A stretch of 60,423 nucleotides of DNA from Christiangramia sp. GTDB lineage: Bacteria; Bacteroidota; Bacteroidia; Flavobacteriales; Flavobacteriaceae. Position 1 is the stretch's first letter. Every line of letters begins with the position of its first letter. The notes beneath the pieces were generated by a model. The model was not told the origin of the DNA, did no database searches, and saw only the letters and a list, made by a program, of their open reading frames with translations. The DNA lies in contig NZ_JAPYPC010000028.1 in the NCBI RefSeq assembly GCF_029937855.1, positions 1-60,423 on the forward strand, written 5' to 3'. The position numbers were made by a program, and so were the translations under genes. Shown piece by piece: positions 1 through 60,423 of this stretch.

Positions 1-37
1 ATATCCTTAAAACGGATTTTTTTGTTTGATTAAAAAG

Positions 38-45
38 TATCTTTG
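38..45 (+). promoter_or_regulatory. candidate -7 promoter box (TATCTTTG) for the CvfB-like gene
   Basis: TATCTTTG matches the Bacteroidetes -7 consensus TAnnTTTG and lies 17 bases before the ATG at 63. TTTG motifs at 21-24 and 25-28 sit too close to be a properly spaced -33 box, and the upstream part is cut by the window edge, so only the -7 element is supported. Confidence 0.4.
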
Positions 46-62
46 CAGACTAAATTTATAGT

Positions 63-899
63 ATGATCCAATTAGGGGAATTTCACGAATTAATAATTAT
101 CCGGGAGACCGATCATGGTATTTACCTTGAAAATGATGAGGGAGATGAGGTTTTGCTTCCCAATAAGTATGTGCCTGAAGCATGGATGGTACATGATAAA
201 ATTAATGTTTTCGTCTACTTAGATCATCAAGAACGGCCTGTTGCAACAACCTTAAAACCGAAGATAAAACGTGACCAGTTTGGAAATCTTACCTGTGTAG
301 AAGTAAGTAAATTTGGAGCTTTTTTGGATTGGGGACTGGAAAAGCACCTTTTTGTTCCTTTCAAAGAGCAGGTGATTCCAATGCAAAAAGGAGAAAGATA
401 TCTTGTTTTTTGTTATCTGGATCTCGAAACAGAAAGACTTGCAGCATCCTCCAAAGTACATTCATTTTTAGATAATTCGGTGTTGACCGTAAAACCTTTT
501 GAAGAGGTTGATCTTCTGGTAAGCAATCATACAGATTTGGGTTTTAATGTGATCATCAATCAACTTCACCTGGGGCTTATTTATCACGATGAAGTTTTTA
601 AGCCTTTACATATTGGCGACGAAATTAAAGGATTTGTCAAAAAGATAAGGGAGGACAATAAGATTGATATTACGCTGCAAAGACCCGGATACAGAAGTAT
701 AGAACCTAATGCTCAGAAAATTTTAGACAGATTGAATGCTGCCGGTGGCTTTTTAGATTTAACCGATAAATCTTCACCTGAAGATATTAAGAATAGGTTG
801 CAAATGAGTAAAAAGAGTTTTAAAAAAGCTGTGGGAACACTTTATAAGCAGCGAATTATAGATATTAAAGACGATGGTATTCTTTTAAGGGAAGAATAG
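63..899 (+). CDS. cvfB: CvfB-like S1 RNA-binding protein
   Basis: A 278-residue cytoplasmic protein built like the CvfB/YitL family: S1-like OB folds at about residues 1-60, 65-135 and 145-205, then a winged-helix region at about 215-278. The third S1 segment ends with the typical KIDITLQRPGYR stretch, and the last 60 residues (from ILDRLNAAGGFLDL) match the C-terminal winged helix seen in the family. CvfB proteins bind RNA and affect virulence or stress gene expression in Firmicutes; the role in Bacteroidetes is not established. Length agrees with the family (about 280-300). The stop is one base from the stop of the convergent gene at 901. The family call is firm, the physiological role is not. 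Confidence 0.85.
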   Translation: MIQLGEFHELIIIRETDHGIYLENDEGDEVLLPNKYVPEAWMVHDKINVFVYLDHQERPVATTLKPKIKRDQFGNLTCVEVSKFGAFLDWGLEKHLFVPFKEQVIPMQKGERYLVFCYLDLETERLAASSKVHSFLDNSVLTVKPFEEVDLLVSNHTDLGFNVIINQLHLGLIYHDEVFKPLHIGDEIKGFVKKIREDNKIDITLQRPGYRSIEPNAQKILDRLNAAGGFLDLTDKSSPEDIKNRLQMSKKSFKKAVGTLYKQRIIDIKDDGILLREE

Positions 900-900
900 A

Positions 901-1350
901 TTAATAATTATAATTATACGGTGAGGTGTACCTTCTGGCTCCAAATCCACGTTGATTATAACTATTCAAAAAGGTTGGATAATATGGATTCATAAAAATA
1001 TCATCCTGATCCCTGGTTCTTACTTCACCCGAAATTTCAAAGATTTTCTTTTCTTTTTTCCGCTGAGGTAATGGAGAACCAAGATCTACTTCCTGTTGAA
1101 CACGATTTCTATTCATTTTGTCTATCACTGCGAGCATATCAACCTGATCATCTTGAATATGAGCTTTTAGATGTAAAAAAGAGCCGTCTGGCAAATTGAA
1201 GTTGGATTGTGATTGCCAGTTGAAACTGAATTCTTTCCAGGTATTATCAATACTTCTGTTCCTTATTTCAAAATCTTCGCGATCCCAATATTCCTGGGCC
1301 TGGACGAAGGTTCCAAATAGAAAGAGTAATAAAAATAGCCGAAATTTCAT
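901..1350 (-). CDS. hypothetical secreted protein
   Basis: A 149-residue protein with a clear Sec signal peptide (hydrophobic residues 5-15, cleavage probably after FVQA at about residue 18). The mature part is polar, rich in Asn, Arg and Tyr, and ends in a Tyr/Asn-rich tail (SPYNYNY). It has no lipobox, no membrane segment after the signal and no cysteine in the mature part. I do not recognise a family. It is convergent with the CvfB-like gene and divergent from the DUF2059 gene at 1503, so it probably has its own promoter in the 1351-1500 region. Likely periplasmic. Confidence 0.65.
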   Translation of the reverse strand: MKFRLFLLLFLFGTFVQAQEYWDREDFEIRNRSIDNTWKEFSFNWQSQSNFNLPDGSFLHLKAHIQDDQVDMLAVIDKMNRNRVQQEVDLGSPLPQRKKEKKIFEISGEVRTRDQDDIFMNPYYPTFLNSYNQRGFGARRYTSPYNYNY

Positions 1351-1502
1351 TTAATCCTTTTTTGAATTAATATCAAAAACAATGCAAACCTATAGATTTT
1401 CCACATTGAAATTAAAAAATACTTAAAAAATATTAATGTCTTAATTTCCGAAATCCAATAAACGCTTATTTTAGTGAACAAGAATATAAACCAATTTTTA
1501 TT

Positions 1503-1913
1503 ATGATTATGAAAAAAATTATCCTTTGTCTCGGTATTCTTGCAATTAGCATCCCTTCTGTTGCGCAGGAGGCAACTAGTTTTGAGCAAAAAGCCGTAAA
1601 GCTTATAAAATTAACTGCCGGTCAGCAATTTGAAATTATGACTGAACCCATTATCGAAATGGTTCCGCAAGAAAAACGTGAGGCTTTTAAAAAAGAACTT
1701 GCTGAAAGCACACAGGGACTTTACACGAAAATGGCTGCCGTCTATACGGAAAGTTTTACTGAAGACGAATTAGATAAAATACTGGCTTTTTATGCTACGC
1801 CAGTAGGAGAAAAGATGGTCGCTGTAACTCCTGAGCTTACCAAAAAAGGAATGGAAATTGGCCAGGCCTGGGGGATGGAGCTTCAGCCGTTAATGGCAAA
1901 ATATATGAATTAA
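1503..1913 (+). CDS. DUF2059 domain secreted protein
   Basis: A 136-residue protein with a signal peptide (MKKIILCLGILAISIPSVAQ, cleavage near residue 22) followed by a DUF2059-type helical domain. The signature is the LAFYATPVGEKMVAVTPEL segment at about residues 93-112, which in this family follows a helix ending in FTEDELDKI. DUF2059 proteins are small exported proteins without a settled function. Two ATGs (1503 and 1509) are possible; the second gives the more usual M-K-K start. It is followed by an inverted-repeat element at 1921-2044 rather than by an operon partner. Confidence 0.75.
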   Translation: MIMKKIILCLGILAISIPSVAQEATSFEQKAVKLIKLTAGQQFEIMTEPIIEMVPQEKREAFKKELAESTQGLYTKMAAVYTESFTEDELDKILAFYATPVGEKMVAVTPELTKKGMEIGQAWGMELQPLMAKYMN

Positions 1914-1920
1914 TTTTCTG

Positions 1921-2044
1921 AAGAGGTTGTCTATAAAGTTGGAAAACGTCAGTCTGTTTTGATAAATATCAGAATTATTTCAGGATCATAAAAATTAATT
2001 CAATCAAAAGCTTAAACGAATTGAGCTTGATGAAATAACCTCTT
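1921..2044. repeat. degenerate MITE-like intergenic inverted-repeat element
   Basis: The ends are AAGAGGTT (1921-1928) and its exact complement AACCTCTT (2037-2044). Just inside the left end the sequence reads TGTCTATAAAGTTGG, which resembles the end of the element at 27219-27289 (GGCTGTCTAAAAGTTG on the other strand). The element fills the gap between the DUF2059 gene and menB and carries no coding sequence. It could double as a transcription end. The similarity of the two copies is visible by eye; copy number in the genome is unknown. Confidence 0.45.
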
Positions 2045-2113
2045 ACAAAAGCTCTTTTTATTCAGCTTTCTGAAATAAAAGGAAAGCTCTATTTTTACAT
2101 TAAAATACAAATC

Positions 2114-2953
2114 ATGTCTAAAATTGACTGGGAAACAGTAAAAGAATACGAAGATATCACCTATAAAAAGTCTAACGGCGTTGCAAGAATTGCTTTTAAC
2201 AGACCAGATGTTAGAAATGCTTTTCGTCCCAAAACTACTTCGGAGCTTTTAGATGCGTTTCATGATGCCCATGAAGATACTTCCATTGGAGTAGTCTTAT
2301 TATCAGCAGAAGGACCTTCTTCCAAAGACGGGAAATGGGCTTTTTGTAGTGGTGGAGATCAAAAAGCAAGAGGTCACCAGGGCTATGTAGGTGAAGATGG
2401 TTACCATAGACTTAATATCCTGGAAGTTCAGCGATTGATCAGATTCATGCCCAAAGCTGTAATTTGTGTAGTTCCAGGTTGGGCTGTAGGAGGTGGGCAT
2501 AGTCTTCATGTAGTTTGTGATCTTACTCTGGCGAGCAAAGAACATGCAATATTTAAACAAACAGATGCTGATGTCACCAGTTTCGATGCGGGATACGGTT
2601 CAGCATACCTGGCTAAAATGGTGGGGCAAAAGAAAGCACGAGAAATTTTCTTTTTAGGAAGAAATTATTCAGCCCAGGAAGCCTATGAAATGGGAATGGT
2701 AAATGCTGTTATTCCGCATGAAGAATTGGAAGATACAGCTTATGAATGGGCTCAGGAAATTATGGAGAAATCCCCGACTTCTATTAAAATGCTGAAATTT
2801 GCCATGAATATGACCGATGATGGAATGGTTGGTCAGCAGGTTTTTGCAGGCGAAGTTACGAGGCTGGCGTATATGACAGATGAGGCTAAAGAAGGAAGGG
2901 ATGCTTTCCTGGAGAAAAGAAAGCCGAATTTCGATAAAAAATGGATTCCCTAA
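2114..2953 (+). CDS. menB: 1,4-dihydroxy-2-naphthoyl-CoA synthase
   Basis: Crotonase-fold enzyme of menaquinone synthesis that closes the ring of o-succinylbenzoyl-CoA to give 1,4-dihydroxy-2-naphthoyl-CoA. The 279-residue protein has the MenB signatures: the SGGDQKARG loop (about residues 79-87), the GWAVGGGHSLHVVCD oxyanion-hole helix (about 122-136), and FDAGYGSAYLAKMVGQKKARE (about 156-176) carrying the active-site Asp and Tyr region. Length is normal for MenB (about 280). No other men gene lies nearby, so the pathway is dispersed. The stop overlaps by four bases the stop of the convergent hydrolase gene. Confidence 0.93.
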   Translation: MSKIDWETVKEYEDITYKKSNGVARIAFNRPDVRNAFRPKTTSELLDAFHDAHEDTSIGVVLLSAEGPSSKDGKWAFCSGGDQKARGHQGYVGEDGYHRLNILEVQRLIRFMPKAVICVVPGWAVGGGHSLHVVCDLTLASKEHAIFKQTDADVTSFDAGYGSAYLAKMVGQKKAREIFFLGRNYSAQEAYEMGMVNAVIPHEELEDTAYEWAQEIMEKSPTSIKMLKFAMNMTDDGMVGQQVFAGEVTRLAYMTDEAKEGRDAFLEKRKPNFDKKWIP

Positions 2954-3831
2954 TAGGCTGATTTTGCCTGTTCAATGATATGTTCTACAATTTCTTCTGG
3001 CACTTCTTCCTGTAAGAAGTGTCTGGAAGATAAAGGTATTATTTGTTGAGCATCAGTCATTTTTTTCACGTCCTCACCATACTGGTCTATATTCAGCGCA
3101 GGGTCATCTTCCCCCCAAATTGCCTGTACCGGATAATCTACATTTTTAAAACTGGTGGCACATAATTTTTGAAATTCTTCTGTCTGTTCGAAATTCCGCA
3201 TTATTTTTAGAAAAGCTTTTCCATTGTCTTCGCGTTTTAAAAGATCTACATAGGCTTTGATTTCTTCATCTGGAACCCTGGAGGAGTGGTTCACTCCCAT
3301 TTTGCTAAACATAATTGGCCAGGTAGCATGAGTGATCGATTTTAATTCTGCTTCACCTAAAATTTTCTTTTCAAAAGCTCTCATGACCAGCGGTTTCTTG
3401 AAATTCTTGATATCAACCATGGTATTCAATAGTGTAAGCGATAATATTTTCTCAAGGTTTTTAGCCGCTAAGGAAAATCCAACTGGTCCGCCAATATCGT
3501 GCACCACTAAATGGTATTTGTCGATTCCAAGTTCTTCAAGTGCTTCAGCCATGAAATCTCCGAAATTTGAAAATTTATAGTTGAAATTTTCCGGTCTTTC
3601 CGACAGCCCAAGGCCGGGTAAATCTATAGCAATACCTCGAAATCCTTTTGCAGCGATAGAGGGAACCATTTTCCTATAGAGATATGAGGAAGTGGGAACT
3701 CCATGTATACATACAATAGCTTCCCCGCTCCCGGAGTCCAGTAGAAAGGTTTTAATCCCTCTTACTGTAATGTACTTCCCTGTGGCTTCATGTTTCTTAA
3801 CCACCATATCTATCTTCCCTTGTGTATCCAT
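2950..3831 (-). CDS. alpha/beta hydrolase, haloalkane dehalogenase/epoxide hydrolase-like
   Basis: A 293-residue alpha/beta-hydrolase without signal peptide. Visible motifs are the oxyanion HGVPTSSYLYR (from about residue 43), an Asp nucleophile elbow VVHDIGG (Asp about 112), the acid segment IWGEDDPAL (about 239-247) and the catalytic His in SSRHFLQEE. An Asp instead of a Ser at the elbow places it with haloalkane dehalogenases and epoxide hydrolases rather than lipases or MenH. The substrate cannot be told. A TAnnTTTG match on the minus strand (3837-3844) lies so close to the ATG that either the mRNA is almost leaderless or the Met at codon 9 is used. Confidence 0.82.
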   Translation of the reverse strand: MDTQGKIDMVVKKHEATGKYITVRGIKTFLLDSGSGEAIVCIHGVPTSSYLYRKMVPSIAAKGFRGIAIDLPGLGLSERPENFNYKFSNFGDFMAEALEELGIDKYHLVVHDIGGPVGFSLAAKNLEKILSLTLLNTMVDIKNFKKPLVMRAFEKKILGEAELKSITHATWPIMFSKMGVNHSSRVPDEEIKAYVDLLKREDNGKAFLKIMRNFEQTEEFQKLCATSFKNVDYPVQAIWGEDDPALNIDQYGEDVKKMTDAQQIIPLSSRHFLQEEVPEEIVEHIIEQAKSAY

Positions 3832-3984
3832 AATTCCAAAATTAAAAGACTTAAAGATACGTTTTGTGTTTTTTGAAAAGACAAAAGAAATGGTAAGTAT
3901 GGGTTAAATATTTCCAAAAAAGAAAGCTGACATTTATGTTTTTCAACTAAAGGCCAGCTTCTTATTCTTAAAATATTAAATGTA

Positions 3985-6390
3985 TTACCTAAGTTTTGGA
4001 TATTTAGAGGGATTGGACTCATGCATAATCGCATAAATCTTTTCAAAGATATCTTCAGCAGATGGTTTTGAAAAATAATCTCCATCGGTTCCATAAGCGG
4101 GTCTATGTTCTTTTGCAGTAAGTGTTTGCGGCTTGCTGTCTAAGAACCTGTAAGCATTTTGTTCGTCGAGTATTTTTTGAAGGATATATGCTGAAGCACC
4201 TCCGGGCACATCTTCGTCTATAACTAATAGCCGGTTTGTTTTTTCAACACTCTTCACAATATCATGGTTAATATCAAATGGAAGCAAGGATTGAACATCT
4301 ATAACTTCTGCATCGATATCAACTTCATTTAATTCTCTGGCCACTTCTTCCACAATTCGCAAAGTGGAACCATAAGAAACCAGCGTGATATCATTACCTT
4401 CTTTTACCGTTTCAGTAACTCCAATTGGTGTTTTCAATTCTCCCAGGTTGGTAGGAAGTTTTTCTTTTAAACGATATCCATTTAGGCATTCAATAACCAT
4501 CGCCGGGGTATCAAGTTCCAATAAATTATTATAGAATCCGGCGGCTTTGGTCATATTCCTCGGAACAAGGACATACATTCCGCGTAGGAGATTCAACATG
4601 CCACCCATTTGCGATCCACTATGCCATATACCTTCTAACCGATGTCCTCTCGTTCTAACGATTAGCGGTGCTTTTTGTTTTCCTTTTGTGCGATAATGAA
4701 CAGTAGCAAGATCATCGCTCATGCCCTGTAAGCAATACATCACGTAATCAAGATATTGAATCTCGGCGATAGGTCTTAGACCCCGCATGGACATTCCAAT
4801 TCCCTGGCCTAATATAGTTGCTTCCCTAATCCCGGTATCGGAAACTCTAAATTTTCCATATTTTTTCTGAAGACCTTCCAGTCCCTGGTTTACGTCTCCA
4901 ATTTCTCCAGAATCCTCTCCAAATATGAGGGTCTGTGGGTATTTATTGAAGATAGCATCAAAGTTATCTCTTAGAATAATTCGAGCATCTACCTCTTCAG
5001 CATTGTCCTCATAGGTTGGAAGTACTTCGACTTGTGTATCTTCCTTTATATATAAATGGGATGCATAATCATCATAAGCCTGTTCAGAAAAGTCGTTTAA
5101 CCAGTTAAGAATGTCGTTCTTTTCAGTACTTTCTGAGCCTATTAAAAATCGTAATGTTTTCCTGGCAGCAGACACCAGATCTTTTTTAAAGGGCTCCTTA
5201 TTGCCAGCAACCTCTTTTTTTATAGCATTGATGAAATTAGCATTTGAACTTGCCTGGGCAGCATTTTCAAGCAGCTTTACAAGTTCCTTTTGCTTTTTGA
5301 GTGCTGGCTTTAAATATGCGGTCCAGGCTTTATGTTTCGCGCCTCTAATTTCTTTTTTAATCTCCTTTTCCAATTCATCCAATTGCTCTGAAGTCGCGAA
5401 ATCATTCTCTATCATCCATTCCCTGAATTTCAGGTTGCAATCATGCTCCTTTTCCCACTTGAGCCTTTCTTCAGATTTATATCTTTCATGAGATCCGGAA
5501 GTTGAATGTCCCTGGGGTTGTGTTAACTCAATCACATGAATAAGAACCGGACAGTGTTCTTTTCTGGCGATTTGTGATGCCTTTTCGTAAGCATCTACAA
5601 GTGCAGGATAATTCCATCCTTCCACCACAAGGATTTCAAATCCTTCATTATCTCTATCTCTCTGAAATCCTTTAAGGATCTCTGAGATATTTTCTTTTGT
5701 AGTCTGATGTTTTGCGTGAACTGAAATTCCATATTCATCATCCCACACGTTCATAACCATTGGTACCTGCAAAACTCCGGCAGCGTTGATCGTTTCCCAA
5801 AAATGACCTTCACTGGTACTCGCATTTCCTATGGTTCCCCAGGCAACCTCATTTCCGTTATCAGAAAACTTTTCAGCCTGAATTCCATCTACATTTCGGT
5901 AGATTTTTGAAGCTTGTGCTAAACCGAGTAATCTTGGCATTTGCCCGGCAGTTGGAGAAATATCTGCACTGGAATTTTTCTGTTCCATCAGGTTTTTCCA
6001 TTCTCCTTTTTCATCAAGGCTATGTGTCATAAAATGACCTCCCATCTGGCGGCCACCAGACATTGGTTCATTTTCAATATTAGTATCGGCATATAAACCT
6101 GCGAAGAATTGTTCAGGAGTAAGTTCATTGATCGCCATCATAAAGGTTTGATCACGATAATAACCAGATCTAAAATCCCCATTTTTAAAGGCTTTGGCCA
6201 TTGCTAACTGTGGTACTTCCTTTCCATCTCCAAATATCCCAAATTTCGCCTTTCCGGTAAGTACTTCTCTTCGTCCCAATAAGCTACATTCCCTGCTGGT
6301 TACAGCAATTTTATAGTCTTCAAGAACCTGAGACTTGAATTCATCAAATGAAATAGAATTTTCAGTTTGTGTTTCGCTTTGCATGAACAT
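3985..6390 (-). CDS. fused alpha/beta 2-oxoacid dehydrogenase E1 component
   Basis: Thiamine-diphosphate-dependent E1 component of a 2-oxoacid dehydrogenase complex with alpha and beta subunits in one chain of about 800 residues, a form common in Flavobacteriia. Alpha part, about 20-380: includes the TPP region GTIGNASTSEGHFWE ... VWDDEYGIS. Beta part, about 455-800: includes LIFGEDSGEIGDVNQGL, VSDTGIREATILGQGIGM and QYLDYVMYCLQG. A longer reading begins with TTG at 6408, but that codon sits in a candidate -7 box (6406-6413), so I place the start at ATG 6390 (6384 also possible). Substrate is probably branched-chain 2-oxoacids, less surely pyruvate. No E2 or E3 gene is adjacent. Confidence 0.88.
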   Translation of the reverse strand: MFMQSETQTENSISFDEFKSQVLEDYKIAVTSRECSLLGRREVLTGKAKFGIFGDGKEVPQLAMAKAFKNGDFRSGYYRDQTFMMAINELTPEQFFAGLYADTNIENEPMSGGRQMGGHFMTHSLDEKGEWKNLMEQKNSSADISPTAGQMPRLLGLAQASKIYRNVDGIQAEKFSDNGNEVAWGTIGNASTSEGHFWETINAAGVLQVPMVMNVWDDEYGISVHAKHQTTKENISEILKGFQRDRDNEGFEILVVEGWNYPALVDAYEKASQIARKEHCPVLIHVIELTQPQGHSTSGSHERYKSEERLKWEKEHDCNLKFREWMIENDFATSEQLDELEKEIKKEIRGAKHKAWTAYLKPALKKQKELVKLLENAAQASSNANFINAIKKEVAGNKEPFKKDLVSAARKTLRFLIGSESTEKNDILNWLNDFSEQAYDDYASHLYIKEDTQVEVLPTYEDNAEEVDARIILRDNFDAIFNKYPQTLIFGEDSGEIGDVNQGLEGLQKKYGKFRVSDTGIREATILGQGIGMSMRGLRPIAEIQYLDYVMYCLQGMSDDLATVHYRTKGKQKAPLIVRTRGHRLEGIWHSGSQMGGMLNLLRGMYVLVPRNMTKAAGFYNNLLELDTPAMVIECLNGYRLKEKLPTNLGELKTPIGVTETVKEGNDITLVSYGSTLRIVEEVARELNEVDIDAEVIDVQSLLPFDINHDIVKSVEKTNRLLVIDEDVPGGASAYILQKILDEQNAYRFLDSKPQTLTAKEHRPAYGTDGDYFSKPSAEDIFEKIYAIMHESNPSKYPKLR

Positions 6391-6405
6391 TGTTTTGAAT
6401 GAAAA

Positions 6406-6436
6406 CAAATGTAGCGAAAACTATGATTAAATACAA
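6406..6436 (-). promoter_or_regulatory. candidate promoter of the E1 gene
   Basis: On the minus strand TACATTTG (6413-6406) matches the -7 consensus TAnnTTTG, and TTG (6436-6434) lies 20 bases upstream as a -33 element. Transcription would begin near 6399, which supports translation from ATG 6390 or 6384 and not from TTG 6408. Confidence 0.45.
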
Positions 6437-6580
6437 TTCAAATTTTTCGGCAAAAATTGATAATAATGGAATTTTAACCTTTATTTATTATTTATTTTAG
6501 AATTAATCACGCCTCTATTAAGAATTTATTGATAATACTGAAATTAACCTACAGATGTTTTAATCTTTTTTATATCCATA

Positions 6581-9391
6581 TTAATACCAGCGCCGGGTGA
6601 ACAATCTAATTAATGTACTAATATCCAGGGCTACAATAAAACGAATTCTCTGGTCGTAATCGGGTTCTGTTATTTCCCAGCCCAAATTTGAATAAACAGG
6701 GAAAAAAACTTCAAAATAATCCTGTACCAGGCTTAGCCGTATACCAGAATCGTATAAAAATTTACCATTATCGCCTTTGTTTTTTACTATTCCCACATCG
6801 CCATAAGCGTAGATCCAATTCCAGATATTCGTGCTGGCATTTACCGTGGTTATCCATTCATTCGCATACTCCGGCTGAAGCTGGGACTTAAAACCTCCTT
6901 CAGCTACGATAATCTGCTGACTAAATAATCCGCTTCCCTGGCTACGGCCGTAATAATTATAATCAAATAAGTAATCGGTGGGTCGGTCTAAGGCAAAACT
7001 AAAGTAATCGTTGGACCTCACGTCGTTATATAAAAAAGTACCACCAAAAAACCTTAGGTTTATTTGCCTGTTATTGGTGAATAACTTTCTGTATTCCGCA
7101 GTTACTGAAACTTTACTGAACTTATCTGAAAGCTGGTAATCTAAAGATGCGGTGAGGTGCTTTAAGAAATTAGGATTGCTATAGCTGTAATTAACGTTAA
7201 GGACGTTATAATCTGGGAATAGCAAAGGGTCTTCCGGATTTTGATCACGCTTAACATTTATATTCCTTATGGAAAGCCGTTGTCTTTCGTTACTCCTTAA
7301 ATAGGAGTTTCGAAAAGAAAATACCAGAAATGGAGTAAACTTCTCATAAAATAGGTTGTAGCCATATGAAAAACGCGATCCTCCAATTCCATAATAAATC
7401 AAGTTGAGGTCTTTGTTCTCAAACTGATGCGCGTTATAAAATGAAGCGGAACCTACAAAGGTTTTACTGGTAAAGCCGTATTTGGGAGATATGGAAAAAT
7501 TAAAAGTCTTACTTAGAACTGTTTTATTATATAATTTAGGCCCAATGGAAACACCGTCATAGAGGTTATATTCAAATTCCGGCATAAAAAATATCTGGTT
7601 ATACCTGGGATCTTCCACATCCTGAAAAAGCCGAAACTGTAGAGGTTTGTCAAATAATTTTGTTACCCCTTCATAATTATTCCTTTGGTTGAATTCCGGA
7701 ATTTCCTGTTCATAATTTAACGCCAGGCGTTCAATATCATTATTAGGTATTTTAACGCTTTTAGTATCCCTTACTTTTTCAACCCATTGTTTGTAAACTA
7801 CCTTTCCGTCATTAAGGCCATATAGGCTTATGGGCATGTCGTTATCCCTTAGATTTTTGATAGTAACTTTAAGGGAGTCGTGGAGTTTATCTACATTGGT
7901 GATTTTAAAATCTATTTTTTTATTGGTTCCAACATATTCTTCATAGAACCAGGATATATCTTTTTCAGCATTTTTCTGAAGCAGCCGAACAAAATCCTTC
8001 TCATTCACCGGCTTCAATTTGTACTCTGTATAAAATTCAGAAATAGATTTTTTAACAGATTCATCACCCAGGAATTCTTCCAGATATTTTATTCCAACTC
8101 CTGCCTTATAAGCATTGGCTATATTTTTATTGAACTTCACCAAAGAATCCTGGCTCGTGGTAAGAGGCTGATCTATGTTCATCCTGGCCACATTCATATA
8201 GAGGAACTGGTACTGGTCATTAAATTCCAGATCTGCTGCGTGAAACCATCTTATTCCAATTATGTCACTAAGGTTGCCAATGAGTTTCATTTTCGGGTAA
8301 TACTCATCTACATAATCCATCATTAGAGAAACCATAATGGCATCTGTCACCCATTTTTCCGATCGTGGATTAATAAATATAGTATTGTCGAGATAATTCC
8401 TGGTGATGGTTTTAAAAAGTTTGATATCGTATTGAAATCCGTCTGGGAAAGGCCGAATAAAACCGGGAAGTTGATTCAGCCCATATATGGGGCTGTTTAA
8501 ATAATCTTCCTGGGTCACAAAGATGTTCCTGTGAGGGTATTTACCAAGTCTTTGGTGCAAAAAATCGAATGTTCTTTCCAGAAGGCTATTTTTGACCTCA
8601 AATGCAATATCCTCATCTTCTATATTGGTAATAACCTGGTTGGAATTGGCTTTGATAGATTCAAAAATAAAAGATTTTGTAAGGTACATCTTGGTATCTA
8701 CCCGTTCATCGCCAGAAAAAGTAATGGTCTTGTAACCCTGACGCGTCTGGGTCTTCAATAGGTTGAGACCTGAAGCAGCATAAAATTCAGTAGGAATATC
8801 TATTGAAATATTTATTTTATGCGGTTTTACATATTGAAGGCCAAGATCTTTGTGGCTATACAGTTTCCAGCCATTATCCAGCGGTGCAGGCACCATGTAC
8901 CAGTATCTTAATTTATAATTACCCTCATCGTCCCTTCCGTAGCGGGTGAATTTATCATCGGGTACTTTAATATTATAACTTAAGTTCAGCGTAATAGAAT
9001 CTCCCGGAGCTAATGGTTCGTCCAGTTTAATGCGCAAAAGATCCACTACATTCCCGGGTCTGTCCCATTCCAGACTGTTCCCTAATTTTTTTTCTACGGA
9101 ATTAATGCTGGTGTAGCCTCGCTCCCTGTCTTTGGCAAAATGAAAACGCCTGGCAAAATCTTCAGCAAAACGTTTTGCAAGGGGAGAAGTTTTGGAACTA
9201 AAAGCATTATTCCAGTCATTAAGGTAGAGACTTACCAGTTCCCTTTCTTCGGTATTAACGAAGGTAATTTCCTGATCTATTTCTATAGTGTGAAGGCTGT
9301 CAATAAGGCGTGCGTTCACATTGATGACATTCTGTGCAGAAAGCCAACCTGAGCAAACGAAAAAGATCAGGAATAACGAAGGGTTTTTCAA
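6581..9391 (-). CDS. M1 aminopeptidase-like protein lacking the zinc motif, with C-terminal outer-membrane barrel
   Basis: A 936-residue exported protein: signal peptide 1-20, an N-terminal beta domain as in M1 peptidases (about 25-245), a gluzincin-like domain (about 265-500), a linker, and from about 600 a long region of alternating Tyr/Phe/Asn-rich strands ending in Tyr that looks like a beta-barrel. Where M1 enzymes carry HExxH, this protein has RNYLD (about 331-335), and the WLDEG-like segment is W-V-T-D-A, so peptidase activity is unlikely. The start is TTG; an in-frame stop lies just before it and the signal peptide begins here. It may be a binding or assembly protein at the outer membrane. 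Similar catalytically degraded M1 proteins are common in this phylum; function unknown. Confidence 0.75.
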   Translation of the reverse strand: MKNPSLFLIFFVCSGWLSAQNVINVNARLIDSLHTIEIDQEITFVNTEERELVSLYLNDWNNAFSSKTSPLAKRFAEDFARRFHFAKDRERGYTSINSVEKKLGNSLEWDRPGNVVDLLRIKLDEPLAPGDSITLNLSYNIKVPDDKFTRYGRDDEGNYKLRYWYMVPAPLDNGWKLYSHKDLGLQYVKPHKINISIDIPTEFYAASGLNLLKTQTRQGYKTITFSGDERVDTKMYLTKSFIFESIKANSNQVITNIEDEDIAFEVKNSLLERTFDFLHQRLGKYPHRNIFVTQEDYLNSPIYGLNQLPGFIRPFPDGFQYDIKLFKTITRNYLDNTIFINPRSEKWVTDAIMVSLMMDYVDEYYPKMKLIGNLSDIIGIRWFHAADLEFNDQYQFLYMNVARMNIDQPLTTSQDSLVKFNKNIANAYKAGVGIKYLEEFLGDESVKKSISEFYTEYKLKPVNEKDFVRLLQKNAEKDISWFYEEYVGTNKKIDFKITNVDKLHDSLKVTIKNLRDNDMPISLYGLNDGKVVYKQWVEKVRDTKSVKIPNNDIERLALNYEQEIPEFNQRNNYEGVTKLFDKPLQFRLFQDVEDPRYNQIFFMPEFEYNLYDGVSIGPKLYNKTVLSKTFNFSISPKYGFTSKTFVGSASFYNAHQFENKDLNLIYYGIGGSRFSYGYNLFYEKFTPFLVFSFRNSYLRSNERQRLSIRNINVKRDQNPEDPLLFPDYNVLNVNYSYSNPNFLKHLTASLDYQLSDKFSKVSVTAEYRKLFTNNRQINLRFFGGTFLYNDVRSNDYFSFALDRPTDYLFDYNYYGRSQGSGLFSQQIIVAEGGFKSQLQPEYANEWITTVNASTNIWNWIYAYGDVGIVKNKGDNGKFLYDSGIRLSLVQDYFEVFFPVYSNLGWEITEPDYDQRIRFIVALDISTLIRLFTRRWY

Positions 9392-9468
9392 CTAGCAATA
9401 GGTTTAGTACTGATAAGCAATCAGGGCTAAATATAAACAAACTTTAATACCTTCAATAAACCTATTAA

Positions 9469-10158
9469 CTAGAAATTAGGACTAAGGTTATATTCATCAT
9501 AGAATTGATCCAGGATTTCAATGACTTCATCTTCGGTATCTACCACCTGAACCAGATCTATATCTGCTTCGCTTATATTCTTAAAGCTATCTAACAAAGT
9601 AGTTTTAATCCAGTCTACAAGGCCTCCCCAGAATTCTCTACCGACCAGAATTATTGGAAATTTGTCTATTTTATGTGTTTGGATAAGCGTTATCGCTTCA
9701 AAAAGTTCGTCCAGGGTTCCAAACCCTCCTGGCATTACCACAAAACCCTGAGAATATTTTACAAACATCACTTTTCTTACAAAGAAATAATCAAAATCAA
9801 GGCTTTTGTCATTGTCTATATAAGGATTATCGTGCTGCTCAAAAGGTAAATCGATATTTAGCCCCACAGAAGTACCTCCGGCAAGATGGGCGCCTTTATT
9901 TCCTGCTTCCATAATTCCAGGACCACCACCGGTGATCACTCCATAGCCATGATCAACGATTTTCTTGGCAACCCTTTCTGCCAGTTTATAGTATTTCATA
10001 TCTGGCTTGGTCCTGGCCGATCCAAAAATGGATACACAGGGGCCTATTTGGCTTAATTTTTCGTATCCGTTCACGAATTCGCCCATGATCTTAAAGATCG
10101 CCCACGAATCGTTGGTTTTTATTTCGTTCCAGGCCTTATTACTACTATGTGTCTTCAT
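9469..10158 (-). CDS. LOG-family protein (nucleotide 5'-monophosphate phosphoribohydrolase type)
   Basis: A 229-residue Rossmann-fold protein of the LOG/TIGR00730 family, often misnamed lysine decarboxylase. It has the GGGPGIMEAGNKGA segment (about residues 75-88) and the family hallmark PGGFGTLDELFEAI (about 142-155), which binds the phosphoribosyl group and holds the catalytic Arg/Glu environment. Related enzymes cut nucleoside 5'-monophosphates to free base plus ribose 5-phosphate. The ATG lies eight bases after the uvrA stop, so it is very likely co-transcribed with uvrA. Cytoplasmic; substrate base unknown. Confidence 0.88.
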   Translation of the reverse strand: MKTHSSNKAWNEIKTNDSWAIFKIMGEFVNGYEKLSQIGPCVSIFGSARTKPDMKYYKLAERVAKKIVDHGYGVITGGGPGIMEAGNKGAHLAGGTSVGLNIDLPFEQHDNPYIDNDKSLDFDYFFVRKVMFVKYSQGFVVMPGGFGTLDELFEAITLIQTHKIDKFPIILVGREFWGGLVDWIKTTLLDSFKNISEADIDLVQVVDTEDEVIEILDQFYDEYNLSPNF

Positions 10159-10166
10159 AATTTTGG

Positions 10167-12998
10167 TTAGTTTAATTCCTTTTTCAGGAATTGTGCTGTA
10201 TAGCTTTTTTTATTTTTAATAATTTCTTCCGGAGTTCCCGTGGCAACTACTTCACCGCCCCCTTTTCCGCCTTCATAGCCTATATCAATAATGTAGTCTG
10301 CCATTTTAATAACATCCATATTATGTTCAATAATCAACACAGTATTCCCTTTGTTGGTAAGCGTATTCAGCACATCCATTAGCACTCTGATATCTTCAAA
10401 ATGTAAACCTGTTGTAGGCTCGTCTAAGATATAGAAAGTATTTCCGGTATCCCTTTTTGAAAGTTCAGTGGCCAGTTTAATTCGCTGTGCCTCCCCACCA
10501 GATAGGGTAGTGGACTGCTGTCCTAAACTAATATATCCAAGGCCAACATCCTGAATGGTTTTTAATTTTCTATAAATCTTCGGAATATTTTCAAAGAAGG
10601 GTGTGGCTTCATCAATAGTCATTTCAAGAATATCGGCAATAGATTTGCCTTTGTACCTTATTTCAAGCGTTTCGCGATTGAAGCGTTTTCCCTGGCAGGT
10701 TTCACATTCCACATACACATCGGGTAGAAAATTCATTTCTATCACTCTAAGTCCGCCACCTCGGCAGGTTTCACATCTTCCACCTTTTACATTGAAGCTA
10801 AAGCGACCGGGCTTGTAACCACGTATTAATGCTTCCGGGGTTTTGGCAAAAAGACTTCGAATTTCTGAAAACACACCTGTATAAGTCGCCGGATTGGATC
10901 TTGGTGTGCGACCAATAGGACTTTGGTTGATATCGATCACTTTATCAATATGATCTAAACCTTTAATACTTTTATAGGGTTTGGGCTTTTTAACCCCATT
11001 AAAATAATGCGCATTCATAATGGGGTAGAGCGTCTCATTGATCAATGTGGATTTACCACTGCCGGAAACTCCGGTTACTGCGATCATTTTCCCCAGGGGA
11101 ATACTGATATTTACTTTTTTCAGGTTGTTTCCCGTAGCTCCTTTAAGTTCTATTTTCTTGCCATTTCCTTTTCGTCTTTTTTTAGGAACCGGGATTTCTC
11201 TTTTCCCACTTAAATAATCAGCTGTAAGTGTATCATGTTTCATCAGTTCTTCAGGAGGGCCTTCGCTAATGATCTCCCCACCATGTTTACCGGCCCTGGG
11301 GCCAATATCTATCACATGGTCTGCACGCTCAATCATATCCTTATCATGTTCTACCACGATTACGGTATTTCCAATATCCCGAAGCGATTCCAGAGAGTTT
11401 ATGAGTTTCTCATTATCCCGTTGATGCAGCCCAATACTTGGTTCATCCAGGATGTATAAAACTCCGACTAATTGTGAACCTATTTGTGTGGCCAGACGTA
11501 TTCTCTGAGCTTCGCCCCCTGAAAGGGATTTGGAACCGCGGTTAAGGTTAAGATAGGTTAAACCCACATCTAGTAAGAATTGGAGCCTTGTCCTTATTTC
11601 TTTTATGACTTCTTCGGCAATTTGAAGTTGCTTTTCGCTTAACTGTTTTTCAATTCCATCGAACCAATTATAAAGATCGGAAATGTCCAGGTGGGATAAT
11701 TCGGCTATATTCTTATTATGCACTCTAAAATAAAGAGCTTCTTTCTTCAATCTGGAACCTTCACATTCAGGACAAATAACTTTGTCCATATATTCTTTGG
11801 CCCATCTTCTTAAAGAAGTGGAATCATTATTACGATAAGTGGTTTCTATAAAGGTTGCGACACCTTCAAAATCTATTTTATAGTCCCTGGTGATTCCCAA
11901 TGCTTTGGATTCACGGGAAAATTTTTCTTTTCCACCATACAAGATCATTTCCAGAGCTTCTTCAGGAACCTTATTTATTGGATCATTTAAACTGAATTCA
12001 AACCTTTCAGAAATCAATTCCAGCTGAGAAAAGACCCAGTTTTTCTTTTGGGGGCCGTGAGGTGCCAAACCGCCGCCTTTTATAGATTTCGAAGGATCGG
12101 GGATAATTTTATTAGTGTTAACCGTATAAAGAGAGCCAATTCCGTTGCAATTAGGACAGGCTCCTTTGGGAGAGTTGAATGAAAAACTGTTTGGTTCTGG
12201 ATTAGGATAGCTTATTCCGGTAGTGGGGCACATAAGATTCCTGCTGAAATATCTAATATTGCCACTTTCCTGTTCCAGGATCATTAAAGTGTCATCGCCG
12301 TGATACATGGCTGTTTTGATGCTTTCTACAAGTCTTTTATCTGAATCTGGTTTATCTTCTATCTTTAATCTATCTATAACGATCTCGATATCGTGGGTTT
12401 TATAGCGATCTAGCTTCATTCCCTTTTCGATATCCACCACTTCCTCGTCTGTTCGAACTTTCAAAAAACCCTGTTTTGCGATCTGTTCGAATAATTCGCG
12501 ATAGTGTCCTTTTCGGCTTCTAATGACCGGCGCCAGGATACTCACCTTTTTTCCTTTAAAATTTTCCAGGATGAGTTCCTGGATCTGAGAATCGGTATAA
12601 CTCACCATCTTCTCACCTGTATTATAACTGTAGGCTTCTGCGCCCCTGGCAAAAAGAAGACGAAGAAAATCATATATTTCGGTAATGGTGCCTACGGTAC
12701 TACGCGGATTCTTTGAAGTAGTTTTCTGCTCTATAGCGATCACCGGTGAGAGGCCTTCAATTTTATCTACATCTGGCCTTTCCAGACTACCTAAAAATTG
12801 ACGAGCGTATGCTGAAAAGGTTTCAATATATCGTCGCTGGCCTTCAGCATAGATAGTATCAAAAGCAAGAGATGACTTCCCTGAGCCTGAGAGTCCTGTA
12901 ATGACCACCAGTTTTTCTCTTGGTATATTAACATCAATGTTTTTTAGATTGTGAACCCGTGCTCCGAGTACTTCGATTTTATCTTCAGTTTTTGCCAT
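10167..12998 (-). CDS. uvrA: UvrABC system protein A
   Basis: ATPase subunit of nucleotide excision repair that scans DNA for bulky lesions and loads UvrB. Two ABC modules are visible: Walker [14 protein letters not shown] near the N-terminus with signature [12 protein letters not shown] at mid-protein, and Walker [14 protein letters not shown] with signature [12 protein letters not shown] near the C-terminus. Zinc-binding Cys pairs appear as CPNCNG, CPECEG and CETCRG...CETCQG. Length is normal (about 940). A TTG at 13010 would add four residues (MKKF), but ATG 12998 is the better start since a TAnnTTTG box on this strand lies at 13023-13016. First gene of a uvrA-LOG operon. Confidence 0.96.
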
Positions 12999-13010
12999 AA
13001 ATTTTTTCAA

Positions 13011-13377
13011 GGTGGCAAAGTTACTTATTGTATTAATATTTAGAAAGCCATTGGCAATCTACTGATGTTAAGATAGCTGTAAATTTTAGCGCAATACGGC
13101 TATTAAAGTATGAAGACAGAAAAATCCTGTTACAAAACAAAAAGTTAAGGAATGATTTTAAAGCCTTAAAATGCATCTTTTAACTGGTAAGTAGGTAACT
13201 CTTTGTGAGGATAATATTACTGGTATTTTTACAAAAAATAGGTGGAATCCCCTATATTTGATTATCCAAAAAATATTCTTTCCCCAATCTTTTTTTGAAA
13301 TTAAGCACCATATGTGATGGCTGGAATACAATTCTTTGTATTCGTAAAATATTAAAAAAAATTAATGCAGATTGAAT
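13011..13377. promoter_or_regulatory. divergent intergenic region between uvrA and the LuxR-type gene
   Basis: 367 bases without a gene. On the minus strand a TAnnTTTG box (TAACTTTG, 13023-13016) fits uvrA. On the plus strand TATATTTG (13253-13260) is a candidate -7 box for the LuxR-type gene, leaving a leader of about 110 bases. Directly abutting it is the quasi-palindrome GGTGGAATCCCC (13241-13252), similar in composition to the GGGGG/CCCCC palindrome after the gene (14427-14446). This could be an autoregulatory operator. No convincing -33 element was found for either box. Confidence 0.35.
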
Positions 13378-14385
13378 ATGGAAAAAAGACAACTCTTAAT
13401 TGTAAGTAACAATCAAACCTTCGTAAATGAAATTACAAATAGGGTAAACGCAAATTTTGAAATTACCTCAGAAAAATCTATTCATGTAGCTTTTAATATC
13501 GCGCTAAACCTCCTGCCCGATATTATATTTTTTGACAAAACGTCCTATAACAAAGCTTCCGATTTTAGAAATCTAAAGAATTTTAAATCCACACACTTTC
13601 TAACTAAAAGTTTTCTCATTGTGTATGGCAGCAACGAGGATTTATTGGTTATGAAAAAGAGGTATAAATCTGTCATAGATGAATATCTCTTGGAACAAAT
13701 GAATCTGGAACAAATTACGTCCGTAATATTAAAGAGCTATAATCCAAAGAAGTTTAATTATTGGCATGAATGCTTTTTGGGATTATTTAATTTGATGGCG
13801 CAACCGGTAGTACTGCTTCAGCAGGATACTATTATTGCCATGAACGACGCATTTAAAAAAACGTTCAAATTGGATAAGACAGAAGGTTTAAAACTAACTG
13901 ACCTGGTAAATATTGAAAATAAAGCAAAAGTAAAAACCAGTCTTAGAAATTTTACGCGGGGAAAACATATGAAAGCGGTGACAACTACATCATTATTAGT
14001 TCATAATGATAAGTTAAGAAATGCAAAGATTAGCTTTTCCAAGCTAAGTCGGAATATAATGGATCAATTTATTATGTGTATAGATTTCTCAGGAGAAGAA
14101 TATCTTATTGATAAAAAGATTGGAAGCCATGCTACCCAGGTGGAAAAATGTTTTAAAGATAATAGTGAATTAACCGAATTTAGTTTTACTAAAAGGGAGA
14201 AGGAGATCATAAGTTTGCTATGTAAAGGGTATAAAACCAAAGAGATTTCTGAAGCTTTATTCATTTCACCTAAAACGATAGAAAAACATAGGTCTAATAT
14301 CATTAAAAGAACAAACTCAGAGACAATTCTGGAAAGCGTTATCTATGCAATTAATCATAATCTGGTCGATATTCCAATATCTTAA
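13378..14385 (+). CDS. LuxR/NarL-type transcriptional regulator with pseudo-receiver and PAS-like region
   Basis: A 335-residue regulator. Residues 1-120 look like a response-regulator receiver fold: the Asp at the phosphorylation position is kept (PDIIFFDK, Asp53), but the acidic pair after strand 1 is replaced by Asn11-Asn12. Residues about 130-235 (QPVVLLQQDTIIAMNDAFKK) look PAS-like. Residues about 270-330 are a LuxR-type HTH (FTKREKEIISLLCKGYKTKE ... SPKTIEKHRSNII). No kinase gene is adjacent. It sits directly before the structured leader and the lipoprotein array, which makes it the obvious candidate regulator of that island. A TTG at 13372 is possible, but ATG 13378 is preferred. Confidence 0.85.
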   Translation: MEKRQLLIVSNNQTFVNEITNRVNANFEITSEKSIHVAFNIALNLLPDIIFFDKTSYNKASDFRNLKNFKSTHFLTKSFLIVYGSNEDLLVMKKRYKSVIDEYLLEQMNLEQITSVILKSYNPKKFNYWHECFLGLFNLMAQPVVLLQQDTIIAMNDAFKKTFKLDKTEGLKLTDLVNIENKAKVKTSLRNFTRGKHMKAVTTTSLLVHNDKLRNAKISFSKLSRNIMDQFIMCIDFSGEEYLIDKKIGSHATQVEKCFKDNSELTEFSFTKREKEIISLLCKGYKTKEISEALFISPKTIEKHRSNIIKRTNSETILESVIYAINHNLVDIPIS

Positions 14386-14426
14386 AGAATACATAAAACA
14401 TTGTTAAATAGGAGCTTATTCTTCAT

Positions 14427-14446
14427 TATGGGGGATTTCCCCCATA
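14427..14446. promoter_or_regulatory. 20-base perfect palindrome (operator or hairpin)
   Basis: Arms TATGGGGG and CCCCCATA separated by ATTT. It lies 42 bases after the LuxR-type stop and about 20 bases before a near-consensus -7 box, and has no T-run after it. It therefore fits an operator overlapping the -33 region better than an intrinsic terminator. Confidence 0.5.
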
Positions 14447-14480
14447 CAATTTCATAAAACTCTTTTATATATTTACACCA

Positions 14481-14512
14481 TTCAATACAGAAACTCCCCC
14501 CTCTGTATTGAA
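14481..14512 (+). other. 11-base-pair hairpin with C-rich loop
   Basis: TTCAATACAGA (14481-14491) and TCTGTATTGAA (14502-14512) are exact complements with a ten-base loop ending in a run of C. The loop could pair with the upstream GGGGG, giving two competing structures. There is no T-run, so it is not a normal terminator. A 5'-end stabiliser or regulatory RNA element is possible. Confidence 0.45.
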
Positions 14513-14590
14513 CCTACACTTAGCCCCCAATTCTTTTATTTTTTGTTTTAGATACATTTTTTCTCCCTAAGGGAGTTAGTATATATTATT

Positions 14591-14643
14591 AACCATTCTA
14601 AATATTAATTTTTAACCAAAACTTTTACACTATGAAAACTTAG
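14591..14643 (+). promoter_or_regulatory. array leader copy 1, ending in a three-codon ORF (M-K-T-stop)
   Basis: AACCATTCTAAAT, then TTTAACCAAAACTTTTA, then ATG. This is the same layout as the 40-base leaders of the three lipoproteins downstream, but the ATG at 14632 is followed by AAA ACT TAG. Either a fourth gene was lost here or it is a minimal leader peptide. Confidence 0.5.
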
Positions 14644-14749
14644 CTACCTCCAACACTTTTACCTTCAAACAGGTATCCAAAAAATTTTAAAGCAAAAGAA
14701 ATTTTCCTCGTGGATTTAGTCATACCATGATCGGAACAGGAATTTTATT

Positions 14750-14787
14750 GACCATTCTAAATTTATATTAACTAAAACTTTTTAATT
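14750..14787 (+). promoter_or_regulatory. array leader copy 2
   Basis: GACCATTCTAAATTTATATT followed by AACTAAAACTTTTTAATT and the ATG at 14788. It shares the ACCATTCTAAAT and AACTAAAACTTTT blocks with copies 1 and 3. No Shine-Dalgarno is visible, as is usual in this phylum. Confidence 0.5.
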
Positions 14788-16305
14788 ATGAAAAAAATTA
14801 ATCATTATCTGGCATTTTGTGCAGTTTTTGCACTTCTTTTAACCGGATGTAGTAAAGAGGAGAACAGTGAGTTGCAGGATCCCGCAGCTTCACCAGAATC
14901 TGCGGTTCTCACATTTGGAGCTGTATTAAATGACCTAAACAATAGTAGAGCTACATCAAAAGCTCACTTTGGGCAAGTTCCCGACTGTTCAGATGCGGAA
15001 CCCGCTTTGGCAGTAATCGAATTTTCTTACGGGGATGTTTCCAAAACGGTAGAGGTGGATATCTTATCTGACGAAAATGGCTATTTCACAGATTATTCTG
15101 AAGAATTACGTATACCTGTTCCCAGTAATAGTACTACTACCGTTACTTTAACAGGTTTTAGAGTCTATGATGGTGACACCTCAGGTGGTTCAGACGATGA
15201 TCCATATTTCAGTGATGAATATGGTAATCTTATTTGGATTGCTCCAGTAGAATCAGAAGAAGGCCAGTTTGATGGATATGTAGATAATCCACTGGATTAT
15301 GAATTTGAAGTTAGCCCTGGAACCAAACCTTACATCGATATAGAGGTGTTATGTTTTGATCGTCGTATGGTTAATGAATATGGATATGTTTTCTTTGATA
15401 TTGAAGAAAAAGAGCTTATCCAATTCTGTGTTTTCGGAAATTTCTGTCCACCTTCAGGTAGACACTATGTCGCTTCATATAGCTTAAACGTATGGACGGT
15501 AGATAATGACGGCAATAACGAAGTGCAAATTTATACAGATCTTACTAGAGAAGCTACTTTAGTGAATGGAGAGTATCAGGCAGATCCACTTTGTATAGTT
15601 CTTCCAGATGATCCAAACGAAACTGATGAATATCGTATAGAGATTACCATACTTGATGGCGATAACTATGATGCTACTGAAGAAGTGATCAGAACTGCGA
15701 TCCTTACCGATGAAGAGGTGAGAACTTTCTTTGATGGCGATGATAATCTTGAATATTTCCACTTCTTTGAAGGATGTGATCAGAACGATAACCCACCTAT
15801 TTTTGATGATCCTCGGGATAATAAAATGACATATAAAACTTGTCTTAAGGGGATAAATAATTCGGGAGCTGTGGCATTAGCAGCAGCAAGTCTTGAAGGT
15901 TCTACATTAGAGGTAAGTATTCTAGCGATGAATATGGCTACCGGAATGCAACACGCACAACATATTCATGGATTTACTGCAGAAGAACCTAGGATGCTTG
16001 CAGGTGGCGGTACAACCACCGATGCAATCTGTCCTCCAGAATCAGCCTCCGGAGATGATAATATTATCTCTGTTGCTGAAGGTGCTCCTTTCTATGGGGG
16101 AATTCAGCTGCCTTTAAGGATGATGGATGGAGATTTTCCTACACCTAATGGTTCTGGTACTTATTTATATAATAGAGTATTTACATTGGATGAGAGCCAA
16201 AAATCTGCACTAACAGCACTAGACGAAAAAGTAATAGTATTACATGGTGTGCCTGGTGATGCAATGAGACCTGTAGCTTGTGGTGAATTAATGAAAGTAG
16301 AATAA
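14788..16305 (+). CDS. surface lipoprotein, array member 1, with CHRD-like C-terminus
   Basis: A 505-residue lipoprotein: signal with lipobox LLTGC (Cys21) followed by S-K-E-E, a pattern like the export signal that sends lipoproteins to the cell surface in Bacteroidetes. Residues about 40-230 form the module shared with the next two genes, with GAVLNDL, DILSDENGYFTDYSEEL, GTKPYIDIEVLCFDRRMVNE and GRHYVASYSL. The C-terminal 150 residues differ: they contain MQHAQHIHGF and end in a region resembling a CHRD (SOD-like) domain, with HIHG, IQLP and VVLHG-like strands. Function unknown. It probably displays a ligand-binding or redox-related domain on a common stalk. It ends in the terminator at 16314-16350. 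Confidence 0.75.
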   Translation: MKKINHYLAFCAVFALLLTGCSKEENSELQDPAASPESAVLTFGAVLNDLNNSRATSKAHFGQVPDCSDAEPALAVIEFSYGDVSKTVEVDILSDENGYFTDYSEELRIPVPSNSTTTVTLTGFRVYDGDTSGGSDDDPYFSDEYGNLIWIAPVESEEGQFDGYVDNPLDYEFEVSPGTKPYIDIEVLCFDRRMVNEYGYVFFDIEEKELIQFCVFGNFCPPSGRHYVASYSLNVWTVDNDGNNEVQIYTDLTREATLVNGEYQADPLCIVLPDDPNETDEYRIEITILDGDNYDATEEVIRTAILTDEEVRTFFDGDDNLEYFHFFEGCDQNDNPPIFDDPRDNKMTYKTCLKGINNSGAVALAAASLEGSTLEVSILAMNMATGMQHAQHIHGFTAEEPRMLAGGGTTTDAICPPESASGDDNIISVAEGAPFYGGIQLPLRMMDGDFPTPNGSGTYLYNRVFTLDESQKSALTALDEKVIVLHGVPGDAMRPVACGELMKVE

Positions 16306-16313
16306 ATTTGAAT

Positions 16314-16350
16314 AAACTGCTTAATATCTTTTTTAAGCAGTTTATTTTTT
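16314..16350 (+). terminator. intrinsic terminator after lipoprotein 1
   Basis: AAACTGCTTAA (16314-16324) and TTAAGCAGTTT (16333-16343) form an 11-base stem with an eight-base loop, followed by ATTTTTT. It lies nine bases after the stop. Confidence 0.85.
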
Positions 16351-16354
16351 ATAC

Positions 16355-16392
16355 AACCATTCTAAATAAATATTTAACTAAAACTTTTAATT
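16355..16392 (+). promoter_or_regulatory. array leader copy 3
   Basis: AACCATTCTAAATAAATATT followed by TAACTAAAACTTTTAATT and the ATG at 16393, nearly identical to copy 2. It begins only five bases after the preceding terminator, so any promoter for gene 2 must lie within or before that terminator, or transcription must read through. Confidence 0.5.
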
Positions 16393-18042
16393 ATGAAAAA
16401 ATTTAAAATTTGCATGGGAATGCTAGCAATATTTGCATTGCTGTTTACCTCATGTAGTAAGGAAGAAACAAATATTCCTAAGGAACCGGGCGAAGAAACT
16501 GCAGTCCTCTCTTTTGGGGCTGTTTTAAATGATCTGGCAAACAGGTCAATGACAAAAGGTCACTTTGACCAAATACCAACTTGTTCTAGTGAAGACCCAG
16601 CGGTGGCTAGAATACAATTTAGCTATGGAGGAAATACTTATAATGTGGATGTAGATATCCTTGAAGATGAACAGGGCTATTTTACAGATTATGCAGAAGA
16701 ACTGAAAATACCAGTTACAGGAGCATCTACTACTGTTACCCTTGAAGAGTTTATGGTTTATAACGGAGATCCTGATGATGAGAATACAAGTCTTATCTGG
16801 ATCGCACCTATTGCCTCTGAGGAAAACCCAAACCAGTTTGATGGTTACGTGGATAATCCTCTTCCTTTTGATATAATAGTTCAGGCAGGTACAAAACCAT
16901 ATATAGATGTGGAAGTGCTATGCTTTGACAGAAGAAATGTAAATGAATATGGATATCCTTTCTTTGATATTATTCCAGGTCAGTTAGTGCCACTATGTTT
17001 CTTTGCTAACTATTGTCCAACCCCAGATGGAAGACACTTCGTGGGTAATTATTCTGTAGCACTTTATTACTTAGATGGTGAAGATAGAGTGACTTTATAC
17101 AGTGATTCAACTCCAGATTTAGATAATGATAATAATTCCGCAGACCCAGTTTGTCTGGTAGTTCCAGAATCTCCTTTCGATAATCCAGATGAAGATTATT
17201 TATTCTATGTTATAACCCCAGAAGACTGGATGGGAACATATGGAGATATTGATAATACTCCTTTACCAGAAGTTGGTTTAAGCTGGAGCGACGTAGAGGA
17301 TCTTCTGAACGATGACGGAGAAACTAACGAATATATCCACTTATTTATAGGGTGCGATGGAAACCCAGGCGGAGGTGATGATTGTACTACCAATGGTGGT
17401 GATGTAGATGAAGATGGAATCTGTGATAATGAGGATGGTTGTATTAACGGTGTAGGTCCAGATTGTCCTGGTGGTGGAGATGATTGTACTACCAGCGGTG
17501 GTGATGCTGATGGAGATGGTATCTGTGACAATACTGATGACTGTATCAATGGAGTTGGTGACGGATGTGATAATGGTAATGGAGATGATTGTGATGAAAC
17601 TGCCTATGTTGGTAGTGCCAGTGATGCAAATGCCATCCAATTTAATGAGTTAACTGATGGTCCTAATCGATGGGGATTCATTTATGACTTTAGGGCAACT
17701 GCTGATGTAACTACAAAAACTCTGGATATTTATGCAGGGGCAAGTACTCAGTACAATCTAAATGACAATACGGATATTGGGGATGTAACTATTACTTTTA
17801 ACCGACTAACAGATGAGGTAGTGGTTACCTTTGATTTCGAAAATCCAAATAATGATTTCGATACTCTTCACGTCAATATTTCAGAAGATGTTCCATCCAG
17901 GCAAACATTACAAGCACCTGGACAGTACAACATGAATCGTGATGTAGAGGTTAATGATGGAGATTCTTTCACATTTACCTGGACTGGAGACGATAGTTTC
18001 TTTATTGTAATTCACGGTGAAGGTGTATGTATGGATATGTAG
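16393..18042 (+). CDS. surface lipoprotein, array member 2, with Cys/Asp-rich calcium-type repeats
   Basis: A 549-residue lipoprotein: lipobox LFTSC (Cys21) followed by S-K-E-E. The shared module covers about 38-220 (GAVLNDLANRSMTKGHF, DILEDEQGYFTDYAEEL, GTKPYIDVEVLCFDRRNVNE). A connecting region (PEDWMGTYGDIDNTPLP) is shared with member 3 but not member 1. Then come two 34-residue tandem repeats (about 329-397) with DxDxDGxC spacing and paired Cys, resembling thrombospondin type-3 calcium repeats. A unique C-terminal beta-rich domain follows (about 400-549). The repeats suggest a calcium-stiffened linker that presents the last domain. Function unknown. Terminator at 18050-18080. Confidence 0.75.
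   Translation: MKKFKICMGMLAIFALLFTSCSKEETNIPKEPGEETAVLSFGAVLNDLANRSMTKGHFDQIPTCSSEDPAVARIQFSYGGNTYNVDVDILEDEQGYFTDYAEELKIPVTGASTTVTLEEFMVYNGDPDDENTSLIWIAPIASEENPNQFDGYVDNPLPFDIIVQAGTKPYIDVEVLCFDRRNVNEYGYPFFDIIPGQLVPLCFFANYCPTPDGRHFVGNYSVALYYLDGEDRVTLYSDSTPDLDNDNNSADPVCLVVPESPFDNPDEDYLFYVITPEDWMGTYGDIDNTPLPEVGLSWSDVEDLLNDDGETNEYIHLFIGCDGNPGGGDDCTTNGGDVDEDGICDNEDGCINGVGPDCPGGGDDCTTSGGDADGDGICDNTDDCINGVGDGCDNGNGDDCDETAYVGSASDANAIQFNELTDGPNRWGFIYDFRATADVTTKTLDIYAGASTQYNLNDNTDIGDVTITFNRLTDEVVVTFDFENPNNDFDTLHVNISEDVPSRQTLQAPGQYNMNRDVEVNDGDSFTFTWTGDDSFFIVIHGEGVCMDM
17377..17580 (+). repeat. 102-base tandem repeat inside lipoprotein 2
   Basis: Two in-frame copies starting at 17377 and 17479, both beginning GATGATTGTACTACCA. 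They encode D-D-C-T-T-x-G-G-D-x-D-x-D-G-I-C-D-N. This is a site of possible repeat expansion or contraction. Confidence 0.75.
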
Positions 18043-18049
18043 CAAGTGA

Positions 18050-18080
18050 AAACCGGTCAATTGAAATATTGACCGGTTTT
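18050..18080 (+). terminator. intrinsic terminator after lipoprotein 2
   Basis: AAACCGGTCAAT (18050-18061) pairs with ATTGACCGGTTT (18068-18079) in a 12-base perfect stem with a six-base loop. The T-run is short (TTTT), so termination may be incomplete. Confidence 0.75.
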
Positions 18081-18083
18081 ATC

Positions 18084-18116
18084 AACCATTTTAAATATTA
18101 ACCAAAAATAAACATT
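18084..18116 (+). promoter_or_regulatory. array leader copy 4
   Basis: AACCATTTTAAATATTAACC followed by AAAAATAAACATT and the ATG at 18117. It is the most diverged and shortest of the four copies, and begins four bases after the preceding hairpin. Confidence 0.45.
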
Positions 18117-19751
18117 ATGAAAATTATTAATAGATGTTTAGCCTATGTCGCTGTAATGACATTGATGTTAACTTCATGTAGTAAAGAAGAAAGTTCTGCT
18201 GTGATTGATGATCCATCAGGAGCTCAATCTGTAAATCTTCAATTTGGAGCAGTATTAAATGACCTGGCCAACAGAGGCATGAGTAAAGGTCATTTCAATC
18301 AGGTTCCTGATTGTTCAGATGAAGAGCCCGCGGTGGCAGTAATTGAATTTTCTTATGGAGGAAATAACTATTCTACAGAGGTAGATATCCTTGAAGATGA
18401 GAATGGATTTTTCACAGATTATTCTGATGATTTAAAAATTCCAGTTGCAGATAATAGTTCTGTAACTGTTAGCCTTAATGGCTTTATGGTATATGATGGT
18501 GATCCTGATGATGCTGATACGGAACTTATCTGGATTGCACCAAAAAGAACAGCTAATGCTCCAAATAATCAGTTTGCCGGTTATGTTGATCGCTCATTAC
18601 CCTTCACTTTCGAGGTTGAAGATGGTACAAAACCATATATAAACGTAGAAGTACTTTGTTTCGATAGAAGAATGGTAAACGAATATGGCTACGTATTCTT
18701 TAATATCCTTCCTGAAGAAATTGTTCCATTATGTCTTTTTGTGAATTATTGTGATGAGAATGGAAGACACTTTGTAGCTGATTATTCTGTAGATCTCTAT
18801 TTTGGTACTGATGATTCTGGTATCCAATTATATGATCATAATCAGGATATGGGTGCAATGGCGACTACTGGAACCCGAGATAATGGAGAGTATTATGCAG
18901 ATCCGTTATGTCTTGTAGTTCCAGGTCCTCCTGCTAACCTTGATGATGATGAACCATATCTATACCTTATCATTTATCCTGAAGATTGGGATGGAACTGG
19001 CGATATAGATAATACTCCCGTTCCAGTTCAGTTAACCTGGGAAGCGGTTAACGATCTTCTTAATGGCGATGGCACTACCAACGAATATCTACATTTACTT
19101 ATAGGTGAATGCGAAGATGCTCTTGAAGGGGATGAAACCATCGGTGGTGGAAACGGCAATGGAGATAACTGTCCTGGAGATACAGAAGGTGATGGATGTG
19201 ATGATGACGATGATGGAGATGGGGTGATTGACAGAAACGATAATTGTCCTAATACTCCAGACGAGGTAGAACCTGGTGAAGTAGATGGAAATGGATGTCC
19301 TTTAGATAGCGACAATGATGGTGTTGATGATTACTTGGACGAATGTTCAAATACTCCAGCAGGTGCTACAGTTAATAATGTAGGTTGTCAAGTAAATGGC
19401 GGAGGAGATCCAGACTTTACCTGTAACTTTACTACTGATACAGATTGCACAACGTGGGATTTTGACCAGTCAGAAGAAACTCCTGATGCAATTACAGGTT
19501 CTTATAACATATTAGAAGGAACTGATTTGATTGGTGTTGTTACTATAACTACAGATGACGGAGATGTAATAGTTGATGTAGGTATGCAATTCGGCCACCT
19601 TATTGATGACCTTGGAGTTATCATTGATGATGGCACTGAGCAGTGTTTGAGTGACTTAGGAGGTCTAACGAATCGAACGGTAACATTTGCTGGTAACCAT
19701 GGCGTTCAAAATAATGTTCAGATATTGCTGAACTATTGTCCAGCGAATTAA
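18117..19751 (+). CDS. surface lipoprotein, array member 3, with thrombospondin type-3-like repeats
   Basis: A 544-residue lipoprotein: lipobox MLTSC (Cys21) followed by S-K-E-E. The shared module covers about 38-225 (GAVLNDLANRGMSKGHFNQV, DILEDENGFFTDYSDDL, GTKPYINVEVLCFDRRMVNE, NGRHFVADYSVDLYF). The linker YPEDWDGTGDIDNTPVP is shared with member 2. Then Asp-rich type-3-like repeats (DDDDGDGVIDRNDNCPNTPD and DSDNDGVDDYLDECSNTPAG, about 360-425) and a unique Cys-containing C-terminal domain (about 435-544). Type-3 repeats bind calcium and are common stalks in Bacteroidetes surface proteins. Exact function unknown. Followed by a strong terminator at 19847-19879. Confidence 0.75.
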   Translation: MKIINRCLAYVAVMTLMLTSCSKEESSAVIDDPSGAQSVNLQFGAVLNDLANRGMSKGHFNQVPDCSDEEPAVAVIEFSYGGNNYSTEVDILEDENGFFTDYSDDLKIPVADNSSVTVSLNGFMVYDGDPDDADTELIWIAPKRTANAPNNQFAGYVDRSLPFTFEVEDGTKPYINVEVLCFDRRMVNEYGYVFFNILPEEIVPLCLFVNYCDENGRHFVADYSVDLYFGTDDSGIQLYDHNQDMGAMATTGTRDNGEYYADPLCLVVPGPPANLDDDEPYLYLIIYPEDWDGTGDIDNTPVPVQLTWEAVNDLLNGDGTTNEYLHLLIGECEDALEGDETIGGGNGNGDNCPGDTEGDGCDDDDDGDGVIDRNDNCPNTPDEVEPGEVDGNGCPLDSDNDGVDDYLDECSNTPAGATVNNVGCQVNGGGDPDFTCNFTTDTDCTTWDFDQSEETPDAITGSYNILEGTDLIGVVTITTDDGDVIVDVGMQFGHLIDDLGVIIDDGTEQCLSDLGGLTNRTVTFAGNHGVQNNVQILLNYCPAN

Positions 19752-20206
19752 TTATGGAATGTATATTAACCCGACTGAATTATTTGACCGGGGGGTGACT
19801 AATTTTGCGGGTTAATTTACTCATTCTCTCTAGGGAATGTAGTATGAGCTGTCCGGATCTTTTCCGGACAGCTTTTTTTATGTTAAATTTTTCTAAAAGA
19901 GTTTTATTGTAAAAAAAATGATATGTTAGATAATATATAACAGTGGTATGCAAACGATTTTATTTACATTAAAAATCCATAAAACCTTTAAAATTGGGCT
20001 TTTTGATATTTCATGATTTTTATAATCTGGAAGACTTTTCTTTTCCCAAATGAGATATTTCTTCTTAAGTATAAAAATTTGTAAGAATTTGACTGTTAAA
20101 AATTTAACTATAAATTAAGTTAATTTTTTTGGAACGGACTTTGCAAATCACTGACAGCAAACAAAATTTTAGAATTATTTTAAAACAAAAATTAAAAGAC
20201 CTACTT
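19752..20206 (+). promoter_or_regulatory. intergenic region between the lipoprotein array and the astacin pair
   Basis: 455 bases without a supported gene. It holds an inverted repeat TTAACCCG (19766-19773)/CGGGTTAA (19808-19815), the terminator at 19847-19879, then AT-rich DNA up to the metalloprotease start. A promoter-like TTTTTTGG...GACTTTGC segment near 20124-20145 deviates from the consensus but would give a leader of about 60 bases. An open frame does extend upstream to 20129, but it lacks a signal-peptide character before 20207. Confidence 0.4.
19847..19879 (+). terminator. intrinsic terminator after lipoprotein 3
   Basis: AGCTGTCCGGA (19847-19857) and TCCGGACAGCT (19863-19873), a perfect 11-base stem with a five-base loop, followed by a run of T. 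Confidence 0.9.
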
Positions 20207-21247
20207 ATGAGAAAATTGAAATTAGTTTTCGTATTACCCCTCCTTGCAATTTTTGCATGTAGCGAAGACCCGGTTACAGATCAAATCAATTCAGAAAACA
20301 CGCCTCAGACCCAATCTAAGAATCTTCTAGATAATGTTACGGAAGTAGCCTTTCCGGAACAGTTCGGAACAGTTTCAGACGTTTACTATACAGGATTAAA
20401 GTTACCTGTAGAAGATATAGAGGGACAATATGTCTATCAGGGAGATATCATCATACCTAGAAATAAGACTTCTAAAAGCCCTGTAGAGGTTATCTATGAG
20501 AAAGGACAAGCACCTCAAAAAAGCGTTGGCCGTACTTCCCATTATTGGCCAGATAATACCGTTTTTTACGACATAGACGGTAGTTTACCTGATAAGAATA
20601 GAGTTTACGATGCTATAAGTCACTGGGAAGCTAATACCAATCTTGAGTTTGTAAAACGGTCGGGACAGTCTAACTATATTTATTTCACACCAGGATCCGG
20701 TTGTTCTTCTTATATTGGTATGACAGGCGGGAAACAAAATATTACCCTCGCAGATGCCTGTTCTACGGGTAATACGATACATGAAATTGGTCACGCAATT
20801 GGGTTATGGCACGAGCAAAGTCGGGTAGATAGAGATAATCACATCACAATCCATTGGGATAACATAAAAAGTGGAAGAGATTATAACTTTGAAACATATG
20901 CTGCCCAGGGCTTTGATGGAGATGAATTTACCACTAACCTTGATTTTGGTTCTATCATGATGTACAGCGCTTATTCTTTCTCTAGCAATGGTCAACCTAC
21001 GATCACTAAAAAAGATGGTAGTACTTATAATGCTCAAAGATCTAGTTTATCTAGCGGCGATAAGCAAGGTGTTAACGCAATGTATCCATCGACCGGTGGC
21101 GAAGTAACTACACCAAATTATATAAACGGTGAGTATTATACTATTGCTGGGGTAACAGTTTTAAGGTATTATGACAGCTGGTGGTATCAAACCAGATTTG
21201 GATGGAGAGCCGTACGCTTAGTGAATGGGAGCTGGGAGTGGGCATAG
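20207..21247 (+). CDS. astacin-family (M12A) lipoprotein metalloprotease, copy 1
   Basis: A zinc metallopeptidase of about 346 residues from ATG 20207. Lipoprotein signal MRKLKLVFVLPLLAIFAC with Cys at about 18 followed by S-E-D; a propeptide-like region (about 25-110); then the catalytic domain with HEIGHAIGLWHEQSRVDRD, the complete astacin zinc signature HExxHxxGxxHExxRxDRD, and the Met-turn SIMMYSAYSF. The last 40 residues (YINGEYYTIAGVTVLRYYDS) form a small domain shared with copy 2. The sequence between 20129 and 20207 would put 26 polar residues before the signal, so the later ATG is preferred. It is predicted at the cell surface and degrades unknown proteins. Ends in the terminator at 21268-21308. 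Confidence 0.88.
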   Translation: MRKLKLVFVLPLLAIFACSEDPVTDQINSENTPQTQSKNLLDNVTEVAFPEQFGTVSDVYYTGLKLPVEDIEGQYVYQGDIIIPRNKTSKSPVEVIYEKGQAPQKSVGRTSHYWPDNTVFYDIDGSLPDKNRVYDAISHWEANTNLEFVKRSGQSNYIYFTPGSGCSSYIGMTGGKQNITLADACSTGNTIHEIGHAIGLWHEQSRVDRDNHITIHWDNIKSGRDYNFETYAAQGFDGDEFTTNLDFGSIMMYSAYSFSSNGQPTITKKDGSTYNAQRSSLSSGDKQGVNAMYPSTGGEVTTPNYINGEYYTIAGVTVLRYYDSWWYQTRFGWRAVRLVNGSWEWA

Positions 21248-21267
21248 TCCATTAATTTATAATCAAC

Positions 21268-21308
21268 AAAAACCTCGGTTTTATGGGAATATTATCGAGG
21301 TTTTTTTT
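21268..21308 (+). terminator. intrinsic terminator after astacin copy 1
   Basis: AAAAACCTCG (21268-21277) and CGAGGTTTTT (21296-21305) with an 18-base loop, continuing into a run of eight T. Confidence 0.8.
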
Positions 21309-21494
21309 GTGTAAAATATATGTTAAAATCACACCTAATGTAGATATTTTCCACAGTTAATATTTTAACTACCTAATTCTACCTGCAATCGTATTAATCT
21401 ATAAAGTGTATTTATTTACCGACTAAAAGCAATAAAATTTTCAAGTCTGATTTAAACCCAAACAAATCAGATATTATCAATTAAATACCTACTT

Positions 21495-22610
21495 ATGAAA
21501 AACTTAAAATTTCTTTTAGCAATTCCGTTATTGTCTATAATTGGCTGTAGCGAAGACAATTTTTCTGAATCTTCCATAGAACAGAATAAAGCAAGTTCCA
21601 TTTTTAAGGATGATCTAACGGAAGTTGCATATCCTAATACAACAGGTAGTATTGCAGATATCTATTTTGCGGGTAGAAAACTTCCGGTTGAGGAAATAAA
21701 CGGCAAATTTGTTTATCAGGGAGATATATTTCTTCCGGAAGCTAATATTTCTAAAAGTCCTGTGGATTCAATTCTTGACGCTGGCGAAAATCCTGGTGCG
21801 ACAAATAAAAGTGTTGGAAGAACAAAATATTTCTGGCCAGATAATATAGTGTATTATGAAATTGATGCTTCATTGCCAAATCAGCAACGGGTAACTGATG
21901 CTATTAATCATTGGGAAAGTAATACAGCCGTTAAATTTGTAAGGCGATCTTCTGAATCTAACTATGTATATTTTACTCCGGGAGGAGGATGCTCTTCTTA
22001 CATTGGAATGATAGGGGGAAGACAACCAATTACTTTAGCTGATGCCTGTTCAACTGGGAATACCATTCATGAAATAGGACATGCCGTGGGATTATGGCAT
22101 GAACAAAGTAGAGCCGATAGAGATCAGACAATAACAGTTCATTTTGACAATATTCTTTCCGGAAGGGAACATAATTTTAAAACATATGAAGCTGCAGGTT
22201 GGGATGGTGCAGAATATACTGCAGGTTTAGATCTTGGTTCAATCATGATGTACAGTCCCTACTCATTTTCAGCAACCGGTAAGCCCACAATTACTAGAAA
22301 AGACGGCTCACTCTATTCCGTTCAACGTACAGCGCTTTCAAACGGTGATATTGAGGGAATTAATGTAATGTATCCCGGTGAAGTAACTGAGCCGGCACCA
22401 ACGGAACCGGAGCCTACAGAACCGGAGCCTACAGAACCGGAACCTACTGAGCCGGAACCAACCAATCCGGAACCAGAGTATATTAATGGGGAGTATTATG
22501 TTATTGAAGGAGTGATGGTTTTAAGAAAAGATGATAAATGGTGGGTTGAGAAAGGAAAAAACCTGAAACAAGTAGAACTAATAAACGGAAGATGGAAATT
22601 TGTTAAGTAA
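21495..22610 (+). CDS. astacin-family (M12A) lipoprotein metalloprotease, copy 2
   Basis: A 371-residue paralogue of the preceding gene. Lipobox IIGC (Cys18) followed by S-E-D, propeptide-like region with LPVEEINGKFVYQGDIFLPE as in copy 1, zinc signature HEIGHAVGLWHEQSRADRD, and Met-turn SIMMYSPYSF. It differs by a Pro/Glu linker of five-residue repeats (T-E-P-E-P) at about 297-325 between the catalytic domain and the C-terminal 43-residue domain (YINGEYYVIEGVMVLRKDDK). The bases before both ATGs are nearly the same (ACCTACTTATGA), supporting both starts and a common duplication origin. Surface-located protease, substrate unknown. Confidence 0.88.
   Translation: MKNLKFLLAIPLLSIIGCSEDNFSESSIEQNKASSIFKDDLTEVAYPNTTGSIADIYFAGRKLPVEEINGKFVYQGDIFLPEANISKSPVDSILDAGENPGATNKSVGRTKYFWPDNIVYYEIDASLPNQQRVTDAINHWESNTAVKFVRRSSESNYVYFTPGGGCSSYIGMIGGRQPITLADACSTGNTIHEIGHAVGLWHEQSRADRDQTITVHFDNILSGREHNFKTYEAAGWDGAEYTAGLDLGSIMMYSPYSFSATGKPTITRKDGSLYSVQRTALSNGDIEGINVMYPGEVTEPAPTEPEPTEPEPTEPEPTEPEPTNPEPEYINGEYYVIEGVMVLRKDDKWWVEKGKNLKQVELINGRWKFVK
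22388..22475 (+). repeat. 15-base coding repeat for the T-E-P-E-P linker
   Basis: About five units of ACGGAACCGGAGCCT-type sequence encoding a Pro/Glu spacer. Codons vary between units (GAA/GAG, ACA/ACT), so it is an established linker rather than a fresh expansion. Confidence 0.8.
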
Positions 22611-22632
22611 AAATTTAATTTTTTCTAAAAAG

Positions 22633-22660
22633 AAAGACCGGTTCAAGCCGGTCTTTTTTT
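22633..22660 (+). terminator. intrinsic terminator after astacin copy 2
   Basis: AAAGACCGG (22633-22641) and CCGGTCTTT (22648-22656) with a six-base loop, followed by a T-run. Confidence 0.9.
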
Positions 22661-22751
22661 CTTCATAGGTTAGAAGCTTCCTGGTTAACTTGTAATTCTA
22701 TAAATTATGAAATCTAATTTTTTAATTTTTCCTAGACTTTCCTCAGGGAAC

Positions 22752-23345
22752 TTATAATATTTCTATTTTCTCAAGTTTGACCTTGCTGAACCTGGTTACA
22801 TCATCAAAAAATATTTTAAATTCCTTTTCGAATTCCGGATAATACTGTTTTAGTTCTTTAACAGCGAGATTCATATTAGATTTTCTTCCGGTTCGTCTAT
22901 TCATCCCGGAAAGAACTTTTTCAATTCCATCAATCTCAGCATAGCTTAACAACCAATTATCCTCTATCATGTAAGGAAGAAAACTCTTTACTTTCGTAGG
23001 TAGAATAGCAAAGTTCTCTTTCAGTAAGTCGTAAAAATTTAGGGTAAAATCTTTTAAAGGGACTGGAGAATATTTGGTCCAATTTGAAGCCAGAAAATGA
23101 TCGTAGAATATATCTACAATAACTCCACTATAATGGCTGTATTCTGAAAATAATCTATGGGTACTTTCTCTAAAAACCGGATGTGTGTCGGTATAAAAAT
23201 CTATAGCTCGGTGCAGTATAATACCTTTTTGAATATTCCTGGGATACTTTTGATATTTTTTTCCTTTAATCGAGTCGGCCATGAAATTGCCGATTTTAAT
23301 CTCATCATTATTTCCAGAGAGGTAGATATGCGCCAAAAAATTCAT
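22752..23345 (-). CDS. ACP phosphodiesterase-like (DUF479) protein
   Basis: A 197-residue cytoplasmic protein of the AcpH/DUF479 family (HD-like fold), which removes 4'-phosphopantetheine from acyl carrier protein in E. coli. The start MNFLAHIYLSGNNDEIKIGN and the segment GNFMADSIKGKKY are characteristic, as are H-R-A-I-D-F-Y-T-D and DIFYDHFLASNW, carrying conserved His/Asp. A five-codon extension to 23360 is possible, but the family normally begins M-N-F-L-A-H. Divergent from glmM. Whether it really acts on ACP here is inference. Confidence 0.82.
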   Translation of the reverse strand: MNFLAHIYLSGNNDEIKIGNFMADSIKGKKYQKYPRNIQKGIILHRAIDFYTDTHPVFRESTHRLFSEYSHYSGVIVDIFYDHFLASNWTKYSPVPLKDFTLNFYDLLKENFAILPTKVKSFLPYMIEDNWLLSYAEIDGIEKVLSGMNRRTGRKSNMNLAVKELKQYYPEFEKEFKIFFDDVTRFSKVKLEKIEIL

Positions 23346-23393
23346 TAGGGAAAGATACAAATAATAGCATACCAGGGTTAATTTTTGTTAAGT

Positions 23394-23426
23394 TTTGGAG
23401 AGAAGAAATACAGCCATGTATATTTG
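23394..23426 (+). promoter_or_regulatory. candidate promoter of glmM
   Basis: TTTG (23394-23397), a spacer of 21 bases, then TATATTTG (23419-23426). This fits the Bacteroidetes TTTG/TAnnTTTG promoter with normal spacing and is the best promoter match in the window. It predicts a leader of about 50 bases before ATG 23486. Confidence 0.6.
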
Positions 23427-23485
23427 CTAAATATGGAAATCCCTGGATTTCTAAAGTGAACAAGTTATAAATATTAAATAGTACA

Positions 23486-24871
23486 ATGACATTAATAAAA
23501 TCAATCTCCGGAATTAGAGGAACCATTGGAGGCGCTACTGGTAAAAATCTTACTCCTTTGGATACTGTAAAATTTGCTGCTGCCTACGGAACCTGGTTAA
23601 AAAAAGAATCAGGAAAAAACAATATTAAAGTTGTGGTAGGCAGAGATGCCAGAATTTCCGGTAAAATGATACAGGAATTAACCATGAATACCTTAACCGG
23701 ATTAGGGATTGATGTTATAGACCTGGGACTTTCAACAACTCCAACCGTGGAAATAGCAGTTCCCATGGAAAACGCAGATGGTGGAATTATTTTAACCGCA
23801 AGTCATAACCCAAAACAATGGAATGCTTTAAAACTACTTAATAAAAAAGGTGAGTTTCTTGATGGAGAAGCCGGAGCTGAAATTTTAAAAATTGCAGAGA
23901 ACGAAGGTTTTGAATTTGCAGAAGTTGATGAGCTGGGACAAATAACTGCTATAGAGAATTATATCGAAAAGCACATTGAGGAAGTTTTAAAACTGAAGCT
24001 AGTTGATGCAGGTAAAGTGGCCACTTCAAAATTTAAAGTAGCCGTGGATGCAGTAAATTCAACCGGAGGAATAGCAATTCCTGCTTTACTGAAGAAAATG
24101 GGGGTTGAGGTGATAGAACTTTATTGTGAGCCTAACGGTCATTTCCCTCATAATCCTGAGCCTCTAAAGGAACATTTAACAGATATCTGTGAACTTGTAA
24201 AAAAGGAAAAAGCAGACCTTGGGATCGTGGTGGATCCTGATGTTGACAGATTAGCCTTTATTGATGAAAATGGAGAAATGTTTGGGGAAGAATATACGTT
24301 GGTTGCCTGCGCAGATTATGTACTTTCAAAAACACCGGGCAATACTGTGAGCAATTTATCGTCTTCTCGGGCGCTACGCGATATTACTGAAAAACATGAT
24401 GGGAAATATGAGGCCAGTGCCGTTGGAGAAGTAAATGTTGTAAAGTTGATGAAAGATAACCAGGCCGTTATTGGAGGAGAAGGTAACGGAGGCATTATCT
24501 ATCCTGAGGCTCATTACGGGAGGGATAGCCTTGTGGGAACAGCTTTATTTTTAACATACCTGGCTGAAAATGGGAAAAAAATTTCAGAAATCAGGAATGG
24601 ATATCCTTCTTATTTTATGAGTAAAAATAAAATTGAATTAACACCAGATCTCGATGTAGATGGCATCTTAAAAGCTGTTGAAAAAAGACATGCTACAGAG
24701 GAAATTTCTACGGTAGATGGTGTGAAGATCGACTTTCCTGAAAATTGGGTGCATCTAAGAAAATCTAATACCGAGCCGATCATTAGAATTTATACCGAAG
24801 CTAAATCTCAAAGAGAAGCTGATGATCTGGCTCAAAAAATGATAAAGGAAATTAAAACGATTATAGCCTAA
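23486..24871 (+). CDS. glmM: phosphoglucosamine mutase (phosphohexomutase family)
   Basis: Interconverts glucosamine 6-phosphate and glucosamine 1-phosphate, the step before UDP-GlcNAc, feeding peptidoglycan, LPS and the polysaccharide genes downstream. The 461-residue protein has the four phosphohexomutase domains: RGTIGG near residue 11, the phosphoserine loop TASHNPKQWN (Ser106), the metal loop DPDVDR (about 250-255), the sugar loop GGEGNGG (about 331-337), and the phosphate loop SNTEPIIRIY near the C-terminus. Phosphomannomutase/phosphoglucomutase activity is an alternative, but in Flavobacteria this form is annotated GlmM. Its stop overlaps the convergent acyltransferase by four bases. 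Confidence 0.85.
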   Translation: MTLIKSISGIRGTIGGATGKNLTPLDTVKFAAAYGTWLKKESGKNNIKVVVGRDARISGKMIQELTMNTLTGLGIDVIDLGLSTTPTVEIAVPMENADGGIILTASHNPKQWNALKLLNKKGEFLDGEAGAEILKIAENEGFEFAEVDELGQITAIENYIEKHIEEVLKLKLVDAGKVATSKFKVAVDAVNSTGGIAIPALLKKMGVEVIELYCEPNGHFPHNPEPLKEHLTDICELVKKEKADLGIVVDPDVDRLAFIDENGEMFGEEYTLVACADYVLSKTPGNTVSNLSSSRALRDITEKHDGKYEASAVGEVNVVKLMKDNQAVIGGEGNGGIIYPEAHYGRDSLVGTALFLTYLAENGKKISEIRNGYPSYFMSKNKIELTPDLDVDGILKAVEKRHATEEISTVDGVKIDFPENWVHLRKSNTEPIIRIYTEAKSQREADDLAQKMIKEIKTIIA

Positions 24872-25773
24872 TTTATTATGGTGGCATTTTCAGGAATGGG
24901 CTCATTGCGATGTTTCCATCGTTTATGAGTCCATAAATAATATGCCGGTTCCTTTCGAATTTGTTTTTCCAGTAACTCGATAAACTTTTCCGTGATATAA
25001 TGCTCAGGTTCATTTGGCGCATCTTCGGTAATAGGCACCAGTGTGGCACTATATTTACCTCTTCCCACTTTCTCCACATGAAGGTATAAGACACTTAAAT
25101 CTAACTTTCGGGCTAATTTTTCAGATCCTTCAAATACCGGTACTCGTATTCCCATAAAATGAAGCCAGTAAAATGCCCTACGCATTTTTGGGGATTGATC
25201 TGCAATCATGGCATAATTTGCCAGTTTTCCCTCTCTTTCATTCTGAATGATGGTCGCGGTAGCTTTATAAGAACTAATTAAAGTTCCACCAAACCGTCCC
25301 CTTATCTTTCTTACCAGATCATCAAAATGCTTATTTCTAATTCTTTTATAAATTCCAAAAGAATGAAATTTCAGTCCATGTAACTGCAATGCGTTCATCC
25401 ATTCATAACTTGCATAATGTCCGCACATGACCACCAGGCTTTTGTTCTTTGCCTCCAGGGTTCTTAAATAATCAAGATTGGTAAATTCATATCTCTTTTT
25501 TATTTGCTTTTCAGAAATAGAGATGCTTTTTATCATTTCCAGGAACATATCGCACATATGGCTATAAAACCTCTTTCGGATCTTTTTCAATTCGGAATCT
25601 GACTTCTTCGGAAATACCAGCTTAAGGTTATTCCAAACTGTTTTTTTTCTATAACCTACTATATGATAAACCAGTACGAATACCATATCTGATACTAAAT
25701 AAAAAAGCCGAAATGGTAAAATAGAAATAAGCCAAAGGAGTGGGTAGACTAACCAGAAAACTAAGCCTTGCAT
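24868..25773 (-). CDS. LpxL-type lysophospholipid/lipid A acyltransferase
   Basis: A 301-residue inner-membrane acyltransferase of the LpxL/HtrB family that adds a secondary acyl chain to lipid A, or a similar lysophospholipid substrate. One N-terminal membrane segment (LVYPLLWLISILPFRLFYLV) is followed by the catalytic motif GHYASYEW (H-x4-E) and later by IADQSPK and FEGSEKLARKLDL typical of the family. Ends with LWTHKRWKHR, also seen in this family. It is the only lipid A acyltransferase seen here and is divergent from the rhomboid gene. Confidence 0.88.
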   Translation of the reverse strand: MQGLVFWLVYPLLWLISILPFRLFYLVSDMVFVLVYHIVGYRKKTVWNNLKLVFPKKSDSELKKIRKRFYSHMCDMFLEMIKSISISEKQIKKRYEFTNLDYLRTLEAKNKSLVVMCGHYASYEWMNALQLHGLKFHSFGIYKRIRNKHFDDLVRKIRGRFGGTLISSYKATATIIQNEREGKLANYAMIADQSPKMRRAFYWLHFMGIRVPVFEGSEKLARKLDLSVLYLHVEKVGRGKYSATLVPITEDAPNEPEHYITEKFIELLEKQIRKEPAYYLWTHKRWKHRNEPIPENATIIN

Positions 25774-25787
25774 AAAAATTCTTTCCG

Positions 25788-25806
25788 CAAATATATGGTA
25801 TATTTG
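25788..25806. promoter_or_regulatory. divergent pair of -7 boxes (acyltransferase and rhomboid)
   Basis: TATATTTG is found on the minus strand (25795-25788) and on the plus strand (25799-25806), three bases apart and pointing away from each other towards ATG 25773 and ATG 25826. Possible -33 elements exist but with spacing of 25-28 bases, longer than usual. Confidence 0.4.
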
Positions 25807-25825
25807 AAATTAAACTTAAGCAAAT

Positions 25826-26473
25826 ATGGGAGATTTAAACCTGGTGACACTTGCCGTTATTGTGGTAAATGTTTTGGTTTCATTCAAGGGTTTTAGCGAT
25901 AAAGCCTTCTTTAATAAATTCAAATTCAATGTAGCCGATATAAAAAGCGGTTCAAAATTTCAAATAGCCACCTCAGGTTTTCTTCACGTAGATACCGGTC
26001 ATTTATTTGTAAATATGCTGACCTTGTATTTTTTCGCCAATGTGGTTATTTACGCCATGGGTGCTCCGGCATTCTTAATTATATATGTTGGGAGTTTATT
26101 ATTAGGGAACTTGCTTTCGTATTATTTTCACAAAGACGATTTGAACTATACCGCAGTGGGGGCAAGTGGTGCAGTGATGGGGATTTTATATTCCGCTATA
26201 TTATTACAACCGGATATGACCTTAGGCCTGTTCTTTGTTATTCCCATTCCTGCCTATGTATTTGGAATAGGATATCTCTTTTATACTATCTACGGAATGA
26301 AGCGTAGATCCGATAATATTGGGCATGATGCTCATTTTGGCGGCGCTACAGGGGGATATTTTTTAACCATGATGTTGGCGCCCTGGGTTTTTGAAAGCCA
26401 TCTTCTTATGGTAATTCTTCTGGCTATACCAATTGTGATACTTTTTTTACTGCAAAGGACCGGTTATATATAG
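25826..26473 (+). CDS. rhomboid-family intramembrane serine protease
   Basis: A 215-residue membrane protein with six or so hydrophobic segments. The catalytic pair is visible: Ser114 in VGASGAVMG and His170 in GHDAHFGGATGG, together with HVDTGHLFVNM (about 54-64), the L1/TM2 part with the conserved His and Asn. Rhomboids cut transmembrane helices of substrate proteins. Substrate unknown. It lies 49 bases before the SIMPL gene on the same strand and could share its transcript. Confidence 0.92.
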   Translation: MGDLNLVTLAVIVVNVLVSFKGFSDKAFFNKFKFNVADIKSGSKFQIATSGFLHVDTGHLFVNMLTLYFFANVVIYAMGAPAFLIIYVGSLLLGNLLSYYFHKDDLNYTAVGASGAVMGILYSAILLQPDMTLGLFFVIPIPAYVFGIGYLFYTIYGMKRRSDNIGHDAHFGGATGGYFLTMMLAPWVFESHLLMVILLAIPIVILFLLQRTGYI

Positions 26474-26522
26474 TTTGGTACCCTTCTTGCCATTCGGATT
26501 CTGAAACTAAAAACTATTTAAT

Positions 26523-27209
26523 ATGAAAAAGTTATTTTTTGTGCTGGCTCTAATTACTACCATCCCTATGTTTGCGCAGCAAAACCTGGAAAGATCTATG
26601 GTAAACGTCACAGGGGAAGGTGTCGTGAAAGTAGAACCAGATGAAGTCCTCATTAAATCCAGAATTGAACATGAGGGTTCCTCTGCTGCTGAAGTTAAAA
26701 AGCAAAATGACGAGGTGGTTAATAAGATCATTAAATATCTAAAATCTCAAAACATCGATGAAAAGGATATTAAAACCGAATATATTAACCTGAATAAGCG
26801 ATATGATTATAATGACAAATCCTATACATATGTGGCTAACCAGGCTATTTCTATTAAATTGCAAGATCTTACAGATTATGAGAAAATCATGAAAGGTCTC
26901 CTGGAGAATGGTTTAAATAGAATAGACGGGATTGAGTTCAAATCTTCAGAAATAGAGAAATATGAAAAAGAAGCCCGAAAATTAGCTGTTCTTGATGCTC
27001 AAAACACAGCCAGGGAACTAGCAGAGCCATTAGGGCAGGGAATTGGCAAAGCAGTTTCTATAAGTGAAATGGATTCTAATAATTTTCAGCCGATGTATAG
27101 AATGGATGCTGTTGTAGAAATGAGTTCAGCTAAAGGCAGTCAGCAAACTATCGCACCGGGAGAACTTGAGATAAAGATTAAAGTAAACGTAGGTTTCGAG
27201 TTGCAATAA
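26523..27209 (+). CDS. SIMPL-domain (DUF541) periplasmic protein
   Basis: A 228-residue exported protein: signal peptide MKKLFFVLALITTIPMFAQ (cleavage near residue 19), then a SIMPL/DUF541 domain over nearly the whole mature part. Typical segments are VNVTGEGVVKVEPDEVLIK at the start of the domain and ARKLAVLDAQNTARELAEPLG at its end. SIMPL proteins (such as BP26/OMP28) form channel-like oligomers; their role is unsettled. Followed by an inverted-repeat element that may serve as its transcription end. Confidence 0.88.
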   Translation: MKKLFFVLALITTIPMFAQQNLERSMVNVTGEGVVKVEPDEVLIKSRIEHEGSSAAEVKKQNDEVVNKIIKYLKSQNIDEKDIKTEYINLNKRYDYNDKSYTYVANQAISIKLQDLTDYEKIMKGLLENGLNRIDGIEFKSSEIEKYEKEARKLAVLDAQNTARELAEPLGQGIGKAVSISEMDSNNFQPMYRMDAVVEMSSAKGSQQTIAPGELEIKIKVNVGFELQ

Positions 27210-27529
27210 AAAAAAATGAAAGGCTGTATAAAAACTTAATGCCTGCTTCGTTATTCTAAATGAATGCCCACAACTTTTAGACAGCCTTTTTATTTAGAAC
27301 CAGTGGTGTCCTATAAAAATTTTAAAGAACGAACCTGAATCCGATATTTTTGATAGTTGAAAGTATCTTCTATATACCCTGGTTTTATTAATTTATTTAA
27401 ATGTGGCATTCTTTGAAAAACACAATTTCAGGCTTACTTTGTCTCTCGGTGAGTAAAATCTAACTTCTTAATATTAAAAGCTAACCGATCTGGTTTCTTT
27501 AACCGGATCTAAATAATTGGGAATATAAA
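27210..27529. other. gene-free region between the SIMPL and TlpA-like genes
   Basis: 320 bases between convergent genes. It holds the repeat element at 27219-27289 and an imperfect hairpin GATCTGGTT/AACCGGATC (27487-27509), which on the minus strand lies just after the TlpA-like stop and may act as a weak terminator. The rest is AT-rich with no supported gene. Confidence 0.5.
27219..27289. repeat. MITE-like inverted-repeat element
   Basis: Left end AAAGGCTGTATAAAA and right end TTTTAGACAGCCTTT are complementary over 15 positions with one mismatch, enclosing about 40 bases. The right end read on the other strand (AAAGGCTGTCTAAAAGTTG) resembles the left end of the element at 1921-2044. The folded RNA ends in TTTTT, so it may also stop transcription of the SIMPL gene. 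Confidence 0.55.
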
Positions 27530-28651
27530 TTACTGAAGTAGTTCTCCAATCTTATTTTCCAGGGCATCACCTCTTAAATTTTTCGCCACAATTATCCCCT
27601 TTTCATCCAAAATAAAAGTCGCAGGTATTGCTGAAATTTTATATTTCCTGGCAATAGGATCATTCCAGAATTGCAGGTTTGAGACGTGGTTCCACTGTTC
27701 TAAATTATCTTCTTCAATTGCCTGAATCCATCGGTCTTTTTGCCCCGGTCTGTCTAAAGAAACACTAATAACGCTTAGTCCCTGGTCTTTATATTTGTTA
27801 TACGTCCTAACAAGATTAGGATTTTCAATGCGACATGGCTTACACCAGGCAGCCCAGAAATCTACAATAGTTACTTTCCCCAAATTATCACTGAGGGATA
27901 ATTCTTTTCCGTCTGGAGTAGGGCCTGAAAATTCAGGAGCTTTGCTTCCAACTTCCGCAGCTTTATTCTGCTCCAAAACTTTCTCTAAGTTTTTGGCCAT
28001 GGGAGTTTTTTTAATTCTATCTGATACTTCATCGTACATTTCTCTTACTTCAGCTGAAGAAAGTGTCTTCATTTTTAACATATCAGTAAGTAGCATCACT
28101 GCTAAATAAGAATCTTTATTTCTATTGAATAAATCCTTTTTAAAATTTTCGTCATTATCCCTTAATTCCAGCTGAGTTTCTCGCATAGTTGCAAGTTTAG
28201 CTGTATCTCGGGAAGTCATGGCCTGTCTCATTTCCTGCTGCATTTTCCCCATTTTACGATTTAATTCATTTAAATGGTTTAAATATTCTGAAAGTCCTTT
28301 ATTTTCTTTGCCTCCACTAATTTTAGCATTTCTAAGGCTGTCTTTATTTATATCAAAACTGATTTTCTCATTTTCGGCAATAAAAATCACATTTCCGTTA
28401 ACTCCTTCAAAGCTTAAAAAACTAAGTTTAGGGAGATCGATATTTTGCATATCAAGCTCAAATTCGCCTTGCTGAATAGTGGTAGTGTCTAAAGGGCTGG
28501 TTGAATTTGTTTCAGCATCATATTCAGAAACATAGACTTTTTTCCCGTCTTCCATTCCGGAAACACTTCCGCTTAAAAAATATCCTTTATCCTCCTGGCA
28601 GCCCGTGAATAATAGAATCATCACGGAAAATAATATTGAGATTTTCTTCAT
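27530..28651 (-). CDS. TlpA-type thiol-disulfide oxidoreductase lipoprotein with DUF4369
   Basis: A 373-residue lipoprotein: signal MKKISILFSVMILLFTGC (Cys18) followed by Q-E-D. Residues about 24-110 form a DUF4369 domain (GSVSGMEDGKKVYVSEYD), then a helical stretch, then a thioredoxin fold (about 233-373) with the redox motif W-C-K-P-C and cis-Pro segment SAIPATFILD. Proteins of this build reduce or exchange disulfides in the periplasm, often supporting cytochrome or surface protein maturation. No cytochrome gene is adjacent, so the partner is unknown. Confidence 0.88.
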   Translation of the reverse strand: MKKISILFSVMILLFTGCQEDKGYFLSGSVSGMEDGKKVYVSEYDAETNSTSPLDTTTIQQGEFELDMQNIDLPKLSFLSFEGVNGNVIFIAENEKISFDINKDSLRNAKISGGKENKGLSEYLNHLNELNRKMGKMQQEMRQAMTSRDTAKLATMRETQLELRDNDENFKKDLFNRNKDSYLAVMLLTDMLKMKTLSSAEVREMYDEVSDRIKKTPMAKNLEKVLEQNKAAEVGSKAPEFSGPTPDGKELSLSDNLGKVTIVDFWAAWCKPCRIENPNLVRTYNKYKDQGLSVISVSLDRPGQKDRWIQAIEEDNLEQWNHVSNLQFWNDPIARKYKISAIPATFILDEKGIIVAKNLRGDALENKIGELLQ

Positions 28652-28787
28652 TTTACTTATAGTTTAGTACAAAAATAAAGAACTCCCGTCTCATAGTGGT
28701 CCCTTAATTATAAATTATTGTTAATTTCATCAAGCTTCCACTTCAAGGGATTCTATAACTTTTAATTTTACTTTAAATTATCGGGCT

Positions 28788-31154
28788 ATGACGCAGCAAA
28801 TAAAAGATTTCCCTTTCGATATTCAGATAAGCTTTCATAAGGTGATAGAGGAGTATGAAAAGGAGGTCAAAGAAATTGAGAGTAGTATCTCCAAGGAATA
28901 TATGGAGAATATGCTGGCTTATATTTCCAAATATCCTGAACTAACCGATGGTTTTGAAAATCCGGAACTTCTCAAAAAATATAAGGAACCTATTAAAATT
29001 CTGTTAGATGATCTATTTCCTGGGATTCTCACCAATAATGAGATTAAGGCTGCTGCCGTCCCCTTCCATAATATCCTTTTTAATTCTTCCAAACGTTTAA
29101 GACAAATTTTGAAAAATGCCGGGAAGGATTTTGAAATTAGGTTCAGAAATATGGATGAGGAAAATATTTACATTTTCGCCTGTATTCAAATCCTCAAACA
29201 GTACTACAAATATGAAGTAGATGTGTCCAGGCCGATGTATTATGATATTCCAGATAAAGAAGGAATAAAAAGACATTACAGGATAGCCATGAATGCCGAT
29301 TTTGTAGAGATCGTAAAAAAGGAAAAAGCTCCTGAAGTTACTCAGGAAGATGTGGATATGTTACTGCAGAACGTGGATGATCTTGAATTGTGGAAGGAAA
29401 AGATACCTCCCAATTCTTATATTTTTAAAGGTTTTACAATTGTAAATTTAACCGATGTTACCATAGATGATGCAATTTCCGAATTAAAAACAACCCTTTT
29501 ATTTGAAGAGGTGAATGAAGCGGAGGAACTAAAGAAACTACAGGAAATTTTTAGATCTATTTATAAAATTCCAGATCTTCGGGTAGGTTTTACGGTTTTC
29601 AATCGGCAGGAGATGATTTTCGAGCGAATGGAGAATAAAGAGGCAAAAAGTTTTATTCTTGATAAAGAGCTAACTAACGATTGTGATACGGGAATTTGTG
29701 AAACAGGTTTTCAGAAGCTGATCGATAACAACACTTACTTTACTATTTCCAATGTAGATAATTATATAAAAAAGAATGATAACCTACTGGCGAAGAATCT
29801 AAAAAAGAATAAGGTTAGAAGTTGTTTGCTGGCTCCTATTGCCAAAAATGGTAAACTTTTGGGGATACTGGAACTCGCTTCTGAAAGGAAGAATGAACTC
29901 AATAGCATAAATGCAATTAAGCTTGATGATATCCTTCCCTATATTATCACCACAGTTGAAAGAAACAGGAATGATTTTGAAAACAGGGTAAAGGCGGTGA
30001 TCCAAAGTGAGTGTACTTCTATTCATCCCAGCGTTCTCTGGGTGTTTGAAAAAGAAGCTAAAAAATTCATTAAAGACTATGATAAAGACGGCCTTGCTTC
30101 TTTTAAGGATATTTCCTTCAAAGATGTTTACCCTCTATACGGACAGATAGATATTGTAGCTTCTTCGGAATCGCGAAATAATGCTATTAAAAAGGATTTA
30201 TTGGATCAGCTGGATATTATCCTGGATATTATTCAAAAAGCCTACGCTATTGAAGAATTGCCCATTTATGACCAGGTTAAGTACAGGATATCAGATTTTA
30301 AAGAAGAACTTCAGGAAAAGCTGAATGCCAGTAGTGAGCAGAAAGTTTTTAACCTTCTTAAAAAAGAAGTCAATCCTTTGATGAGCCATTTAAAGAAGCA
30401 ATCTAAGGATATTAAGGAACTGGTTGAAAAATATACGGCAATGCTCAATCCTGAAACAGGATTGGTTTATAACCATCGTAAAAAATATGATGAAACCGTT
30501 CAGCAAATAAACCGAACCATGTCCAGGTATATTGACAAAAAGCAAATCCAGGCTCAGGAAATATATCCTCATTATTTTGAAAGGTATAAAACTGATGGGG
30601 TAGACCATAATATGTATATAGGCGCTTCCATGGCTAATAAAAAGCCTTTCAATAAGGTCTATTTATTCAATTTAAGGCTGTGGCAGCTTAGCACCATGTG
30701 TGAAATGGAAAATCGTTTTTATCAGTTACAGGAAAACACCCCGATTAAATTAGAAGCTGCATCGTTAATCCTGGTGTATAATAGTACAATGTCTATTCGG
30801 TATAGAATGGATGAAAAGAAATTTGATGTGGATGGTACCTATAATGCCAGATATGAGATTATTAAAAAGCGAATAGACAAAGCTTTTGTCAAGGATACAG
30901 AAGAGCGCGTAACCCAAAAGGGAAAGATGACCATTGTTTATTCTCAAAGCAGTGATGAGCGGGAGTATCTCCAATACATCAAGTATCTTCAGGCTAAAAA
31001 TTATTTTGGGGAAGATATTGAATTGCTGGAATTAGAAGATGTCCAGGGTGTAGTAGGATTAAAAGCAATTAGAGTGAATATACTTTACTCGCCAGATCAA
31101 AACCATCCTGAAAAAATTATCAATTATGAAGATTTAATGGAAGAATTACATTGA
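28788..31154 (+). CDS. large GAF-domain protein
   Basis: A 788-residue cytoplasmic protein. A region at about 245-395 (LKKLQEIFRSIYKIPDLRVG ... LLAPIAKNGKLLGILELASE) looks like a GAF domain. The N-terminal 230 and C-terminal 390 residues are mostly helical and not recognised. Coiled-coil-prone segments occur near 520-590, and a globular part with MYIGASMANKKPFNKVYLFN follows. There is no kinase, cyclase or HTH motif. It is convergent with the HD/Pycsar-effector-like gene and overlaps it by nine bases at the 3' ends. Bacteroidetes carry similar proteins without known function; a small-molecule sensing role is inference. Confidence 0.65.
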   Translation: MTQQIKDFPFDIQISFHKVIEEYEKEVKEIESSISKEYMENMLAYISKYPELTDGFENPELLKKYKEPIKILLDDLFPGILTNNEIKAAAVPFHNILFNSSKRLRQILKNAGKDFEIRFRNMDEENIYIFACIQILKQYYKYEVDVSRPMYYDIPDKEGIKRHYRIAMNADFVEIVKKEKAPEVTQEDVDMLLQNVDDLELWKEKIPPNSYIFKGFTIVNLTDVTIDDAISELKTTLLFEEVNEAEELKKLQEIFRSIYKIPDLRVGFTVFNRQEMIFERMENKEAKSFILDKELTNDCDTGICETGFQKLIDNNTYFTISNVDNYIKKNDNLLAKNLKKNKVRSCLLAPIAKNGKLLGILELASERKNELNSINAIKLDDILPYIITTVERNRNDFENRVKAVIQSECTSIHPSVLWVFEKEAKKFIKDYDKDGLASFKDISFKDVYPLYGQIDIVASSESRNNAIKKDLLDQLDIILDIIQKAYAIEELPIYDQVKYRISDFKEELQEKLNASSEQKVFNLLKKEVNPLMSHLKKQSKDIKELVEKYTAMLNPETGLVYNHRKKYDETVQQINRTMSRYIDKKQIQAQEIYPHYFERYKTDGVDHNMYIGASMANKKPFNKVYLFNLRLWQLSTMCEMENRFYQLQENTPIKLEAASLILVYNSTMSIRYRMDEKKFDVDGTYNARYEIIKKRIDKAFVKDTEERVTQKGKMTIVYSQSSDEREYLQYIKYLQAKNYFGEDIELLELEDVQGVVGLKAIRVNILYSPDQNHPEKIINYEDLMEELH

Positions 31155-32330
31155 GTAGAACGCCAGAATAAATGCAATTACCGAAACGATAATCCCCGTC
31201 ATAAATACCGTATAGGTGAGCCTTAAAAGAAAATATTTTCTATGCAGCACTTTACCCAGTAAGTGAAGGTCCAGCATAAGCATCTCATACACGTAATCCT
31301 TGTCTTTAATTAATTTATTCATTCCCCATTTAAATTGATCAAAAGGCATTTTATGATAGTTTCCGAAGAACAATAAATTTACATTTCTGTTTTTCACCTG
31401 CTCTTTGGTAAACTCACCACTGGTAACATTAGGGCGGGTGGACATTATAGATAGTATTATAGAGGCAACGCTAAATAATACCAAAACCAAACTGGGAATA
31501 AGTAAGTGCTTATTGGATTCTGCCTCTAATTTGGGGATTAGATTAGCCAGTGCCAGTGAAATGATGATCGCGTTTACTGAAAGTAAAATGTTGGCTTTAG
31601 TATCTGCAATATCACTTAATTTTATATGGTTTCTTAGGGTTACCCGAAAAAGCGTCTGGATACTTCTTTCAGGATTCTCATTTTTATATTTGGCCTTCAT
31701 TCTGGCCTTATGCTCCTCCTTCTTTAATTTCTTTTCCTGCTTATTTTTACTCTCAATGAGTTCTAAAAGATTTTCCTCTTTTTTAGGTTTCCATTCTTTG
31801 AGGGCATAATCGGTATAGTACTGATGTTTTTCTGTAAAAACATAAATGTTCTCCTCTAGCCATTCAGCATTGGTGAAATTTTTAACATTATGAAGTTCCA
31901 GTTCCTGTCTTAAAAATTCACTGGTCTCTTCAAAATAATCTTTTCCGAAGTGGGATGAATCGGCATCTCTAATAATCTTTTCCCCGAGACAGGTGGGGGT
32001 ATTGGAAAACCTGGTAGCTAAAATATATTGTTTTACTTTTTCAATAAGGTCTTCGGTAGCGTTATTCTCTTTGAGAAAGGAGTCGGCAATTTCAGCACTT
32101 TTTTCTTCATGCCCTTTATATTTGTGAATATAGCCGGTATCATGAAGCCATGCCGCCAGAATAAGTGCTTCTTCCTCTTTAACATTAATTTCAGAATTAT
32201 CGATTAATTCTTTAGTACTTTTAACCACACGTTCTGTGTGCTGGTAGTTATGATAAATAAAGGTGTTTGGCAGTTTTTCTTTAAATAATTCTTCAACAAA
32301 TTTATCAGCTTTCTCAATGAGATTATTCAT
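31146..32330 (-). CDS. HD-domain hydrolase fused to a Pycsar-effector-like (DUF5706) membrane domain
   Basis: A 394-residue protein. Residues 1-190 form an HD phosphohydrolase-type domain: YQHTERV (His31), AWLHDTGY (His63-Asp64), KGHEEKSA and RDADSSHFG. A charged helical linker (about 195-225, rich in K and E) joins it to a membrane domain (about 230-394) with KLSDIADTKANILLSVNAII, two central hydrophobic segments, RNVNLLFFGNYHKMPFDQF and a last hydrophobic helix. This matches the PycTM/DUF5706 type domain of Pycsar antiphage effectors. No cyclase gene is adjacent. The HD part might hydrolyse or sense a nucleotide that controls the membrane part (inference). Confidence 0.8.
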   Translation of the reverse strand: MNNLIEKADKFVEELFKEKLPNTFIYHNYQHTERVVKSTKELIDNSEINVKEEEALILAAWLHDTGYIHKYKGHEEKSAEIADSFLKENNATEDLIEKVKQYILATRFSNTPTCLGEKIIRDADSSHFGKDYFEETSEFLRQELELHNVKNFTNAEWLEENIYVFTEKHQYYTDYALKEWKPKKEENLLELIESKNKQEKKLKKEEHKARMKAKYKNENPERSIQTLFRVTLRNHIKLSDIADTKANILLSVNAIIISLALANLIPKLEAESNKHLLIPSLVLVLFSVASIILSIMSTRPNVTSGEFTKEQVKNRNVNLLFFGNYHKMPFDQFKWGMNKLIKDKDYVYEMLMLDLHLLGKVLHRKYFLLRLTYTVFMTGIIVSVIAFILAFYSM

Positions 32331-32387
32331 ACATGAAGTTCTTAATTACCTGGACCAAATTACAAAAAATATTGACCAATATTTTCT

Positions 32388-35300
32388 ATGAAAAAAGTTA
32401 AACTTTTAGTCTCGCTTTTAGGAATATTCCTTGTTTTTTCTTGTGCTATTACGGAACCTAAATACAGGCAGGGAGAACCAACCTCAGATTTTGGATATCC
32501 TGAAAATAAAGAAATTGAAAAATCTTTTTATCTGCTTGGTGATGGAGGTTATTCTCCACCCGGTGGTACTTCTTTGGGTTTAATCGCCTTTAAGAGATTC
32601 TTAGATTCCGTAAATAAACCTGAGAACTACACGATCTTCCTGGGAGATAATATTTATCCGGATGGTATGCCCCCTGAAGGTTCTTCACAACGTGAAGCTG
32701 CAGAATACCGGCTGGATGCTCAACTGGATGCAATTGAAAATTACCAGGGCAGGGTAGTGGTTATCCCCGGAAATCATGATTGGTATAATGAAAAGCTCAA
32801 TGGCCTGGAACGTCAAAAGAATTATCTTAAAAGTAAATTTGATGATATACTGGTTTGGAGCCCGGAGATTGGTTGCGGTCTGGAGTCACTCGAAATTTCA
32901 GAAAACATTCAGCTTATAGTGATAGATTCACAGTGGTATCTTGAAGATTGGGATAAAAATCCCAGGATTAATGATGATTGTGAGCAAATCAAGACCAGGG
33001 AGGCGATGTTTCTGGAGTTAGAATCTGAGATTAAGAAAAATCAGAATAAAACAGTTTTAATTGCCTTGCACCACCCTATTTATACTAATGGGGTTCATGG
33101 GGGGCAGTATACTTTTGACCGACATATTTATCCTTCTCAGAAGAAAATACCTTTGCCCATTCTGGGATCTTTGGCTACTTTAATTAGAACAACTGGAGGT
33201 GTTTCCATTCAGGATGCTCAAAATAACAGATATAAGTCACTGGCTAATAGATTATCTGTAATCGCTCAGGGATTTGAAAGGGTCATCTTTGCCTCGGGTC
33301 ACGAGCATTCCCTACAATATATAGAACACGATAGTGTAAAGCAGATTGTTTCAGGATCGGGTTCAAAAGCTTCTTATGCCACATTGAGCAACGACGGTAT
33401 TTTCGCATATAACGGGCAGGGTTTTGCAGTACTGGATATTTTTAAAGATGGTTCTTCCTGGGTTAGTTTTTACGGGAATCAGGAAAATAAACCCAAATTG
33501 CTTTTTCAGAAAGAGGTGCTGGAGACCCCAGTTCCCTTCGAATTCAAAGAATACCCAGATAGTTTTCCGCAGACAATAACCACTTCTATATATAAAGAAG
33601 AAGATACAGATAAAAGTCCTGCACATGAAACAGTTTGGGGTGAGCGATACCGCGAACTTTATGGCACTGATGTAACTCTGAAAGTAGCAGATTTAGATAC
33701 TCTCTATGGAGGATTAGAGGTAGTACGCGAGGGTGGTGGCCACCAGACAGTTTCTTTGAGGGTGAAAGATAGTTTAGGCCGGGAGTATAATATTAGAAGA
33801 TTACGGAAAGATGCCTTATTATTTTTACAAAATGTAGCATTTAAGAATCAGCCTGTAGAGAATAAACTGGAAAATACGGTTGCTGAAAATATTCTTCAGG
33901 ATTTCTATACTGCTGCCCATCCGTATGGCTTTTTGGCAATACCTACGCTAAGCGAGGCTGCAGGAGTTTATCATACAAATCCTCAAGTATTTTATCTTCC
34001 AAAACAGAAAGCGCTGGGAAAATATAATTCGGTACACGGGGATGATATTTATATGATCGTGGAAAGACCGGAGGAAGGCTGGACGGGTTATAAGTATTTT
34101 GGAAGTCCGGATCACGATATTGTAAGCACGGCAGATATGTTGGAAAGGTTAAGGCGGGATGAAAAGTACGTTCTGGATGAGGCGGCCTATGTTAGAGCCA
34201 GGATATTTGATATGTTAATTGGTGATTGGGACAGGCACCAGGACCAATGGCGCTGGGCAGAGATTGAAGATGCGGAAGGAATACACCATTTTGAACCTAT
34301 TCCCAGGGATCGTGACCAGGTATTTTCAAATTTTGATGGTGCTTTCTTTGGGACTTTGAGGGCACTTACCGGTTTCGCCAATCAGTTTGCAGTGTATGGT
34401 GATGATATTAAAGATGTGGAGTGGTTTAATATCGCTGCCATGGGACTCGATAGATCCCTTCTTCAAAATAAAGGGAAGGAAACATGGTTAGAACAGGCTC
34501 AGTTTGTTCAGGATCAAATTACAGATAAAGTTATTGCTGAAGCTTTTTCTAATTTGCCTGAAGAGACCAGGGGAGAGACCACCGAAGAGCTTATAGAAAA
34601 TGTAAAAGGCCGCCGTAATAATATTGTGGATATCGCAGAAAGATACTACGATCAGCTGGCAAAGCTTGCAATTGTTACAGGGACAGATAAAGATGACTTT
34701 ATAGATGTTGTTCGTCTTGAAGATGGAAGCACCAGGGTGACAATAACCAGAAATAAGGATGGCGAAAGAGCAGAAAATTTAAGCGATAAGGTTTATAAAT
34801 TTTCTGAAACTAAGGAAATTTGGGTTTATGGTTTGGATGATGATGATAAGATTCAGGTGAAAGGAGATGGGCCTGCTAAAATATTTGTTCGGGTAATTGG
34901 CGGACAAAATAATGATGTCTATACAGTAGACAATGGTGGTAACCTAAAGCTTTACGATCACAAATCTCTGCCAAATACTATAAAGAAACTTGGAGATGCC
35001 AAACTTAGACTTACCGATAATTACGAAATTAATACCTACGATAAAGACAAAAAAACTTTCTCTTCAGGATCTATAATACCTCAATTGGATTACAATCCAG
35101 ATGAAGCTTTTTCATTTGGTCTTGAATATGTGAAATCTGTAAATAAATTTAAAAGAAACCCCTTTACTTCTCAATATACTTTTTTCGGGGAATATCATTC
35201 TGCTACCAATGGTTTTGAATTGGGTTATGAGGCTGAATTTGCCAGTATTATGGGAAATTATAATTTACTTCTGGGACTGAATTATAAAAGTCCTCAATAT

Positions 35301-36107
35301 TCCAAAAACTTCTTTGGATTTGGTAATGAAACTGAAAATTTTGATGATGACCTGGATTTTGATTACAACCGGGTAGGCTTGAATGAGTATTCAGGTAAAG
35401 TTGCTTTAGTAAACAAAACACCTTTTGGTAGTTTCTTTGGGTTTACGGCCAGTTTTGAAGCTATTGAAGTACAGAAGGACGAAGGAAGGTTTATCACAGA
35501 AGAGTTTGTGAATTTAGATGAGGATATATTTGAAAGAAAATATTTTGCAGGCTTAGATGCGATGTACAGGTATGAAAGTTATGATGATCGTTTAAATCCA
35601 ACCCGAGGAATGCTTTTTGAATTAAACCTGGGAGCTAAAATGAATACGGCCGATCCAGACAGACAATATGGTTATTTTAAACCTTATATGGGGTTCTATA
35701 ATGCATTGACTCGTAATAGAAAACTGGTGATTAAAACCAGAGCCGAGGCTCATATAAATATAGGCCAGGAATACGAGTTTTACCAGTCGGCACAATTAGG
35801 TGCTGCAAGTGGCTTGAGAGGATATCGGCTTGAGAGATACTCGGGTAAAAGTTCATTTGGTACTGGTGCAGATCTACGCTATTCTTTTAATACTGTCAAA
35901 ACCAGCTTTTTGCCTTTCCAATTGGGTGTTTTCGGAGGTTATGATTTAGGTAGAGTGTGGACGGAAGAAGAAAATAGTTCAGTTTGGCACGATAGCTATG
36001 GAGGGGGTTTCTGGATAAATAGTGCAGAGGCTATTCAGGGTAAAATGAGTGTTTTCGCCGGAAGTGAAGGAGCCAGGCTTCAGTTTAGCCTGGGATTTAA
36101 ATTTTAA
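32388..36107 (+). CDS. metallophosphoesterase - kinase-like - outer-membrane barrel fusion
   Basis: A 1239-residue exported protein with a signal (MKKVKLLVSLLGIFLVFSC, probable lipoprotein). Residues about 45-330 are a calcineurin-type phosphoesterase with YLLGDGGY, FLGDNIYPDG, IPGNHDWYNE, ALHHPIYTNG and ASGHEHSLQ supplying all metal ligands. The middle (about 420-720) has MLIGDWDRHQDQWRW (about 608-622) and PIPRDRDQVFSNFDG (about 637-651), which look like the catalytic and metal loops of CotH/FAM20-type atypical kinases. The end (about 900-1239) is a surface-antigen-like beta-barrel with LRGYRLERYSG. Phosphoesterase and barrel are firm, the kinase-like part is my inference. Terminator follows at 36131. 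Confidence 0.8.
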   Translation: MKKVKLLVSLLGIFLVFSCAITEPKYRQGEPTSDFGYPENKEIEKSFYLLGDGGYSPPGGTSLGLIAFKRFLDSVNKPENYTIFLGDNIYPDGMPPEGSSQREAAEYRLDAQLDAIENYQGRVVVIPGNHDWYNEKLNGLERQKNYLKSKFDDILVWSPEIGCGLESLEISENIQLIVIDSQWYLEDWDKNPRINDDCEQIKTREAMFLELESEIKKNQNKTVLIALHHPIYTNGVHGGQYTFDRHIYPSQKKIPLPILGSLATLIRTTGGVSIQDAQNNRYKSLANRLSVIAQGFERVIFASGHEHSLQYIEHDSVKQIVSGSGSKASYATLSNDGIFAYNGQGFAVLDIFKDGSSWVSFYGNQENKPKLLFQKEVLETPVPFEFKEYPDSFPQTITTSIYKEEDTDKSPAHETVWGERYRELYGTDVTLKVADLDTLYGGLEVVREGGGHQTVSLRVKDSLGREYNIRRLRKDALLFLQNVAFKNQPVENKLENTVAENILQDFYTAAHPYGFLAIPTLSEAAGVYHTNPQVFYLPKQKALGKYNSVHGDDIYMIVERPEEGWTGYKYFGSPDHDIVSTADMLERLRRDEKYVLDEAAYVRARIFDMLIGDWDRHQDQWRWAEIEDAEGIHHFEPIPRDRDQVFSNFDGAFFGTLRALTGFANQFAVYGDDIKDVEWFNIAAMGLDRSLLQNKGKETWLEQAQFVQDQITDKVIAEAFSNLPEETRGETTEELIENVKGRRNNIVDIAERYYDQLAKLAIVTGTDKDDFIDVVRLEDGSTRVTITRNKDGERAENLSDKVYKFSETKEIWVYGLDDDDKIQVKGDGPAKIFVRVIGGQNNDVYTVDNGGNLKLYDHKSLPNTIKKLGDAKLRLTDNYEINTYDKDKKTFSSGSIIPQLDYNPDEAFSFGLEYVKSVNKFKRNPFTSQYTFFGEYHSATNGFELGYEAEFASIMGNYNLLLGLNYKSPQYSKNFFGFGNETENFDDDLDFDYNRVGLNEYSGKVALVNKTPFGSFFGFTASFEAIEVQKDEGRFITEEFVNLDEDIFERKYFAGLDAMYRYESYDDRLNPTRGMLFELNLGAKMNTADPDRQYGYFKPYMGFYNALTRNRKLVIKTRAEAHINIGQEYEFYQSAQLGAASGLRGYRLERYSGKSSFGTGADLRYSFNTVKTSFLPFQLGVFGGYDLGRVWTEEENSSVWHDSYGGGFWINSAEAIQGKMSVFAGSEGARLQFSLGFKF

Positions 36108-36130
36108 AGAATCTCCGGTTTCATGACTCA

Positions 36131-36173
36131 AAAAAAAGCCGGTTCACGTTAAACTGAACTGGCTTTTTTTTTT
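36131..36173. terminator. bidirectional intrinsic terminator
   Basis: AGCCGGTTCA and TGAACTGGCT form a ten-base stem (one G-T pair) with A-runs before and T-runs after, so it can work on both strands. It serves the phosphoesterase fusion on the plus strand and mscS on the minus strand. Confidence 0.85.
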
Positions 36174-36186
36174 GAGATTAATATTA

Positions 36187-37068
36187 TCAATCTGCATTTT
36201 TATTGATAGATAATTTATTGGTAAAATCAATTGTTCTAATAGGGAATGGAATATTAATTCCTTTAGCATCGTAAGCTTTCTTAATAGCGATTATTGCAGT
36301 ATTCTGTGCAACTAAAATATCGCGGTTTTTACTAACATCGGTCCAGAACCTAAGAACATAATTAATAGAACTATCACCAAATTCCTGAAACATAAGCTCG
36401 ACTTCTTCATTTCCTCTCTGCGGAAAAATATCTTCAATTGTTTTGATGGTTAAATCTCTTACCATTTCAAGGTCTGAAGAATAGCCAACGCCACAATTTA
36501 CAAATACTCTTGAACGAGGAGTTCTTGTGAAATTCTTAAAAGGCTCTTCAATGATCTTTCCATTTGGAATCACCACATAATTATTGTCTGATTGTTTAAT
36601 TACAATATTTCTAAGGTTGATTTCCATCACAGAACCAGCAAAGCCATTAGTTTCTACCCAATCACCTATTTGAAGCTCAGGTAAAAAGCTTAAAATTAAA
36701 CCTGAAAAGGTATTGTTTAAGGTTCCCTGTAGTGCAAGTCCGATTGCTAGACCTACCACACCGGCAGCTCCCAGTACAGAAGTAAGTACGGTGTCTAAAT
36801 TTAAGAGACCCAGGGCGATAAAGAAACCAATAAGGATAACAATTGCTTTAATGACTTTTACAGCCATCTGCCGTATAGAATCCTGTTTAATACTCCGATG
36901 AAAAATTTTGTCGAAAATTTTTCCGACGTATTTGGCAATAAAAATAAAGATGACGAAGACCAGGATAGCTAATAGAAAGTTGGGCAGACCTAAAATTATA
37001 GTGTCCATCCAACCTTCTAATTTATCCCAGATACCTTTTATTGATTCTTGAAAGTTGAAGTCTTGCAT
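36187..37068 (-). CDS. MscS-family small-conductance mechanosensitive channel
   Basis: A 293-residue inner-membrane protein with three N-terminal hydrophobic segments (about 28-50, 70-90, 95-135), the pore-lining helix VLGAAGVVGLAIGLALQGTL with Gly/Ala packing, the beta domain FLPELQIGDWVETNGFAGSV, and VVIPNGKIIEEPFKNFTRTP. This is the standard single MscS unit. It opens on membrane tension and releases solutes on osmotic downshock, useful in a marine bacterium. It begins ten bases after the dps stop, so the two are probably co-transcribed in a stress operon. Confidence 0.93.
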   Translation of the reverse strand: MQDFNFQESIKGIWDKLEGWMDTIILGLPNFLLAILVFVIFIFIAKYVGKIFDKIFHRSIKQDSIRQMAVKVIKAIVILIGFFIALGLLNLDTVLTSVLGAAGVVGLAIGLALQGTLNNTFSGLILSFLPELQIGDWVETNGFAGSVMEINLRNIVIKQSDNNYVVIPNGKIIEEPFKNFTRTPRSRVFVNCGVGYSSDLEMVRDLTIKTIEDIFPQRGNEEVELMFQEFGDSSINYVLRFWTDVSKNRDILVAQNTAIIAIKKAYDAKGINIPFPIRTIDFTNKLSINKNAD

Positions 37069-37078
37069 GTATTAATGA

Positions 37079-37576
37079 TTATTTCTTTACAGGTTTATGT
37101 TGCTCACTAGTTTTCATTTTCCATGCATCCAACATCCAACTAGTTTTTTCTAACTCACGTATGTAGGCACCTATAAGATCTATGGTTCCTTCATCGCCAC
37201 CTGCATCAGCTACTTCAACCACTTTTCTCATTTGTTTTAGAAGTAAACCGTGGTCTTTCAAAAGTAACTCAATCATTTTACTATCAGAAATATCAGACGG
37301 AGATTCTTCTAGATTAGAATCTTCAAGATAATCACTGAGATTACTTGTTGGCTGATACCTCAAGGTAAGAATTCTTTCAGCAATTTCATCAACTTTAAGT
37401 TTCGCATCATCATAGAGTTCTTCAAATTTTTCATGAAGATCGAAAAAATTCTTACCTATTACATTCCAGTGAAAATTTCTTAATTTTTGATAATATAGAT
37501 GATAATCTGCTAAAAGTATGTTGAGCTCCTCAACAGTTTTCTTTGTTTTGTTTGAGTCCAAACCTAAATAGTTCAT
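37079..37576 (-). CDS. dps: Dps-family DNA-binding ferritin-like protein
   Basis: A 165-residue Dps/miniferritin that oxidises and stores iron with hydrogen peroxide and protects DNA in starved cells. Ferroxidase ligands can be placed from family spacing: His36 (RNFHWNV), His48 and Glu52 (DLHEKFEEL), Asp63 and Glu67 (VDEIAERIL); Glu52 stands where many homologues have Asp. Length is normal. A perfect 19-base palindrome lies 45-64 bases before the start, probably an operator. It is followed closely by mscS. Confidence 0.93.
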   Translation of the reverse strand: MNYLGLDSNKTKKTVEELNILLADYHLYYQKLRNFHWNVIGKNFFDLHEKFEELYDDAKLKVDEIAERILTLRYQPTSNLSDYLEDSNLEESPSDISDSKMIELLLKDHGLLLKQMRKVVEVADAGGDEGTIDLIGAYIRELEKTSWMLDAWKMKTSEQHKPVKK

Positions 37577-37621
37577 AGTTTTTATTTATTGTTTTTTAAA
37601 TTTCTATGCGAAAATACAATG

Positions 37622-37640
37622 ATTGGGCGATTCGCCCAAT
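37622..37640. promoter_or_regulatory. 19-base perfect palindrome before dps (candidate operator)
   Basis: ATTGGGCGA and TCGCCCAAT around a single central base. It has no T-run, so it is a poor terminator for the gene at 37675. It ends about 10 bases before a near-consensus -7 box (TATTTTCG on the minus strand), so it would cover the -33 region of dps. Confidence 0.55.
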
Positions 37641-37674
37641 TCGTTTTAACAGTTTAATAGAAGTTTAACTTCAG

Positions 37675-37995
37675 TTAATCTAATTCCCTATGATCTTTTA
37701 GATCCAGTTTATTCATCATCTTTTTGGAAATCTGTCCACTGGAAATTCCATAACCATCTACGAGGGTACCTTTGAGGTTATTTGAGGTTGTAATCGCGTA
37801 AAGTATGGCATTATCATCAGGATTGCTCATACCCTCAAAACGCAATACTTTATCCACTTCAAATTCTTCTGTGCCAAAAGTTTGTTTTTGAGATTTAAGC
37901 TCAATTTCTTCATCTAATAAATTAAAGTCTTCTTTATAACCTTCTTCCAGCTTTAATTTATTTATAGCTTGTGATAATGTACCGTAGTCTTTCAT
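37675..37995 (-). CDS. small conserved protein of unknown function
   Basis: A 106-residue soluble acidic protein without signal or membrane segment. It begins MKDYGTLSQAINKLKLEEGY and has the segment DKVLRFEGMSNPDDNAILYA. Similar small proteins in Flavobacteria are often labelled phosphoribosylpyrophosphate synthetase, but at this length there is no PRPP-binding or synthetase domain, so I would not use that name. It lies between the DCC pair and dps on the same strand, with gaps of about 100 bases each side, and may belong to the same stress-related group. Confidence 0.7.
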   Translation of the reverse strand: MKDYGTLSQAINKLKLEEGYKEDFNLLDEEIELKSQKQTFGTEEFEVDKVLRFEGMSNPDDNAILYAITTSNNLKGTLVDGYGISSGQISKKMMNKLDLKDHRELD

Positions 37996-38101
37996 TTTTC
38001 GTTGATTTTGTTTAAAATTAAATTACACCGAAAGCTCCATTTTGGCAAAAACTACGGGATGTTTAGGATAAGTTTAACTTCATAATTAGAAAAATAAAAG
38101 T

Positions 38102-38239
38102 TTACTTATTTTTTCTATTAGAACTGAAAAATCCAAGAGGAATAACCAATAATAAAAAGAAATACCATCCTGTTACTATACCTATAATAGTAACTATAGC
38201 CGCGATAATATAAAACCAATAAGAGCCGGGAAGTTTCAT
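38102..38239 (-). CDS. 45-residue single-pass or hairpin membrane peptide coupled to the DCC gene
   Basis: A short reading frame whose ATG overlaps the stop of the upstream DCC gene as ATGA (four bases), a normal sign of translational coupling. The peptide reads MKLPGSYWFYIIAAIVTIIG, then a Gly/Trp turn (VTGWYFF), a second hydrophobic stretch (LLLVIPLGFF) and a polar tail SSNRKNK. One long or two short membrane helices are predicted. No family is recognised. The overlap and the strictly membrane-like composition make it a likely real gene. Confidence 0.65.
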   Translation of the reverse strand: MKLPGSYWFYIIAAIVTIIGIVTGWYFFLLLVIPLGFFSSNRKNK

Positions 38240-38700
38240 AGAACAATTACTAATAAGCCAATTAGAAGGATGTAAAGAAACCAGTACGGTTTTAAATGCA
38301 GTGGATTTTTTCCAAATAAGGCTTTGGTAAGCTTAAAATAAAAAGACCTGTTCTTTGCAATATGATTGTATCCATGATTGCTTAAAGATCTAAATACAGA
38401 ACTCGATTTATACAATTTATGCCATTTTTTATTACCGGCATGCCATAGACTGCGATAGGCAGAATCTGGGCCACTGTAAACGCTACCATCTATTTCTATG
38501 AGTCGGCTTGCTTTTTTAAATTCCTTCAAAGGAATATCTGGAAAGTGTTTAGCGAAAGCCTGGTAGGTTTCAAATAAGATCTTATCCCCGGTTTTGCTTT
38601 GCCATCTGGTTTTCCAGAATTTACAGAAACCACAATCACCATCCCAGATTAATACATTCTGAAATGGAGGATATTTAGTATGTTCTATTTTACCGAACAA
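38236..38700 (-). CDS. DCC-family (DUF393) thiol-disulfide oxidoreductase-like protein
   Basis: A 154-residue protein with the family motif LIWDGDCGFCKFW (Cys23 and Cys26), then a thioredoxin-like region and a C-terminal hydrophobic helix (YWFLYILLIGLLVIVL). The start is TTG at 38700; no ATG lies before the motif, and a minus-strand TAGATTTG box (38756-38749) is placed about 48 bases upstream. DCC proteins are presumed redox proteins; substrates unknown. First gene of a two-gene unit with the 45-residue membrane peptide. Confidence 0.85.
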   Translation of the reverse strand: MFGKIEHTKYPPFQNVLIWDGDCGFCKFWKTRWQSKTGDKILFETYQAFAKHFPDIPLKEFKKASRLIEIDGSVYSGPDSAYRSLWHAGNKKWHKLYKSSSVFRSLSNHGYNHIAKNRSFYFKLTKALFGKNPLHLKPYWFLYILLIGLLVIVL

Positions 38701-38819
38701 ATTATTTTTATTTTGAACAGTAAAGGACTGAAAAAAATAAGTTTACATCAAATCTAAAATCTTTATTTGTGCCATTTCAGTATTTTTTTTAACCTTTATA
38801 ATTCATTTCTCTATTACCT

Positions 38820-39827
38820 ATGAAAAGTAAAATCACCTTAAAAGAGCTGGCAAAGTTGCTGAATGTTAGCGTTTCAACAGTCTCGAAAGCCTTGCATGAT
38901 AGCCCGGAAATAAGTCCGAAAACCTCTGAAAGGGTAAAAGAACTTGCCAGTTTACATAATTACAGGCCCAATCCGGTAGCGGTAAACCTGAAGAAAAGTA
39001 AAACGGGCACCATAGGCGTTGTAATCCCTAACATTTCCAATAGTTTTTTTGCCAGGGTACTTTCAGGAATGGAAGCGGAAGCACAAAAACACGACCAACA
39101 AATAATCACCTATATATCTAACGAATCTATAGAAAGGGAGAAGCAAATCTGTGATATGCTTACCTCTGGGCTTGTGGACGGTGTTCTCGTAGCCGTTTCA
39201 GAAGAAACTCAGAAAAAGCAGGATTATGACCATCTATTTGCTCTTCTGGATTATGAAATCCCGGTAGTGATTTACGATAGGATTAACCTTGGACTTCCAG
39301 CCGATAAGATTGGCGTGGACGATGAAAAAAGTTTTTATGATGCCACAAAATATTTCAGGGCAAAAGGAATTGAGAAAATAGGACTGGCTTCAGCGATTCA
39401 CCATGTAGGTATAGGCCAGCTAAGAATAAAGGGTTATGAAAGGGCATTACAAAATGAAAGTTTGGCATTAATGGCTACCAGTACTAAAGCTACAGATCTT
39501 AAAAGAAAAATTAAAGAACTTATCACCCAAAAGAAAGTCGAAGCTTTGCTCTGTACAGATTTTGAAAGCGCTATTATGGCCAACCGCGTTGCTTATGAAG
39601 AAAAAATAAATATTCCCGAAGATCTAAAACTTATAGGATATATAAGTAAAGATATTGCGGAATTTTTAACCCCGTCTTTAAGCTATATTGAGCAACACCC
39701 GAAGGAATTAGGAATTAATGCGGTGGAAATTTTGAATAACCGCCTGGATGGAAGATATGAATCAGGTAAATTTGAAGAAAAAATAATTTCAACTACGCTA
39801 GTGCATTTAGAGTCAACGAGGTTTTAA
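38820..39827 (+). CDS. LacI-family transcriptional regulator
   Basis: A 335-residue regulator: DNA-binding HTH at 1-50 (ITLKELAKLLNVSVSTVSKAL), hinge helix PNPVAVNLKKSK, then a periplasmic-binding-protein-like sensor domain (from TGTIGVVIPNISNSFFARVL to the end) for a sugar-type ligand. Family length is normal. It ends eight bases before the rmlB start, so it is probably transcribed with the polysaccharide locus. In this phylum such regulators mostly control sugar-use genes, so a position at the head of a sugar-nucleotide cluster is unusual. Confidence 0.93.
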   Translation: MKSKITLKELAKLLNVSVSTVSKALHDSPEISPKTSERVKELASLHNYRPNPVAVNLKKSKTGTIGVVIPNISNSFFARVLSGMEAEAQKHDQQIITYISNESIEREKQICDMLTSGLVDGVLVAVSEETQKKQDYDHLFALLDYEIPVVIYDRINLGLPADKIGVDDEKSFYDATKYFRAKGIEKIGLASAIHHVGIGQLRIKGYERALQNESLALMATSTKATDLKRKIKELITQKKVEALLCTDFESAIMANRVAYEEKINIPEDLKLIGYISKDIAEFLTPSLSYIEQHPKELGINAVEILNNRLDGRYESGKFEEKIISTTLVHLESTRF

Positions 39828-39835
39828 AATTAGAA

Positions 39836-40894
39836 ATGGTAAAAAATATAAAATCTATATTAATAACAGGAGGCGCGGGTTTTATAGGCTCACATCTAAT
39901 AAGACATTTTGTTAGAAAATATCCAAATTACAACATATATAATTTAGACAGTTTGACTTATGCCGGAAATCTTGAAAATTTAAAGGATATTGAAGAGGTT
40001 TCAAATTATGAATTTATTAAGGCAGATATCACTGATGAAACGAAGATAATTGAACTTTTTCGAAAATATCAGTTTGATAAGGTGATCCATTTAGCGGCTG
40101 AATCTCATGTAGATAGATCAATTTCAGATCCATTAGCATTTGTAAAAACCAATATCATTGGGACGATTAATTTGCTGAATGCCTTTACGTCTTTGTGGAA
40201 AGGCAATTTTCAGGATAAATTATTCTATCATGTAAGCACAGATGAAGTCTATGGCAGCCTTGGTGAAACAGGCCTTTTTAAGGAAACCACCGCTTATTCC
40301 CCAAATTCCCCTTATTCAGCATCAAAAGCCGGATCAGATCACTTTGTAAGAGCCTATGGTGAAACTTATGGGATTCCATATATAATTTCTAATTGCTCTA
40401 ATAACTATGGGCCTTTTCAGTTTCCTGAAAAATTAATTCCGCTAATGATCCATAACATTATACAGGGAAAAGAGTTACCTATTTATGGGGATGGTAAATA
40501 TACCAGGGATTGGTTATATGTAGAAGATCATGTGGAGGCTATAGATTTGATTTTTCATAAAGCTGCCAAAGGAGAAACTTATAATATTGGCGGACTTAAT
40601 GAATGGAAGAATATTGAGGTGATTAATTTTCTATGTGAGATTCTCGATGATAAATTGAACCGGGAAAAAGGATCTTCAGAAAAGTTAATTCGTTTTATTA
40701 AAGACAGGCCTGGACACGACAGGCGCTATGCAATAGATTCTACGAAGATCGAAAAAGAATTAGGCTGGAAACCAAAACATTCTTTTCAACAGGGTCTGGA
40801 AGATACCGTTTCCTGGTATATGCAGAATAAAGAATGGCTGGAAAATGTTACTTCCGGTAGGTATCTGGATTATTATAAAAAACAATATTTGTAA
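39836..40894 (+). CDS. rfbB: dTDP-glucose 4,6-dehydratase
   Basis: RmlB, converting dTDP-glucose to dTDP-4-keto-6-deoxyglucose. The 352-residue SDR enzyme has GGAGFIGSHL near residue 14 for NAD, the STDEVYGSLG loop with catalytic Asp/Glu, and YSASKAGSDH with the Tyr/Lys pair, plus NCSNNYGPFQFPEKLIPLMI typical of RmlB. Its donor dTDP-glucose comes from RmlA at 44696. No RmlC or RmlD is seen in the window; the VioA-like aminotransferase at 43556 is the likely next enzyme. Stop is two bases from the stop of the convergent GT10. Confidence 0.95.
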   Translation: MVKNIKSILITGGAGFIGSHLIRHFVRKYPNYNIYNLDSLTYAGNLENLKDIEEVSNYEFIKADITDETKIIELFRKYQFDKVIHLAAESHVDRSISDPLAFVKTNIIGTINLLNAFTSLWKGNFQDKLFYHVSTDEVYGSLGETGLFKETTAYSPNSPYSASKAGSDHFVRAYGETYGIPYIISNCSNNYGPFQFPEKLIPLMIHNIIQGKELPIYGDGKYTRDWLYVEDHVEAIDLIFHKAAKGETYNIGGLNEWKNIEVINFLCEILDDKLNREKGSSEKLIRFIKDRPGHDRRYAIDSTKIEKELGWKPKHSFQQGLEDTVSWYMQNKEWLENVTSGRYLDYYKKQYL

Positions 40895-40896
40895 AA

Positions 40897-41868
40897 TCAT
40901 CTAAAGAATGAGAAAAGATTTTTCACTTTGGAATTTAATTTAACTATCGACTTTAAATTTTTCTGATATTTAGCGGTGGTACCGTATAAAGGTCTTTTTC
41001 TGGCAAGACTAATATCCTGATCAAATATTATTTTGAAAAAGTGTATTAGTTCCTTTGTGTTCAATTGCTCTGGAATTTTATTTCGCTTAAATGCCGGTTG
41101 TGCTAGCATAGCAAGATAAAGTTCTGTATTAGTGTCTATTTCCTTCACTTTTTCAATAACCTCCTCAAAATTGTTATATTCATGGCAGTTTATAAAGGCA
41201 TGGTTATTAAAATCTTTTCCAACTTGGGGATTGCCCCAATAAATCGGGATCGAGTTGGCGATAAAAGCATGCATTATTTTCTCTGTAGTATAACCGGGAG
41301 ATGAACTGTTCTCAAAAGCGATACTAAATTTACATTTTGATTGAAAATTCAATTTAGAATACATCCAGTCCTGCTGGAATCTTCCCCCGATATCGATTTG
41401 CATATTATTCAAATGCGATCCCGGCGAACTGACTTTTTTATATCGGTTCAACCTATAAAAAAAATCATCTCGTTGGGGAGCTGCTTCAGAGTTTGAATAA
41501 ATAAAATTGCAGAAAAACTCCTTTTGGTTACTAAATTCTTCTGCAGGGCTTTCTAGTAAACTTTCAAACTGATCTTTGAATAGGGCAAAATTAGGATAAC
41601 GGAGATATCTGTCGCCAAAATCAATAAAATGAAAACCAATGGCATAATCACATAAATTGAAGTTGGGAACAAGATTTTCACCTGTATAATAAATTCTAAT
41701 ACAATCATAGTTGAGATAATCATTGCCGTAGCATGAATAAATCAAGTAGTCGGGATTTTTTTGATTCAACTCTATGACATACATATCAGAAAGTAATGAA
41801 TAGAAGTAATTCCTCTCAGCATCAAAACCTTTATAAAAATCTGTAAACCAAATTTTGATTGTTTTCAT
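40897..41868 (-). CDS. GT10-family glycosyltransferase (fucosyltransferase-like)
   Basis: A 323-residue cytoplasmic glycosyltransferase. The C-terminal part has the GT10 donor-binding motif FENSSSPGYTTEKIMHAFIA followed by SIPIYWGNPQVGKDFN, as in bacterial and animal alpha-1,3-fucosyltransferases. The N-terminal part (IKIWFTDFYKGFDAERNYFY) is more variable, as usual. It would add fucose or a related deoxysugar from a GDP-sugar. No GDP-fucose genes are in the window. It is the only gene in the polysaccharide locus on the minus strand. Confidence 0.85.
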   Translation of the reverse strand: MKTIKIWFTDFYKGFDAERNYFYSLLSDMYVIELNQKNPDYLIYSCYGNDYLNYDCIRIYYTGENLVPNFNLCDYAIGFHFIDFGDRYLRYPNFALFKDQFESLLESPAEEFSNQKEFFCNFIYSNSEAAPQRDDFFYRLNRYKKVSSPGSHLNNMQIDIGGRFQQDWMYSKLNFQSKCKFSIAFENSSSPGYTTEKIMHAFIANSIPIYWGNPQVGKDFNNHAFINCHEYNNFEEVIEKVKEIDTNTELYLAMLAQPAFKRNKIPEQLNTKELIHFFKIIFDQDISLARKRPLYGTTAKYQKNLKSIVKLNSKVKNLFSFFR

Positions 41869-42122
41869 TAAATAGGTTCTATCGGGTTTCCAAACTTTAT
41901 TTGAATTCTTATGTTAGAAATAAATTAATTTGAGCGCAGCTTAGCAGCTAAGTTAATAATGTTTTTAAAATATCTTCCCTGTCTATCCTCCTGATATAGT
42001 ATTTATAAAATTCTATATCGAAAACCAAATTAATTTATAATATTTGGATGAGCTGATTTATTGATCATAAATTGGACTTTATAAAATAATTTAAAATATC
42101 ATATGAAAAGAAAATTTTTTTA
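41869..42122 (+). promoter_or_regulatory. divergent intergenic region, start of the main polysaccharide transcript
   Basis: About 250 bases of very AT-rich DNA between the divergent GT10 and wzx genes. It contains a 13-base palindrome CTTAG-CAG-CTAAG (41940-41952) and a six-codon micro-ORF (42103-42123, M-K-R-K-F-F-stop) whose TAA overlaps the wzx ATG. Only partial -7 matches (AATATTTG) were found. Confidence 0.35.
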
Positions 42123-43559
42123 ATGTCTTTAAAAAAACGAGTTACAGCCGGATTGGTATGGACTTTTACTGAGCAATTCGGCAATCAACTTATAGGTTTT
42201 GTGATTTCAGTAATTCTTGCTAGAATCTTATTACCTGAGCAATTTGGATTAATTGGTATGATTGCCGTATTTATTGCTATTGGTAATGCTTTGTTACATG
42301 CGGGATTGACAAAATCACTAATAAGAGGAAAAGATTTAGAATCTGCCGATTATTCAACAGTTTTTTATTTTAATCTTAGTGCAAGTTTCCTTATTTATTT
42401 TTTTATTTATTTTTCTGCTCCTTTAATTGCTCAATTTTATGAGGAATCAATATTGATTGGTCTTGTGAGACTTTACTGTACGACTTTTATTATCTCAGCC
42501 TTTTCTGCTGTACAATTAGCACGGTTGACAAAAAAAATGGAATTCCGAACTCAGACAATTATTGCAATTCCTTCCGCAATTGTAGGTGGATTTGTGGGTA
42601 TAGTGATGGCTCTTTCGGGTTATGGCGTATGGAGTTTGGTTTGGAGCAGTATCTCAGGGGCTTTGATTAATTCTATTCTACTTTGGCTATATTCAGACTG
42701 GCGGCCAGAATTAGTTTTTGATTTTAAAAAGCTTAAGAACCATTTTAATTTTGGTTACAAATTAACCTTATCTGAACTTCTTGATAGAACATTTAGTAAT
42801 TTGTTTTTAATAGCTATAGGGAAATATTTTTCCGCAGCTCAGGTAGGGTTCTACACCAGAGCAGAAACTATGAATCAGCTTCCGGTGAAGAATATTTCCA
42901 GGGCACTTGATAAAGTAACATTCCCATTATTCTCGAAAATTCAAAATGATGATAAGAGGCTCAAAAGGGTGTATGGAAAAATTTTGAAAATAATAATTTT
43001 TGTAATTACTCCATTATTAATTTATCTGGCAGTATTAGCAGAACCAATTTTTAGATTTTTATTTACTGAAAAATGGCTGCCTGCGGTACCGTATTTTCAA
43101 ATACTCTGTGTTACCGGAATCCTATATCCACTACACTCCTATAATTTGGATATTTTGAATGTGAAGGGGAGGAGCGATTTGTTCCTGAAACTAGAGATAT
43201 TCAAAAAAGTTTTAATCCTGCTTGTTCTTTTTATAACAATCCCCATGGGAATCATTGAATTATTGTTTGGACAAGTAATTATTTCCTTTCTCGCTTTTTT
43301 TATAAATGCTCATTATACCGGGAAATTTATTAATTATTCAGCTTTCCAACAAATATTGGATATAAGTCCAATATTAATTATAGCTGGTTTAGGCGGGGGG
43401 ATAACTTTTTTAGTAGATCATTATTGGATGACAAATTACGAGGATATTTTGAGAATTTTAATCGGATTTATTTCTGGAGGAATTTTTTATATCACTATTT
43501 CGTATATATTGAAAATGGAAAGTTTGTTTGAACTTTATAAAATTATTTTGAAGAAATGA
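42123..43559 (+). CDS. wzx: polysaccharide flippase (Wzx, MOP superfamily)
   Basis: A 478-residue protein with about 12 hydrophobic helices and the family start LKKRVTAGLVWTFTEQFGNQ, matching the WzxC/RfbX type flippases that move undecaprenyl-linked repeat units across the inner membrane. The segment GFYTRAETMNQLPVKNISRA is typical. It implies a Wzx/Wzy-type assembly, though no Wzy polymerase is recognised here. It ends overlapping the next gene by four bases (ATGA), so translation is coupled. Confidence 0.9.
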   Translation: MSLKKRVTAGLVWTFTEQFGNQLIGFVISVILARILLPEQFGLIGMIAVFIAIGNALLHAGLTKSLIRGKDLESADYSTVFYFNLSASFLIYFFIYFSAPLIAQFYEESILIGLVRLYCTTFIISAFSAVQLARLTKKMEFRTQTIIAIPSAIVGGFVGIVMALSGYGVWSLVWSSISGALINSILLWLYSDWRPELVFDFKKLKNHFNFGYKLTLSELLDRTFSNLFLIAIGKYFSAAQVGFYTRAETMNQLPVKNISRALDKVTFPLFSKIQNDDKRLKRVYGKILKIIIFVITPLLIYLAVLAEPIFRFLFTEKWLPAVPYFQILCVTGILYPLHSYNLDILNVKGRSDLFLKLEIFKKVLILLVLFITIPMGIIELLFGQVIISFLAFFINAHYTGKFINYSAFQQILDISPILIIAGLGGGITFLVDHYWMTNYEDILRILIGFISGGIFYITISYILKMESLFELYKIILKK

Positions 43560-44638
43560 TTCCGGTTACAAAAACATTTTTACCACCAAAAGAGGAATAT
43601 GATGCTTTAATTCAGAAAATTTGGGATACAAACCAGATAGCGAATGGCGGTCCTTTGCATCAGGAACTTTGTCAGGCTTTAAATAATTCCCTCGCAACTG
43701 AATATATAATCTTAACTGCTAATGGCACTCTACCTATACAAATTGCTTTAATGTCTTTAGCTGCAGAGGGAGAAGTCATAACCACTCCTTTTAGTTATAT
43801 AGCCACTACTTCTGCGATAATATGGCAGAACTGTACACCCGTATTTGTAGATATAGATCCAGTTTATTTAACAATAAATGAAAATAAAATTGAGGAGGCT
43901 ATAACTCCAAAAACTACTGCGATTTTAGCAACTCATGTTTTTGGGAATCCTTGCGATACTGAGAAAATTCAGGAGCTAGCAAATAAGTACCGGTTAAAGG
44001 TTATTTATGATGCAGCTCATGCTTTCGGAGTTAAATATAAGGGAAAATCACTATTTAATTATGGTGATGTTAGTACCTGTAGTTTTCACGCTACCAAGAT
44101 TTTTCATACGGGAGAAGGAGGAGCGATTTTTTCGCAAGATCAGCAGGTTTTTGAAGAATTATTTTATAGGCACAACTTTGGTCATAAAGGTTCTTTGGAG
44201 TATCACGGGCTAGGTATTAATGCCAAAATGAGTGATCTACAGGCAGCAATGGGACTAGCTGTCTTACCTTACGTAAAAGACTTAATTAAAAACCGGAAAG
44301 AACTAATAGGTTTATATGAACAAAATTTGGATTTTAATTCAATTGGAAAAATAAAAATCAGGAAAGATACGGAATGGAATTATAGTTATTTTCCAATTTT
44401 AGTTGAGAATGAAAAGGTCCTCTTAAAGATTCTCAAAGTTCTGAAAACATATAATATTTTTCCACGGAGATATTTTTATCCTTCTTTAAATACGTTACAT
44501 TTTTTAAATTCGACTAAAATGCCTGTTTCCGAAGACGTAAGCAGGAGAGTATTATGTTTGCCATTATATCAGGGATTAAAATCTCAGGAGGTGGAAATGA
44601 TTTGTCGATTAATAAATAAAGAGATGTTTAAACATTAA
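43556..44638 (+). CDS. VioA-like sugar aminotransferase (DegT/DnrJ/EryC1/StrS)
   Basis: A 360-residue PLP enzyme. The Schiff-base Lys is K181 in FHATKIFHTGEGG; the substrate-binding segment ITTPFSYIATTSAIIWQNCT and YDAAHAFGVKYKGK are close to those of VioA, which makes dTDP-4-amino-4,6-dideoxyglucose from dTDP-4-keto-6-deoxyglucose. With RmlA and RmlB in the same locus this assignment is attractive; FdtB/QdtB-type 3-aminotransferases are alternatives. Coupled to wzx by a four-base overlap. Confidence 0.85.
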   Translation: MIPVTKTFLPPKEEYDALIQKIWDTNQIANGGPLHQELCQALNNSLATEYIILTANGTLPIQIALMSLAAEGEVITTPFSYIATTSAIIWQNCTPVFVDIDPVYLTINENKIEEAITPKTTAILATHVFGNPCDTEKIQELANKYRLKVIYDAAHAFGVKYKGKSLFNYGDVSTCSFHATKIFHTGEGGAIFSQDQQVFEELFYRHNFGHKGSLEYHGLGINAKMSDLQAAMGLAVLPYVKDLIKNRKELIGLYEQNLDFNSIGKIKIRKDTEWNYSYFPILVENEKVLLKILKVLKTYNIFPRRYFYPSLNTLHFLNSTKMPVSEDVSRRVLCLPLYQGLKSQEVEMICRLINKEMFKH

Positions 44639-44695
44639 TAATATGAAAAAAATAAGCGTTAGGCTACAAAAATTAAAAGCATTTATTCTAATTTT

Positions 44696-45580
44696 ATGAA
44701 AGGAATCGTATTGGCAGGCGGCACAGGTTCACGTTTATTTCCAATTACCAAAGGAATATCTAAGCAACTTTTAGCTGTGTATGATAAACCAATGATCTAT
44801 TATCCAATTTCTGTTTTGATGCTCGCGGGAATCAGGGAAGTTTTAATAATATCTACTCCAGAAGATCTTCCCACCTTTCAAAACTTATTAGGAGATGGGC
44901 GGGATATTGGAATGGAATTTCATTACAAAGAGCAGCCTTCTCCAAACGGACTGGCAGAAGCTTTCATTATTGGAGAAGAATTTATTGGTGATGATAGTGT
45001 TTGCCTTGTACTTGGAGATAATATTTTTTACGGTCAGGGATTTAGTTCTCTTTTAGAAAAAGCAAGAATTAATTGTGAAAGGAAAAATAGGGCCACTATT
45101 TTTGGATATTACGTGCAAAATCCAACACGTTATGGAGTTGTAGATTTTGATAAAGAGGGACACGCCTTAAATATTGAAGAGAAGCCTGAAAATCCTAAAA
45201 GTAATTTCGCGGTTACAGGATTATATTTTTATCCTAATAAAGTTATTGAAATAGCTAAAAAATGCGAGCCTAGCAAAAGAGGGGAATTGGAGATAACCAG
45301 TATAAATGAGAAATTTTTAAAAGAAAATGAATTAAATGTTGAGCTAATGGGAAGAGGGTTTGCATGGTTAGATACAGGTACTCATGATTCTTTACTGGAA
45401 GCTTCCAATTTTATTCAAACAATTGAAAAACGGCAGGGATTAAAAATCGCCTGTCTGGAGGAGATAGCTTATAGAAAAGGTTTTATTAAAAAGAAACAAC
45501 TTGAAAAATTGGTCTTACAGTTTAAGAATAATGAATATGGTAAATATTTAAATGGAATATCAAAAAATATATTCAATTGA
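44696..45580 (+). CDS. rfbA: glucose-1-phosphate thymidylyltransferase
   Basis: RmlA, forming dTDP-glucose from dTTP and glucose 1-phosphate. The 294-residue protein has the nucleotide-binding [20 protein letters not shown] with the catalytic Arg/Lys, [25 protein letters not shown] and the sugar segment [18 protein letters not shown]. Normal length for RmlA. It feeds rmlB at 39836. Gap of 57 bases from the aminotransferase. Confidence 0.95.
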
Positions 45581-45652
45581 TACAAAGATGAATTTACCAA
45601 TTATTGTAAGTTTGTGCCCGAATAAAATTATTTTCTTTAATATTTTAAATAA

Positions 45653-47092
45653 ATGCTGTTTAATTCCCTTGATTTTGCAATTTTTTTTCCAATTGTATTC
45701 ATATTATATTGGTTTGTTTTTAATCGCAATTTAAAATGGCAGAATTTTCTCGTTGCAGGGGCAAGTTATGTCTTTTATGGATGGTGGGACTGGAGGTTTC
45801 TTTCCCTCATCTTATTCAGTACATTGGTAGATTACGCTGTAGGTAAACAATTAGATAAAACAAATAAGAACTCAGAAAGAAAAATTCTTTTATGGATCAG
45901 TATTCTGGTTAATCTTGGTTTTTTGGGGTTTTTTAAATATTATAATTTTTTTCTCGATAACTTTAAAAGTGCTTTTTCTTTTTTTGGGTCTGAAATTAAT
46001 GCAAGTTCGCTGGATATTATTTTACCGGTAGGAATTAGCTTTTATACTTTTCAGACATTAAGCTATACAATTGATGTGTATAAAAAAAGGCTAGAACCAT
46101 CCCGTGATTTTATTTCCTTTATGGCATATGTAAGTTTTTTTCCGCAATTGGTTGCCGGCCCCATTGAAAGAGCTACAAATTTATTACCTCAGTTTTATAA
46201 ACATCGCAAATTTAAATACCCTGAGGCTGTAAATGGGATGCGTCAGATCTTATGGGGATTATTTAAAAAAATTGTAATAGCCGATAATTGTGCCTTATAT
46301 GCAAATCAAATTTTCGAAAATTCGGCAGATTTACCAGGAAGCACTCTGTTCTTAGGGGCTTTATTTTTTACTTTTCAGATCTATGGTGATTTTTCAGGCT
46401 ATTCTGATATAGCCATAGGGACAGCAAGACTTTTTGGTTTTAATCTAATGCAAAATTTTGCGTTTCCCTATTTTTCAAGGGATATCGCTGAATTCTGGAG
46501 GCGCTGGCATATTTCTTTATCTACCTGGTTTAGGGATTATTTATACATCCCCCTTGGGGGAAGTAGAGGTGGCATTTGGATGAAGGTGCGAAATACGTTT
46601 ATAATTTTTTTAGTGAGTGGTTTCTGGCATGGTGCGAACTGGACGTTTATAGTTTGGGGAGCACTGAATGCTATTTATTTTTTACCGCTTTTACTTATGA
46701 AAAAGAATCGTCAGAATATTGAGGTCGTAGCTTATAATTCATTATTTCCGAATGTAAAGGAACTTTTCAATATGCTATTAACCTTTAGTTTAACGGTGTT
46801 CGCCTGGGTTTTCTTTAGAGCTGAAAATATAGGTCATGCATTTGATTATCTAAATAGAATCTTTTCGCTTTCAATTCTGGAAAAACCAGAATTATTTCCT
46901 AAAGAACTACTTTTTCTATTAGTAATGTTTGTAATAATGGAATGGCTGGGAAGGAAAGGTGAATATGCAATAGAACGGATTTCTTTTGGTCTTCCAAAAC
47001 CATTCAGGTGGGTGACCTATGCCTTTTTAGTTATTTTCATTTTCCTTTTCAATAGTTCATCGAATGTTGAATTTATTTATTTCCAGTTTTAA
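45653..47092 (+). CDS. MBOAT-family O-acyltransferase (AlgI-like)
   Basis: A 479-residue membrane O-acyltransferase with about 10-12 helices. The family landmarks are PVGISFYTFQTLSYTIDVYK, AEFWRRWHISLSTWFRDYLY, IPLGGSRGG and the putative catalytic His326 in SGFWHGANW. In AlgI and related systems it takes acetyl groups across the inner membrane for O-acetylation of a polysaccharide. Its stop overlaps the ATG of the next gene (TAATG), an SGNH-type partner like AlgJ/AlgX. Confidence 0.92.
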   Translation: MLFNSLDFAIFFPIVFILYWFVFNRNLKWQNFLVAGASYVFYGWWDWRFLSLILFSTLVDYAVGKQLDKTNKNSERKILLWISILVNLGFLGFFKYYNFFLDNFKSAFSFFGSEINASSLDIILPVGISFYTFQTLSYTIDVYKKRLEPSRDFISFMAYVSFFPQLVAGPIERATNLLPQFYKHRKFKYPEAVNGMRQILWGLFKKIVIADNCALYANQIFENSADLPGSTLFLGALFFTFQIYGDFSGYSDIAIGTARLFGFNLMQNFAFPYFSRDIAEFWRRWHISLSTWFRDYLYIPLGGSRGGIWMKVRNTFIIFLVSGFWHGANWTFIVWGALNAIYFLPLLLMKKNRQNIEVVAYNSLFPNVKELFNMLLTFSLTVFAWVFFRAENIGHAFDYLNRIFSLSILEKPELFPKELLFLLVMFVIMEWLGRKGEYAIERISFGLPKPFRWVTYAFLVIFIFLFNSSSNVEFIYFQF

Positions 47093-47955
47093 TGAAATTG
47101 TTTATTATAAAAATATTGCTTTTTTCAGGAATGATTTTCCTTATAAATTTAGGCGTGAAGTTGTTATTGGATAATTTGTATTTCAAGGAATATAATGAGG
47201 TTCATTTAAATGCCCGAACTTATTTACTTTCAGACTCTCATGGTGCAGCGATTGGGGAGTTTAAAGATTCCACCATTTATAATTTTTCCTCACCAAGTGA
47301 TTCTTATTTCGATATAGAAACTAAACTAAAGTACTTAATAAGAAACTCAAAGGTTGAAAGGGTTTTGCTAACAGTTGATGAGCACACTTTATCACCTTAT
47401 CGTAAATCTTTAAATAATTTAGATAGATCCGTGTATTTTTCTTCAAAAGAAGATTTTTTAAATTTTTTTAGTTTTGTGTGGCATAGATATGTGAAATATA
47501 ATTTGGTGCTTTTGAATCCAAAATATGGACCTATAATTAAAAATTATTTGAAATCCTTGGTCGGAATTACTTCAGCAAACTTAAATGAAAAATCATGGAA
47601 TGAGGTACCTGTTAACCAAAGGATTAAATTTTCATTAAAACGATATGCTGATCAATTTGTATTTGATCATTCTTCTAAGGGACTTTCAAACTCTTTAAAG
47701 AGGATTATTTATTTATCTAAAACCAATAATATTGAATTAATAGGTATTAAATTTCCGATAACCGAGGAATATCGACAAATTATTGGAGAAAAAAATTATC
47801 GCGCTGATTCCTTTTTGAACAAAAATGGTTTTGAAATTTATAACTTTAATTCTAAAGAGTTGAGTGATCCCAAATATTTTAAAGATCAGGATCATTTAAA
47901 TCAATTGGGAGCTAATATATTTAAGGAAGCTATTTTAGATTCATTATCATACTGA
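47092..47955 (+). CDS. SGNH/AlgJ-like membrane-anchored acetylation partner
   Basis: A 287-residue protein with one N-terminal membrane anchor (about 5-27) and a periplasmic domain. Block I reads LLSDSHGAAIGEF (Ser47-Asp48-Ser49-His50) and the C-terminal block KDQDHLNQLGANIF (Asp265, Asp267, His268) gives the Asp/His of an SGNH-like triad. Such proteins work with MBOAT acyltransferases to put O-acetyl groups on sugars. Translation is coupled to the MBOAT gene (TAATG). I infer the pair acetylates the polysaccharide made here; exact family not certain. Confidence 0.72.
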   Translation: MKLFIIKILLFSGMIFLINLGVKLLLDNLYFKEYNEVHLNARTYLLSDSHGAAIGEFKDSTIYNFSSPSDSYFDIETKLKYLIRNSKVERVLLTVDEHTLSPYRKSLNNLDRSVYFSSKEDFLNFFSFVWHRYVKYNLVLLNPKYGPIIKNYLKSLVGITSANLNEKSWNEVPVNQRIKFSLKRYADQFVFDHSSKGLSNSLKRIIYLSKTNNIELIGIKFPITEEYRQIIGEKNYRADSFLNKNGFEIYNFNSKELSDPKYFKDQDHLNQLGANIFKEAILDSLSY

Positions 47956-47979
47956 TTTATTAATAATTATTTTCGATTT

Positions 47980-48576
47980 TTGGCACACCCGAAGGGCTTT
48001 AAGCCTTATCTTACGATTTTTTACAATCCTTTTTTCTTGGTTTTATTTTCTATATATCTGGTAATTCTGGTAAGCATTGCCCGAAAAATATATGATAATC
48101 TGGGCGTTAAAGCTGACCATCCTGTGGATAAAGAAATGCTTAATCTGGTTGAGAAAGATTTCATTGTAACCCCTTCCCCAAATTTCAGGTATAGTTACTC
48201 TATTATGCGAGAGGGAGTTGTTCAGCATTTAGATAGAGATTACACATATGATATAGTGCCGAAAGAATTGGAAAATGGAATTCTTTTTCAGGGAATACAT
48301 AGATTACCCAAGGGAACATCCTTCTTAATTGAATTGAAAAAACCTGCAACAGTATATTTCATTTTTCATCAATCTTCAGACGGTGGGTACTCTAAGATTT
48401 TCCCCTATTTAGAAGGTTGGCAAAAATGTGGATTAGCTCCAAAATATGATATAAGTAATGGAGCCCATGGATTGAATATGAGCATGTATAAATTAGATGG
48501 AAAAACAGGGACTTATAATATAAACCCTTCAAATGAAGAGAGGGGTTGCGTTAGTATTGTTTTTAAACTCTTGTAA
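47980..48576 (+). CDS. single-pass membrane protein of unknown function
   Basis: A 198-residue protein from a TTG start (MAHPKGFKPYL). One membrane helix at about 18-34 (FFLVLFSIYLVILVSIA) is followed by a soluble domain of about 150 residues with DYTYDIVPKELENGILFQGI and a Cys/Gly-rich end. The rest is not recognised. It lies 24 bases after the SGNH gene on the same strand and is probably the third gene of the acetylation unit. The helix and downstream domain suggest a periplasmic accessory protein. The start codon is uncertain. Confidence 0.55.
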   Translation: MAHPKGFKPYLTIFYNPFFLVLFSIYLVILVSIARKIYDNLGVKADHPVDKEMLNLVEKDFIVTPSPNFRYSYSIMREGVVQHLDRDYTYDIVPKELENGILFQGIHRLPKGTSFLIELKKPATVYFIFHQSSDGGYSKIFPYLEGWQKCGLAPKYDISNGAHGLNMSMYKLDGKTGTYNINPSNEERGCVSIVFKLL

Positions 48577-48698
48577 GTTTTAATACTTCACCTACAATTA
48601 AATTATCATAAGAGGGGCGTGAAATTAAACATCTGAGAAATCCTTTACTTTTGGCAATTCTTTAAGAACAACATCTTTAAATCTTAACTGAGATAATA

Positions 48699-48706
48699 TA
48701 TATTTG
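48699..48706 (+). promoter_or_regulatory. candidate -7 box (TATATTTG) before the WbpP-like gene
   Basis: An exact TAnnTTTG match 28 bases before the TTG start at 48735, at the end of a 158-base gap. It suggests a second transcript beginning with the uronate-sugar genes. No good -33 partner was found. Confidence 0.4.
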
Positions 48707-48734
48707 CAAAATCAAAATTGTTAAAGAAAATACC

Positions 48735-49733
48735 TTGATTATTGAATCTCAGAAAGAAAAAATCTCTTCTTCAAAAATTCTTGTGACTGGCGGAGCTGGT
48801 TTTATAGGCTCCAATCTTTGTGAAGTTTTACTGCAATTAGGCGCCCAAGTTACCTGTTTGGATAATTTCGCTACGGGGTATCGCAGCAATCTTGATAAGA
48901 TCATAAACCATAAAAATTTCACTTTAATTGAAGGCGATATCCGCGACCTGGAAACTTGCCAGAAAGCATGTGAGAACATGGACTTCATCCTGCATGAAGC
49001 TGCCTTAGGTTCAGTGCCCAGATCACTAAAAGATCCTATTACCAGCAATGAGGTGAATGTTACCGGATTTCTTAATATGCTTATTGCTGCCAGGGATAAT
49101 ACTATAAAGCGCTTTGTATATGCGGCCAGCTCTTCAACTTATGGAGATTCTAAATCTTTACCTAAAGTAGAGGATAAAATTGGGAAGCCTTTATCTCCTT
49201 ATGCCATTACAAAATATGTAAATGAGCTGTATGCAGATAATTTTCATAAATCATATAACCTGGATACTATAGGCTTGCGATATTTTAATGTTTTTGGTAG
49301 AAAGCAGGATCCTAATGGAGCTTATGCCGCCGTAATACCAAAATTTGTAATGCAATTTATGGCGCATGAAAGTCCTATAATCAATGGAGATGGGACCTAC
49401 TCGAGGGATTTCACTTATATAGATAATGTGATCCAGATGAACTTGTTGGCCATTACCACAGAAAATGCAGCGGCTGTCAATGAAGTATATAATACCGCGG
49501 TGGGGGATAGAACAAATTTGGTAGAACTTACAGAGCTTTTAAAAAAATATCTTTCAAAATTTGATCCTGAAATTGCTAAGATCGAAGTTGGACATGGACC
49601 AAATCGTCCTGGAGATATCCCACATTCCTTAGCTTCCGTTGAAAAAGCCAAAAATTTATTAGGCTACACTCCAACTCATAAATTAGATGCAGGTTTAAAA
49701 GAAGCGGTGGAATGGTATTGGGAGAATTTATAA
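48735..49733 (+). CDS. WbpP/TviC-like UDP-N-acetylhexosamine 4-epimerase
   Basis: A 332-residue SDR epimerase: NAD loop VTGGAGFIGSNLCEVL (about residues 17-32), NFATGYRSNLDKI, catalytic AASSSTYGD and YAITKYVNELYADN, FNVFGRKQDPNGAYAAVIPK. The last segment and overall length resemble WbpP, which interconverts UDP-GlcNAc/UDP-GalNAc and their uronates. The start is TTG; no ATG precedes the NAD motif. The next gene is a TviB/WbpO-like dehydrogenase, the usual partner. Confidence 0.88.
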   Translation: MIIESQKEKISSSKILVTGGAGFIGSNLCEVLLQLGAQVTCLDNFATGYRSNLDKIINHKNFTLIEGDIRDLETCQKACENMDFILHEAALGSVPRSLKDPITSNEVNVTGFLNMLIAARDNTIKRFVYAASSSTYGDSKSLPKVEDKIGKPLSPYAITKYVNELYADNFHKSYNLDTIGLRYFNVFGRKQDPNGAYAAVIPKFVMQFMAHESPIINGDGTYSRDFTYIDNVIQMNLLAITTENAAAVNEVYNTAVGDRTNLVELTELLKKYLSKFDPEIAKIEVGHGPNRPGDIPHSLASVEKAKNLLGYTPTHKLDAGLKEAVEWYWENL

Positions 49734-49749
49734 TTAAATATTTATTTTA

Positions 49750-51033
49750 ATGAACAAAAACGCTAAAATAGCAGTTATTGGTCTTGGGTATGTAGGTTTG
49801 CCTCTGGCTCGTTTGTTCGCTACAAAATATTCAGTCGTTGGATTTGATATTAATGAAGCGAGGGTAAAAGAATTAATGAATGGAACAGACTCCACTTTAG
49901 AAGTAGAGGATGATTTGTTGCAATCGGTTTTAAAAAATTCTTCCACAGAAGATAATGGTTTGTATTGTTCAACAGATCTGAGCGATCTTGAAGATTGTAA
50001 TTATTATATAATCACTGTTCCTACACCGGTTGATAAAAATAACAGACCAGATCTCACTCCTTTATATAAGAGTAGTGAAACAGTGGCTAAAGTCCTGAAG
50101 AAGGGAGATATCGTGGTGTACGAGTCTACAGTATATCCGGGTGTAACCGAGGAAGAATGTGTTCCGGTTCTGGAAAAGCATAGCGGTTTAAAATTCAATA
50201 AAGATTTTTATGTTGGATATTCTCCTGAGCGAATTAACCCTGGAGACAAAGAGCATACGGTTGAAAAGATATTAAAGGTAACGGCCGGATCCACCCCCGA
50301 AATTGGGAAACAGGTCAATGATCTTTATGCAGAGGTTATTACCGCCGGGACTTATTTAGCTCCAACAATAAAAGTAGCGGAAGCGGCAAAAGTAATTGAG
50401 AACTCCCAACGTGATATCAATATAGCTTTCGTAAATGAGTTGGCTAAAATATTTAATATGATGGGGATAGATACCCAGGATGTCCTGGAAGCTGCAGGGA
50501 CTAAGTGGAATTTTTTACCATTCAAACCGGGATTAGTTGGAGGTCATTGTATTGGTGTAGATCCATACTATCTGGCGCAAAAAGCTCAGGAAATAGGTTA
50601 TCATCCTGAAATTATTCTGGCAGGTAGAAGGATGAATGATTCTATGGGGCAATATGTGGCTTCAGAAGTTGTTAAATTGATGCTTCAGCATGATATTAAG
50701 GTAAAGGGGTCCAAAATTCTCGTTCTAGGTATAACTTTTAAGGAAAACTGTCCTGATGTACGTAATACAAAAGTAGTAGATGTAATAAAGAGTCTTAAAG
50801 AATATGGTGTAGAAATTACTATATATGATCCTCTGGCAAATGCAGAGGAAGTTAAACATGAATATGGGCTTGAAACGGTAAACAAATTACCTTCGGAAAA
50901 ATTTGATGCGGTAGTACTGACCGTCGCTCATAAGGAATTTATGGAAATGGATCTTGATCAGCTGAAAAATGGTAGTACTGTTGTTTATGATGTGAAGGGG
51001 GTGTTGGGTGATAAGTGTGATCGAAAATTATAA
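49750..51033 (+). CDS. TviB/WbpO-like UDP-N-acetylhexosamine 6-dehydrogenase
   Basis: A 427-residue NAD-dependent dehydrogenase that oxidises C6 of UDP-GlcNAc or UDP-GalNAc to the uronic acid. It has [20 protein letters not shown] at the N-terminus, [18 protein letters not shown], and catalytic Cys267 in [15 protein letters not shown], then the UDP-binding C-terminal domain with [14 protein letters not shown]. These are the marks of the Vi antigen TviB subgroup, distinct from the Ugd encoded next. Expected product UDP-GalNAcA with the epimerase before it. Confidence 0.9.
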
Positions 51034-51072
51034 TAAAAAGTAGTTTAAAGCCATAAGCTAAAAGCTTAAAAA

Positions 51073-52467
51073 ATGAAAATAAAAAACATTTGCTGCATCG
51101 GTGCAGGTTACGTAGGAGGACCAACGATGGCGGTAATCGCTCAGAAATGTCCTGAAATTAATGTAACCGTTGTAGATATAAATGAAAAAAGGATTGCTGC
51201 CTGGAATGATAATGATGTTGATAATATACCAATTTATGAGCCGGGATTATCTAAGATAGTGGCAGAAGCAAGAGGTAGAAATCTTTTCTTTTCTACTGAT
51301 GTGGATGCTGCAATTGATAAGGCAGACATGATCTTTATTTCGGTAAATACACCTACTAAAACTTATGGAATAGGAAAGGGAATGGCTGCCGATTTAAAAT
51401 TCATTGAATTGTGTGCGAGACAAATTGCTCGGGTCTCCACTTCAGATAAAATTGTAATTGAAAAATCCACACTTCCAGTCAGAACTGCTGAAACTTTAAA
51501 AAATATCCTGGATAATACAGGAAATGGAGTAAATTATCAAATCCTTTCTAATCCTGAATTTTTAGCTGAAGGAACTGCAGTAGACGACCTTATGAACCCA
51601 GATAGGGTTTTAATTGGTGGAGATATCGAAACTGAGAAAGGTAAAGAAGCTGTCCAGGCTTTAGTAGATGTTTATGCACATTGGGTGCCAAATGAAAGAA
51701 TTCTTACCACCAACGTTTGGTCTTCTGAGTTATCAAAACTTACGGCAAACGCATTTTTGGCTCAGAGAGTCTCTAGTATTAACGCCATGAGCGAGTTATG
51801 TGAGAAAACCGGAGCAGATGTAAATGAGGTTGCCAAAGCGGTAGGAATGGATTCGAGAATTGGTTCAAAATTCCTCAAATCTTCGGTTGGTTTTGGAGGA
51901 TCTTGTTTTCAAAAGGATATCCTGAACCTTGTTTATATCGCCAAGTCTTTTGGCCTTCATGAAGTAGCGGACTATTGGGAGCAGGTGATTCTTATGAACG
52001 ATCATCAGAAAAGGAGATTTGCTGCCAATATCGTTAAAACCCTGTTTAATACAGTTTCCGGCAAGAAGATTGCAATCCTTGGCTGGGCATTTAAGAAGGA
52101 TACTAATGACACCAGGGAATCGGCTGCCATTTATGTTGCCGATTATTTATTAAATGAACAGGCAGAGATCGTAGTATACGATCCCAAAGTAAAATCGGAA
52201 CAGATATATACCGATCTTGATTACCTGAATTCCCGTGCCGAAAAAGAGAACAGAACGCATGTGACTATAGTTGGGAATCCTTATGAGGCAGCTAAAGACT
52301 CGCATGCCATAGCGCTTCTTACCGAATGGGATGAGTTTAATGAACTGGACTGGAAAAAGATATATGATGATATGTTAAAACCAGCTTTTCTTTTTGATGG
52401 TAGAAGACTGCTAGAAAGAAAAACTAAAGAAAAGATTGGGTTTGAATTTTACGCGATAGGAAATTAA
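51073..52467 (+). CDS. ugd: UDP-glucose 6-dehydrogenase
   Basis: A 464-residue enzyme that makes UDP-glucuronate from UDP-glucose. NAD loop [17 protein letters not shown] at the start, [41 protein letters not shown], catalytic Cys278 in [10 protein letters not shown] and [17 protein letters not shown]. Length and motifs follow the eukaryote-like Ugd subgroup rather than the shorter enterobacterial one. Next gene is a UDP-glucuronate epimerase, one base after its stop, so the pair yields UDP-GalA. Confidence 0.95.
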
Positions 52468-52468
52468 C

Positions 52469-53473
52469 ATGGAAATATTAGTTACAGGTGCTGCTGGATT
52501 TATTGGTTTTCATCTATCAAAGAAGTTGGTAGAGGCGGGGCATAATGTGGTTGGTTTGGATAATATCAATAATTATTATGATCCCCAACTAAAGTATGAC
52601 CGGCTAAAAGAACTAGGGATATCAGAGAAGGATGCCATAAAATTCAATAATATCTGCAAGAGCAGTAAATTTAAAAACTTTGAGTTCATAAGATTAAACC
52701 TTGAAGATCGGGGAAATCTTCCAAAATTATGTGCAAGTTTTCGATTTGATAAGGTAGTAAATCTTGCCGCACAGGCAGGAGTTCGTTATAGTATTGAGAA
52801 TCCTGAGGCTTATATAGATAGCAACCTGGTAGGTTTTTCCAATTTACTGGAATGTTGTCGGCAATATAAAGTAAGTCATTTAATTTATGCCAGTAGTTCC
52901 AGCGTATATGGGCAAAATAAAAAAGTTCCTTTTTCTACTGATGATAATGTAGACCATCCTATTAGTTTGTATGCAGCTACCAAGAAAAGTAATGAATTAA
53001 TGGCTTATACCTATAACCATTTATACGGTTTTAAAACTACCGGTTTGCGATTCTTTACCGTTTATGGTCCATTTGGCCGGCCAGATATGGCCATGTTCCT
53101 TTTTACCGATGCGATAATTAATAATAGGCCAATCAAAGTATTTAATGAAGGATATTTAGAGAGAGACTTTACTTATATCGATGATATCGTGGAAGGTGTT
53201 TTTCAGGTGATAAAAAATTCAGATAATAAAAAGGATTATAAACTTTATAATATTGGAAATAGTAAACCGGTGAATTTGCTTGAATTTATTCATGAAATAG
53301 AAAAAAAGCTTGGAATTCTCGCGAAGAAAGAAATGTTGCCAATGCAACCAGGCGATGTGGTAAGAACCTGGGCAGATGTTGGTGCTCTGGAAAAGGATTA
53401 TAATTATAAACCTTCAATGTCTATAAAATTAGGGATTGAAAGATTTATTGAATGGTATAAAAGTTATTATTAA
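52469..53473 (+). CDS. UDP-glucuronate 4-epimerase-like
   Basis: A 334-residue SDR enzyme: NAD loop VTGAAGFIGFHLSKKL, LDNINNYYDPQLKYDRLKEL, the AGVRYSIENPEAYIDSNLVG segment, catalytic SSSSVYGQN and YAATKKSNELMA, TVYGPFGRPDMAMFLF. These are typical of the UDP-GlcA epimerase group (CapI/Lpsl/GAE) that gives UDP-galacturonate. It is separated from ugd by one base, and its substrate is Ugd's product. Confidence 0.92.
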   Translation: MEILVTGAAGFIGFHLSKKLVEAGHNVVGLDNINNYYDPQLKYDRLKELGISEKDAIKFNNICKSSKFKNFEFIRLNLEDRGNLPKLCASFRFDKVVNLAAQAGVRYSIENPEAYIDSNLVGFSNLLECCRQYKVSHLIYASSSSVYGQNKKVPFSTDDNVDHPISLYAATKKSNELMAYTYNHLYGFKTTGLRFFTVYGPFGRPDMAMFLFTDAIINNRPIKVFNEGYLERDFTYIDDIVEGVFQVIKNSDNKKDYKLYNIGNSKPVNLLEFIHEIEKKLGILAKKEMLPMQPGDVVRTWADVGALEKDYNYKPSMSIKLGIERFIEWYKSYY

Positions 53474-53476
53474 TTA

Positions 53477-54616
53477 GTGAAAAAAGTTCTGTATTTATTA
53501 GATACTATTCAAACCGGGGGAGCGGAAAAAAGCCTAGCTCTTATAGCCTCTTATTTTGAAGAATATGAGGCGGTGTTTGTGCAGATATATAAAGGGGATA
53601 ATACAATTCCTCCAAATACCACATTTGAGAATTTCAAAATAGTAAAATTAAATATTATCGGGAAGTATAATTTTAATGAAGCGGTTAAAGCTCTGATTCC
53701 TATTTTTAAGAAGGAAAGACCAACTATCATTCATAGTGCATTATTCCGGGCAGATATTATTTCCCGGAAAATGAAAAGAATTTTCCCGCAAATTCCACTA
53801 ATTAATAGCTTTGTTAATAATTCTTATGCTAAAGTTCGTTATGAAAAACTTGATTTCGAGCATAAAGTGAAATTAAAGTTAATCGAATGGTATGATCGTT
53901 GGACGGCGAATAGAGTGGATCTCTTTTTTTCAAACTCTCATACCATAAGCCAATCTAATATTAAAGCCCTTAAAATAAATCCGGAAAAAGTAAAAGTTGT
54001 ATTTAGAGGAAGAATAATAGATGATATAAAATTACAATCCGGTAAAAAGAAGATTTTTCTCGACGAAATTAACCTCCATAATCGGAATATTTTAATCAAT
54101 GTAAGCCGATTACTCGATCGGAAAGGGCAGCTGGACTTGATAAATGCAATGCCAGGCATTATTAAGAAGTTTCCAAATTCCATCTTATTGATAGTTGGAG
54201 AGGGGAACTATCGGAAGAGGCTGGAAAAGGCGATCAGGGAACTAAATCTAAAAGGCTATGTTTTTTTATTAGGTTATAGAAAGGATATAAATGAATTACT
54301 TTCCATTTCAAATGTTTTTGTGTTTCCTTCATATTATGAAGGCCTACCTGGGGCGTTGATCGAAGCGATGATAGCGGGTATACCGATTGTTTGTTCAGAC
54401 ATTCCAGAAAATAAAGAATGTGTTAATGAAGAATCTGCAGTCTTTTTTAAATCTGGAAATATACATGACCTTGAAAAAAAACTAAAACTTATTTTAGACG
54501 CACCGGAAGAAACATTGGTTAATATTGCTGCACAAAGACAGGCAAGAGAAAAATTTGATGTAAGAAAAATTGCCGCTGAATACGAAAATATATATAAATC
54601 TCTCTATATAAAATAA
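53477..54616 (+). CDS. GT4-family glycosyltransferase
   Basis: A 379-residue GT-B glycosyltransferase. N-terminal LLDTIQTGGAEKSLALIA holds the Gly-rich acceptor loop; the C-terminal half has NVSRLLDRKGQLDLINAMPG and the donor-binding EX7E segment YYEGLPGALIEAMIAGIPIV. Start is GTG, three bases after the preceding stop. Sugar specificity is unknown; it probably adds one of the sugars made in this locus to the lipid-linked repeat unit. Confidence 0.9.
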   Translation: MKKVLYLLDTIQTGGAEKSLALIASYFEEYEAVFVQIYKGDNTIPPNTTFENFKIVKLNIIGKYNFNEAVKALIPIFKKERPTIIHSALFRADIISRKMKRIFPQIPLINSFVNNSYAKVRYEKLDFEHKVKLKLIEWYDRWTANRVDLFFSNSHTISQSNIKALKINPEKVKVVFRGRIIDDIKLQSGKKKIFLDEINLHNRNILINVSRLLDRKGQLDLINAMPGIIKKFPNSILLIVGEGNYRKRLEKAIRELNLKGYVFLLGYRKDINELLSISNVFVFPSYYEGLPGALIEAMIAGIPIVCSDIPENKECVNEESAVFFKSGNIHDLEKKLKLILDAPEETLVNIAAQRQAREKFDVRKIAAEYENIYKSLYIK

Positions 54617-54617
54617 T

Positions 54618-55805
54618 ATGGATATACTTTCACTTATTGGAAGAAATACAGGATTATTTATTGAAGATATTGATAAATATAATGGGAAATTGAATAAAAT
54701 AATTTCTAAATCCTCTTTTCTGGTGCTAGGTGGTGCTGGATCAATTGGACAGGCGGTCACCAAAGAAATATTCAAAAGAAATCCTTTAAAACTACATGTT
54801 GTTGATATTAGTGAAAATAATATGGTAGAGTTGGTAAGGGATATTCGCAGTTCCTTCGGTTATATAGATGGAGATTTCCAAACGTTTGCTCTTGATATTG
54901 GTTCCATGGAGTACGATGCATTTATAGAATCTGATGGTAAGTATGACTATATTTTGAATCTCTCTGCCTTAAAGCATGTGCGTAGTGAGAAAGACCCTTT
55001 TACCTTGATGAGGATGATTGATGTTAATATCTTTAATACAGATAAGACCATTGGGCAGAGTATAAAGAATGGTGCAAACAAATATTTTTGTGTATCCACT
55101 GATAAAGCTGCTAATCCTGTAAATATGATGGGGGCTTCAAAACGTATTATGGAAATGTTTTTAATGCGAAGAAGTGAAAGTATTGAAATATCCACTGCTC
55201 GTTTTGCTAATGTAGCCTTTTCAGATGGTTCTCTTTTGCATGGCTTTAACCAGCGTATTCAGAAAAAACAACCAATTGTTGCACCTAATGATGTCAAACG
55301 TTATTTTGTGACACCTCAGGAAAGTGGAGAACTTTGTCTGATGTCCTGTATTTTTGGCGATAATAGAGATATATTTTTTCCTAAACTTAGTGAGAAACTA
55401 CATTTGATTTCTTTTGCGGATATTGCTGTTAAATTTCTTAAGCAAGGAGGTTATGATGCCTATCTATGTAAAGATGAAGATGAAGCAAGGGATCTTGTCC
55501 ATACTCTTCCACAACAAAATAAATGGCCGTGCTTATTTACCAGAAGTGATACTACCGGAGAAAAGGACTTTGAAGAGTTTTTTACCGATAGTGAGACTCT
55601 GGATCTTGAAAAATTTAAGAATATGGGAATTATAAAAAATGTTTTGAATGTAGAGAATGAAAAACTTCAAAGATTTGAGAATGTGATAGGAGAATTTCGA
55701 AAGAAACATCAATGGACCAAAGAGGAGGTTGTTGAACTTTTCTTTTATATGATTCCAAACTTCGGGCACCTGGAAACAGGAAAGTACCTGGATAGTAAAA
55801 TGTGA
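54618..55805 (+). CDS. nucleotide-sugar 4,6-dehydratase, UDP-GlcNAc type (Polysacc_synt_2/FlaA1-like)
   Basis: A 395-residue SDR enzyme with an N-terminal extension of about 35 residues. NAD loop FLVLGGAGSIGQAVTKEIF, ALKHVRSEKDPFTLMRMIDV, catalytic VSTDKAANPVNMMGASKR (Asp/Lys), and FANVAFSDGSLLHGFNQR. The family makes 4-keto-6-deoxy sugars from UDP-GlcNAc (CapD, PglF, FlaA1, LegB-like). It begins the second amino-sugar block (dehydratase, acetyltransferase, aminotransferase, acetyltransferase, CBS-nucleotidyltransferase). Ends overlapping the next gene (GTGA). Confidence 0.88.
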   Translation: MDILSLIGRNTGLFIEDIDKYNGKLNKIISKSSFLVLGGAGSIGQAVTKEIFKRNPLKLHVVDISENNMVELVRDIRSSFGYIDGDFQTFALDIGSMEYDAFIESDGKYDYILNLSALKHVRSEKDPFTLMRMIDVNIFNTDKTIGQSIKNGANKYFCVSTDKAANPVNMMGASKRIMEMFLMRRSESIEISTARFANVAFSDGSLLHGFNQRIQKKQPIVAPNDVKRYFVTPQESGELCLMSCIFGDNRDIFFPKLSEKLHLISFADIAVKFLKQGGYDAYLCKDEDEARDLVHTLPQQNKWPCLFTRSDTTGEKDFEEFFTDSETLDLEKFKNMGIIKNVLNVENEKLQRFENVIGEFRKKHQWTKEEVVELFFYMIPNFGHLETGKYLDSKM

Positions 55806-56401
55806 GATTAATTTTGAGTGTAAGACCTGAAATAGTTTTAGTTGGTGGGGGTGGTCATTGCCATTCTGTGCTGGATGTTATTGAACAGGAGAATAGGTTC
55901 AAAATAAAGGGAATTATTGATAATAATCTCCCCGTCAATTATAACGTTCTTAACTATAAGATTATAGGTGGGGATGATGATATTGTAGACCTAGCTAAAG
56001 ATCAGGTTTACTTTTTAATTACCGTTGGTCAAATTAAATCTTATTCAGTAAGGCTGAAGCTTGCAAAACTTTTGCAGAAGCATGAATGTAAAATTGCTTC
56101 TGTTGTATCCCCAAGAGCCTATGTTTCCCAACATGCTAAAATTGGGAGGGGTACTGTTGTAATGCATAATGCTTTCGTGAATGCTAATGTAGAAATAGGA
56201 GATTATTGTATTATCAATACTAATGCTGGAATTGAGCATGATTCAATTATAGGAGATTTTTGTCATGTTTCTACAGGAGCCATTGTTAACGGAGATTGCG
56301 AGGTAGGAGATGGATGTTTTTTTGGTAGTAATTCTACCATATCAAACGGAAAGATAGTAAAAACGAATTCTATAATAGGAGCTGGTAGCTTCCATAAATA
56401 A
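55802..56401 (+). CDS. left-handed beta-helix sugar acyltransferase, PglD/NeuD-like (first copy)
   Basis: A 199-residue enzyme. N-terminal Rossmann-like nucleotide-sugar domain (EIVLVGGGGHCHSVLDVIEQ) and a C-terminal left-handed parallel beta-helix of hexapeptide repeats (about 95-195) with the catalytic His in GIEHDSIIGDFCHVSTGA. The PglD/NeuD family acetylates the 4-amino group of UDP-sugars or the 7-/9-OH of sialic-type acids. GTG start overlaps the previous stop. With the aminotransferase after it, N-acetylation of the new amino group is the simplest role. Confidence 0.85.
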   Translation: MRLILSVRPEIVLVGGGGHCHSVLDVIEQENRFKIKGIIDNNLPVNYNVLNYKIIGGDDDIVDLAKDQVYFLITVGQIKSYSVRLKLAKLLQKHECKIASVVSPRAYVSQHAKIGRGTVVMHNAFVNANVEIGDYCIINTNAGIEHDSIIGDFCHVSTGAIVNGDCEVGDGCFFGSNSTISNGKIVKTNSIIGAGSFHK

Positions 56402-56416
56402 GAAAATAACACTTAA

Positions 56417-57550
56417 ATGAACTATAAAATACCATTATTTGATCTTAATTATGACGATAAAGAGGAGAGAGCTGTAATTGACGTTCTGCGCTCCAAATGG
56501 ATTTCTACAGGACCTAAATCACAGAAACTGGAAGAAATGTTTTGTGAATACTTTAATGTTGAACATGCGGTAAGTTTGACCAATTGCACCGTAGCTTTAC
56601 ATCTAGCTATGGAAGTTTTGGAAATCCAGGAGGGCGATGAAGTAATTTGCCCTTCATTTACTTTCGTTGCAACAGCCAACGCAATCAAATATGTTGGAGC
56701 TACTCCAGTATTTGCAGATATAATAAGTGAAGATAATCTTACAATAGATCCTGAACATATAAAAAAACTTATTACAGAAAGAACTAAGGCAATTATTGTA
56801 ATGCATTATGCTGGATTTACCTGTAATATGGACGAAATATTGGCTATTGCCCACGAACATAATCTTAAGGTTGTAGAGGATGCCTGTCACGGCCCTCTCT
56901 CTGAATATAAGGGTAAAAAACTGGGAACAATTGGAGATGTGGGATGTTTCAGTTTCTTTAGCAATAAGAATTTAAGTACAGGAGAGGGGGGGATGTTCCT
57001 CACTAACAACAAGGAACTTGCAGAAAAAGCAAAACTATTACGTTCTCATGGGATGACAACCATGTCTTATAACCGTGCAAAGGGACATTCAACTTCATAT
57101 GATGTGGTGAAATTAGGATACAATTACAGGATGGATGATATAAGAGCTAGCCTTGGTATCGTTCAGTTAGAAAAACTTCCGGAGGATCTGAAGAAAAGAT
57201 ATAAAGTGAGATCAGTTTACGAAAAAGCTTTGGAATCAGTAAATAATGTTATTGTTCCCTTTAAGGATCACCCCTATTTCAGTTCAAACTATATCTTTCC
57301 TATAGTTCTTTCTGAATCGGTAGAAAAGTCAAGAGACGAGATCAGGGATATGCTTCATGATTCTGGAATACAGACCAGTGTCCATTATCCTCCTGTTCAT
57401 TTATTCGATATTTATTATAATGAAGAAGAAAGAGGATTAAGGAAAACCGAATCGATATACAACAGGTTAATTACCCTACCAATGTATGGAAACCTAACAG
57501 AAGAGAAGGTGGAATATATTTCTAAGAAACTAAAAGAGTATGCAGTCTAA
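56417..57550 (+). CDS. DegT/DnrJ/EryC1/StrS sugar aminotransferase (second pathway)
   Basis: A 377-residue PLP enzyme: CPSFTFVATANAIKYVGATP, VVEDACHGPLSEYKGKKLGT, Schiff-base Lys184 in FFSNKNLSTGEGG, and KLGYNYRMDDIRASLGIVQL. It would transaminate the 4-keto sugar from the dehydratase at 54618. Similar to PglE/LegC-type enzymes but not assignable further. It overlaps the next gene by 11 bases. A decayed copy of its 3' third is present at 59286-59644, showing that the region was once duplicated. Confidence 0.88.
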   Translation: MNYKIPLFDLNYDDKEERAVIDVLRSKWISTGPKSQKLEEMFCEYFNVEHAVSLTNCTVALHLAMEVLEIQEGDEVICPSFTFVATANAIKYVGATPVFADIISEDNLTIDPEHIKKLITERTKAIIVMHYAGFTCNMDEILAIAHEHNLKVVEDACHGPLSEYKGKKLGTIGDVGCFSFFSNKNLSTGEGGMFLTNNKELAEKAKLLRSHGMTTMSYNRAKGHSTSYDVVKLGYNYRMDDIRASLGIVQLEKLPEDLKKRYKVRSVYEKALESVNNVIVPFKDHPYFSSNYIFPIVLSESVEKSRDEIRDMLHDSGIQTSVHYPPVHLFDIYYNEEERGLRKTESIYNRLITLPMYGNLTEEKVEYISKKLKEYAV

Positions 57551-58148
57551 ACAAGTTATTCTAATTGGTGGTTTTCATGAGGTTATTGAGCAGATTTTTG
57601 CTTTGGACCTGAAGTTGATGGGAATCATAGATAATAATAAAACGGGAGAATATTATGGTATTCGGGTACTGGGAAGTGATAAGCAAGCTCAATCTATCCT
57701 GGAAAGTTACCTCGATAGTAAGTTGATCATCACTCCGGATAAAGGAATAACACGAAAGAAACTTTTTAAAGAATATTCTCGTTTTAATAATAACTTTTTT
57801 ACACTGGTTTCAAAATATTCAATGATTTCAAGGTTTTCTGATATTGGGAATGGCTGTATAATCAGTCAAAGCACACATATTTCAGCTGGAGTTGAAATTG
57901 GAAAATTTTGTAAAATAAATGTTGGAGCTAACATAATGCACGACTCCAAAATAGGAGATTACTCCACTATAGCTCCCAATGCAGTTGTGCTGGGGAATGT
58001 AGAAATCGGGACAAATTGCTATATAGGGGCAAATAGCACAATTATGCCAAATGTGAAAATTGGGGATAATGTGACCGTTGGTGCAGGAGCCGTTGTTACC
58101 AAAAATGTCGAGAATAATAAAATAGTTAAGGGGATACCCGCCAAGTAA
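57540..58148 (+). CDS. left-handed beta-helix sugar acyltransferase, PglD/NeuD-like (second copy)
   Basis: A 202-residue acyltransferase with the same architecture as the gene at 55802: N-terminal Rossmann-like part (QVILIGGFHEVIEQIFALDL) and C-terminal hexapeptide helix (about 90-200) with NVGANIMHDSKIGDYSTIAP carrying the likely catalytic His. The two are paralogues at the fold level but clearly diverged. In the duplicated cassette downstream a formyltransferase takes this position. Overlaps the aminotransferase by 11 bases. Confidence 0.85.
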   Translation: MQSKQVILIGGFHEVIEQIFALDLKLMGIIDNNKTGEYYGIRVLGSDKQAQSILESYLDSKLIITPDKGITRKKLFKEYSRFNNNFFTLVSKYSMISRFSDIGNGCIISQSTHISAGVEIGKFCKINVGANIMHDSKIGDYSTIAPNAVVLGNVEIGTNCYIGANSTIMPNVKIGDNVTVGAGAVVTKNVENNKIVKGIPAK

Positions 58149-58155
58149 AAGATAT

Positions 58156-59232
58156 ATGGATAATTGGAAGAAATTAATAATTGAGCCCGAAAAAAACATA
58201 AGGTCTGCTATGCAGCATATGGATGAGGTAAGATCAAAACTACTTTTTGTATGTAATAATAATAAGTTCATGTCGGTTCTGAGTATTGGTGATATCCAGA
58301 GAGCAATACTATCTAATCATTCATTGGATGCAGAAATAAATTCCATTTTAAGGGATAGGGTTATTATTGCATCAGATCAGGATAATGTAGAAGATATTCG
58401 TAATCTTATGCTTCAGCATCGTATTGAAGCTATGCCAATAGTTGATGATGAGAAAAATGTTGCAGATGTAATTTTCTGGGATCAGATTTTTTCTGAAAAA
58501 AAAGAGAGGGTGGATACACTTCCTGATATTCCTGTAGTGATTATGGCAGGGGGGAAGGGAACCCGTTTAAAACCTATTACAAATATTATCCCTAAACCCC
58601 TTATTCCTCTTGGGGAGAAACCGATATTGGAATGGATAATAGATTCTTTTAATGAAGTTGGGGTAACGAATTTTCATCTGACAGTAAATTACAAACAAGA
58701 TATGATTCGTAGCTATTTTGCGCATCCATCCGAAACGAATTATAACATCAGTTATTTTGAAGAGAACAAACCTCTTGGTACTGCCGGGAGCCTTCATCTT
58801 TTAAAAGGTAAGCTAAAAGAAACTTTTTTTGTTACTAATTGCGATATCCTCATCAAGGATGATTATTCTGAAATGCTGAAATATCATAAGTCTAATGGAA
58901 ATGAACTCACAGCGGTAAGTGCAGTAAAGCACTTTAAGATCCCTTATGGTACCCTTGAGTTTGGAGAGAATGGTGTATTGGAAAAAATAAAGGAAAAGCC
59001 TGAGTATACCTTTTTTATTAATGCAGGAATGTATATCCTTGAACCTCACCTTCTGGAGGAGATTCCTGAAGATGAATTTTTCCACATTACTGCACTTATT
59101 GAAAAGATAATGGAAAGGAATGGAAAAGTGGGAATTTTCCCTGTAAGTGAAGGGAGTTGGATGGATATTGGTCAATGGGATGAGTATAATAAGACCTCAA
59201 AGAAATTGGGTTTTGGCGGAATAAATCTGTAG
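58156..59232 (+). CDS. sugar nucleotidyltransferase with N-terminal CBS pair
   Basis: A 358-residue protein. Residues 1-115 form two CBS repeats (AMQHMDEVRSKLLFVCNNNK and LMLQHRIEAMPIVDDEKNVA), which usually bind adenosyl ligands. Residues about 124-350 are a GT-A nucleotidyltransferase with PVVIMAGGKGTRLKPITNII, PKPLIPLGEKPILEWIID, TNCDILIKDDY and SWMDIGQWDEY. The layout matches PtmE-like guanylyltransferases of legionaminic acid pathways and related enzymes. The first 62 bases recur at 60362, showing a duplicated gene. Confidence 0.85.
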   Translation: MDNWKKLIIEPEKNIRSAMQHMDEVRSKLLFVCNNNKFMSVLSIGDIQRAILSNHSLDAEINSILRDRVIIASDQDNVEDIRNLMLQHRIEAMPIVDDEKNVADVIFWDQIFSEKKERVDTLPDIPVVIMAGGKGTRLKPITNIIPKPLIPLGEKPILEWIIDSFNEVGVTNFHLTVNYKQDMIRSYFAHPSETNYNISYFEENKPLGTAGSLHLLKGKLKETFFVTNCDILIKDDYSEMLKYHKSNGNELTAVSAVKHFKIPYGTLEFGENGVLEKIKEKPEYTFFINAGMYILEPHLLEEIPEDEFFHITALIEKIMERNGKVGIFPVSEGSWMDIGQWDEYNKTSKKLGFGGINL

Positions 59233-59285
59233 ATTTTGAAGAAAGAAACGTTCTTGTCACCGGGATAGGGCAGGTAAATTACAAT

Positions 59286-59644
59286 TATATAGTGAAATTA
59301 GAAAAAGACTTCTGGAGACCTGAAAAAAGAAATAATGTGAGATCGGCTTACGAAATTGCTTTGGAGTCAGTAGATTATATTCTTGTTCCCTTTAAGAGTC
59401 ATTCCTATTTCAGTTCAAACTATATCTTTCCTTTAGTTCTTTCTGAAACTATAGAAAAGTTAAGAGACGGGATCAGGGATATGCTTCATAAATCTGTAAT
59501 ACAGACCAGTATCTTTGCACTTTGTCCATTTATTCCATATTTATAAAGAAAAAAAGATAGAGAGTTGAAATAAACAGAACCGGTTTATAAAAGATTAATT
59601 ACCTATCCATGTATGGTAATTTAAAGAATAAAGATGTTAATTAA
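59286..59644 (+). pseudogene. decayed 3' fragment of the sugar aminotransferase
   Basis: Matches the 3' third of the aminotransferase gene (57161-57530). Conserved runs include TTCAGTTCAAACTATATCTT and GATCAGGGATATGCTTCAT, then a frameshift and in-frame stop near 59544, and degraded remains such as TTAATTACC...ATGTATGGTAAT. The segment lacks the PLP-binding Lys and everything upstream, so no active enzyme can be made. A residual open frame (59292-59546) would code for 84 residues but is a relic. Confidence 0.85.
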
Positions 59645-59676
59645 ATTACTCAAATCTTTAATGATATTTTAAATAA

Positions 59677-60318
59677 ATGAATATAATTATTTATACTGAT
59701 TCAGTGAATAGTTGGTTTGTGCCGTATGGTAATAAATTAAAAAAAGCATTGTTGGAACAGGGACATAGCGTAAAGTATGTATACAAATCACAGGAATTAT
59801 ATCCCTGTGATATTATGTTTCTACTTAGTTGTACTAAACTTCTTTCAAGGAAATATCTTCAACCAAATAAAAATAATATAGTAGTTCATGCTAGTGATTT
59901 ACCTCATGGAAAAGGTTTTTCTCCCATGCAATGGCAAATTTTAGAAGGTAAAAATCAAATACCCATAACCCTATTCGAAGCTGTTGAGGGGGTGGATTCT
60001 GGTCCTTTTTATTTAAAGGATATGATAGAATTTGAAGGGCATGAATTACTTAATGAACTTCGGGAAAAAATGGCATTAAAAATTATCCAAATGTGTCTAA
60101 GATTCGTGAATGAATATGGTAAACTCAGATCACAACCTCAAATTGGCGAATCCTCTCTTTATAAAAAAAGAATGACTCAAGATGACCAGTTAGATATCTC
60201 AAAAAGTATAGCTAGTCAGTTTAACCATTTCCGAATTGCACATAATGAAAATCATCCTCTTTATTTTAAATATTTAGGTCATAAATACTATTTGAAAATC
60301 ATAAAAGAAAGTAATTAA
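59677..60318 (+). CDS. small formyltransferase-family protein, probable sugar N-formyltransferase
   Basis: A 213-residue protein of the formyl_trans fold. It has VVHASDLPHGKGFSPMQWQI (His71), as in small sugar N-formyltransferases, and EGVDSGPFY with the catalytic Asp107. The canonical N-x-H spacing of methionyl-tRNA formyltransferase is not kept, and the tRNA-binding C-terminal domain is missing. It probably transfers a formyl group from 10-formyl-tetrahydrofolate to an amino sugar. It lies between the aminotransferase relic and the second CBS-nucleotidyltransferase, replacing the acetyltransferase of the upstream cassette. Confidence 0.75.
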   Translation: MNIIIYTDSVNSWFVPYGNKLKKALLEQGHSVKYVYKSQELYPCDIMFLLSCTKLLSRKYLQPNKNNIVVHASDLPHGKGFSPMQWQILEGKNQIPITLFEAVEGVDSGPFYLKDMIEFEGHELLNELREKMALKIIQMCLRFVNEYGKLRSQPQIGESSLYKKRMTQDDQLDISKSIASQFNHFRIAHNENHPLYFKYLGHKYYLKIIKESN

Positions 60319-60361
60319 ATATTCTTTTTTCAAATGTAGTTTTAAATAAAAAAATATCCGT

Positions 60362-60423
60362 ATGAACGATTGGAAGAAATTAATAATTGAGCCCGAAAAA
60401 AACATAAGGTCTGCTATGCAGCA
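60362..60423 (+). CDS. second CBS-nucleotidyltransferase, 5' end only (cut by window edge)
   Basis: Twenty codons (MNDWKKLIIEPEKNIRSAMQ) plus two bases. The 55 bases 60369-60423 are identical to 58163-58217 of the gene at 58156; only codons 2 and 3 differ. Whether the rest of the gene is intact cannot be seen. The identity suggests a recent duplication or gene conversion. Confidence 0.8.
   Translation, partial: MNDWKKLIIEPEKNIRSAMQ

Follow-up and report, generated by a model that had tools for sequence, protein, structure and literature searches.

The question raised by this locus is whether two neighboring gene sets for one amino sugar, carrying different N-acylating enzymes, are both in working order. 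The DNA analysed (the window, 60,423 nucleotides) is the entire contig C72:1-60423 of a Christiangramia-like genome (Flavobacteriaceae) from a marine bacterium. Its right end belongs to a surface-polysaccharide locus that consists of a working cassette and an eroding second one (Table 1). The best explanation, in our view evenly balanced against everything else, is that two versions of one amino-sugar cassette stood in tandem and that the second is now a decaying remnant.

The upstream set has the predicted order of aminotransferase, acetyltransferase-like gene and CBS-nucleotidyltransferase, and the family profiles agreed with all three genes. The aminotransferase stayed under the cut-offs for PseC (337.8 vs. 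423.5) and for the LegC family (279.5 vs. 420). NeuD2 passed the curated cut-off for NeuD/PglD/VioB sugar N-acyltransferases, and was 81% identical to its counterpart in Christiangramia oceanisediminis (L048:10096-10704). Copy 1 of the nucleotidyltransferase showed 90, 86 and 85% identity to the genes at relatives' loci L048, L047 and L026, respectively. The dehydratase has a full-length relative of solved structure (3pvz, E = 2.3e-214), and 7 of 24 genomes from the genus carry it at a threshold of E up to 1e-100.

Table 1. Features at the right end of the window (all coordinates in window positions).
Feature	Position	Strand	Remarks
NDP-sugar 4,6-dehydratase (Polysacc_synt_2), shared upstream gene	54618..55805	+	PF02719 144.9 bits
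NeuD1, first NeuD/PglD-type acyltransferase	55802..56401	+	TIGR03570 185 bits (cut-off 160.8)
DegT/PseC/LegC-like aminotransferase, intact	56417..57550	+	PF01041 399.6 bits
NeuD2, NeuD/PglD-type, acetyltransferase-type occupant of the variable slot	57540..58148	+	TIGR03570 171.8 bits (cut-off 160.8)
CBS-nucleotidyltransferase, copy 1, intact	58156..59232	+	PF00483 129.5 bits, PF00571 36.3 bits
Decayed 5' end of glycosyltransferase, duplication join	59233..59312	+	intact version on contig C42
Aminotransferase remnant, with stops and frameshifts	59313..59676	+	own-like to ~59555, then C. bathymodioli-like tail
Short formyltransferase, intact, alternative slot occupant	59677..60318	+	PF00551 40.1 bits (cut-off 26.1)
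Second nucleotidyltransferase, pseudogene, only the start in the window	60362..60423	+	carried on at the C42 end

In the downstream set, the predicted formyltransferase was borne out by a Formyl_trans_N domain above the gathering score. It is the only intact gene of that set and has short C. bathymodioli-like flanks. The aminotransferase ahead of it is indeed decayed, with several gaps in addition to its stops and frameshifts; its segment 59325-59513 is 87% identical to 57194-57382 of the intact gene. The stretch 59233-59312, overlooked previously, derives from the glycosyltransferase that lies downstream, with 77 of 80 aligned bases equal to the intact gene on contig C42 and two deletions. 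This scrap meets the aminotransferase tail in a recognizable join at 59300-59325.

The window ends 55 bases into an identical repeat (60369-60423 = 58163-58217), and the predicted identity of the two copies was thus confirmed over exactly 55 bases. A k-mer count over the whole window traced all 26 repeated 30-mers to this repeat, which therefore did not arise by chance. At its end (86332), contig C42 likewise has exactly 55 bases in common with the window (58283-58337) and then departs, so the length of 55 probably reflects the assembler overlap. Identity over an exact assembly overlap at a contig end tells nothing about the intactness of the copy beyond it. The overlap, together with the synteny of the C42 genes with those of relatives, indicates that C42 very probably continues C72 past position 60423. 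On C42, similarity was not lost within a few codons, but 694 bases of copy 2 are deleted out of frame, leaving an open reading frame of 86 codons. What remains is identical to copy 1 at 59032-59248 (217/217) and is inferred to be identical up to 58337, with no difference in the 272 bases compared. The first 12 bases of copy 2 are those of L026 (C. bathymodioli), whereas those of copy 1 are those of L048. Copy 2 is followed on C42 by an intact glycosyltransferase and then a flippase.

These results leave very little room for the original prediction in its full form, in which both cassettes work and supply two N-acylated sugars, each through a nucleotidyltransferase of its own. The identical first 55 bases of the two copies were in its favor, but the aminotransferase of the second set is a remnant and copy 2, on the sole continuation found, is a pseudogene by its frameshifting deletion. 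The other matches to the nucleotidyltransferase in the genome were either weak (25–26% identity) or these same pieces. Judged by sequence, there is only one intact nucleotidyltransferase of this type in the genome.

The contig ends also bear on whether the tandem arrangement is real. The formyltransferase unit might belong to another strain or to a rearranged subpopulation, given that the contig break falls within the repeat and that the 2.2-kb unit could have more than one copy. We consider such an assembly artefact or mixed population improbable, since 59032-60423 is a single assembled stretch with the scar and the formyltransferase placed after copy 1, one linear path fits both contig ends, and the assembly has a low contamination value (0.62) at a completeness of 99.89.

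A comparison with related strains yielded the single-cassette forms that had been proposed as a check, in three relatives. In C. oceanisediminis GC03-9 (L048/L051), the slot holds a NeuD2-type acetyltransferase (81% to the NeuD2 of the window), while in C. bathymodioli BOM4 (L026/L050) it holds the present formyltransferase (64%) and in G. jeungdoensis (L047) another formyltransferase. The gene order in GC03-9 and BOM4 is the one seen here: dehydratase, NeuD1, aminotransferase, slot gene, CBS-nucleotidyltransferase and glycosyltransferase. Across these relatives, a single slot is filled by either an acetyl or a formyl enzyme. GC03-9 and BOM4 have one slot gene each, whereas the genome of the window has both, the formyl side as a remnant.

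With the relatives in hand, the history of the second set can be approached. The preferred reading is that a segment from within the aminotransferase to just within the glycosyltransferase would have been duplicated across a short piece of shared sequence. In the downstream copy, recombination in the genes on either side would then have exchanged NeuD2 for a tract of approximately 0.8 kb with the formyltransferase, and this copy would have decayed thereafter. The remnant fits a copied cassette in which a tract was replaced, as it resembles the own aminotransferase up to ~59555 and has a C. bathymodioli-like tail beside the formyltransferase. Before 59556, the decided sites were own-like in 32 cases and like the formyl lineage in none. 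After it, 5 were own-like and 11 formyl-like. Another 12 sites matched neither. The break point was picked post hoc, with the data already in view. The formyl-like character of the tail is weak (in the last block, 40/66 bases vs. 36/66 to the own gene). The simpler idea that the remnant is a plain copy of the gene of a formyl-type relative was rejected, because the own gene is nearer (258/340 vs. 229/340 columns) and only the tail is formyl-like.

The reverse order was also considered: a formyl cassette would have been duplicated first, and its upstream copy would later have received the acetyl form, with aminotransferase and NeuD2, by homologous recombination. The divergence of the duplicated pieces is in its favor. 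Between the remnant and the intact aminotransferase, 25 of 189 bases differ, compared with 3 of 80 between the glycosyltransferase scrap and its intact version (p = 0.027), which is evidence against a single duplication of the acetyl cassette; the nucleotidyltransferase copies do not differ at all. Since one event alone does not yield such unequal values, gene conversion or a second event has to be assumed. Of the 25 differences, nine fall on the branch of the intact gene, which is many for a constrained gene and counts against the preferred reading. Up to 59555, the own gene is unlike both relatives at 18 sites; of these, the remnant agreed with the own gene at 10 and with the relatives at 8. 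Also in favor of this order, the flippase on C42 is 59 and 56% identical to those of the formyl-type relatives but 30% identical to that of the acetyl-type relative. The glycosyltransferase, however, is closer to the acetyl-type relative (63% vs. 49 and 48%), and the uniformly own-like sites before 59556 do not suit a formyl origin. Nor does the codon pattern: the 25 differences comprise 3 synonymous and 18 nonsynonymous codons, compared with 13 and 11 between the own and C. oceanisediminis aminotransferases (p = 0.011). This excess of nonsynonymous changes speaks for a decayed copy of the own gene. We therefore regard the formyl-first order as fairly unlikely, although the divergence and codon tests are both weak and point in opposite directions on the order of events. 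The proposal that a duplicated cassette gained a formyltransferase in place of its acetyltransferase while its aminotransferase decayed thus holds for the partial tandem duplication, the alternative slot enzyme and the decay.

For the chemistry, the nucleotidyltransferase would make an NDP-amino sugar, which the dehydratase and the aminotransferase would convert to the 4-amino-4,6-dideoxy form. NeuD2 would acetylate the new amine, or the formyltransferase would formylate it, and a GT56-like glycosyltransferase would transfer the finished sugar. The nucleotidyltransferase has the PtmE-type architecture in both its CBS and NTP_transferase domains (PF00571 36.3 bits, PF00483 129.5 bits). As in the legionaminic clusters with PtmE, such a protein lies beside a dehydratase, a DegT aminotransferase and NeuD. 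In the Campylobacter legionaminic scheme, PtmE reportedly makes the nucleotide sugar, from GlcN-1-P and GTP, before the dehydratase, aminotransferase and acyltransferase act. Since this related enzyme precedes the acyl step, activation of an already N-acylated sugar, as originally envisaged, is unlikely. A relative of the nucleotidyltransferase with 40–42% identity was located in a Tissierellales MAG, within a NeuB/NeuC/NeuA cluster. Unlike the legionaminic clusters, the last 10 kb of the window and 16 kb of C42 contained no NeuB, NeuC or NeuA. A locus feeding a nonulosonic acid synthase was put aside as well, the only NeuB match of the genome being on contig C50, where a NeuC and a NeuA of its own accompany it. 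Among VioB, VioF, WlaRD and PseJ, names that appeared with the PDB matches, a hexapeptide acetyltransferase and a PF00551 formyltransferase are alternatives for one sugar amine, as here. Those enzymes belong to different strains or pathways, whereas the acetyl and formyl genes here lie ~1.5 kb apart in one genome.

Whether the formyltransferase contributes depends on its state. It may be dead as well, silent or inactive and just not broken yet, a possibility that we place somewhat below even. It sits between two pseudogenes, and the Asn-His-Asp catalytic triad of Fmt and ArnA is incomplete: His71 and Asp107 are retained, but Val69 occupies the place of Asn in all three subfamily members. This Val is shared with intact relatives and is therefore no defect of this particular copy. 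All 213 codons are open, in contrast to the gaps and stops of the adjoining remnant, and the protein aligns end to end with that of C. bathymodioli (64% over 213 residues). The best solved relatives of the formyltransferase alone are, ArnA excepted, named methionyl-tRNA formyltransferases and not sugar enzymes, and a structure model built from two sequences reached a mean pLDDT of 46.8. A search of the window with a Bacteroidota-type promoter pattern gave three matches (4.48 expected by chance), none within the cassettes.

If the formyltransferase is expressed, the single intact nucleotidyltransferase would serve both branches. The locus might then be an acetyl/formyl chimaera: with one nucleotidyltransferase and one aminotransferase, it would make one NDP-4-amino sugar for which two N-acyl enzymes in one gene cluster compete, and the surface glycan would be mixed. 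The 3' end of the nucleotidyltransferase is repeated, and recombination between these repeats would excise the formyl enzyme cleanly, with only the acetyl form remaining, so that the chimaera would be caught midway through a surface-type switch. We hold this reading tentatively and as rather unlikely; a mixed N-acetyl/N-formyl sugar is possible. Because related species have one version or the other, what is seen here appears to be an ordinary moment in the reshuffling of genes at a surface-sugar locus. It illustrates how the N-acyl group of a surface-sugar cluster may change: a slot between fixed genes is swapped through recombination in the flanking genes, and readable scars are left behind. 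With an active formyltransferase, a single strain would display one sugar in two versions, and phage attachment could be affected.

The window, equal to the whole of contig C72 (1 to 60423), belongs to a 3.9-Mb genome of 80 contigs, and the nearest relatives of the locus are Christiangramia and Gramella (Flavobacteriaceae). All three genes of cassette A are intact, coding for an aminotransferase, a NeuD/PglD-type acyltransferase (NeuD2) and a CBS-nucleotidyltransferase. They are preceded by a first NeuD-type gene (NeuD1) and a 4,6-dehydratase gene, which the solved relative 3pvz covers over its full length (E 2.3e-214). A glycosyltransferase gene separates epimerase and dehydratase, whereas only 24 bases do so in the C. 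oceanisediminis locus (L048). The predicted cassette duplication was borne out by a scrap directly 3' of nucleotidyltransferase copy 1, which corresponds to the start of a glycosyltransferase gene on another contig of this genome, C42 (77 of 80 aligned places equal, two deletions). Where the scrap passes into the aminotransferase remnant, the two genes have a short sequence in common. Judged by sequence, this junction is the join of a duplication that began within the aminotransferase and ended shortly after the start of the glycosyltransferase.

Features of the window and of the loci compared
Feature	Location	Remark
Epimerase	52469-53473
Glycosyltransferase	53477-54616
4,6-Dehydratase	54618-55805
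NeuD1	55802-56401
Aminotransferase	56417-57550	cassette A
NeuD2	57540-58148	cassette A
Nucleotidyltransferase copy 1	58156-59232	cassette A
Putative collapsed repeat	58163-58337	175 bases
Glycosyltransferase scrap	59233-59312
Aminotransferase remnant	59313-59676	cassette B
Short formyltransferase	59677-60318	cassette B
Nucleotidyltransferase copy 2, start	60362-60423	cassette B
C. oceanisediminis	L048	NeuD1 - aminotransferase - NeuD2 - nucleotidyltransferase
C. bathymodioli	L026	NeuD1 - aminotransferase - formyltransferase - nucleotidyltransferase
Short formyltransferase	L026:9870-10517
G. jeungdoensis	L047	different aminotransferase (30%), longer formyltransferase
Short formyltransferase, G312	L059:10470-11102
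Formyltransferase and NeuB, G312	L059:10470-12153
NeuA - NeuC - NeuB, own genome (C50)	L064:7500-10984
Three further genus genomes	L071, L072, L073	NeuB and NeuA genes, 30% relative of nucleotidyltransferase

C72 breaks off within the repeated part of copy 2, of which it includes exactly 55 bases, and the 26 repeated 30-mers of the window all lie inside the nucleotidyltransferase repeat. C42 ends with 55 bases equal to 58283-58337, followed by 217 bases equal to 59032-59248. The exact 55-base sharing at two contig ends would fit a de Bruijn assembly with an overlap of 55 around a collapsed repeat, giving a linear path C72 - repeat - C42 with the 2.2-kb unit traversed at least once. Next on C42 lie genes for a GT56-like glycosyltransferase (PF07429 at 26.9 bits against a cut-off of 25) and for a flippase. 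Relatives of both lie 3' of the nucleotidyltransferase in L026 and L047; in L048 the glycosyltransferase is likewise in this place, with a flippase of lower similarity (30%) after it. This synteny agrees with the proposed path.

Between the parts common to both copies, copy 2 lacks 694 bases, a length that leaves a remainder of 1 when divided by 3. Translation runs through 60 native and then 26 shifted residues to a stop, with 120 bases inferred from the collapsed repeat; the copy is very probably broken. Searching the proteins of the genome with the nucleotidyltransferase gave five matches: the intact copy, both pieces of copy 2 and two weak ones (25-26%). The frameshifting deletion on the C42 continuation speaks against a second nucleotidyltransferase for a second sugar.

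Single-cassette forms exist in relatives, with NeuD2 (L048), this formyltransferase (L026) or another one (L047). Counting the own genome, the nucleotidyltransferase occurs at 85% or above in 4 of 24 genomes of the genus, and the dehydratase (E up to 1e-100) in seven. In a draw of 397 family genomes, three, own included, have the short formyltransferase (E 1e-30), and the own genome alone has NeuD2 (1e-40); the L048 genome (NeuD2 81%) evidently lay outside the draw. From these loci and counts, the one slot between aminotransferase and nucleotidyltransferase is taken either by an acetyl or by a formyl enzyme, and this exchange is not confined to this strain. In L071-L073, the dehydratase (80-81%) lies within NeuB/NeuA clusters and looks like a fixed part with exchanged neighbours.

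The original prediction also had the formyltransferase replacing the acetyltransferase in the copied cassette. We compared diagnostic sites at which the own aminotransferase agrees with L048 but not L026. The remnant has 32 own-like and no L026-like sites up to 59555, versus 5 and 11 thereafter (Fisher 2e-7, with the break point picked after the data were seen); 12 sites match neither, three before the break and nine after. In the last block, 40 of 66 bases match L026 and 36 of 66 the own gene, so the formyl-lineage signal of the tail is modest. The first 12 bases of copy 2 equal L026 and those of copy 1 equal L048; beyond them the copies are alike. With the tail on one side and the 12-base start on the other, the tract of roughly 59560 to 60368 has formyl-lineage flanks, in favor of the replacement.

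The copies differ at 25 of 189 positions in the aminotransferase, 3 of 80 in the scrap and 0 of 272 observed bases in the nucleotidyltransferase. The aminotransferase excess over the scrap (p = 0.027) suggests that the intact gene came from elsewhere. Counting against an outside origin, the 25 differences comprise 3 synonymous and 18 nonsynonymous codons, versus 13 and 11 between the own and L048 genes (p = 0.011), as would be expected for decay of a recent copy of the own aminotransferase. Branch assignment placed 13 differences on the remnant and nine on the own gene, with three unresolved. Gene conversion would account for the identity of the nucleotidyltransferase copies under either order. 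Duplication followed by formyltransferase replacement and decay has a slight lead over the reverse order.

The formyltransferase has an open frame of 213 codons and gives a full-length alignment with a 64% relative. Differences between the two number 63 at first, 35 at second and 104 at third codon positions, which shows older constraint; the gaps and stops in the remnant directly 5' make recent maintenance plausible. The short subfamily (about 210 residues, motif NIVVH) keeps His and Asp, and 3 of 3 members have Val where the catalytic triad has Asn. With a single-sequence query, the top solved matches were named methionyl-tRNA formyltransferases, 1zgh first; sugar formyltransferases appeared with a profile query, which takes in the more distant L047 protein. 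The substrate is therefore inferred from position. A 42% relative, in a genome (G312) from a different genus of Flavobacteriaceae, lies directly 5' of a NeuB gene and suggests N-formyl nonulosonic acids there.

The nearest solved relatives of the hexapeptide acyltransferase are VioB, perosamine N-acetyltransferase and PglD-type enzymes. A 4-acylamido-4,6-dideoxy sugar nucleotide is the product suggested by the set of dehydratase, DegT aminotransferase, hexapeptide acyltransferase and PF00551 formyltransferase. In the Campylobacter scheme, PtmE forms the nucleotide sugar as the first step. A PtmE of 352 residues is listed for a Plesiomonas legionaminic cluster (PMC4481668). A separate NeuA - NeuC - NeuB set on contig C50 probably serves a sialic-type acid; neither dehydratase nor aminotransferase is among the ORFs listed around it. 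The window locus has the dehydratase and a nucleotidyltransferase relative in common with the L071-L073 clusters but, unlike them, is without NeuB, and its sugar nucleotide is thus likely used directly by the GT56-like glycosyltransferase. With the nucleotide sugar made first and used directly, one nucleotidyltransferase would suffice for both acyl branches, instead of each acylated sugar being activated by its own.
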